Source: a bacterium
GTDB lineage: Bacteria; CAYTYR01; UBA6262
Reading direction: 5' to 3'
DNA length: 36,799 nucleotides
NCBI GenBank assembly: GCA_028712895.1
Contig: JAQTPL010000019.1
Span: forward strand, 1 to 36,799
The notes below the pieces were generated by a model, which was given only the letters and a program-made list of their open reading frames with translations, made no database searches and was not told where the DNA came from. This document shows, piece by piece, positions 1 through 36,799 of the stretch. Each line of letters begins with the position of its first letter. Position 1 is the stretch's first letter. The position numbers and the translations under genes were made by a program.

Positions 1-936
1 TTGCCGTTTACTTTAACCCTGAGCCTGCCCATGGCCACTCTGCTGGCTATTCTGCTGGCCTTGGGCCGTCTTAACCAGGATAATGAGATCACCGCTATCA
101 AGGCCAGCGGTGTATCCACCTTGCGGCTCATGACCCCCCTGCTGATAACGTGTGTCCTGCTCTCATTGGTCGGAGTTTATTTTAACGATTGGGTAGTGCC
201 GGCAGCAAACCATAAATTTAAAAATCTGTATATGGAGATCATTTACCGTCAGCCGGTGTTAAAGCTGGAAGAGCGCACTTTTATCGAATTGCAGGATACC
301 CGGCTTTATTTTGAATCAATAGATAAAAAGGCCTCTACGTTTAAAGGCGTGATCATTTACCGGAATGAAAAGGACGGCCTGCCGCTAATGATCACTGCCC
401 AGGACGGGAATTTCCACAGCGACCAGAAACAGGGATTAGTACTGGAGCTGCATAATGGGGCGCGGCACATGGTGGACAAGAATGATTTTTTAAAGTATAA
501 CCGTATTTTCTTCAAGACCTATTCCATGCTGATTAACCTGGCCCAGGATGCGCCTAAAGATGCCATCCGTTATAAAAGTCTGCGGGAAATGAACAAGAAT
601 GAATTAGGCACTGAGATTCAGCGCCTGCGGGACAGTAATATCAAACATAATACCCTCTTGGTAGAATATCACTTGCGTAATGTTATTCCTTTTGCCTGTC
701 TCACCTTTGCCTTGATCGCTATACCGCTGGGATTAAGGCCAAAACAAACTACTAAAGGCCTTGGTTTCGGTATGAGCCTGATCTTGATCATAGTTTACTA
801 CACTATCCTAATCTCTGGCATGACTGCCGGGGAGCGCGGTATGATCAAGCCGGCTATTGCCATTTGGCTGCCAAATTTACTCATCGGTTTTGCCGGGATA
901 TTATTTTCGATTAAAGTAATACGAGGGAAAGTATAA
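1..936 (+). CDS. lptF: LptF-type LPS export permease (5' truncated)
   Basis: YjgP/YjgQ-family permease. With LptG and the ATPase LptB it forms the inner-membrane ABC exporter that extracts LPS and feeds the Lpt bridge. The reading frame is open at base 1, so the first codon (TTG) is internal. About 60 residues, including the first membrane segment, are missing compared with the usual 360-390. Visible are a membrane segment ending in GRLNQDNEITAIKASG, the conserved segment that follows TM2-3 in this family, a periplasmic beta-jellyroll region (about residues 60-190), and three C-terminal membrane segments. The stop TAA (934-936) is followed by lptG on the same strand. LptF rather than LptG is assigned from gene order and similarity; the two are paralogues, so the letter is less certain than the family. 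Confidence 0.88.
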   Translation: MPFTLTLSLPMATLLAILLALGRLNQDNEITAIKASGVSTLRLMTPLLITCVLLSLVGVYFNDWVVPAANHKFKNLYMEIIYRQPVLKLEERTFIELQDTRLYFESIDKKASTFKGVIIYRNEKDGLPLMITAQDGNFHSDQKQGLVLELHNGARHMVDKNDFLKYNRIFFKTYSMLINLAQDAPKDAIRYKSLREMNKNELGTEIQRLRDSNIKHNTLLVEYHLRNVIPFACLTFALIAIPLGLRPKQTTKGLGFGMSLILIIVYYTILISGMTAGERGMIKPAIAIWLPNLLIGFAGILFSIKVIRGKV

Positions 937-939
937 AGC

Positions 940-1026
940 AGTTTTAAGTTATAAGTTTTGAGTTTTAAGTTAAGGTAAAATGCTTTTTTTCAATAATTCA
1001 AAACTAAACACTCAAAATTCAAAATT
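940..1026. repeat. Heptamer inverted array A1 (lptF-lptG spacer)
   Basis: Five consecutive heptamers of type AGTTTTR fill 940-974 without a gap; the third and fifth vary, the last being AGTTAAG. A loop begins GTAAAATGCTTTT (975-998). Four heptamers of the inverse type CAAAAYT then fill 999-1026. The two arms are approximately complementary, so transcript or single-stranded DNA could fold into a long AT-rich hairpin. The array starts 3 nt after the lptF stop. The loop contains an in-frame ATG (980) that would extend lptG with repeat-encoded residues. Confidence 0.85.
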
Positions 1027-1048
1027 GTATTTTTGGGAGATTGGCACA

Positions 1049-2137
1049 GTGAAGCTTATTGATCGTTATGTATTAAAACAATATGGGCAGGCTTTTCTCT
1101 TTGCCATCAGCTGTTTCGCCCTGGTGGCCCTGATCTCCCAATTTTTTGATAAGATAGACACTTTTTTGAATTATAAGACCCCTCCTTACCGGATCATTAT
1201 CTATCTTTTGTACCGCTTGCCTTTCTGGCTGGTACAAGTAATGCCTGTGGCGACTTTGTTAGCTACCCTGTTTTCTCTCAGTAATATGCTCCGTCATAAT
1301 GAACTTACCGCCATGAAAGCTTCTGGTTTAAGCCTTTATCGCATCTTATTATCCTTGTTTATCTTTACCCTGATCTTAAGCGGTTTGACTTTCCTCTTCA
1401 ATGAAACCCTGGCTTCACCGCTGGAATATAAGGCAAAATTATACGAAAAGCACCAGATCCGTCATGAAGAAGGACTTGATTACCTGCACCGTAACAATGT
1501 CATTCACCTGGGGCAGAATAACCGCATTTATTTTATCAAGTCCTTTAACGGGCAGCATAGCATAATGAAAGATGTACAAATTGATGAATTTAACAGCACC
1601 CATAACCTGGTGAAGCAAATCGTGGCTAAATCAGGGCAGTGGCAGGACAACCAATGGATCTTCAGCGATGGGATCATCCGGGAATTTGACCAGCAAGGGA
1701 AAAATATCATTAAAGAAGAAAAATTTACGTCCATCAAGCCTGACTTGCCGGAAAAGTCCGGCGATTTTCTGCGGGAGGCTAAAAAGTCTACGGAAATGGA
1801 TTACCAGGAGCTTAAAGACTATATCATCCGCTTGCGCAGGAATGGACTCCCAGCCAACAAGGAACAGGTTGAGCTGGCGCTTAAATTCTCCTACCCCTTT
1901 GCTAATCTAGTGACCTTGCTGATCGGCATACCCTTTGCCTTGTGGACTAAACAATCCAGCAAAGTCATGAATTTTGGCACAGGAATGGCTATTGCCTTTA
2001 TTTTCTGGGGGACGATAGAAATCGGGCACGCTTTAGGAGAGAATAAAGTTTTATCACCAGTACTGGCAGCCTGGCTCTCTAATATAATGTTCAGCAGTAT
2101 GGGTGTCTGGCTGCTTGTGAAAAAGGTTAGAAAATAA
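1049..2137 (+). CDS. lptG: LptG-type LPS export permease
   Basis: Second YjgP/YjgQ-family permease, partner of LptF in the LptB2FG exporter. At 362 residues it has the normal family length: TM1 near residue 12-35, further TMs to about 110, a periplasmic jellyroll (about 130-250), and three C-terminal TMs. The conserved cytoplasmic segment NMLRHNELTAMKASG is present. I place the start at GTG 1049: GGGAG at 1035-1039 is a well-spaced ribosome site, and KLIDRYVLKQYGQAF is the usual N-terminus of the family. The earlier in-frame ATG at 980 lies in the loop of repeat array A1 and would add 23 residues that are merely translated repeat. The next gene is convergent. Confidence 0.93.
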   Translation: MKLIDRYVLKQYGQAFLFAISCFALVALISQFFDKIDTFLNYKTPPYRIIIYLLYRLPFWLVQVMPVATLLATLFSLSNMLRHNELTAMKASGLSLYRILLSLFIFTLILSGLTFLFNETLASPLEYKAKLYEKHQIRHEEGLDYLHRNNVIHLGQNNRIYFIKSFNGQHSIMKDVQIDEFNSTHNLVKQIVAKSGQWQDNQWIFSDGIIREFDQQGKNIIKEEKFTSIKPDLPEKSGDFLREAKKSTEMDYQELKDYIIRLRRNGLPANKEQVELALKFSYPFANLVTLLIGIPFALWTKQSSKVMNFGTGMAIAFIFWGTIEIGHALGENKVLSPVLAAWLSNIMFSSMGVWLLVKKVRK

Positions 2138-2144
2138 AAAAAAC

Positions 2145-2230
2145 AGTGTTGAGTGTTGAGTGTTAAGTTTTGAGTTAAGGTAAAATGCTTTTCACCATAA
2201 TTCAAAATTCAAAACTCAAAATTCAAAACT
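2145..2230. repeat. Heptamer inverted array A2 (between convergent lptG and M6 protease)
   Basis: Same architecture as A1: five heptamers (AGTGTTG, AGTGTTG, then AGTGTTA, AGTTTTG, AGTTAAG) at 2145-2179. The loop begins with the same GTAAAATGCTTTT (2180-2202), and four heptamers CAAAAYT occupy 2203-2230. It lies 7 nt after the lptG stop and 10 nt from the stop of the convergent protease gene, so it could act as a shared two-way transcription end. The fold is AT-rich and imperfect, so that role is inference. Confidence 0.85.
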
Positions 2231-2240
2231 GCTTTATTGT

Positions 2241-3953
2241 CTATCTCAAGATCGCTACTTTGCCTATTTTGCTTTTATTATCCGCTTTATACCAGTAGAG
2301 ATAGATTCCGCTGGCTACTTTATCGCCATTTTCATTTCTGCTATCCCAGACATAGGTATACTCTGCCCTATTATCAGAGACAGCTACCTGCCTGATCTCC
2401 CCGGTTTTCGCTTCTCTGATCAATTCTCCATTTAAACTATAAATTTTTAATTTAATGTTACTAGTTTCCGCCAGGTTGGTGGTGACAATCTTAAGAGTAG
2501 CTTGGCCAGTCTTGCTGGGATTTGGATAACTATAGACATCAGTGATGTCCGGCGACGCGGTAAATGCTGCCTGGTAAATATCAAAAGTCATGGTACTCCC
2601 GCCGGCAGTGCTGATGTTGAGGACACTGAACGGAGATGAATTCTGGTTGTAAGCGTTATTATCAGGGCTCACAAAACTAGTAATATCCCTCGTCCCGGGG
2701 AACGGGTCGCTGGCTTCACTGGTTTTATCTGTATCGTCGGCCTCTACCAAATCTACGGTCCGGTGCGGCACATATGGTTCTGAATTAATTACGTTCAAAT
2801 ATAAAGCAGTGCCGGTATTGCCAAAAGAATCATGGGTTTCATAATCAAGCATGGCATCATCAATGTGCCAGAACAGCAAACCCTCTCCAGGCAGGTACTG
2901 GTCAAAATTCTCCTGGCGCCGGTATTCCACCAAAAAATACTCCTGCCGGCGATCATCGGCTGTTATAGCCGATATCTGATAAATGCTTTGAGCACCTGCT
3001 ACTGTTATATCTACACCTAATTCCTTTTGTGCAAGATTTATCGGCGTTATCCAACCAAGAAACTTTTTACCCCAGGCCCCGATATGAGCCGGACGGGAAC
3101 CATCAAGGGAGAATCCCAGCCATGATCCGCCATCCATCAGGTCCCAATTCCCGACAACGGTAGTCCCGCCAATACTCTGGGTATTATAAAGGTCAGGTAA
3201 ACCCAGGTCATGTCCAAATTCGTGAGCAAATGTGCCTACCGGCGAGTGCTCGCTGAGCATAGTATAATTCTTTACATGCACCCCATCATTGGTCAGGTAT
3301 CCATCGGCATCTGTGCTTACGGTAAAAGAACCGCTGTGCGACCAGATATCATTGGTATCCCTCGAAGTTTCCTGTCCTTCGCCTGCATGAATAATGATCA
3401 CGTGATTCACAATACCGTCGCCATCAAGGTCATACTGGGCAAAATCAATATCAGCGTCTGCTTGCTGTACAGCTTCAATGACCAGGTTAGAGACATCGGT
3501 ATAAAAAGTATCCACCCCGCCGAATCCATCAGCCCCGTAATAAGCCATGCTATGCACGCTCTGATACCAGCGGCTGCCGGTAGTGCCAGTTACAGCCAGT
3601 TGTCCCTCACTGACTTCCTTGAAATAATCATACATACTATAGTACCCTGCATCCTGGCTGAATAACAGGTTATCAAAATAGGACTTTGAATGGCTGGACG
3701 ACGCTGTAACATCTGAAAATTCTATCAGTATAGCTGCCACATCCGCTGTCCCGGTTGTAATAGCCCTCCTGGATACATGCTCTGCAGGCATACGCGGCAT
3801 AGCTAACCGCGGTTTGACAACCAGAGCCTGCATCGCGGGAGATAAAGGACCAGTATCATAAATTAACGGGTGAGGCGGCGCGGCTATTACAGTGGTCAGC
3901 GGACAGCAGACAGCGGTCAGAGAAAGCATAAAAACCAATAAACTTTTTTTCAA
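2241..3953 (-). CDS. Secreted M6-family (immune inhibitor A-like) metalloprotease with C-terminal FlgD/T9SS-like domain
   Basis: Secreted zinc endopeptidase of 570 residues. An N-terminal signal peptide occupies about residues 1-24, followed by a propeptide-like stretch. The catalytic domain carries the zincin motif HEFGHDLGLPD: His244, Glu245, His248, with Asp254 in the extended HExxHxxGxxD position typical of M6. The last roughly 80 residues (from YSYPNPSKTG to the end) form a FlgD-like Ig fold, similar to C-terminal sorting domains of secreted proteins in T9SS-type bacteria. The start is TTG 3953, preceded by AGGAGA at good spacing. The h-region and cleavage end of the signal peptide are encoded by a heptamer array (3891-3918). 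It is convergent with lptG. The natural substrate is unknown. Confidence 0.9.
   Translation of the reverse strand: MKKSLLVFMLSLTAVCCPLTTVIAAPPHPLIYDTGPLSPAMQALVVKPRLAMPRMPAEHVSRRAITTGTADVAAILIEFSDVTASSSHSKSYFDNLLFSQDAGYYSMYDYFKEVSEGQLAVTGTTGSRWYQSVHSMAYYGADGFGGVDTFYTDVSNLVIEAVQQADADIDFAQYDLDGDGIVNHVIIIHAGEGQETSRDTNDIWSHSGSFTVSTDADGYLTNDGVHVKNYTMLSEHSPVGTFAHEFGHDLGLPDLYNTQSIGGTTVVGNWDLMDGGSWLGFSLDGSRPAHIGAWGKKFLGWITPINLAQKELGVDITVAGAQSIYQISAITADDRRQEYFLVEYRRQENFDQYLPGEGLLFWHIDDAMLDYETHDSFGNTGTALYLNVINSEPYVPHRTVDLVEADDTDKTSEASDPFPGTRDITSFVSPDNNAYNQNSSPFSVLNISTAGGSTMTFDIYQAAFTASPDITDVYSYPNPSKTGQATLKIVTTNLAETSNIKLKIYSLNGELIREAKTGEIRQVAVSDNRAEYTYVWDSRNENGDKVASGIYLYWYKADNKSKIGKVAILR
3891..3918. repeat. 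B-family heptamers inside the M6 signal peptide
   Basis: Four contiguous 7-mers (AGTGGTC, AGCGGAC, AGCAGAC, AGCGGTC on +) lie within the coding sequence. They encode roughly residues 12-21 of the protease (LTAVCCPLTT) on the - strand. The words belong to the same family as the array inside the phosphohexomutase gene at 11354-11388. The encoded peptide is hydrophobic enough to remain compatible with export. Confidence 0.75.
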
Positions 3954-3978
3954 GAGTATCTCCTAAACAGAATAGAAA

Positions 3979-4001
3979 GGCCGCTTATTTAATAAGCGGC
4001 C
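3979..4001 (-). other. Perfect stem-loop in the M6 leader
   Basis: GGCCGCTTAT, loop TTA, ATAAGCGGCC: a perfect 10-bp stem. On the - strand it follows the stop of the PorV-like gene by about 48 nt and precedes TTTCTATTCTGTTT, so it could be an intrinsic terminator with an interrupted U-tract. It also begins at the predicted start of the M6 transcript (-10 at 4010-4015). It could therefore be a 5'-terminal stabilising hairpin or an attenuator in a leader of about 50 nt. I cannot decide between these from sequence. Confidence 0.6.
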
Positions 4002-4009
4002 CTTCCATT

Positions 4010-4018
4010 ATTATACCA
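4010..4018 (-). promoter_or_regulatory. Extended -10 promoter for the M6 protease
   Basis: On the - strand the sequence reads TGGTATAAT, an extended -10 (TGnTATAAT) with a perfect hexamer. No good -35 is seen (TTGTGA lies only 15 nt upstream). The predicted transcript would start near 4003 and open with the 3979-4001 hairpin. Confidence 0.5.
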
Positions 4019-4048
4019 TTTTTTTACTGGTCACAATGACCAGTCTCC

Positions 4049-5257
4049 CTAGAAGCCAATAGATAAGGCTACCATATGGTTCCATTCAACAATCTGACCG
4101 GCATAAAGCCCGAGTTCTTCACCATAGAAAGCATAATCTAGGTTAAGTAACCAGAGATCCAATCCCAGGCCGAAAGTCGGATAACCGGAATTAAAACCAC
4201 CCCGTATAGACAATATTTTGGTCTGGTATTCAGCGCCGAGGTGCAGCTTTTTGAAGAAAGAAGCGCCAAAGAGTTCCTCGTCAGTATTAGTGAGATCATT
4301 AACATCAGCTGCCAGCACCCAGTGATTTTTCAAGGGCAAGAACTTATTTTTCCAATAATAGATATTCTTTGGCCGGAAAGCGACTCCAACATTAACCCGG
4401 GGATTGATGACATCAGTGGTTTCAGGTTTGACAATATTATTAGCAGTGATCTGGTCATAGGTGACCGGGGTGCCAAAAATATCCGCTACCATCATGCCAA
4501 TGTTCCACTGCTCGTTCAGTTGGTACAAAGTACCGAAATCCAGACCAACACCTTTGCCATACTGGATAGCTGGGTCAAAATCATCAAATTCCAGTACTGA
4601 TTTTCTTAATTCCTCGATCTTGCCCCGGCGGAGCAGCTTAAGGGTACCGGCTACAGACAAAGAACCAGGCAGGTCAAAAGGAGTTTTTTCCAGTTTTACC
4701 GCTACCGGAGCCATACCAACCACATCAAAATTGCCGGTCATATCCACATTGGGAACAAGCAGGCCGTTATTGATCCCGACGCGGACATCAATCAAGCTAA
4801 AAAGGCCCACACCAAAATTTAACTTTAGATTATTTCTTAAACCATAAGGTCCGGAAATATAATTTGGGTTCAACAAGCTGGTAGACAAATGGACCTTCAG
4901 CTTGGAAACCTGGTCAGTAATATCATTTACCAGTCTGACCTGGGTATCATAACTTTGCTCATCAAAATTTTCAAGTTCGCTGTTATTGCTATCCCACCAA
5001 TCATATAATTCCTTTGTATCATTGCTGATCGTTATCGGCAAACTGGCGATTTGCAGCTGCCACTTCTGTATTTGAGTGATACCTGCCGGATTATAAAAAT
5101 ATGCATTGGCATCATCCGCTATAGCGGTAAATGCTCCGCCCATGCCAACCGGCCTGATCCCTTTGATCATAAAAGTACGGTCTGCTCCCCATGCCAGCAC
5201 GGGAAGGATAAGCAGGATCAGCATCAACAACCAGAGTACACGTTTAAAGATATTCAT
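4049..5257 (-). CDS. PorV/TraF-like outer-membrane beta-barrel protein
   Basis: A predicted outer-membrane protein of 402 residues. A signal peptide (about 1-24, ending LAWGA) leads into RPVGMGGAFTAIADDANA and then YFYNPAGI, the hallmark N-terminus of the FadL-related PorV/PorQ and TraF-like barrel families. The rest consists of alternating amphipathic strands, and the protein ends in Phe (LSIGF), as barrel proteins recognised by BamA usually do. The ATG at 5257 has a strong AAGGAGGGG ribosome site. It lies 14 nt downstream of the lipoprotein gene and is probably in its operon. In T9SS bacteria PorV-type barrels act as cargo shuttles. Whether this one does so for the neighbouring protease is speculation; a fatty-acid or solute channel is the alternative. 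Confidence 0.75.
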   Translation of the reverse strand: MNIFKRVLWLLMLILLILPVLAWGADRTFMIKGIRPVGMGGAFTAIADDANAYFYNPAGITQIQKWQLQIASLPITISNDTKELYDWWDSNNSELENFDEQSYDTQVRLVNDITDQVSKLKVHLSTSLLNPNYISGPYGLRNNLKLNFGVGLFSLIDVRVGINNGLLVPNVDMTGNFDVVGMAPVAVKLEKTPFDLPGSLSVAGTLKLLRRGKIEELRKSVLEFDDFDPAIQYGKGVGLDFGTLYQLNEQWNIGMMVADIFGTPVTYDQITANNIVKPETTDVINPRVNVGVAFRPKNIYYWKNKFLPLKNHWVLAADVNDLTNTDEELFGASFFKKLHLGAEYQTKILSIRGGFNSGYPTFGLGLDLWLLNLDYAFYGEELGLYAGQIVEWNHMVALSIGF

Positions 5258-5271
5258 TTTACCCCTCCTTA

Positions 5272-6219
5272 TTATAATAACGAAGCATGCGGATGCCAGA
5301 CTATATCCTCAATAGATGGATCCAGCTTAGGATTGACATTAGTATCAATCTGTTCCTTAATGCTTGTTTTCAAATCATCCAGATTGTTCCAAAGATCTTT
5401 TAGCGCTGAGTCATTTTTAGCTTTAACTTTAATAATCGCCTTTTCCAGGTAATTGATCGCGCCCAAACTGGTTGGATTAATACCAAATTCATCATCAATA
5501 GCTTCTTGGACTTGATCCCTGAGAGTCTGCTGCTTAGCCAAAGATATAGTACTGGCGTCCGGCAGGGTCACGGTCCAATCACCGTCAGAATTTAGTACCT
5601 GTACTAAATCGCCGGCGCCACCAGGGATTAAGTCATTATTATCATCCAATAAACGGCATACTGATTGGATGGTGATAAAAAAGGCCAGGTTTATGTTGAC
5701 ATCAGGATCGTCTGCCGGAATAACGCCGTCGTCATTACCATCAGCTATTTGTTTTAATACCGGCACTACGGCAATAGCTGTGCGGTATAACAGCGGCAGA
5801 TCCAAAGACTCCGGGAGGAGTGCAGTGGAAGAAGAGTTACGGGTCCGGCTGAAAAAGGAGCCAAACTCACTTTGAGCGATCACTGGTGAAGAATCAGAGG
5901 AGTTGGTTTCCTTAATCACTTCGGCGATCAGTTCAGCTATGCTTATCCCCCCTAAACCGATTAAAGCCTGGGCTTTCCCATATAAAGCCTGGGAATCATT
6001 CGGATTTTGTTCCAATAATTTGTTATAGTAAGTTAATGCATCACTATAGTCCTTACTACTCAGGGCCGCCTGACCATCGGATAACAGGGATGCCTGGCTG
6101 GTATCACTGCCTCCTTTATGCGCCCACCCGAAGATATTGGTAGTTTTACTGCATCCAGCCAAACTGAACACCAGTACTACCACTAGAAAGACAGCAACTA
6201 ATTTACCTCTACCAGACAT
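5272..6219 (-). CDS. TPR-containing lipoprotein
   Basis: Lipoprotein of 315 residues. The N-terminus has a charged start, a hydrophobic run and lipobox LAGC with the acylated Cys at residue 23. A TPR-like unit follows (QAALSSKDYSDALTYYNKLL, then EQNPNDSQALYGKAQALIGL), and after it a longer helical region with acidic Asp/Asn-rich loops. I chose ATG 6219, which has an AAGGAGG site 5 nt upstream, over an in-frame GTG 15 nt further out that lacks one. Its own strong promoter lies at 6256-6285. It probably heads a two-gene operon with the outer-membrane barrel at 4049. Possible roles are assembly or stabilisation of the barrel or a scaffold in the periplasm; no specific function is recognisable. 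Confidence 0.78.
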   Translation of the reverse strand: MSGRGKLVAVFLVVVLVFSLAGCSKTTNIFGWAHKGGSDTSQASLLSDGQAALSSKDYSDALTYYNKLLEQNPNDSQALYGKAQALIGLGGISIAELIAEVIKETNSSDSSPVIAQSEFGSFFSRTRNSSSTALLPESLDLPLLYRTAIAVVPVLKQIADGNDDGVIPADDPDVNINLAFFITIQSVCRLLDDNNDLIPGGAGDLVQVLNSDGDWTVTLPDASTISLAKQQTLRDQVQEAIDDEFGINPTSLGAINYLEKAIIKVKAKNDSALKDLWNNLDDLKTSIKEQIDTNVNPKLDPSIEDIVWHPHASLL

Positions 6220-6255
6220 AAAGACCTCCTTCACCCTAAATTAACTTCCTTTAGC

Positions 6256-6285
6256 ATTATACTCTTCAAACTTTATCTTTGTAAA
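6256..6285 (-). promoter_or_regulatory. Sigma70-type promoter for the lipoprotein-barrel operon
   Basis: On the - strand TTTACA (6280-6285) and a perfect TATAAT (6256-6261) are separated by 18 nt. The predicted start lies about 30 nt before the ATG at 6219. This is the best-matching promoter in the window. Confidence 0.72.
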
Positions 6286-6308
6286 CTATTTTTTTGCTTT
6301 TTCTGTCA

Positions 6309-6336
6309 CCTGCACGCTGTACGCTGTTTGCTGTTT
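6309..6336. repeat. Heptamer array abutting the ahcY stop
   Basis: Four contiguous 7-mers on +: CCTGCAC, GCTGTAC, then GCTGTTT twice. The array ends at 6336, immediately beside the ahcY stop codon (6337-6339, TAA on the - strand). The words are related to the B family found within two genes. No inverse arm is visible here. Confidence 0.7.
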
Positions 6337-7596
<1,260 letters not shown>

Positions 7597-7629
7597 TTAT
7601 CCCTTCCGTTAATACAGTTTTTAATTATG

Positions 7630-7700
7630 AATTTTGAGTTTTGAACTTTCCGCCCTTAAGCCTGGCGAATCCGCCTCAGGCGGAAAAACTTGTAACTGTT
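7630..7700. repeat. Mixed repeat spacer with a CCGCC hairpin (ahcY-metK)
   Basis: The spacer contains A-family heptamers (AATTTTG, AGTTTTG at 7630-7643) on the left. A perfect short hairpin TCCGCC-TCA-GGCGGA lies at 7670-7684, and A-like complementary sequence (AAAACTTGTAACTG) is on the right. It looks like an A-type element carrying a different centre. It does not match a SAM or SAH riboswitch as I know them, and the hairpin has no U-tract behind it on either strand. Confidence 0.55.
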
Positions 7701-7706
7701 TCTTTC

Positions 7707-7722
7707 TTACTTACTTACTTAC

Positions 7723-7726
<4 letters not shown>
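7707..7726. repeat. TTAC tetranucleotide tract overlapping the metK stop
   Basis: Five exact TTAC units (TAAG repeats on the coding strand). The metK stop is the first TAA of the tract (7723-7725). A 4-nt TAAG repeat places TAA in all three frames, so any readthrough or frameshift at the gene end is stopped at once. Slippage would leave the protein unchanged. Confidence 0.85.
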
Positions 7727-8928
<1,202 letters not shown>

Positions 8929-8942
8929 TCTTTCCCCCTTTG

Positions 8943-9025
8943 GAATTACGAATTACTCGAATGATAGCGAATAAAGGCCAAATACTACATTCGCGATATT
9001 AGCTTAAATTCGTGTTATTCGTGGT
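8943..9025. repeat. D-family array D1 (ACGAAT words)
   Basis: The left arm has GAAT words spaced 7-10 nt apart, including CGAATGATAGCGAAT. The right arm has the inverse ATTCG words, ending ATTCGTGTT then ATTCGTGG. The right edge touches the TGA stop of the nucleotidyltransferase at 9027. It shares GAATGATAGCGAAT and a TTAGCTT core with D2 (11516-11599). The unit is 9-10 nt rather than 7. Confidence 0.72.
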
Positions 9026-9026
9026 T

Positions 9027-10064
9027 TCATTTTTTTTCATCAATATTAATGACTGAACCTTCAAAAACCGATATATTTTCACTGATTGTAGCCTGGTTCC
9101 CGATGACACAGTTGCGCAATTGCACTCCTCTGGCTACATGCACTCCTGCCCACAGGATACAATCACTGAGTACTGCCTTTTCTTCGATAATGCTATTATT
9201 ACCGATCGTGGTAAAACTGTCTACCGTCACACCTTTTTCTATGCGGCAATTACTGCCAATCACTACCGGCCCGGCAATTTTTACGCCAGGATGGATATAG
9301 GTATTGGAGCCAATCCAGATATTCTTGCTTTTCAATTTTCCGGGGATCTTGATTTTAACTGCACCTTCCAAGGCATTTTTTTCTGCTCTTTTATATTCTT
9401 GCAGGTTACCGATATCACACCAGTAGGAATTCATTTCATAGCCAAAGATCGGCTTTTTACCGGCCAGGAGTAAAGGCCAAACATTACGGCCAAAATCATA
9501 AAATTTATTTTTCGGTATATAGTCAAATATTTCCGGTTCAAACACATAAATACCGGTATTGACCGTATTGGCAAAAACATCGCTCCAGGCTGGCTTTTCG
9601 ATAAATTTTTCAATACGATTGTACTGATCGATCAGGGTGACGCCATAGTCAAACCGAGCATCCACTTTTTTTAAAACCATAGTTGCCAGGGATTTTTTCT
9701 TTTTATGGAACTCTATGACTTTGGATAAATTAATATCAGTCAAGCCATCGCCGCTCATAACTACGAAGGTTTCCTGGAAATACCGCTCTGCTCTTTTAAC
9801 CCCGCCAGCTGTCCCCAAAAGCACCTTTTCCTGGGAATACTGTATCTTGAGACCATAACGCCGCCCATCCTCAAAATGATCCCTGATCATATCAGGATAA
9901 AAATGCAGGTTAATGACCACTTCGTCAAGGTTATGTTTTTTCAGCAGCTCTAACGTATGCTCAAGAGCTGGTTTATTGACGATAGGGATCATGGGTTTAG
10001 GTATAAAATGTGTTAGCGGCCGCAGGCGCGTACCTACCCCCGCTGCCATCACCATTGCCTTCAT
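9027..10064 (-). CDS. Sugar-1-phosphate nucleotidyltransferase with left-handed beta-helix (mannose-1-P guanylyltransferase-like)
   Basis: Activates a hexose-1-phosphate with an NTP to give an NDP-sugar for the glycan cluster. Residues 1-235 form the nucleotidyltransferase fold with AAGVGTRLRPLT at the start, PKPMIPIVNKP, GTAGGV, the metal-binding GDGLTDINL, and FIEKP followed by NTVNTGIYVFEP. Residues 240-345 are hexapeptide repeats (left-handed beta-helix). The GDxLTDxxL and VNTGIYVFEPE wording resembles the N-terminal half of bifunctional guanylyltransferase-phosphomannomutase proteins. Here the mutase is the adjacent upstream gene, 21 nt away. The ATG at 10064 has GAGG upstream. The sugar is inferred; glucose-1-P thymidylyl or uridylyl transfer cannot be excluded. 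Confidence 0.88.
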   Translation of the reverse strand: MKAMVMAAGVGTRLRPLTHFIPKPMIPIVNKPALEHTLELLKKHNLDEVVINLHFYPDMIRDHFEDGRRYGLKIQYSQEKVLLGTAGGVKRAERYFQETFVVMSGDGLTDINLSKVIEFHKKKKSLATMVLKKVDARFDYGVTLIDQYNRIEKFIEKPAWSDVFANTVNTGIYVFEPEIFDYIPKNKFYDFGRNVWPLLLAGKKPIFGYEMNSYWCDIGNLQEYKRAEKNALEGAVKIKIPGKLKSKNIWIGSNTYIHPGVKIAGPVVIGSNCRIEKGVTVDSFTTIGNNSIIEEKAVLSDCILWAGVHVARGVQLRNCVIGNQATISENISVFEGSVINIDEKK

Positions 10065-10085
10065 ATTAACCTCGAATAAGTACCG

Positions 10086-11501
10086 TTATTTTTGTACTTT
10101 GTACACCAATTTCTGTCCTAAGTCAATCAGTTTCTTGACCTTGGATTGATTATTTGCCTCAGCATATATCCTAACCACTGGTTCCGTACCAGAGGGCCGC
10201 AGCAGCAACCAGCGGTCATCTTCAAAGATTACTTTAACTCCATCATAATCTTTTACTTCCTTAACCATGGGCAACGAAGAAGTAAAACCGGCTATTTGCC
10301 TGGAAAATTCTTTTTTATCAATATGATGGTGCTGGGTATGGCCCAATTTCAGGTCTATGCGGTCGTAACAGGACAAGCCAAATTCAGTAAATAACTCCTT
10401 TTTCAAACTGACCAGGTTTTGCCCGGTTATAGCCATTAATTCCAGCATATACAAAGCGCTCAAAATACCATCCCGCTCCGGAATATGGCCGCTAAATCCG
10501 ATCCCGCCGCTTTCCTCTCCACCAATGAGAACCTTTTCTTTCAGCATAATATCACCAATATACTTAAAACCGATCGGGGTTTCATATAATTTTAAGTTAT
10601 ATTCCCGGCAGATACGCTCGATCAAATAGGTGCCGGAAATAGTTTTAACCACTGCTCCCTTTTTTCCTTTATTCTTTATTAAATGCAATAGTAACAATGA
10701 AAATATCTGGTGGGAATTCACAAAAATACCCTGGCTATCTATCAACCCTATCCGGTCAGCATCCCCATCCAGAGCAATACCAATATCAGCTTTTACACAC
10801 TTTACCGCAGTGATCAGGGGACCAAGATTACTAGCTATTGGCTCCGGGTGGATTCCCCCGAACAGCGGATCATTAACACTGTTTATAGAATGTATTTTAA
10901 GAGAACCACCGGTTAATAATTCTTCCAGGCAACCCTGTCCGGCGCCAAAAAGAGGATCAATAACAATGCGCATCTTCCGCCGGCGGATTTTCTTGATATC
11001 TACCATCGACACCAGCTGTTTTAGGTAACTCTTTGTAAGATCAATTTTCTTTATGTTCCCTTGGGCTTGACAGATCTGGGCCTGTGCCAAGGATTGCTCA
11101 AACAACCTGGTAACTTCGGGATGAGCCGACGCTCCTTGCCGGGTTTTAAATTTCAAGCCATTAAACTCATAAGGATTATGGCTGGCAGTAATAATTATTG
11201 CCCCAGCTGCTTTTATATTCACTACATTATAGGAAACCGCAGGGGTTGGGACAGACTCTAAACTTAGTAATACCTTAAAACCATTCCCTGATAATACTGC
11301 CGCGACAGCATTAGCATACTCGCGTGAAAGAAACCTGCAATCGTAACCAACAATGACTGCTGACCGCTGACCGCTGACCGCTGACTGCTTTTTAAGATAA
11401 TCGCTGATGGATTGGGTGACCAATCGGACATTATTAAAAGTAAAATCGCGGGCAATTATCCCGCGCCACCCGTCAGTACCGAATTTTATTTCTGTAGACA
11501 A
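10086..11501 (-). CDS. Phosphoglucomutase/phosphomannomutase
   Basis: Interconverts hexose-6- and hexose-1-phosphates through a phosphoserine. It has 471 residues with all four domains: TASHNP with catalytic Ser107, metal loop DGDADR (Asp245/247/249), sugar-binding GGEESGG, and phosphate-binding RPSGTEP near the C-terminus. The start is TTG 11501 with GGAGGA upstream; the protein begins TEIKFGTDGWRG as family members do. Residues 39-49 (QSAVSGQRSAV) are encoded by a heptamer array at 11354-11388. They sit between the first helix and the VIVGYDCRF strand, where homologues have a short turn. The gene lies between two nucleotidyltransferases and presumably supplies both. Specificity for glucose or mannose cannot be told. 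Confidence 0.94.
   Translation of the reverse strand: MSTEIKFGTDGWRGIIARDFTFNNVRLVTQSISDYLKKQSAVSGQRSAVIVGYDCRFLSREYANAVAAVLSGNGFKVLLSLESVPTPAVSYNVVNIKAAGAIIITASHNPYEFNGLKFKTRQGASAHPEVTRLFEQSLAQAQICQAQGNIKKIDLTKSYLKQLVSMVDIKKIRRRKMRIVIDPLFGAGQGCLEELLTGGSLKIHSINSVNDPLFGGIHPEPIASNLGPLITAVKCVKADIGIALDGDADRIGLIDSQGIFVNSHQIFSLLLLHLIKNKGKKGAVVKTISGTYLIERICREYNLKLYETPIGFKYIGDIMLKEKVLIGGEESGGIGFSGHIPERDGILSALYMLELMAITGQNLVSLKKELFTEFGLSCYDRIDLKLGHTQHHHIDKKEFSRQIAGFTSSLPMVKEVKDYDGVKVIFEDDRWLLLRPSGTEPVVRIYAEANNQSKVKKLIDLGQKLVYKVQK
11354..11388. repeat. B-family heptamers inside the phosphohexomutase gene
   Basis: Exactly five contiguous heptamers (35 nt): TGACTGC, three copies of TGACCGC, then TGACTGC on +. 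On the coding strand they give residues 39-49, QSAVSGQRSAV. The reading frame is kept and all catalytic motifs lie outside. The same word family occurs in the M6 signal peptide at 3891-3918 and, diverged, after ahcY at 6309-6336. Confidence 0.9.
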
Positions 11502-11515
11502 ACTTATCCTCCGGA

Positions 11516-11599
11516 TACGAATACCACGAATGATAGCGAATTACGCGAATAAGAATATTCGTGTTCTTAGCTTCTTTTCATTCGGTATTTATTCGCTTA
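11516..11599. repeat. D-family array D2
   Basis: Left arm TACGAATAC, CACGAATGAT, AGCGAATTA, CGCGAATAAG (9-10-nt steps); right arm of inverse ATTCG words to 11597. It shares CGAATGATAGCGAAT and the TTAGCTTC-like core with D1. It begins right beside the nucleotidyltransferase stop (TAA, 11600-11602) and ends just before the GGAGGA ribosome site of the mutase gene. Confidence 0.72.
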
Positions 11600-12655
11600 T
11601 TAAAGTTTACTATACTTCTTCAGGATTGAATGGTCGGCTAATGCCGCACCAGGACTCAAGGTAGTATGCGGTTCTATGATACACTGTTTGCCTACCAGGC
11701 ATTTCTCCAGTCGGGATCCTTCCCCCACTTCAGTATGATCATGGACCACGCAGTCGTTCAATATTACCCCTTTGCGGATGATCACTCCCTGGCCCAGAGT
11801 GACTTTCCCATTAATCTGGGCAAACTCTTCGATCCTGGCTTTGTTACCCATTACCAGCTTGCCGTCTATTACTGCTTCCTTACTGATAAAACTATTACTG
11901 CCTTGCCAAATATCCTTGCCTGTCTTACGTCCGGCAATACTGGCTCCGGCAACACCGTCAATAATATCAAAATGCACTTGCAAATATTTTTCAATGGAGC
12001 CAATGTCAATCCAATAACTGGTATTAACAAAACCAAACAACTTTTCTTTTTTAGACAATAAAGCCGGGAACAGGCCCCGTTCCACAGAATAATTAATACC
12101 CGGCGGTATTAAGGATAGTACTTCCGGCTCAAATATATATACGCCGGCATTAATGGTGTTACAGGTCACTTCATCCCAGCTTGGCTTTTCTAAAAACCTT
12201 TCAATCCGGCCAGTTTTAGCAGTTTCGACCAGACCATACACAGTAGGATCTTTCACCCTGGTTAAAGCAATAGTCGCCTGGGCCTTATTTTTGGCATGAT
12301 AACGGAGCATCGCTTCAATATCAATATCCATTAAGATATCGCCATTGAAGATCAGTACTTTACGGTCAATATATTTTTGCGCATTTTTGATCGCACCGCC
12401 AGTCCCGAGCGGTTCCTCTTCATGGACGTAATGGATCTTGATGCCATATTTTGAGCCATTGCCAAAATGATTCTCAAAAGTATGTGAAAGATACGCTAAA
12501 CAAAATATCACTTCCTTAACGCCATATTTTTTGAGCAGTTCAATCTGGTAAAGCAAAAATGGTTTATTGACAATAGGCAATAATGGCTTCGGCGTATTAC
12601 AAGTAAACGGCCGGAGCCTGGTACCAAGCCCACCGATAAGAATAAGTGCTTTCAC
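11600..12655 (-). CDS. Second sugar-1-phosphate nucleotidyltransferase (mannose-1-P guanylyltransferase-like)
   Basis: NDP-sugar synthase of 351 residues, paralogous to the gene at 9027. It shows IGGLGTRLRPFT, PKPLLPIVNKP, GTGGAI, metal site NGDILMDIDI, FLEKPSW and NAGVYIFEPE. Hexapeptide repeats (about residues 240-345) follow as a left-handed beta-helix tail. The GDIL-type metal motif and overall length fit the GDP-mannose pyrophosphorylase/RmlA-long branch. The start is GTG 12655 with GGAGG 6 nt upstream. It precedes the phosphohexomutase in transcription order, so transferase-mutase-transferase form a supply unit. Nucleotide and sugar are not fixed by sequence inspection. Confidence 0.9.
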   Translation of the reverse strand: MKALILIGGLGTRLRPFTCNTPKPLLPIVNKPFLLYQIELLKKYGVKEVIFCLAYLSHTFENHFGNGSKYGIKIHYVHEEEPLGTGGAIKNAQKYIDRKVLIFNGDILMDIDIEAMLRYHAKNKAQATIALTRVKDPTVYGLVETAKTGRIERFLEKPSWDEVTCNTINAGVYIFEPEVLSLIPPGINYSVERGLFPALLSKKEKLFGFVNTSYWIDIGSIEKYLQVHFDIIDGVAGASIAGRKTGKDIWQGSNSFISKEAVIDGKLVMGNKARIEEFAQINGKVTLGQGVIIRKGVILNDCVVHDHTEVGEGSRLEKCLVGKQCIIEPHTTLSPGAALADHSILKKYSKL

Positions 12656-12671
12656 GTAAACCTCCGGTTTT

Positions 12672-12753
12672 TTAGCAACTTAGCAACTTTGTTCATGGCA
12701 ACTTAGGTATTAGATTCCTATGAGCTATATTGCTACGAGCTATGAGCTGCTCT
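12672..12753. repeat. C-family array C1 (supplies the epimerase C-terminus)
   Basis: The left arm has TTAGCAAC twice (12672-12687) and a degenerate third unit. An 18-nt loop follows at 12703-12720 (TTAGGTATTAGATTCCTA), then right-arm words of type GAGCTA in steps of 7-8 nt. The right arm overlaps the end of the epimerase gene. It encodes its last residues (AAHSS) and supplies its TAG stop (12733-12735). The loop differs from that of C2 at one base. Confidence 0.8.
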
Positions 12754-13662
12754 AAAGTATTCTACTGTTTTTTTTAATCCTTCTTTAAAACTCACTGCCG
12801 ACTGCCAGCCCAGCAATTTTTTCGCTTTGGTAGTATTCAGGAAACTCTTCTGCAATTCTCCCAACCGCGGCGGCTGGTAGACAGCTTTTTGGTCATAACC
12901 AGTGATCATTGATAACTCAGCAAATAAGGTATTGACGCTGGAAGCTTTCTGGGTGCCGATGTTAATGATCTCATTGATGCCTTTTTTTAATCCCAGCAGG
13001 TTAGCACGAACCACATCACCGACAAAAACATAGTCACGCAACTGCTCCCCATTGCCAAAAATATTTATTTCAGAACCGCTTTGTATCCTTTGAATAAATA
13101 TTGCCACTACTCCTGCTTCCCCATGCGGATCCTGCCTGGGGCCGTATACATTCCCATAGCGGAATACCAGGTACTTCAAGCCATAGGTAGCCGTGTAATA
13201 ATTCAGATAGACTTCAGTGGTATGTTTGGTTACGCCATACGGTGAAAGCGGATTGGCCGGCGCTGTTTCCAGCGGTGGGGTTTTACCGCACTCGCCATAC
13301 ATTACTCCCCCGCTGGAGGCAAAGATGAATTTTTTCACCTTGTACTTAACGCTATTCTCCAGCAGGTTAAGCGTACCAAGCACATTAACCTGGGCATCAA
13401 AAACAGGATCCAGAACTGATTTGCGGACATCAATTTGCGCGGCATGGTGATTGACTATTTCCGGCCTTTCCCGCTTGAATATATCATTGACCTTCCCGGA
13501 ATCCCTGATATCAGCCTGATAGAATTTTGCCTTTTTATTAACATTGCGTAATTTGCCCGCGGAAAGATTGTCAATGATGACCACTTTGTGGCCAGCCGCG
13601 ATATACGCATCCGCAATATTCGATCCAATGAATCCCGCCCCGCCTGTAACCAATATCTTCAT
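12733..13662 (-). CDS. NAD-dependent sugar epimerase (GalE-like SDR)
   Basis: Extended short-chain dehydrogenase of 309 residues that most likely epimerises a UDP-hexose at C4. It has the Rossmann motif GGAGFIG (7-13), the catalytic serine in ASSGG (about 116-118), and the YGVTK pair with Tyr142 and Lys146. The C-terminal substrate domain contains GPRQDPHGEAGV and RDYVFVGDV. The ATG at 13662 has GGAGG upstream. The final residues AAHSS and the stop are encoded by repeat C1, so the natural C-terminus has probably been replaced or extended by a few residues. It sits between the initiating phosphotransferase and the nucleotidyltransferases, consistent with precursor supply. Confidence 0.92.
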   Translation of the reverse strand: MKILVTGGAGFIGSNIADAYIAAGHKVVIIDNLSAGKLRNVNKKAKFYQADIRDSGKVNDIFKRERPEIVNHHAAQIDVRKSVLDPVFDAQVNVLGTLNLLENSVKYKVKKFIFASSGGVMYGECGKTPPLETAPANPLSPYGVTKHTTEVYLNYYTATYGLKYLVFRYGNVYGPRQDPHGEAGVVAIFIQRIQSGSEINIFGNGEQLRDYVFVGDVVRANLLGLKKGINEIINIGTQKASSVNTLFAELSMITGYDQKAVYQPPRLGELQKSFLNTTKAKKLLGWQSAVSFKEGLKKTVEYFRAAHSS

Positions 13663-13677
13663 GCAAAAACCTCCGAG

Positions 13678-13748
13678 TTAGTCTTTAGCTCATAGCAAAT
13701 TAGGTGTTAGATTCCTATGAGCTAAGTTGCTACGAGCTAAATTGCTGT
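13678..13748. repeat. C-family array C2
   Basis: Left-arm heptamers TTAGTCT, TTAGCTC, ATAGCAA (13678-13698); loop TTAGGTGTTAGATTCCTA (13700-13717); right-arm words TGAGCTA, TTGCTAC and GAGCTAA to about 13748. The arms are complementary over TTAGCTCATAGCAA. It ends 2 nt from the stop of the phosphotransferase gene (13751-13753). C1 and C2 occupy consecutive gene junctions in the same orientation. Confidence 0.8.
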
Positions 13749-13750
13749 TT

Positions 13751-15178
13751 CTAATATGCTCCCCTGGCAAACAATACCGTAGGGATAGTTTGTAAAATTA
13801 TTTCTATATCCAGCCATACCGACCAGTTTTCAATGTAATAAATATCTAATTTGATCATTTCTTCATAACTCAGGTTACTCCTCCCGCTGATCTGCCACAA
13901 ACCGGTAATCCCAGGCAGGACCATGAGGCGGCGCTTGGCCCACTCATCGTAATGGGACGCTTCCCAGAGCACTTGTGGCCGTGGTCCGACAATGCTCATG
14001 TTTCCTATTAATACATTAATGAACTGCGGCAATTCGTCCAGGCTATAATGACGGATAAATTTGCCGAATTTAGTAATGCGGGGATCTGCCTTCATTTTAA
14101 AAACAGGGCCTTTTCTCTCATTCATATTTATGACATCTTTGAGCCGGTCATCAGCATCTGCTACCATACTGCGGAATTTCAGGAACATAAATTTATTTCC
14201 TTTATAACCCATACGCGAGTGGCGGTAAAAAACCGGCCCGGGAGAATCCAGCTTGATAATGATCGCAATTATGATCATGGGTAACGCAATTATTGATAAA
14301 ATAATAATGGCAATAATAATATCCAGACATCTTTTAAACAAAGCATTGACCCCGCGCAATTGAATTTTTTTCAGGGTCAATACTGGCAAGCCAAAAATAT
14401 TGTCCAAATTACTGCGGGTAGTGATCAGGCCCAGCACATCCGGGATGATCTTAAATTCTACTCCGGCTTTTTCCGCCTGGGTGATAAGATCCAGCATTTG
14501 ACCGCTGGCTTCAGGTAATTTAGTCATAATGATCTCATTGATCTGCAGTTTCTGTATTATTTCACCCAGGTTTTCAATTCCTTCAAAAACCGGGATGTTT
14601 TTAAACTCATCCCAGTCTTTTCTCTCGATCTTAGGGTAATTAATCAATCCCAAGATCTTATATTCAACATGCTGGTCAGCTTGCACGATCTGGTAAATTT
14701 CTTTGGCTAATCGGCCTGCTCCTACGATCAATACTTTCTTGATCCCGCCTAATTTATACTTAAGATATCGCCGCAACTGGCTGAATCCCGATCTCCATAC
14801 GGCCATAAAAATAATATTGATCAGCCAGCCCATCATGAGCACGATGCGTGAAAAAGTAAATTGCCGGTATAAAAAGGTTACGGCCATGACAATGATAGCG
14901 GAAACCGTAACTGCCTTGAGAATATCCGGGAACTCATCCAGCGAAAACCGGTCTTTCAGGATATATAACCCGGTTATTTTAAATACCAGCAGGCTAATTA
15001 AAGTAATCAACCCAAAAGCCTGGGTATAAAGAGACAAAGATGGTATACCCTTATCAGGGATCATATATCCTGAATAAAATCTTAACCAGTAAGCCAGATA
15101 GAATGAGAGATAGATGATGATACCGTCAATGAGCAAAGCCAGTATTTTTAGATATATAGAGATCCTTTTATTCTGCAT
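13751..15178 (-). CDS. Polyprenyl-phosphate hexose-1-phosphate transferase (WbaP/WcaJ type)
   Basis: Initiates glycan assembly by moving a hexose-1-phosphate from an NDP-sugar to undecaprenyl phosphate on the inner membrane. It has 475 residues: four to five N-terminal TMs (about 1-135), a Rossmann-like domain with KKVLIVGAG, a further membrane helix after ALFKRCLDI, and the catalytic bacterial transferase domain. That domain has DSPGPVFYR, KFRSM, SLDELPQ (catalytic Asp-Glu), GNMSIVGPRP and PGITGLWQ. I chose ATG 15178 (AAGGGAG upstream) over a TTG 42 nt further out that overlaps the predicted promoter at 15211-15239. It defines the region as an exopolysaccharide/O-antigen-type locus. The first sugar (glucose or galactose) is inferred. 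Confidence 0.94.
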   Translation of the reverse strand: MQNKRISIYLKILALLIDGIIIYLSFYLAYWLRFYSGYMIPDKGIPSLSLYTQAFGLITLISLLVFKITGLYILKDRFSLDEFPDILKAVTVSAIIVMAVTFLYRQFTFSRIVLMMGWLINIIFMAVWRSGFSQLRRYLKYKLGGIKKVLIVGAGRLAKEIYQIVQADQHVEYKILGLINYPKIERKDWDEFKNIPVFEGIENLGEIIQKLQINEIIMTKLPEASGQMLDLITQAEKAGVEFKIIPDVLGLITTRSNLDNIFGLPVLTLKKIQLRGVNALFKRCLDIIIAIIILSIIALPMIIIAIIIKLDSPGPVFYRHSRMGYKGNKFMFLKFRSMVADADDRLKDVINMNERKGPVFKMKADPRITKFGKFIRHYSLDELPQFINVLIGNMSIVGPRPQVLWEASHYDEWAKRRLMVLPGITGLWQISGRSNLSYEEMIKLDIYYIENWSVWLDIEIILQTIPTVLFARGAY

Positions 15179-15210
15179 AAACTCCCTTTTACGGTGATGA
15201 ATAATATTGT

Positions 15211-15239
15211 AGTATAGCAAATCTCCCGGTTATTTCCAA
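15211..15239 (-). promoter_or_regulatory. Promoter before the initiating transferase
   Basis: On the - strand TTGGAA (15234-15239), 17 nt, then TATACT (15211-15216). It starts just after the upstream gene's stop and would give a leader of about 26 nt before ATG 15178. It could let the initiating transferase and the sugar-supply genes be transcribed separately from the upstream glycosyltransferases. Confidence 0.5.
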
Positions 15240-15242
15240 GAT

Positions 15243-16382
15243 TTATTTAAGATAATTTGATATAGCGCCATAGACCTCGTCTACGGTAATAGTAGCCATG
15301 CATGGGTAATCATGGCAGGCATACTCAAAACCAAGATAGAGGCAGGGACTGCAGGAAGATTTGGCCGTCAGGATGATATGCTTCCCCCCCCAGGGCCCCC
15401 ATTTTCGCGGATCGGTCGGACCATGGAGAGCCACGACCGGAGTTTTAACAGCCGCGGCAATATGCATGACCCCGGTATTGCCACAGACCAGGACTTTTAA
15501 TTTTTTTACCAGGGCAATGGTCTCTGCCAGGTCCCAGCCAACAGCAAGAATTGGCTTAACCTCCAGTTTAGCCGCGATCCTGTTTACTAATCCTTCTTCC
15601 TGGGAACCACCAGTCAAGACGATCATTCCCTGATGCTCTTCCTGTAAACGCTTGATCAATTCAACATAGCTCTGTTCAGGCCATTGGCGAGGAAATCCAT
15701 GGCTGCCACAGCCAGGATGAAGGCCGATCATTGTCTCCCCTTTTTCTGCCCCATGATCAGCCAGCTTTTTATTGATCTTGGTTGTAATTGATTTCTGTAC
15801 CCATAATTCCGGGTCTTTATCAGTAATCGGGACTTCCAGCACCCGTAGCAAGTCAAGAAAGCATTCCACTTCATGTTTATCAGGATCATGGACCACTCTT
15901 TTGGTATAAGTCTGGTCACGATGCTGGCTCAGAGTTTTGAAGCCTACTCTCTGCTCGGCTCCTGACAGGAAAGCCAATAAAGGAGATATCCTTAACCATT
16001 GGTCAAAATCAATAGCCAGGTCAAAATATTCTTTTCTCAATAATTTGATAAAATTCCAGGATAGCCAGGGCTTTTTAACTAACTCTTCCAGATCCAGCAG
16101 GATCAAGCCATCGAGATAAGGACAATCTGCCAATACCTCCCTGTTAACTTTGGTCACGATCATTTTAATGATAGCTTTGGGATAGGCTTGCCGCAAATTA
16201 CGGATAGCCGGGATCATTAAGATCGTATCTCCCATAGCTGAAAGCTTAATCAACAATATCCGGTCAGGCTGGTAGCGCATGGAAGCAAGCTGGATCTTTT
16301 GCCTGAACAGCCTCCCGCAAATAAACAGCAAGGATTTACCAAAGTAGGCATCAATAAACTTAAATAGTTTGTTACCGCGCAT
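15243..16382 (-). CDS. GT9 (heptosyltransferase-family) glycosyltransferase
   Basis: GT-B enzyme of 379 residues in the ADP-heptose:LPS heptosyltransferase family. The N-terminal domain begins RILLIKLSAMGDTILMIPAI, the family signature. The C-terminal nucleotide-sugar domain shows GLHPGCGS, VLTGGSQEE and CGNTGVMHIAAA followed by GPTDPRKWGPWG. A C-terminal Cys pair (SCSPC) and a third Cys in YACHDYPC are typical of LPS-core members. An N-terminal extension of about 40 residues, basic and partly hydrophobic (FGKSLLFICGRLF), may help membrane contact. The ATG at 16382 has GAGGA upstream. Family assignment is firm; heptose versus another donor is not. Confidence 0.9.
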   Translation of the reverse strand: MRGNKLFKFIDAYFGKSLLFICGRLFRQKIQLASMRYQPDRILLIKLSAMGDTILMIPAIRNLRQAYPKAIIKMIVTKVNREVLADCPYLDGLILLDLEELVKKPWLSWNFIKLLRKEYFDLAIDFDQWLRISPLLAFLSGAEQRVGFKTLSQHRDQTYTKRVVHDPDKHEVECFLDLLRVLEVPITDKDPELWVQKSITTKINKKLADHGAEKGETMIGLHPGCGSHGFPRQWPEQSYVELIKRLQEEHQGMIVLTGGSQEEGLVNRIAAKLEVKPILAVGWDLAETIALVKKLKVLVCGNTGVMHIAAAVKTPVVALHGPTDPRKWGPWGGKHIILTAKSSCSPCLYLGFEYACHDYPCMATITVDEVYGAISNYLK

Positions 16383-16401
16383 GTGTTCCTCAAGTACGGA
16401 T

Positions 16402-16511
16402 ACCAGGTTATTAGGTTATCAGGTGGAAGAATATCAGGTTATCAGGTTAATTCCTGATGTCCTGTTAGCCTGATCTCCCCTTCCTGATCACCTGATTACC
16501 TGGTCACCTGT
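16402..16511. repeat. E-family octamer inverted array (supplies a stop codon)
   Basis: Octamers of type ATCAGGTT form the left arm: three at 16402-16425 and two at 16433-16448, split by AAGAAT. After AATT, inverse octamers of type CCTGATNN form the right arm: three at 16453-16476 and three at 16483-16506. On the - strand the last right-arm unit encodes the final Arg and the TGA stop (16504-16506) of the TuaH-like glycosyltransferase. The unit is 8 nt but the layout resembles the heptamer arrays. Confidence 0.85.
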
Positions 16512-17679
16512 TTATTAATTTTGCTTCTAAGAGAGCAGATATTTCTTCCATCCTGCTGGTCCAACTGTATTTCTTGGCTAAAGCTATTCTTTTTCCCCTG
16601 ACTGATGCATCCTCGGCCAAGGCGATTTCAATATCCCTGATAAATTCAGCGGGAGAATTAGCCTGGTAAAAATATTCCTTGAATTCTCGCAAAGAAGAAA
16701 GCGCGGTTCCCACCACTGGCCGGCCACTGGCCAGGTATTCAAAAAACTTCATAGGAAACATATTACGGGTATATTCGTTTAACTTGCTCGGCAACAGGCA
16801 GACATCAAAGCCTTTCAGGTAATTCGGCAGCTTTCCATAAGGCCGCCCACCCAGGATATGGATATTTGGCATTTCCTTAAGCCCGCTGACAGCAGCGGAT
16901 TTTTCCCCTTCTCCTACTGCGCCGATCAGGACAATGTTCCAGGCTGGTCTCTCGTTCGCTATGGTCTTTAATAAGGAAAAATCAAGCTTATAATTTGAAA
17001 CTGCTCCCACAAAGCCAAGAATAGGATGCTCTATGCTGGACAGGTCAGTCGGGACCTGTAAATCAGGATCCTGGATTTTTAAAATATGCTCTACATCTGC
17101 TACATTGGGCAGGTAATGAATTTCCCTAGCCAGCGGCTTTTTGGCAGTATACAATTCTGGCGAAGTGACTATAGTAATATCGGCCGCAGCCAGTAATTCC
17201 TTTTCCATATCCAGGATAATATTACCCGGGATGAGAGGATTAGCCGCAATTTCATCGACACAATGATAAACCAGCAGTTTTTCCCCGAGTTTTCCCTTAA
17301 AATACACTGCATTGGGGACATAGGACCATAAGATCGGAGCAGGCATGGCTAATTTTCTTGCCAGGCGGCGCAAGGCAGCGATCATGATCCGATGATTTAA
17401 CCAGCGTACCAGGGCAAACTTATAGAACGGCAGCACGAGCGGTGAATAAGTATACAGCTGGTCACTTATTTTGATCGGGCCCCGCAGGAAACGCTTCAAC
17501 CGGCGCCCTATTCTTTTCATATCTTTGCTTTGCAGCACCGGGCGCCGCAAACCCATTGACTCTATATAAAGGACTTTGTTCTGCCTGGCCAGCCTGGACA
17601 TAATATGCTGCTGGTTGGTCCAGTAGGGATTATCCCAGTCAGCACTGGATATACAGATAATATTCTCATTCTTAATCAT
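16504..17679 (-). CDS. TuaH-like glycosyltransferase (GT4/GT1 clan)
   Basis: Predicted GT-B glycosyltransferase of 391 residues. The N-terminus ENIICISSADWDNPYWTNQQ resembles the TuaH-like group of surface-polysaccharide transferases. The N-terminal domain continues to about residue 190 (YHCVDEIAANP, then SPELYTAKKPL and HYLPNVAD). The C-terminal domain has GFVGAVSNYKLD, HILGGRPYGKLPNYL and the acidic MFPMKFFEYLASGRPVVGT site. The ATG at 17679 overlaps the upstream GT9 gene by 8 nt, indicating translational coupling. The terminal Arg and stop come from repeat E, so the original C-terminus may have been slightly different. Donor and acceptor are unknown. Confidence 0.85.
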   Translation of the reverse strand: MIKNENIICISSADWDNPYWTNQQHIMSRLARQNKVLYIESMGLRRPVLQSKDMKRIGRRLKRFLRGPIKISDQLYTYSPLVLPFYKFALVRWLNHRIMIAALRRLARKLAMPAPILWSYVPNAVYFKGKLGEKLLVYHCVDEIAANPLIPGNIILDMEKELLAAADITIVTSPELYTAKKPLAREIHYLPNVADVEHILKIQDPDLQVPTDLSSIEHPILGFVGAVSNYKLDFSLLKTIANERPAWNIVLIGAVGEGEKSAAVSGLKEMPNIHILGGRPYGKLPNYLKGFDVCLLPSKLNEYTRNMFPMKFFEYLASGRPVVGTALSSLREFKEYFYQANSPAEFIRDIEIALAEDASVRGKRIALAKKYSWTSRMEEISALLEAKLINR

Positions 17680-18721
17680 TTAGCATCTCTTTTACTTTTT
17701 GCCAGGCTTCTTCAACTTTGATCATTTCCAGGCATTTCAGCGTTTTACACTCTATATTCTGATAATTATAACAAGGAGCGCAAGCCATCTCTTTTCTGAT
17801 CACCACATTATCCAGGCCCCAGGGAGAATTTTTCCACCACAGGGTTGGCCCGAAAATAGCCAACACCGGCGTTTTAACTGCGGTGGCCAAATGCATCAAT
17901 CCGCTGTCATTAGAAATAAACAAAACACTCCTTTTGATCAATGCCGTGGTCATGCGGATATCTGTGTCACCAGCTATAATGATCGGTTTTTTCCGCATGA
18001 ATTTAGCCATCTCTTCTGCCGCATACCTTTCTTCCTGGCCGCCAAAGACAATGACCTTGGTCTTGGGAATAGTTAAGATAAGATCACAAAGCCTGGCAAA
18101 CTTTTCCCTGGACCAGCGTTTCCCCGAGCCAATAGCTAAGCCGCTACCTGGATGCACTCCGACCAATAATTCCTTAGGGGAGACATGGTTCTTTAAAAGA
18201 AAATCGTTAGCTAATTCCTCTTCCAGGGGAGTGATGGAAATAAACGGTGCCTTTTCATTGGCCCGCCGGATAGCCAGCCCAAGAACCCTGACCAGGTCAA
18301 GATTATATTCTATTTCATGCTTCTTTTCTGTGATCGGGACCTGATGGGAGTATAGCCAGCCATAGGCCTTATTTTTATAGCCCACCCGATAACGGGCTCC
18401 GGTCAACCGGGAAAACAAGGCAACCTTGAAACTTTTGTCCAGAAACGAAGTGATCACCAGGTCAGCTCTTAAATTCCTTATATGTTTAATAATTTTTAAC
18501 CAATATAAGATATTTATTTTGCTTTTATTGATAACAATTACTTCGTCAATTTCCTTGCACCCTGCCATTAAATTTCCCGCGGTCTTGCTGGCCACCAGCA
18601 AGGTAATATGACTTTCCGGAAAATCCCTGCGCAAAGCCCGTAGTACCGGTGTATAGAGGACCAGGTTGCCCAGCCCGGTCGTGGATAAGGCCAGGATATT
18701 TTTTATCTTTTGTCTTTGCAC
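17672..18721 (-). CDS. GT9 (heptosyltransferase-family) glycosyltransferase
   Basis: Second GT9 enzyme, 349 residues. It begins NILALSTTGLGNLVLYTPVLRA and has GVHPGSG, IVFGGQEE, the donor-site SNDSGLMHLATA, and GPTLWWKNSPWG. The Cys-rich tail (CAPCYNYQNIECKTLKC) is typical of LPS heptosyltransferases. The start is GTG 18721 with GGAGG upstream. It overlaps the following TuaH-like gene by 8 nt. With the GT9 at 15243 it implies that part of the product is an LPS-core-like glycan, though GT9 members also transfer other sugars. Confidence 0.9.
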   Translation of the reverse strand: MQRQKIKNILALSTTGLGNLVLYTPVLRALRRDFPESHITLLVASKTAGNLMAGCKEIDEVIVINKSKINILYWLKIIKHIRNLRADLVITSFLDKSFKVALFSRLTGARYRVGYKNKAYGWLYSHQVPITEKKHEIEYNLDLVRVLGLAIRRANEKAPFISITPLEEELANDFLLKNHVSPKELLVGVHPGSGLAIGSGKRWSREKFARLCDLILTIPKTKVIVFGGQEERYAAEEMAKFMRKKPIIIAGDTDIRMTTALIKRSVLFISNDSGLMHLATAVKTPVLAIFGPTLWWKNSPWGLDNVVIRKEMACAPCYNYQNIECKTLKCLEMIKVEEAWQKVKEMLND

Positions 18722-18743
18722 TCTTCCTCCAGCTGGCGGTGAA

Positions 18744-19880
18744 TTATCTTTTAAAATTATTCAACCTTTGGCAAACAGTCAGGATCTCGGATTTCTTTAG
18801 TTCCGGGAACATGGGTAAAGAAAGCACTTCCTGCGCGGCCTGCTCAGCGGCCGGGAAACTCCCTTTTTTATATGGCAAATCACGATAAGCTTCCTGCAGA
18901 TGGATAGGTAGCGGATAATGAATAGCCGTGCCTACTCCTTGCCTTTGCAGATACTCCTGTAATTGTTTACGCTGGGCAGTCCGGATCACAAATAAGTGAT
19001 AAACATGATTACGGCCAGGATTCTTTAACGGTAATAATAAATCAGGATACTTAATTTTCTGCTGGTAGAGAGAAGCGGCCTGTTGTCGTTTCTTATTCCA
19101 TTGCCCCAGATGTCTTAATTTAACCCGCAACATGGCTGCCTGAATTTCATCCAAGCGGCTATTATACCCTTTAAGGGCAAACTCATACCTGTCTTTGCGC
19201 CCGTAATCGCGCAGTAATAAAAGCTGTTGATATATTTTTTTGTTATTGGTTACCAGCATCCCGCCATCGCCATAAGCGCCCATATTCTTGGTCGGGTAAA
19301 AGCTATAACATCCCACATCCCCGATCGTCCCTGCTTTTTTCCAACTGCCCTTCCCTACGAGCTGCGAGCTATGAGCTACGAGCTGTATTTCAGCTCCGTG
19401 CGCCTGGGCACAATCTTCGATCACTTTTAATTTATATTCCCTGGCCAAACGCAGGAGTGGCACCATATCACACATCTGTCCATAAAGATGTACCGGCAAG
19501 ATGGCCTTGGTCCTGCTGGTAATAGCTTTTTCCAGCTTAGTCACATCGATATTATAGTCCTGCTCATTCATATCAACCAATACCGGTTTTGCCCCACAGT
19601 AAGAAATGCCCAGGACTGAAGCTATATAACCGAAAGCACAGGTAATAACTTCATCATTTTTGCCGATACCGCAGGCTTTTAAAGCCAGGAACAAAGCATC
19701 AGTGCCGGAATTCACACCAACGGCATATTTCACCCCCAGGTAGGCGGCAAATTCTTTTTCCAGGCTCCTAACTTCCTCACCAAGAATATAGCTGGAACCC
19801 TTAAAAACCCGGTTGATAGCTACAGCCAATTCATTTTTAATCTGCCTATATTGCCTTCTTAGGTCCATTGCCGGTATCAT
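18744..19880 (-). CDS. DegT/DnrJ/EryC1/StrS-family PLP sugar aminotransferase
   Basis: Transfers an amino group to a keto-sugar nucleotide, giving an amino sugar for the glycan. It has 378 residues with VNSGTDALFLALKA (cofactor phosphate), VIEDCAQAHG (Asp157 to the PLP ring) and SFYPTKNMGAYGDGG with the Schiff-base Lys198. The C-terminal part has YNSRLDEIQAA. Residues 165-176 (QLVAHSSQLV and flanks) are encoded by heptamer array C3. They interrupt the segment HGAE...KKAGTIGD, where homologues have only a short turn. The frame and all catalytic residues are preserved. ATG 19880 has GAGGAG upstream. It lies 23 nt downstream of the atypical epimerase, suggesting one pathway for both. Confidence 0.94.
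   Translation of the reverse strand: MIPAMDLRRQYRQIKNELAVAINRVFKGSSYILGEEVRSLEKEFAAYLGVKYAVGVNSGTDALFLALKACGIGKNDEVITCAFGYIASVLGISYCGAKPVLVDMNEQDYNIDVTKLEKAITSRTKAILPVHLYGQMCDMVPLLRLAREYKLKVIEDCAQAHGAEIQLVAHSSQLVGKGSWKKAGTIGDVGCYSFYPTKNMGAYGDGGMLVTNNKKIYQQLLLLRDYGRKDRYEFALKGYNSRLDEIQAAMLRVKLRHLGQWNKKRQQAASLYQQKIKYPDLLLPLKNPGRNHVYHLFVIRTAQRKQLQEYLQRQGVGTAIHYPLPIHLQEAYRDLPYKKGSFPAAEQAAQEVLSLPMFPELKKSEILTVCQRLNNFKR
19355..19382. repeat. C-family heptamers inside the aminotransferase gene (C3)
   Basis: Four contiguous heptamers on +: CTACGAG, CTGCGAG, CTATGAG, CTACGAG. The words match the right arms of intergenic arrays C1 and C2. On the coding strand they give the peptide QLVAHSSQLV just before the active-site lysine region, in frame. 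Confidence 0.88.
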
Positions 19881-19903
19881 AATAACTCCTCGCCATTTTT
19901 CCC

Positions 19904-20893
19904 TTACCAGTAATTACTCTTATTTTTAGAATAATACTCAAAGGTTTTTACCAGCCCTTCTTCGATGCTCACTTTTGGTTCCCAACCGGTAACTTTTTTA
20001 AACTTTTCCCAGTTAGCCACATAGTCCCCGATCTCTATTTTTTGCGCTTCCTGGGGATAGGAGACGATCTCATATTCACCCCGGCTGTTAACCTTGATCA
20101 TTTTCTCCACCAATTCTATAAGCGAAAGCGGCGTACCGCCGATATTATATACTTCGCCATTAGTTTTTTCCGAAGCCATAGCTAACAACATCGCTTCAAC
20201 TACATCATCAATAAAATTAGTATCCCGTATTTGGGTCCCGGTGCCGAATATTTTGACCTTTTGCCCATCCAGTAACTGCCGGACAAACCAGTTGATAATG
20301 CCCTGGCGATGGTGTTTCATCTGGTGCCGGGGTCCAAAGGTATTGGTCAACCGCAAAGAGCAGGACCTGATCCCATAAACATTGTTGTACAGGATGTGAT
20401 ACCACTCTCCGGCCATGTTATTAATGCCATTCACATCAGTCGGATGCATCAGGTGTTTTTCATCAACCGGCAAATAGTCTGCCTTGCCATATTGGCCGCG
20501 CGTGCCGGCAAACAATATTTTTACCCGGGGATTATATTTCCGGCATGATTCCAGGATGGATAACTGGGCTACGCAGTTTATCTGCAAGTCAGTAAAAGGG
20601 TCTTTCATGCTGTCAGTATGACTTAACGTCCCGGCCAGGTTGAAAATATAGTCATGGCCCTGTACCAGGTAATCCATCCCGGATTGGTCACGGACATCGG
20701 CAATATTAACAGTTAGCTTTTTTTCCAGCCCATGTATGTTAAATAAATTCCCGCCATATTCCGGGATCAGAGAATCAACTAAGAGTACTTTAGCCCCATG
20801 TTCAACCAGCCGGTAAGCCAGGGTACTGCCGATAAATCCTAATCCCCCGGTGATCATCACTTTTTTGCCGTTGAAAGATTTTGCTAAATCCAT
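19904..20893 (-). CDS. NAD-dependent epimerase/dehydratase-family SDR lacking the Tyr-Lys pair
   Basis: Extended SDR fold of 329 residues. The cofactor motif GGLGFIG (16-22) and VDSLIPEYGG are intact, and the substrate domain with RLTNTFGPRHQMKHH and RDTNFIDDVVEA is well conserved. At the place of the catalytic YxxxK, however, the sequence reads NGINN (residues 155-159): Tyr is Asn155 and Lys is Asn159. The serine position is Thr131 (AGTRGQYG). I recall relatives with NGINK at this site, so loss of the Tyr may be ancestral and loss of the Lys additional. ATG 20893 has AAAGGAG upstream and lies 4 nt after the radical SAM gene. It could bind rather than convert a sugar nucleotide, or use another base. 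Confidence 0.88.
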   Translation of the reverse strand: MDLAKSFNGKKVMITGGLGFIGSTLAYRLVEHGAKVLLVDSLIPEYGGNLFNIHGLEKKLTVNIADVRDQSGMDYLVQGHDYIFNLAGTLSHTDSMKDPFTDLQINCVAQLSILESCRKYNPRVKILFAGTRGQYGKADYLPVDEKHLMHPTDVNGINNMAGEWYHILYNNVYGIRSCSLRLTNTFGPRHQMKHHRQGIINWFVRQLLDGQKVKIFGTGTQIRDTNFIDDVVEAMLLAMASEKTNGEVYNIGGTPLSLIELVEKMIKVNSRGEYEIVSYPQEAQKIEIGDYVANWEKFKKVTGWEPKVSIEEGLVKTFEYYSKNKSNYW

Positions 20894-20897
20894 ACTA

Positions 20898-21713
20898 TTA
20901 CTCCTTTACCGGTTTTATCCTGGTTGAGCCAAGTCTATCGCACGGATTGCAGTAGCCATATTCCTGGCATTCCATAGTTACCTGTTCAGTTCCCAAACCT
21001 GTTTCCAGCACATTACCCAGGGCATCTTTCTGCCGCAGCATCTTGGAAATACATAAATATCTCCGGCCATCCGGGGCCAGAAGATAGATACGGCGCGTAC
21101 ACCTGGCCTTTTTCTTAAATTTCATACTGGAACTGTCATCTTGCAGGTATTGGTCCTTGTCTATATAAACATACCAGCGCTGTTGGGCAAACTTTTCTTT
21201 AGCTTTAGTGATATATTCCAGCTGATTGGTCCAGCCGATCATGTGAATACTGCCTTTGAACTTGCCTGCCGCCCGCAGGGCATTGATCGTATCAATGAAC
21301 TTTTCCACCGGACCGCCGGCAGGATGATAGGTCCCGAAAAATATTACCGGACGCCGGCAATTCTTAATATAATCCTGCATATCCGCGCTCAAATTTGAAT
21401 ATATCTTTACTTTTATATCAGCAGAAATAGCGTTAAGAAGCTTTACAAAATCAGGGTATAAAAACGGCTCGCCGCCGGTAAAGATCACATTTTTCCCGGA
21501 CTGATTGATAAACTCTGCCCATCTCTGCCATGGCACCACTTGAAATTCATCAGCCTTTGAGTCTGCCAGATTATGGCTATGGATACAATAGGCACAATCC
21601 AGATTACATTGCAGCGTGGGATAGATGCGTATCCAGCCGTCAAATCTTCCCGGCCAGATATTTTCCTTTATTTTAGCCAGGTAATGTTTTATTTTGGGGA
21701 AAAAGTTAGACAT
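20898..21713 (-). CDS. Radical SAM enzyme with C-terminal cysteines
   Basis: Radical SAM fold of 271 residues. The [4Fe-4S] motif is CNLDCAYC (Cys36, Cys40, Cys43), followed by the SAM-binding FTGGEPF (78-84). Five later cysteines (205, 221, 249, 255, 258; ECQEYGYCNPC at the end) could hold one auxiliary cluster, as in SPASM/twitch proteins. The reaction cannot be told. Its position, immediately upstream of the atypical SDR and the aminotransferase and overlapping a GT4 gene by 25 nt, makes a role in sugar or lipid-linked glycan modification plausible. It is shorter than typical SPASM peptide-modifying enzymes, and no small precursor peptide gene was found nearby. ATG 21713 has a weak AAGGTG site and may depend on coupling. 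Confidence 0.85.
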   Translation of the reverse strand: MSNFFPKIKHYLAKIKENIWPGRFDGWIRIYPTLQCNLDCAYCIHSHNLADSKADEFQVVPWQRWAEFINQSGKNVIFTGGEPFLYPDFVKLLNAISADIKVKIYSNLSADMQDYIKNCRRPVIFFGTYHPAGGPVEKFIDTINALRAAGKFKGSIHMIGWTNQLEYITKAKEKFAQQRWYVYIDKDQYLQDDSSSMKFKKKARCTRRIYLLAPDGRRYLCISKMLRQKDALGNVLETGLGTEQVTMECQEYGYCNPCDRLGSTRIKPVKE

Positions 21714-22885
21714 TTTTCTAACACCTTAATCGTATTATTCACCATGTTTTCGACACTGAATAAAGACTGCGCTTGCTGTTGCGCCGCTGCCCCAGTCGCT
21801 ATCGCCAGCTGGGGATCCTGCAATACTTTCCGGACTGTACGGCTCAACTCCTTAACCTCTCCCCTGCCCACCAGGAACCCATTTTTCCCATCATCAATAA
21901 CCCCGGCCAGAGATTTCAACCTGGAAACGATCACCGGCTTACTGTAAGCCATACCCTGGATAATGGTTAAATCATACCCGTTTTCCCTGATCGTCGAATT
22001 GACGAAAACATCGGCCAGGTGGAAGTATTTCCCCAACTCCTCATAGGGTACTGCGCCGGTAAAAATTACTTTACCCAACAGTCCCAGGTCAGAAGCCAGT
22101 TTCTCCAAACAGCCGCGATATTCGCCATCGCCCAGGATCAATAACCTGGCATCAGGAATATCTACCAGTATTTCAGGCAAGGCATTTAAAATAACCTGTA
22201 ACCCTTTTTCTTTTTTCAGCCTGGCCACACTCAGTATGATCCTATCCCCTGCCGCAAACCCTAAATTCTGCTTCAGGCTGGCGTCTGGCGGCGTAATTTT
22301 TGTTTCTATGCCGTTAAAAACAGTGAATACTTTATTTTCCGGAAGGAAATAAAACTTTTTTATCAAATGTTTTTGTTCCTGGCTAGTAGCAATGACAGCT
22401 GTGGCCCGGCCCACCAGGAGCATCTCACGGAAAATATATGTACCAAGGTAAAAACCGGCTGCCGCTAGCGTTTTCAGGCTAAAACCCAGGTTAAAGCGGG
22501 TTTTAATCTCATTATAAAAGATACCATGAAAAATAATCACTACCGGGACCCTGGTTTTCCTATGGACCGATGACCGGAGCAAACCAAACGCCCCGGCGCT
22601 TTCACTGAAAGCTATATCAAAAGGCTGCTGATCATGTAATTCCCTGAATTTTTTGACGCTCTGGCGATACCATTTCCGGGAATACTTGCCGGGTTTAGTC
22701 CCAGCCAGGTAATGCACGATCACTCCGGACATGGTTTCAGAGACTTTGCCATTCTTATCGCCGGTAGTGATAATGATGACTGCATGTCCCTGCCGGGCTA
22801 ATCCTTTCGCCAGCAAGTCAGTATGGACTTCCATACCCCCAATGCTATGCGCCAAAGTTGTTCTGGTAAAAATGCAAATATTCAC
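21689..22885 (-). CDS. GT4-family glycosyltransferase (second acidic residue changed)
   Basis: GT-B glycosyltransferase of 398 residues. The N-terminal domain starts VNICIFTRTTLAHSIGGMEVH, and the C-terminal domain has ILSVARLKKEKGLQVIL, LLILGDGEY and VIFTGAVPYEEL. In the usual EGFGxxxxEAxAxG site it reads RENGYDLTIIQGMAYSKPV: the first Glu is kept, but Gln stands where the second Glu is expected. I place the start at GTG 22885, which has GGAGG 9 nt upstream and overlaps the previous gene's TGA as GTGA. An in-frame TTG 18 nt earlier would overlap the ribosome site. Substrates are unknown. Confidence 0.86.
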   Translation of the reverse strand: MNICIFTRTTLAHSIGGMEVHTDLLAKGLARQGHAVIIITTGDKNGKVSETMSGVIVHYLAGTKPGKYSRKWYRQSVKKFRELHDQQPFDIAFSESAGAFGLLRSSVHRKTRVPVVIIFHGIFYNEIKTRFNLGFSLKTLAAAGFYLGTYIFREMLLVGRATAVIATSQEQKHLIKKFYFLPENKVFTVFNGIETKITPPDASLKQNLGFAAGDRIILSVARLKKEKGLQVILNALPEILVDIPDARLLILGDGEYRGCLEKLASDLGLLGKVIFTGAVPYEELGKYFHLADVFVNSTIRENGYDLTIIQGMAYSKPVIVSRLKSLAGVIDDGKNGFLVGRGEVKELSRTVRKVLQDPQLAIATGAAAQQQAQSLFSVENMVNNTIKVLEKCLTFSPK

Positions 22886-24012
22886 CCTGTTAGACCTCCG
22901 CAAACTTTTTCATACTCTGTTTTTACCATTTCCCAGGAATATTGCTGCATGGCAACAGCGGCATTAGCACCCAATTTATCGCGATAACCTGCATTCCTGA
23001 CCAATTGGAATATTTTATCTTGCAATTCGCCGGGATTTTCCGGGTCTTTTAACAATAGTCCAGTTTCCCCGTCACTGATTAATTCCGCAGCCCCGGCCAG
23101 CCGGCTGGTAATTACCGGCAAACCACTTGCCATAGCTTCGGTAATTACCAATCCGAATGGTTCTAATTTTGTCGGCAGCACAAAAACATCGCTGGCCGCG
23201 TAAAAACGGTTCATATCGCGGCGCGGCCCGTAAAAATAAGTCTGCTCTGTAATCTTTAGTTTCTGGATCAAGCCAGTGTACCGGCCAGGATTATCCCCAC
23301 CCACTATGAGCAGTTTCACCGGAGCATTTTGCATCGGCAAGGCAACTGCTTCCAAAAGCGTACTTAATCCTTTGCGCTTAAACTCGTTAGCCGCAAAGAG
23401 CAATAAAATATCTGTATCGGCAAATCCCAGCTCCTGGCGCATTCCTGGCCTGTATTTATTTTTGTTCCCAGGTGTAAATTCTGCAGTATTTACCCCATTA
23501 TAGATCACGGTTATATCTTCTTCCGGGAGTTGATAATACTTAATCAGATCATTTTTAGTCAATCGGGAAATACTGATTATTTTTTTGTATTTTCCCTTTT
23601 TCAGGGAACTTTTTTCTAAAAAAAGCACGATATGGTGCAATGGGTTCAGCCAGTATTTCAATCGTTCCACTGGGTCTTTCTTTTTGATCTCGATCCAGGC
23701 CCGGTGGCAGCTATGCGCGACTAGGATATCAGCGCTGGCAACATCTCCCAGTGGGCCTATTACCAAGCCAAAAGAACCGGTTTTTAATTTCCTGCTGCCA
23801 AACCAAACAAAACTAAGAACTTTTAAAAAAAACGGCCAGGAAATTACTTTTATTTTGTAGAAGGAAATATTATCCTTAACCAGAACTTCGTCCCAGCGGT
23901 TAGCAAAAATATGGACATGGTGACCCTGGCTGAATTTTTCGGCCAGCTCTGCAACACAACGGGAAATTCCTCCCTTTTTGGTATAAGACCTGGTAACAAA
24001 AACGATATTCAA
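22882..24012 (-). CDS. GT4-family glycosyltransferase
   Basis: GT-B retaining glycosyltransferase of 376 residues. It begins NIVFVTRSYTKKGGISRCVAE (glycine-rich acceptor loop). A linker carries ISRLTKNDLIKYYQLPEED and VIYNGVNTAEFTPG, as in many mannosyl- and glucosyltransferases. The donor site EPFGLVITEAMASGLPVI is intact. The start is TTG 24012 with AAAGGAGA about 11 nt upstream. It lies 16 nt after murJ and is coupled by GTGA overlap to the next GT4 gene, so these two probably act in sequence. Confidence 0.9.
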   Translation of the reverse strand: MNIVFVTRSYTKKGGISRCVAELAEKFSQGHHVHIFANRWDEVLVKDNISFYKIKVISWPFFLKVLSFVWFGSRKLKTGSFGLVIGPLGDVASADILVAHSCHRAWIEIKKKDPVERLKYWLNPLHHIVLFLEKSSLKKGKYKKIISISRLTKNDLIKYYQLPEEDITVIYNGVNTAEFTPGNKNKYRPGMRQELGFADTDILLLFAANEFKRKGLSTLLEAVALPMQNAPVKLLIVGGDNPGRYTGLIQKLKITEQTYFYGPRRDMNRFYAASDVFVLPTKLEPFGLVITEAMASGLPVITSRLAGAAELISDGETGLLLKDPENPGELQDKIFQLVRNAGYRDKLGANAAVAMQQYSWEMVKTEYEKVCGGLTG

Positions 24013-24028
24013 ATTCGTTTAATCTCCT

Positions 24029-25633
24029 TTAACCTGCTTTATGCCACCTTTTTTTGACCATATCCAAAAAAGCGTCTGTCTGTTCCACTTTGAGCAACGA
24101 GATCAGCAGCAGGTAAAGGACAGCTATCACCAGGCCGACCATTCCTAAGCTGAGTATTTGGCCAAAAAAAGTATTTTGGGCAAAGATAAGACTGAGTTTG
24201 GACAGGCAAAACACACCTGCTCCTACCGAGATCAAGCCGGAGATAATGGTTTTTATAAAATCAACGGCTAACTGCTTTAATTTTAATTTACCGATCTTCC
24301 TCTGTAAATAGATCAGCAATAAACCCATTTGCACCATGGCGGCGATCGAGCTGGCCAAGGCCAGGCCATTTTGCGCCATCAGCGTGATCAAAAGCAAACT
24401 GAGGACAATATTGCTAACTACTGCGGTCACTGCCAGTTTGACCGGGGTCTTTGTATCACTGAGAGCATAAAACGACCTGATCAGGACATAATTCACGGCT
24501 AAAGCAAAGGTGCCGATGGCAAAATATACCAGTACTCCTGAAGTCAGGATCGTGGCCTGCCGGTCAAAAACTCCCCTTTCAAAAAGGAACCTGATCACCG
24601 GCAGGCTCAGGAATACTAAGCCGAGCGTTAACGGTACGGTAATGATCAAACATACCCTGATCGCCTTGGAAACTATTTCCCTGAATTTTTCATGCTCATT
24701 CAAAGCTATATGCCAGGATAAACTGGGGAAAATCGCGGTAGAAACCGCCACCCCAAAAACACTGGGCGCGACCTGGTTAATAAGATTGGCATAATTCAGC
24801 GCGGAAATACTGCCGGCGGAAAGGCCGGAAGCCAGTATCTTGCTGATCACAATATTCAATTGGTTCACGGAAAGCCCCAGGATCAAGGGGAACCAAAGAA
24901 CCCCGATTTTTTTGATCCCTTCCTGTTCTAAGCTGAATTTCGGGAGGTAGCGCAATCCTTTTTTATATAAGAAGGGCAGGTTTATCACGGTGATGAGCAC
25001 TCCACCCAGGAGTGCCCCGATTACCAGAGCATAAATATCAATGAATGGAGCTAATAAAAGCATACAAACTATATTGGCTGTATTTAAGAGCAGCGGTTGT
25101 AAAGCCGGTACCGTGAAATGATGATATGAATTAAGAATAGCGCCAAAAAGAGAAGCCAGCCCGAGGAAAATAATGGCCGGAAAAAACCAGCGGGTAAGCC
25201 TGATCGTCAGATCTAAGGTTTCACCCTTAAAGCCTGGAGCAACGAGGCGGGTCAGGGTGGGAGCAAAAATTATCCCAAATAAAGTCATCAGGATCAAGGC
25301 TATAAGAAGGATGTTAAATATGCCGGACGCCAGCTTTTGCGCCTCATGTTCCTGGTGTTTAGCCAAATAAGTAGTATAAACAGGTATAAAAGCGCTGGTT
25401 AACGCCCCACCAGCCAGCACATCCCTGAGAAGTTCCGGGATATTGGAAGCCACAAAATAGGCGTCAGTCTTATAGGTAGCGCCAAATTTTGCCGCTAAAA
25501 TAAAACTGCCAATAAAGCCAAATACCTTGCTAATCAAGGCTATCACCGTGATCATCACGGTAGCATTGGCAATTACCTTTGTTGGGGTCGCTGCATCTGT
25601 TATTTGCTGGTCCGTTGAAATATCATTATTCAT
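24029..25633 (-). CDS. murJ: MurJ/MviN-family lipid II flippase
   Basis: MOP-superfamily integral membrane protein of 534 residues with about 14 predicted TMs, the usual number. It flips undecaprenyl-pyrophosphate-linked peptidoglycan precursor. Recognition rests on the N-terminal block FGATYKTDAYFVASNIPELL followed by GGALTSAFIPVY, the classic MurJ signature, and on TRLVAPGF and NSYHHFTVPALQPLLLN. The first 20 or so residues are an uncharged polar extension. No Shine-Dalgarno site is visible; instead a perfect extended -10 sits 8 nt before the ATG, so the mRNA may be leaderless. Placement inside a glycan cluster is unusual for the housekeeping gene. It could serve peptidoglycan or a cluster-specific lipid-linked sugar. 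Confidence 0.93.
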   Translation of the reverse strand: MNNDISTDQQITDAATPTKVIANATVMITVIALISKVFGFIGSFILAAKFGATYKTDAYFVASNIPELLRDVLAGGALTSAFIPVYTTYLAKHQEHEAQKLASGIFNILLIALILMTLFGIIFAPTLTRLVAPGFKGETLDLTIRLTRWFFPAIIFLGLASLFGAILNSYHHFTVPALQPLLLNTANIVCMLLLAPFIDIYALVIGALLGGVLITVINLPFLYKKGLRYLPKFSLEQEGIKKIGVLWFPLILGLSVNQLNIVISKILASGLSAGSISALNYANLINQVAPSVFGVAVSTAIFPSLSWHIALNEHEKFREIVSKAIRVCLIITVPLTLGLVFLSLPVIRFLFERGVFDRQATILTSGVLVYFAIGTFALAVNYVLIRSFYALSDTKTPVKLAVTAVVSNIVLSLLLITLMAQNGLALASSIAAMVQMGLLLIYLQRKIGKLKLKQLAVDFIKTIISGLISVGAGVFCLSKLSLIFAQNTFFGQILSLGMVGLVIAVLYLLLISLLKVEQTDAFLDMVKKRWHKAG

Positions 25634-25641
25634 ATTTTTTA

Positions 25642-25650
25642 ATTATAGCA
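25642..25650 (-). promoter_or_regulatory. Extended -10 promoter giving a probably leaderless murJ mRNA
   Basis: On the - strand TGCTATAAT (25642-25650) is an extended -10 with perfect hexamer, only 8 nt before the murJ ATG (25631-25633). Transcription would begin at or next to the start codon. No -35 or ribosome site is evident. Confidence 0.55.
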
Positions 25651-25675
25651 TAAAGGAAGGAAATTGGGAAGATTT

Positions 25676-26791
25676 TTAGCGGTTTTTTGGGGTCAATGCT
25701 TCCTGATAGACCTTAAGGTGTTCTTTGGCCGCTGCTTCCCAGGAAAACTGACTGGCTCTTTGGAATCCTTTTTCCCTGAGCTGCTGGCGCAGGTCCTGGT
25801 TGCTTAAGACATTGTCAATAGCCTGGATAAAACCGGCCAAATCAGCAGGGTTAATGAGCACTGCCGCCGCCCCGGCAACTTCAGGCACTGCGGCAGCATT
25901 GGAGCAGACCACCGGAGTACCGCAGGCCAGGGCCTCTAATACCGACAGGCCAAACCCTTCATCAGTTGACGGGAAAGCCAGCAATCCGGCCTGGGTGTAA
26001 AGCGCCGGGAGATCTTCTTCCGGGAAATAGCCGGTAAAAACTATTTTTTCTCCCATCTGCAAAGCTTCAATAGTCCTGTAAATTTCCTTGCGGCGCAGGT
26101 CTTGCTGGCCGGTTATGACCAGTTTATATTCCTGTGCCGCCTGGCTTTGGCTGAAGGCAGCGATCAGCGCCGGGATATTCTTGCGTTTTTCATGATTACC
26201 GACATATAATATATATTTTCCCGGAAGATTATATTTTGCCAGCCGCAGGTAAGGGTCCCTCACCGGCTGATATTTAGCATCCACCGCCGGATAAATAACC
26301 CTGATTTTTGACTCTGGTACATGAATAGTATGCATAATATCTTGCTTGCTGTATTCGGAATCAGTAATGATCAATCTGGAATGACGGCAGGCAAACCCGA
26401 TCATATAAGCCGCATAGAACCTGGCGGGAATACTCTGGCAGGCGCCGGAAGATCTTAAACAGGAGAGATCATGTATGGTCACTACAAAAGGGGTTTTTTT
26501 GCGCAGTGCCACATTAAAATTCGGGAAATGAGCCAGATCTGGTTTAAGCGCAGACAGGTAATAGGTTAAGATGGCCTGTTCTTTCAAGCCGTACAATCTG
26601 GTCCGGCTTAGCGACCTCAGCAAAACAGTATGTTCAAGCCGGCCTAAATATATTTCATTGCCGCTGTTCAGGAATACGGTCGGCTGGATATCTTCTCCTG
26701 GAGCCAGCCGGTCAATATTTCCAATCATATTCTGTACATAGCGCCCGATACCGGTATGGCCCAGCATACGCGCATCAATAAACACTCTCAT
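25676..26791 (-). CDS. GT4-family glycosyltransferase (mannosyltransferase-like)
   Basis: GT-B retaining glycosyltransferase of 371 residues. RVFIDARMLGHTGIGRYV at the N-terminus and VVTIHDLSCL, then SEYSKQDIMH and VIYPAVDAKYQPV, are the wording of the bacterial mannosyltransferase-like GT4 branch. The C-terminal domain has YILYVGNHEKRKNIPALI, IVFTGYFPEEDLPALY and the intact acidic site STDEGFGLSVLEALACGTPVV. ATG 26791 overlaps the upstream stop (ATGA). Given the guanylyltransferase-like genes in the same locus, GDP-mannose is a reasonable but unproven donor. The last gene of the right-hand operon, it ends 42 nt before murJ. Confidence 0.91.
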   Translation of the reverse strand: MRVFIDARMLGHTGIGRYVQNMIGNIDRLAPGEDIQPTVFLNSGNEIYLGRLEHTVLLRSLSRTRLYGLKEQAILTYYLSALKPDLAHFPNFNVALRKKTPFVVTIHDLSCLRSSGACQSIPARFYAAYMIGFACRHSRLIITDSEYSKQDIMHTIHVPESKIRVIYPAVDAKYQPVRDPYLRLAKYNLPGKYILYVGNHEKRKNIPALIAAFSQSQAAQEYKLVITGQQDLRRKEIYRTIEALQMGEKIVFTGYFPEEDLPALYTQAGLLAFPSTDEGFGLSVLEALACGTPVVCSNAAAVPEVAGAAAVLINPADLAGFIQAIDNVLSNQDLRQQLREKGFQRASQFSWEAAAKEHLKVYQEALTPKNR

Positions 26792-27891
26792 AAAAATCCA
26801 TCAATATAAGCCTTGATGGATTTTTTAAATATTTCTTTATCGAACTTAAGGGCCTGGGCCCGGATAATGTCTGGATTGAACTTCAACTGCCTGAATTGCT
26901 CCACTGCCTTGATCAGGGAGGCTGGAGTTTGTTCTGAAAAAAAGACCCCGGTTTGCCCATCCACCACAGTTTCTAAAGCCCCGCCAGCGGCAAAGGCAAT
27001 GACCGGCCGACCGGCAGCCATCGCCTCTACCGGAGCTATGCCAAAGTCTTCTTCCCCAGGGAAGATAAAAGCCTGGCATTGGCTGCAGTGTTCTGATATT
27101 ACTTCATCAGAGACCCGGCCCAGGAATTGGATGTTAGATCTTGCCATCTGCTGCAGGTTCTTTTTATCCGGTCCTTCACCGATGATTACCAAAGGCAGGC
27201 CTAACTGGTTAAACGCCTCAACTACAATATCCACCCTTTTGTATGGATTTAGACGAGAAACTAAAAGAAAATAGTCTTTCAATCGCAGTGCGATCTTGAA
27301 CCTGGCAGTTTCCACCGGCGGATAGATCACAGCAGAGTCCAAGCCGTAGCAGCGCTTGATCCGGTCGCGGATAAGATTAGAAATGGCAATGAACTTGTCC
27401 ACCCGGTTATTAGTGCGCAAATCCCATCTTTTTAAATAATGGATGCATCCCTTTAAACCTAATTCAGCCCAGGACGGGATATGTTCCCGTTCGACATATT
27501 TTTCATAGCTCCAGACCCAGCGCATCGGAGTATAACAATAACAGACATGCAAGATTTTTGGCGCATGCTTAACTCCCTTGGCCCAGGCACTGGAGGAAGA
27601 AAGGATCAGGTCGTAGCCGGTAAAATCAAAAGATTCTATAGCCCAGGGATAAAAAACCAGGTACTTTTTGAAATGCTTTTTTAACCAGGGGAATTTCTGC
27701 ATGAACGAAGTATGGATATCCATTTTCCGGAAGGAATCCGGCATCTGTTCCGGCAGGTAAATAGCAGTATAAATAGGTGCTTCCGGGTAAAGTTCGTGTA
27801 ACGCTTCCACTACTCTTTCCGCCCCGCCGTATTGGTTTAAATAATCATGCACAATAGCTATTTTCAGTTCTGGCGTCTTTTTATTTATCAT
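26788..27891 (-). CDS. GT4-family glycosyltransferase (WbaZ-like)
   Basis: GT-B retaining glycosyltransferase of 367 residues. The motifs IAIVHDYLNQYGGAERVVEA, CYCYTPMRWVWS and VIYPPVETARF are shared with WbaZ-like mannosyltransferases of O-antigen clusters. The C-terminal domain has FLLVSRLNPYKRVDIVVEAF, FLGRVSDE and the intact EEDFGIAPVEAMAAGRPVIA. The start ATG 27891 lies inside the end of the upstream membrane protein gene (11-nt overlap), and its own stop overlaps the next start as ATGA. The donor is likely GDP-mannose by analogy. Confidence 0.91.
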   Translation of the reverse strand: MINKKTPELKIAIVHDYLNQYGGAERVVEALHELYPEAPIYTAIYLPEQMPDSFRKMDIHTSFMQKFPWLKKHFKKYLVFYPWAIESFDFTGYDLILSSSSAWAKGVKHAPKILHVCYCYTPMRWVWSYEKYVEREHIPSWAELGLKGCIHYLKRWDLRTNNRVDKFIAISNLIRDRIKRCYGLDSAVIYPPVETARFKIALRLKDYFLLVSRLNPYKRVDIVVEAFNQLGLPLVIIGEGPDKKNLQQMARSNIQFLGRVSDEVISEHCSQCQAFIFPGEEDFGIAPVEAMAAGRPVIAFAAGGALETVVDGQTGVFFSEQTPASLIKAVEQFRQLKFNPDIIRAQALKFDKEIFKKSIKAYIDGFL

Positions 27892-30100
27892 AAAGCACCG
27901 CTACTTCACCGCTTATGAGATTCACTAATTTTACTTTGTTTATCCAGACAGAGCCAATTTCCCGTTGGACAAAAAGGAAGGTAGGCTTATATGGTATCCT
28001 GGCCATTTTAAACGTGTAAGGCTTCCATTCCAGCGAATCGATTTTGATCGAGGAGATCAAGCTACCATCAGCGTATATCTCACACCGTCCGCTGCCAGGT
28101 TGATCAGTTTTAGCTGTAAACTCTAATTGATATGGCTGCTGATCAGCAAAAACCCCTTCAAATTTATATTCCTTTTGGACAGATGCTTCATACAATCGGA
28201 CATTAGAAAGCCAGGTTTTACCAGGGCTGCGTTGCCGCAACTCTATTAAGATATTATCTTCATCCGGAATAAAGGCTAGGTAGTATTTTGTCTCTGCTTT
28301 TTCCGTAACCACAATCCTTTTTCCAGCAAAATCTACCCGAAAACTTCCTGGCCGATCTGTGGCAGCATTAAAAGAAAGAATGTAAGTCTTTTTTTTATCT
28401 ATTATTACTTCTTGCTTGAGCGCATCATGCCCGGCATCTTGCCGGGCAAAAATCAAGGCTCCTTTTATATCCACAGCAGATTGTATTGCCAATCCCCCGC
28501 CACCCCATTTTGTCCATTTCAAATAATTACCCTGGTGGTCTTTCAATTCAAATTCCGGATCCTGCAATAAATTCTTTTCATCAGTCAACTGTAGCTTGAT
28601 GTCTTTTACTACTTCATATACCCGCACCTTATCATCAGAGTTAAACACTTCTTTAAGTCTGCTTCCTGACGCACGGATAAAAGCCATCAAATATTGCTCG
28701 GATCTAAATAAACTGGACTGGTCACTTCTGCTGGCAATAATAAAGTCATACCCCCCAGTTATGAGGCGTTGCCATTGTATATCCGGTCCATCCAGACTAT
28801 TGATCCCGTTTACTTCCATCCCCGAGTATAAACCGACAAAACCAGGCTGTGCAGACATAATATGTATCCGGTTGAAATTGTTTCTGGCAATAAATTCGGC
28901 TGCCGCCGCATAATTTTTTGCAATCGGTGGATAAAATAAGCTGTTTTTATGCAAATTAACCACGTAACTTATATCCAAATAACCATAGGCTAACGTCAAA
29001 GCTATAACCACTGCCATGGCCACTTTCCCGGAGTCATTTTCCGGTAATACCACCCGAGAGCGCAGAGCTTTCGCGCCTATTGCGGCCAGGCCGGTGATCC
29101 CATATAAAAAATAATATATCAGGAACGGAATAATGGGGATCAGCCATCTTCCGCTGACCTCCCTATAGGTTAAAAATAAGAAGATGTAGCATAATGAATA
29201 CAGATCCATGATCCTTATTTTTTTGGTCACTTTAAAAAAGAATCCGGCTATCACTGTTACGGTAATGGCATAAGCCAGAGCCGGCCAATGGCTTATAAAT
29301 CTAAAAGGAACCAGGATTTGGGGAATGCCGGATTTGCTGTACCAAAAACATCTTCCAATAAAACCAGGCATATTGGCAAACATGTGCTCTAACTGACCCA
29401 AGACCTGGCTTTTTAGGAGATTTAATTCGAATAGCGCCGGAATTGCGAACAAGGCAAGAAAAACCGCGGTCTTGATGGGCTTTTTCCGGATCGCACCATA
29501 TATAGCCATGACCGGCACGAGTAAATATCCGACATCCCGCAGGAAACTCGCCAAGAGAAAAGCAATAATACCGAGTATTAAATACCTAGCGGCCCGGGGC
29601 AGGTCTTTTTCCTCGAGATATGTCTCAAAACAATAGATACTGCCAAGCAGAGTGAATATGAACGGTATCTCAGTAACCAGCTTATTAGCAGCAAAGAAGA
29701 TATCCGGGTTTATTATCGTTAATAACACTACCAGGCCAGGGTAAACCCACCGCGGGCCGGCTTCACGCGCCAAGATCTTGAATAATGTATAGGCAAATGC
29801 AGCAATGAATATGATGTTAAGTAGCTTGGCCATGATCACGGTTAAATATATATTGCCGGAAAATAGATAATTCAAGGAAACTAATCCCACAAAATATAGC
29901 CCATGGTTAGAAAGATTGCTGATAAAAAGCTGCCTGAGCGAGATTATTAAAGAATAAAAATTATGGAAATTCACACTCATCAACCGAGTTACATTAATGA
30001 AATGAGCCTGATCATCAAACCCAAAACGGTAATTCAGACACAGGACATACAACACCAGGACCATTACACCGCTATACCAATAAAGCCGTTTTGCTTTCAT
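27881..30100 (-). CDS. GT-C-like membrane glycosyltransferase with periplasmic beta-sandwich tail
   Basis: Polytopic protein of 739 residues, the longest in the window. About ten TMs span residues 10-380. The first external loop carries FGFDDQAHF (Asp29, Asp30), in the place of the catalytic acid of GT-C enzymes that use polyprenyl-phosphate sugars. Residues 385-500 resemble the small periplasmic domain of GT39/GT83-type proteins (AAAAEFIARNNF, then MSAQPGFVGLYSG). Two further beta-rich domains follow, about 510-640 (NLLQDPEFELK, a CBM-like opening) and 645-739, both ending in repeated wording on structure and ligand. ATG 30100 overlaps the upstream TAA as TAATG. It could add a sugar after flipping or act as the missing polymerase. 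I do not recognise a named family. Confidence 0.72.
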   Translation of the reverse strand: MKAKRLYWYSGVMVLVLYVLCLNYRFGFDDQAHFINVTRLMSVNFHNFYSLIISLRQLFISNLSNHGLYFVGLVSLNYLFSGNIYLTVIMAKLLNIIFIAAFAYTLFKILAREAGPRWVYPGLVVLLTIINPDIFFAANKLVTEIPFIFTLLGSIYCFETYLEEKDLPRAARYLILGIIAFLLASFLRDVGYLLVPVMAIYGAIRKKPIKTAVFLALFAIPALFELNLLKSQVLGQLEHMFANMPGFIGRCFWYSKSGIPQILVPFRFISHWPALAYAITVTVIAGFFFKVTKKIRIMDLYSLCYIFLFLTYREVSGRWLIPIIPFLIYYFLYGITGLAAIGAKALRSRVVLPENDSGKVAMAVVIALTLAYGYLDISYVVNLHKNSLFYPPIAKNYAAAAEFIARNNFNRIHIMSAQPGFVGLYSGMEVNGINSLDGPDIQWQRLITGGYDFIIASRSDQSSLFRSEQYLMAFIRASGSRLKEVFNSDDKVRVYEVVKDIKLQLTDEKNLLQDPEFELKDHQGNYLKWTKWGGGGLAIQSAVDIKGALIFARQDAGHDALKQEVIIDKKKTYILSFNAATDRPGSFRVDFAGKRIVVTEKAETKYYLAFIPDEDNILIELRQRSPGKTWLSNVRLYEASVQKEYKFEGVFADQQPYQLEFTAKTDQPGSGRCEIYADGSLISSIKIDSLEWKPYTFKMARIPYKPTFLFVQREIGSVWINKVKLVNLISGEVAVLYDK

Positions 30101-31206
30101 TATTCTTGATCCTTTGGCAACTGGGCAATAAAAGAGTCGATGTTAGTCTGGATATTAAAAAGTGCCTGGACCCGTTTCGCTGCCTGCGCGGTTATCGCGA
30201 CCTTGCGGTTTTTATCAGACAGCAGCATAGATATTGCCTGGCTGAAAGCCAGCACATTACCCCGTTCAACTAAAATACCACTGTCTTCTCCTACCACTTC
30301 AGGAATGCCACCCACCCGGCTGGCGATGACCGGTACTCCGCAAGCCATAGCTTCGACCAAAACCCGGCCAAACGATTCGGACTCTGAAGAGAGCACAAAC
30401 ACATCCAGACTTTTTATAATGCCAATTATGTCTTCCCTGAAACCAGTAAAGATAACTTTATCTTTAAGTCCTCTTCCCGTCACTAATTTTTCGATCTTCC
30501 GCCGGTAACTTCCATCACTGCCAAAATCCCCACCAACTATCAAGAAACAAGCTTCTGGCTGGACTTTCAACACCAGTTCTGCAGCTTGTACAAAATATTC
30601 AAATCCCTTACCTGCGTTAAGTCTGCCGGCCATACCTACCAGCAGCGCTCCCGGTGCCAGACTGTATTCTTTCCTGATATCCACTGCTGGAGTCTTTTCG
30701 TATTCAATTACATCTACTCCGTTATAAATAACAGTCATTTTATGGCTGCGGCGCAAACCCGGTAAAAACCTTTGACGAACCGCCTGAGAAACCAATAATA
30801 CTTTATCAGCCAGAAAAAAAGAAATAACATCCAATACCGGATGCCTGTACAGGACTCTCACGTGCCAGAGCAAAGGTTTATGCGCCAGTTTAGCCGCCAC
30901 CCCTCCGACCAGGTTACTCTTCAGGGAATTGGCATGGACGACGTCAACTTGTTCACGGAAAATTATATCCTGGATTTCTTTCACTGCCTGCCAATATGCC
31001 GATAAGTTTAGGTTTTTTAACACCGGCATTGCCAACGTTCTTACCGGTAACCCCAGGACCACTGCTTCACGCTGTAACTCACCTTCAGGACACAATAGAA
31101 CCGGCTGGCAGATATCCCGCGGCAATGCCTTCAGCAGGGCCAGCAGGTTCATCTGCCCGCCGCCTATTTCCCGATGATCTTCGATAAACAGTATTTTTGG
31201 GATCAT
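30100..31206 (-). CDS. GT4-family glycosyltransferase
   Basis: GT-B retaining glycosyltransferase of 368 residues. N-terminal KILFIEDHREIGGGQMNLLAL has the acceptor-side glycine loop, and HANSLKSNLVGGVAAKLA and WHVRVLYRHP follow as in EpsD/EpsF-type relatives. The C-terminal domain has VGMAGRLNAGKGFEYFVQAA, VIFTGFREDI and the intact ESFGRVLVEAMACGVPVIAS. ATG 31206 overlaps the flippase stop as ATGA. It is similar throughout to the GT4 at 34848 (shared GGGQMN/GGGEKS loop, HVRxxxxH segment, VGGIPE), so the two look like paralogues. Confidence 0.9.
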   Translation of the reverse strand: MIPKILFIEDHREIGGGQMNLLALLKALPRDICQPVLLCPEGELQREAVVLGLPVRTLAMPVLKNLNLSAYWQAVKEIQDIIFREQVDVVHANSLKSNLVGGVAAKLAHKPLLWHVRVLYRHPVLDVISFFLADKVLLVSQAVRQRFLPGLRRSHKMTVIYNGVDVIEYEKTPAVDIRKEYSLAPGALLVGMAGRLNAGKGFEYFVQAAELVLKVQPEACFLIVGGDFGSDGSYRRKIEKLVTGRGLKDKVIFTGFREDIIGIIKSLDVFVLSSESESFGRVLVEAMACGVPVIASRVGGIPEVVGEDSGILVERGNVLAFSQAISMLLSDKNRKVAITAQAAKRVQALFNIQTNIDSFIAQLPKDQE

Positions 31207-32621
31207 TTATTTTTCCTGAACACTTTGGCGAAAAGATCCCGGTCCTGTGTGTTAATCCCTTTAAATAAATACAGGCAGGCCACATAAATGACCGCGCCAA
31301 TCGCCATCCTGACGAGCACCGGCAAATCAATCCAATAGATGCCCAGGCCCATGAGCATGCCGCTGGCCAGTATCGGCCACCAACTGAACATTAGTTTGCC
31401 TACGAATTTGTTCATAAAATATAATCCCATTGCCAGGCCGAAGCCCTGGGAGATCAGAGTGGTTATACTGGAGCCGATAAAACTAAATTTGGGAATCAAG
31501 AGGAGGTTAAATAGCACGCTAATGAGAGTCATTAACCCCATCATCAAGGTGTTAATCTTCTGCCGGTTAATGGCGGTAAAACCCTGCGATTGGATATAGC
31601 CGATAAAGATCGTGGCCTCGGTCACGCAGAGAATGGCCAGAGCACCAGCAGCCGGCGCGTATTTAGCCCCATACAGAAAATCGATGATCGGACCGGCCAG
31701 GATAGCACCGCCGACCGCTAGGAGCACAGCCAGAATAATGATATATTTCATGCCGTATTGGTATACCCGGTGAAAATAATCCCGGTCGGTATGATAATAC
31801 TGGGACAGGAGCGGATACAGGGAGCAACTTATCGCCATAGGTATGACCCCCAACGCCTCGGTCAACCGGTAAGCAGCGGCATAATAGCCAATGTCCAGGT
31901 CGGTGCGCATTTTCGAGAGAAACAATACATCGATCCGGTTGTTGGTTATGACGAATAGGCTCATCATGATCAAAGGCCAGGATTCCTTGAACAGGTAACG
32001 CCACACCTTAAGGTCGACCCGGAAATCAGGATGCACCAGCGTTCGCGAAATATACATGAGAAAAACCAGTCCGGGGATAAGATAGAATGCGAAAGCCAGG
32101 ACAAAATAAGCCAGCCCCATCTTCGCCACAATACCGACAAAAATAAGGGTCGATAATAACAGGCCGCCGAATACATTAACAGCGGTAGGATATTTCATCG
32201 CCAGATTGGCCTGAAAGATCGTCTCGTACATCTGGTTAAAAGTCATGAAAGCCAGGTAGATCGAAGACACAGTTATTAGCTTGGTAGTATCTATCGGGTA
32301 ATGCAACAGCCAAACTGACACTATACACGCTATTATACCGATCAGGGTCAGGAGGGATTTCATTAAAATAGCATTGCCGAGCAAGAGGGACGCTCTCCCC
32401 TTTTCCCGGGCGATATCGCGCACCAGGATATCATCCATGCCAAATTTAGAGATTATGGCAAAGAACCCGATGAAGGAAAATATCAGGTTATAAATACCAA
32501 AATTCTCCCCGCCCAGATAGCGGGCCAGGTAAATGGTGACCGCCAAGCCGATGACTTTAGTGACCAACTGCCCGGCTATAACGATACCGGTGTTCTTAAA
32601 GACTTTCCTGGGCATGTTCAT
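31203..32621 (-). CDS. Wzx-type polysaccharide flippase (oligosaccharide repeat-unit transporter)
   Basis: MOP-superfamily membrane protein of 472 residues with 12-14 predicted TMs. It is expected to flip an undecaprenyl-pyrophosphate-linked oligosaccharide to the periplasm. The N-terminus KNTGIVIAGQLVTKVIGLAV followed by IYLARYLGGENFGIYN is typical of the PST/RfbX group. The DILVRDIAREKGRA loop and the ALGVIPMAISCSLYPLLS segment fit too. The start may be ATG 32621 or ATG 32615; neither has a clear ribosome site. It is coupled to the downstream GT4 by ATGA. Together with murJ the window holds two MOP flippases, of which this one is the better candidate for the cluster glycan. Confidence 0.9.
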   Translation of the reverse strand: MNMPRKVFKNTGIVIAGQLVTKVIGLAVTIYLARYLGGENFGIYNLIFSFIGFFAIISKFGMDDILVRDIAREKGRASLLLGNAILMKSLLTLIGIIACIVSVWLLHYPIDTTKLITVSSIYLAFMTFNQMYETIFQANLAMKYPTAVNVFGGLLLSTLIFVGIVAKMGLAYFVLAFAFYLIPGLVFLMYISRTLVHPDFRVDLKVWRYLFKESWPLIMMSLFVITNNRIDVLFLSKMRTDLDIGYYAAAYRLTEALGVIPMAISCSLYPLLSQYYHTDRDYFHRVYQYGMKYIIILAVLLAVGGAILAGPIIDFLYGAKYAPAAGALAILCVTEATIFIGYIQSQGFTAINRQKINTLMMGLMTLISVLFNLLLIPKFSFIGSSITTLISQGFGLAMGLYFMNKFVGKLMFSWWPILASGMLMGLGIYWIDLPVLVRMAIGAVIYVACLYLFKGINTQDRDLFAKVFRKNK

Positions 32622-32655
32622 GCGGCTTGACCCGATCCTTTTTCACTCAGAATAT

Positions 32656-33849
32656 TCATGATTGGAGCACTCTTTCACAGATGCAAAATACGGTAGCGAA
32701 ATAATTATCCCAGGTATAGGCGCTCAGATCAAAAACTCCGGTGACTTTGCTGTCCAGCGCCAGGGCCATTTTAACGGCCAAGTCTTCCGGCGTCGGCTCA
32801 GCCAGAAACACATGGGCATCGTTATTAAAGGGTTGATCAGCTTCATTGGTCAAAACCACTTTTTTACCCTGTGATAAGGCTTCGTATGGTGAGATGCCGG
32901 CAGAGGTCCAGCTGGGAAACACGAAAAGATCACAGGCGGCATAATAGTCAAACAGTTCGCCGTCCGCAATAAATCCTGTAAATTTTATTTTTTCCGCTAC
33001 AGGCAGGGAATTTGCCAGGCGAAGAAGGTTTCCTTTTTCTTCACCGCCGCCACCGATCACCAAGTAAAGGTCATCCTGCCTGGTCGCCAACAGCGTGAAC
33101 GCCTGTATAAGCGTAGCGATGCGCTTGCGCCGGTCCAGCCGGCCGACATTGAAAATGATCCTCTTGCCTTCCAGACCTAGCTTTTTTTTGACATCGATCT
33201 TTGGCTGGTATGGGGCCAGGGCCTGCGCCGGCAGGAACCCCCGGGCAATATCGGCCGGTTTACCGTAGATGGTCTCAGCCTCCCATTTTAACCGGCCGGT
33301 CAGGACTATCCTGGCACCCGCTTGGCGAACGGTAAGGTAATTGATCGCCGCGGCCACTTCATTACTGAGCCAGGCGAGCCAACCGCATTTCAATTCAGCG
33401 GGAATGAATTCCCGGTGGCCTCTTAACGAATTTCTGATCCGGGAAAAAACTCTTCTATGGATTAACGCGTATTTCAGCTTATCCTCGGGGAACCAAAAGA
33501 AAGTGCCGTGTATATGCGCGATGTATTTAATAGGGGTAAAGAGCGTGGCGAAAAATAGATAAAGCGTATCCTTGGCGCTTTGCCCGATCACTATCTGCGG
33601 ACTAAACTCCAGTAAAGCTTTTCTGAGGGCCAGCAACTTGGTTAGTTTAAAACGGTTTTTCATCGTTCTCACCTGCCGGGGATGATAATCATATAAAGCG
33701 GCAGGATCCAGCTTAAAGGTAAATACCGCGGTTTCAACCCCATGCCTGGAAAAATATTTTTCTTCTTCCCACAGCAATCGCTCGGCCCCACCCGCTCCGA
33801 CTAAGGCTTTGGTATATAAAGCTAACCTGGCTAATTTAACCTGGTCCAC
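32656..33849 (-). CDS. GT4-family glycosyltransferase with altered acidic site
   Basis: GT-B glycosyltransferase of 397 residues. N-terminal ALYTKALVGAGGAERLLWEEE is the usual glycine loop. The C-terminal domain has IIFNVGRLDRRKRIATLI, LVIGGGGEE and IKFTGFIADGELFDYYAACDLFVFPS. The donor acidic motif reads WTSAGISPYEALSQGKKVV, so the first Glu of the ExxxxxxxE pair is absent while the second is kept. The start is GTG 33849, immediately after the TAG of the upstream gene, with GAGGAA in that gene's end. It may be a diverged active enzyme or a non-catalytic partner. Confidence 0.85.
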   Translation of the reverse strand: MDQVKLARLALYTKALVGAGGAERLLWEEEKYFSRHGVETAVFTFKLDPAALYDYHPRQVRTMKNRFKLTKLLALRKALLEFSPQIVIGQSAKDTLYLFFATLFTPIKYIAHIHGTFFWFPEDKLKYALIHRRVFSRIRNSLRGHREFIPAELKCGWLAWLSNEVAAAINYLTVRQAGARIVLTGRLKWEAETIYGKPADIARGFLPAQALAPYQPKIDVKKKLGLEGKRIIFNVGRLDRRKRIATLIQAFTLLATRQDDLYLVIGGGGEEKGNLLRLANSLPVAEKIKFTGFIADGELFDYYAACDLFVFPSWTSAGISPYEALSQGKKVVLTNEADQPFNNDAHVFLAEPTPEDLAVKMALALDSKVTGVFDLSAYTWDNYFATVFCICERVLQS

Positions 33850-34851
33850 CTATAATTCCTCAACAGTTTTTAGGATATTTTGCATTCTATGGGCGTAAGT
33901 ATGGTGATTGCGTGACCGCTGTTGCCCATTCAACGCCAACCTTTGGCGTTCTGTTCCATTCTTTAGATATCTTTCTAAGATAGAATTTGTTTCATCTTTA
34001 TCCGAATATATTGCTACTTCATTACCTATAACGAACATGTTTCTTAACTCCCGCGGGTTATCTGTGACCAGCAAACAGCCACTACCAGTAGCTTCAAAAG
34101 TTCTCATGTTTACACCCCAGCGGGTTTGCTCATGATGAATATTAAGGCATATCTTGGAGGCGTTATAGACTTTGTTTATGTCCACCGGGGATAGGAATTT
34201 ATCCACAGCGTTGGCTCTTAATGATTCGCTACGGGCAGCTTTCCAGCCAGATCCCCATATTTTCAAATTGAATTTGCCAGCTAAGGATGCCAGCATTTCT
34301 TCCCTCTGCCGGTCATGGGTGCCCACAAAACAAAGGTCACTGCCGAATTTTTCTTTCTCTCCGGCGGTAAGGGTAATGGTCTTAAATATTTCTTCATCAA
34401 AAGCCAGGGGCAGGTACAGAGGATTTTTAGCGCCTTTTTTGCCTAATATTTCAATAAAATACGGGTCATAAACAAAAAATAAGTCATATAAAGGTAATAC
34501 TTCGTCGGCCAAATACCTAAAAGGATCATCGGAGATCCAGTTAACGGTCCTGATACCTAGTTTCTTTATCGCGGCCAGGGTGTCCGGGAAGATCAGTTCC
34601 CCCTTGGAAACAAATACCAGGTCCGGCTGGTAATTGCGACATACAGCCAGCAGTTTCTTATTCATTAACCAGGCGTCAATACCGGCGATAAATCTCGATT
34701 TGGCCTGGGCTAACCGATGTAGCCTATTTTTGCTCAAGTAATCCCGGTAGATAAACATCCGGACATCCTGTCCCAATGACTTCAATGCCCGTTCACAGGA
34801 CCAGGCCCAGCTATAGGGAACGTAATGAGGATCCACTTTTAATATTTTCAT
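33850..34851 (-). CDS. CgeB-like glycosyltransferase
   Basis: GT-B protein of 333 residues from the CgeB/Glycos_transf_1_2 group. N-terminal KILKVDPHYVPYSWAWSCERA; middle DLVFVSKGELIFPDTL, WISDDPFRY and FFVYDPYF; C-terminal LCFVGTHDRQREEML, then ICLNIHHEQTRWGVNMRTFE and ATGSGCLLVTDNPREL, the family's sugar-nucleotide site. Such proteins occur in spore-coat and surface-glycan loci. ATG 34851 overlaps the upstream TGA as ATGA. The gene downstream starts with GTG directly after its stop. Donor and acceptor are unknown. Confidence 0.86.
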   Translation of the reverse strand: MKILKVDPHYVPYSWAWSCERALKSLGQDVRMFIYRDYLSKNRLHRLAQAKSRFIAGIDAWLMNKKLLAVCRNYQPDLVFVSKGELIFPDTLAAIKKLGIRTVNWISDDPFRYLADEVLPLYDLFFVYDPYFIEILGKKGAKNPLYLPLAFDEEIFKTITLTAGEKEKFGSDLCFVGTHDRQREEMLASLAGKFNLKIWGSGWKAARSESLRANAVDKFLSPVDINKVYNASKICLNIHHEQTRWGVNMRTFEATGSGCLLVTDNPRELRNMFVIGNEVAIYSDKDETNSILERYLKNGTERQRLALNGQQRSRNHHTYAHRMQNILKTVEEL

Positions 34852-35972
34852 CGATCTCTATTCAGGCCAGAGTGAAAAACTTTGGCTATATTATGAAAAT
34901 AGACAGCCTGGTTAAAATTCTCCCGCACGTATTCCTGTCCCGAGTCGCCCAGTTGACGGCGTTTAGTCTCATCCTTTATTAACTTCTCTAGAGCGCCCGA
35001 CAGGGCTTCCGTATCCGCCGGGGGGACCAGCAACGCTTCCCGGTCATGGTGTATTATTTCCGGGATACCGCCCACACGCGCGGCCACTATCGGTTTAGCC
35101 ATGATCATCGCTTCCAGCAAAATGCGTCCAAATCCTTCTCGTAACGAAGGTACAACGATTATATCCAGGGCAGCGACCAACGGCCAGATATTATCCAGGT
35201 AGCCGGTAAAAAGCACCTTGTCGCCAATATTCTCCCGGCCCACGAAATCCTTTACTCCCGCCAGATAGCGTTTATCAACTTCCAGGAAAGGTTCGCCGCA
35301 AAAAACCATCTTAACTTGCGGATATTTCTTTACTAGACCAGCACCGGCCCGTACAAAATACTCCTGCCCTTTTTCCGGCGCGATCCGTCCCACCACTCCC
35401 ATTAACAGGATATCAGGATTTATATTGTATCTCTTTCTAAAGTCGAATTCAATGCTTTTCTGGGTAGCCTCAGCCAGGTCAATAGCATTATGCAGAACAA
35501 CAATTCTTTTTTCATAAAAATCAGGTATTTTTCTTTTGACTGCCGCAGAAATAGCAATGATCCGAGCAGCGAAAACCGGTATGAACCAATCCAATAATCC
35601 ATGAGTTTTGATCGTGCGGACATGCCAAATAGCCGGGATACGTTTTCCGCAAGAGCCCAACCGACCCAGCAACAAGCTTTTAATCGTACAGGCATAAAGC
35701 AAGGTGATCTGCTCTGCTTTTATTATTTTCCTAATGGCGCGCACTTTACTAAATAATCCAAAGATCCCGGACTTGGCTGATTCTCCGATCGGCAACGGGT
35801 AATATTTCAATCCTGTAGCTTCCATGGCTTCCCGGAAAGGGCCAGCCTGCGGGCCGATCACCACCGGCCGAAAAACTTGCCGGTCCAGTCCATTAACCAA
35901 CTCAATAAAACTTTTTTCACCGCCACCCAAGCGTTCATGATTGGCCAGGCACAAGACATTTGCAGCAGTCAT
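34848..35972 (-). CDS. GT4-family glycosyltransferase
   Basis: GT-B retaining glycosyltransferase of 374 residues. It has NVLCLANHERLGGGEKSFIELV, WHVRTIKTHGLLDWF and VVLHNAIDL in the N-terminal half. MGVVGRIAPEKGQEYFVRAG, VLFTGYLDNIWPLVAALDII and the intact acidic REGFGRILLEAMIMAKPIVA follow in the C-terminal half. It is the likely paralogue of the GT4 at 30100. The ATG at 35972 overlaps the upstream GT2 stop (ATGA), and its own stop overlaps the CgeB-like gene, so all three are translationally coupled. Confidence 0.9.
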   Translation of the reverse strand: MTAANVLCLANHERLGGGEKSFIELVNGLDRQVFRPVVIGPQAGPFREAMEATGLKYYPLPIGESAKSGIFGLFSKVRAIRKIIKAEQITLLYACTIKSLLLGRLGSCGKRIPAIWHVRTIKTHGLLDWFIPVFAARIIAISAAVKRKIPDFYEKRIVVLHNAIDLAEATQKSIEFDFRKRYNINPDILLMGVVGRIAPEKGQEYFVRAGAGLVKKYPQVKMVFCGEPFLEVDKRYLAGVKDFVGRENIGDKVLFTGYLDNIWPLVAALDIIVVPSLREGFGRILLEAMIMAKPIVAARVGGIPEIIHHDREALLVPPADTEALSGALEKLIKDETKRRQLGDSGQEYVRENFNQAVYFHNIAKVFHSGLNRDR

Positions 35973-36799
35973 GTTATTCTCTCCGTAATTTCCTGGGAGT
36001 GTTTCAGGCGCATAAATTTGACATATACCAGTAGCTCAGCATAAGCTGACAGGATAGACAGCCATAAACCATAAAAGCCATCCAGGAATCCTTTTTTAAT
36101 TATATACATCATACAAAACTTAGCTAAAGGTAAAAAAGGAATGACCAGATAACTGTTTATTTCCAGCTTAGCTTTTTCTTTTAATCGTATATACTCCAGA
36201 TACACTTGCTGGTCTCGCTCTTTACGGGCTAAGATACATAAAAAACCAGCCAATATTTTAATATTGGGAAACATTTTGAGCGGCCGGCCGGAATTGGCCA
36301 TATCCCTGGCTCTGACCTTGGTAAATATTTCAAGTTTTTGTAAATAGTCGTTGATGTCTGCGTACGTAAAATGCAGTAAAGGCTCCTTAAAGAACCCTAT
36401 TCTTTCCTTTATGACCACCCGCTCGTGCACATTTTTATTTTCAAACCGCCCTTTGCTTTTCCGGAAAAACCGCAGGTTATAATCCGGGTACCAGCCGCAA
36501 TGCTTGATCCATTTCCGTCCAAAATAATTCTTCCGGGCGATATAGTAGCCGTCATATTCAGTAGACTGCATGGCCTGCTGGATCTCGTCTTTAAGCCCAG
36601 GGGTTATTCTTTCATCCGCATCCAGGCTTAAGATCCAGGTCCCGCTGGCCTGCTCAATAGCATAATTCTTTTGCGGGCCGAATCCTGACCAGTCTTTGGA
36701 GAATACCTTGGCCCCGAATTTACGGCAAATATCCAAAGTCTGGTCAGTACTGCCGGAATCAACGACAATGATCTCGCCTAAACCACGCACTGTTTCCAG
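35969..36799 (-). CDS. GT2-family glycosyltransferase, WaaE/KdtX-like (5' truncated by window edge)
   Basis: Inverting GT-A glycosyltransferase; 277 residues are visible. The frame is open to base 36799 (residues LETVRGLGEIIVVDSGSTD), so about 20-25 N-terminal residues lie outside the window. Shown are VDSGSTDQTLDICRKFGAKVF, DWSGFGPQKNYAI, the catalytic DxD in LSLDADERI, and ARKNYFGRKWIKHCGWYPDYNLRFFR. FENKNVHERV and two hydrophobic C-terminal segments follow, as in the LPS-core beta-1,4-glucosyltransferase group. It is transcribed ahead of the whole coupled GT array and is the first visible gene of that operon. Confidence 0.88.
   Translation of the reverse strand: METVRGLGEIIVVDSGSTDQTLDICRKFGAKVFSKDWSGFGPQKNYAIEQASGTWILSLDADERITPGLKDEIQQAMQSTEYDGYYIARKNYFGRKWIKHCGWYPDYNLRFFRKSKGRFENKNVHERVVIKERIGFFKEPLLHFTYADINDYLQKLEIFTKVRARDMANSGRPLKMFPNIKILAGFLCILARKERDQQVYLEYIRLKEKAKLEINSYLVIPFLPLAKFCMMYIIKKGFLDGFYGLWLSILSAYAELLVYVKFMRLKHSQEITERIT

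Follow-up and report, generated by a model that had tools for sequence, protein, structure and literature searches.

Results and Discussion

The two heptamer arrays in the window (the whole 36,799-nt stretch analyzed, which is contig C26 of a 75-contig, 1.93-Mb assembly) are probably copies of a REPIN-like, non-autonomous palindromic mobile element with its enzyme encoded elsewhere; we assign this reading a probability of roughly 0.55. It is favored because of the approximately 24 copies in the genome, the empty lptF/lptG sites of the relatives, the five-unit arms, the common loop ends and flanks, and the unequal arms within single elements. The 66-copy subfamily in a cyanobacterium, the stop-proximal placement, and the palindrome inserted into some of the copies add to the reasons for this preference.

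The elements of the window

A first-pass annotation had reported the arrays at 940-1026 and 2145-2230, and they are present exactly there (Table 1). It had described five left and four inverse heptamers around a 23-24-nt loop. Alignment to other copies gave a 5+5 plan instead, with loops of 17 and 16 nt. Four inverse heptamers had been counted because the innermost word, (C/A)ATAATT, was taken for loop sequence; it aligns as the fifth unit, facing AGTTAAG. The 5+5 pattern yielded two matches in the window vs. zero in each of 100 dinucleotide-preserving shuffles. The heptamer arrays are real, exceed chance, and occur outside the window as well.

The first LptF/LptG-family gene stops 3 nt ahead of element 1. 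Element 2 lies between the second gene of this family and a convergent gene with an M6 peptidase domain, the stop codon of which adjoins the element. The segment 980-1048 shows an ATG in the element 1 loop, preceded by AAGG and in frame with the downstream lptG-like gene, to which it would add 23 residues. The change in the start codon of that gene from ATG to GTG coincides with the insertion of element 1.

Table 1. Positions of the two elements, their parts, and the neighboring features in the window
Feature	Position	Strand	Description
LptF/LptG-family permease gene	1..936	+	5' end lost at contig end; Pfam PF03739, E 2.6e-79
Inter-gene stretch holding element 1	937..1048	.	Between the two LptF/LptG-family genes; absent from relatives G001 and G003
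Element 1, whole	940-1026		5+5 heptamer near-palindrome
Element 1, left arm	940..974	+	AGTTTTA AGTTATA AGTTTTG AGTTTTA AGTTAAG
Element 1, loop	975..991	+	GTAAAATGCTTTTTTTC; 17 nt
Element 1, right arm	992..1026	-	Five inverse heptamers, AATAATT innermost
Second LptF/LptG-family permease gene	1049..2137	+	GTG start after element 1; Pfam PF03739, E 1.5e-83; orthologues in relatives
Element 2, whole	2145-2230		5+5 heptamer near-palindrome
Element 2, left arm	2145..2179	+	AGTGTTG AGTGTTG AGTGTTA AGTTTTG AGTTAAG
Element 2, loop	2180..2195	+	GTAAAATGCTTTTCAC; 16 nt; sister of element 1 loop
Element 2, right arm	2196..2230	-	Five inverse heptamers, CATAATT innermost
Convergent gene, M6 peptidase domain	2241..3953	-	Secretion-tail-like C terminus; Pfam PF05547, E 9.4e-33
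Probable decayed relative	7616..7643	+	Four left heptamers, broken by another palindrome

Copies and common plan

The first-pass annotation had proposed a genome-wide search for further copies. In genome searches and retrieved stretches, on which all genome-wide statements here rest, 24 distinct loci reached E ~1e-3 or better across the 1.93 Mb; a few decayed loci came in addition. The searches combined blastn using element 2 with a covariance model (R1) built from 19 of the 24 loci, which therefore match it by construction; blastn with element 2 alone recovered other copies with E values down to 5e-20. Dozens of matches were present in a same-genus and a same-family genome.

The supposition of a defined element was borne out by this multiplicity and by the arm length that the copies keep. 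Exactly five units were present in 85 of the 106 arms parsed from this genome, the same-genus G001, and the same-family G003. Among the remaining arms, three or four had six or seven units, and the others had three or four units. In these three related genomes, 36 of 53 elements were exactly 5+5. Most of the left arms found had an inverse partner nearby, which is not the character of purely direct arrays of the STRR or TAACTGA type. The element measures approximately 85 bp, with a short loop between inverted arms of 35 nt each.

Each arm unit follows the plan A-R-T-N-N-N-N (consensus ARTTTTR), with A at position 1 and T at position 3 in 99-100% of the units; variation within a small vocabulary is confined to positions 2 and 4-7. 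The innermost word of an arm begins with ARTT, ends in AAG, TAG, ATG, or similar, and is followed by GGT. Outside the arms, the copies share the flanks AAAAGC and GCTTTT. The loop varies from about 9 to 44 nt, with recurring GGT...ACC ends. The fixed loop suggested by the first-pass annotation did not hold up, as only these outer trinucleotides are common; the interiors are unrelated outside sister groups, and the two window copies are sisters. The arms listed for the 8-kb loci included no obvious full-length parent, in which distant arms would flank a gene. At L043, L034, L050, and L049, a second palindrome (CCTGTCCCCGCGTCTTTGATTTGTCC...GGACAAATCAGCAGGGG) was inserted into heptamer elements or replaced half of them.

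Gain and turnover at gene junctions

Between codirectional genes, with gene ends taken from a simple ORF caller, the element starts at a median of 4 nt after the stop codon and ends at a median of 18 nt ahead of the next start. In G001, the stop of the first LptF/LptG gene overlaps the start of the second (GTGTAATGAAG), and element 1 is absent. The two genes also overlap in G003, which likewise has no element 1. Its absence from both relatives therefore indicates a gain in the present lineage. Comparison of the filled and empty lptF/lptG sites revealed no clear target-site duplication of the kind left by a simple MITE of a classical transposon, and approximately 22 extra nt beside the element. 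The site of element 2 holds an element in G001 (words AGTTGCG/AGTTTCG), none in G003, and only 19 nt in G002.

Searching G001 and G002 with the flanks of another 20 copies allowed up to 19 junctions to be compared. Against the sister species G001, 19 sites were judged by eye, including elements 1 and 2; one was read as empty (lptF/lptG), and nearly all the others as carrying a repeat-word hairpin. In the same classification by eye, about three of the filled G001 sites had similar words, and the rest had another AGT/GGT vocabulary or a different family, such as CGTATAG heptamers, octamers (e.g., GGNNATCA), or longer units. The comparison covers the junctions filled in this genome. If sites were occupied independently at the rate of the window (~11 of 29 junctions), an occupancy of 17/18 would have P ~1e-6, a figure that ignores the limits on where insertion is tolerated. 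The first-pass annotation had envisaged arms drifting by word replacement. Words do change in phase, but the turnover is more drastic, since a sister species usually holds another vocabulary or repeat family at the same junction.

This turnover bears on an alternative in which the elements are generated in place: old sites would be inherited, while replication slippage, template switching, or gene conversion between copies kept altering their words. The 17-18 of 19 sites that are also filled in G001, often with wholly different words, speak for it, as do sites C43 and C56, where related-looking loops accompany different words. However, the lptF/lptG junction is a clean gain, the single vocabulary with common flanks and loop ends throughout the genome requires transfer between loci, and families of another period at some sites are beyond editing in place. 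We consider this alternative unlikely. The mobile-element reading has its own difficulty here: the words are wholly different at most of the common junctions, so that insertion and drift need replacement in addition.

Unequal arms and base pairing

The two arms of an element were less alike than arms drawn at random in each of the three genomes; in the present one, the likeness was 0.733, compared with 0.791 (sd 0.016) for random arms. The innermost words were identical between the arms in 0 of 36 cases, against 3.9 expected. The arms fall weakly into two types, each element having one arm of either type (score 5971 vs. 5865, sd 33; the best of 60 shuffles reached 5987). Such inequality is consistent with the copying of whole asymmetric elements or with perfect palindromes being selected against, and inconsistent with homogenizing slippage between the arms. 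Pure slippage as the sole cause was ruled out, as the arms of the same element are the least alike. The same observation counts against generation in place, where the arms of one element would be expected to become similar through slippage or template switching.

A second alternative places the function in the transcript. Hairpins would be selected at operon junctions as terminators, mRNA stabilizers, or processing sites, and any family able to supply a hairpin would suffice. The position between a stop codon and the next start, the occupancy kept despite the turnover of content, and the strong folding of element 2 (z = -6.0 and -6.7 vs. shuffles on the two strands) agree with such a role, but the folding of element 1 is weak (z = -1.6 to -1.9 vs. 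shuffles). The pairs also lack covariation: 77.9% of the paired cells were complementary, compared with 81.0% (sd 0.7) when the partners were shuffled, and no element has the same inner word in both arms. No strong U tract was found after the elements, and an Rfam search of the window gave no match. Taken together, selection for transcript hairpins appears improbable as the explanation. The narrower proposal of a conserved RNA stem backed by covariation was rejected, because pairing below the shuffled-partner expectation is the opposite result.

Proposed mobilization

If the arrays are copies of a mobile element, an enzyme encoded elsewhere would recognize the single-stranded hairpin through the phased A1/T3 anchors; both the enzyme and the single-stranded intermediate are inferred. 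Insertion would occur about 4 nt behind stop codons, presumably in many cases within or next to an older repeat hairpin. The copies would afterwards diverge at the non-anchor positions, and the units of one arm would homogenize with neighboring units. Waves of families with different words may then succeed each other at the same junctions. As its two arms are unequal, such an element would possess polarity.

A mobilizing gene was not found. Y1 transposases occur in some of the carriers, and Anaerobacillus and G207 gave no Y1 match; no heptamer arms were located beside the Y1 genes of this genome or lineage. A Y1/RAYT transposase was therefore rejected as the partner, being absent from some carriers and lacking adjoining arms in this lineage.

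Distribution among bacteria

The generic 5+5 pattern matched 13 of the 386 genomes searched, mostly from outside this family, as against five for a reversed control pattern; in the better assemblies, it matched 12 of 326 genera. Three genomes of one family (G033, G181, and G316) match the control, which suggests heptamer hairpins whose anchors are in another phase. At least 111 stretches with the generic pattern come from Cyanobacteria, Bacteroidota, Anaerobacillus, Nitrospirota, Planctomycetota, Proteobacteria, and others, and hairpins of the same plan also occur in Bacillota. Matches in other phyla to model R1 only, among which are words in a different phase such as ATTTTAG in G044, were left out of the family. 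Among IMG/VR viral contigs (L319-L398), 104 stretches match the generic pattern, some contigs repeatedly; these may be phage or misassigned host DNA.

For arms not selected by the pattern, five units were the mode in Bacteroides sp. 519 (18 of 38 arms) and Anaerobacillus (7 of 13), and three units were the commonest in the cyanobacterium Prado104 (15, vs. 11 arms with five units). A strictly fixed unit number was rejected as a universal rule, since arms of Bacteroides are also longer and those of Prado104 also shorter than five units.

Prado104 contains 66 copies sharing a near-constant arm and loop, while the other arm is variable in its words; the constancy is partly due to selection, because the search pattern fixed that arm with at most three mismatches. 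The variable arm has five units in 22 of 30 cases, and contraction to four or three units also occurs, which argues against a fixed five. Neighboring words in this arm are identical in 42 of 79 cases vs. 24.5 expected. Both the identity of adjacent words and the contraction are points in favor of in-place generation. The commonest words of the variable arm (AGTTTTG x4 AATTAAG) equal the X-arm consensus of the present genome, which may reflect either common descent or convergence, 35 nt of low-complexity sequence being too little to distinguish the two.

A broader interpretation, which we put forward tentatively and regard as somewhat less probable than not, is that the mobile elements form a widespread, largely unrecognized class of palindromes. 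Their arms would have to reach about five heptamers (35 nt), the enzyme would read phased anchors and not a fixed sequence, and one word family would replace another at the same sites near stop codons. If true, each genome would display a changing vocabulary at fixed addresses. Earlier reports treated heptamer repeats case by case, as satellites or regulator sites. With the 5+5 plan in several phyla, the insertion, the unequal arms, and the family replacement, they can be tested as a single class of mobile DNA, and the concrete question arises of a protein that recognizes a 35-nt arm by its phase and not by its sequence.

Comparison with known systems

Cyanobacterial short tandemly repeated repetitive (STRR) sequences, with which the first-pass annotation had compared the arrays, are likewise intergenic tandem repeats of heptanucleotides, but they are known as direct arrays. 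Inverse-paired five-unit STRR arms were not found in the literature searched.

Intergenic TAACTGA heptamer arrays have been described in Beggiatoaceae, Cyanobacteria, and Bacteroidetes (MacGregor 2015, PMC4679880). They share with our elements the tandem heptamers and the patchy cross-phylum distribution, and TAACTGA is the rotated reverse complement of the word AGTTATC. In contrast to our elements, those arrays are mostly direct, with 2-6 units and a single inverted case, and related heptamers rarely repeat in that genome (PMC4679880).

In organization, the closest known systems are REPINs (Bertels and Rainey 2011, PMC3116915). Like the present elements, they are extragenic, multicopy, and non-autonomous hairpins made of inverted short repeats and a spacer, with solitary-arm remnants. 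The arms differ: those described here consist of five direct ARTNNNN heptamers, whereas REPIN arms are REP sequences with an imperfect palindromic core and GTAG/CGTC-type heads, the latter named in the title of PMC3733652. REPINs are mobilized by RAYTs, but no linked RAYT was found for our elements.

A further parallel concerns the paired inverse heptamer arms, of which the first-pass annotation had known no case with a fixed loop. The section of Aklujkar et al. 2009 (PMC2700814) on paired putative global-regulator sites of Geobacter metallireducens describes five tandem heptamers for class 3 and four tandem octamers for class 1. The sites form oppositely oriented pairs and are read there as IHF/HU sites. 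Class 3 thus shares the multicopy nature, the five tandem heptamers per site, and the paired opposite orientation with our elements, but its consensus is MTYCTGA and not ARTTTTR (PMC2700814). At the proBA junction, G. sulfurreducens has another repeat than G. metallireducens (PMC2700814). As far as that section of the paper extends, the sites belong to one genome, and cross-phylum spread, insertion, and turnover do not form part of the account (PMC2700814).

The Geobacter interpretation provides a third alternative for our arrays, in which a global regulator or nucleoid protein would bind one protomer per heptamer. The phasing and near-invariance of A1 and T3 would suit it. Against it, copies lie behind stop codons within operons and not at promoters, and the words, even the period, differ at the same junctions of sister species. 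We regard this alternative as very unlikely. The literature searched, where coverage of subscription journals was slight, contained no account of a 5+5 plan recurring in several phyla, nor of arm inequality, of an insertion, or of one family replacing another at fixed junctions.

Other word-repeat palindromes of the genome

In approximately 138 kb (the window and unselected stretches), palindromes of short repeated words, with periods of 7, 8, or 9, occupy many of the 60-200-nt spacers. Folding at z below -3 was calculated for 13 of 35 spacers, some of which are ordinary terminators. The 5+5 heptamer element is one among several palindromic word-repeat families of this genome. At 16383-16503 of the window, a strong octamer hairpin (CAGGTTAT / CCTGATNN) represents a different word-repeat family, and a related octamer hairpin occupies another junction (site C49) in the sister species G001. 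CGAAT-type repeat hairpins with a period of ~9 nt lie between codirectional genes at 8929-9026 and 11502-11599. A short array (GCTGTAC GCTGTTT GCTGTTT) without an inverse arm is located at 6235-6336. Two related spacers at 12656-12743 and 13663-13750 carry TAGCTCATAGCAA / TGAGCTAAGTTGCTACGAGC repeats, which constitute another palindromic family.
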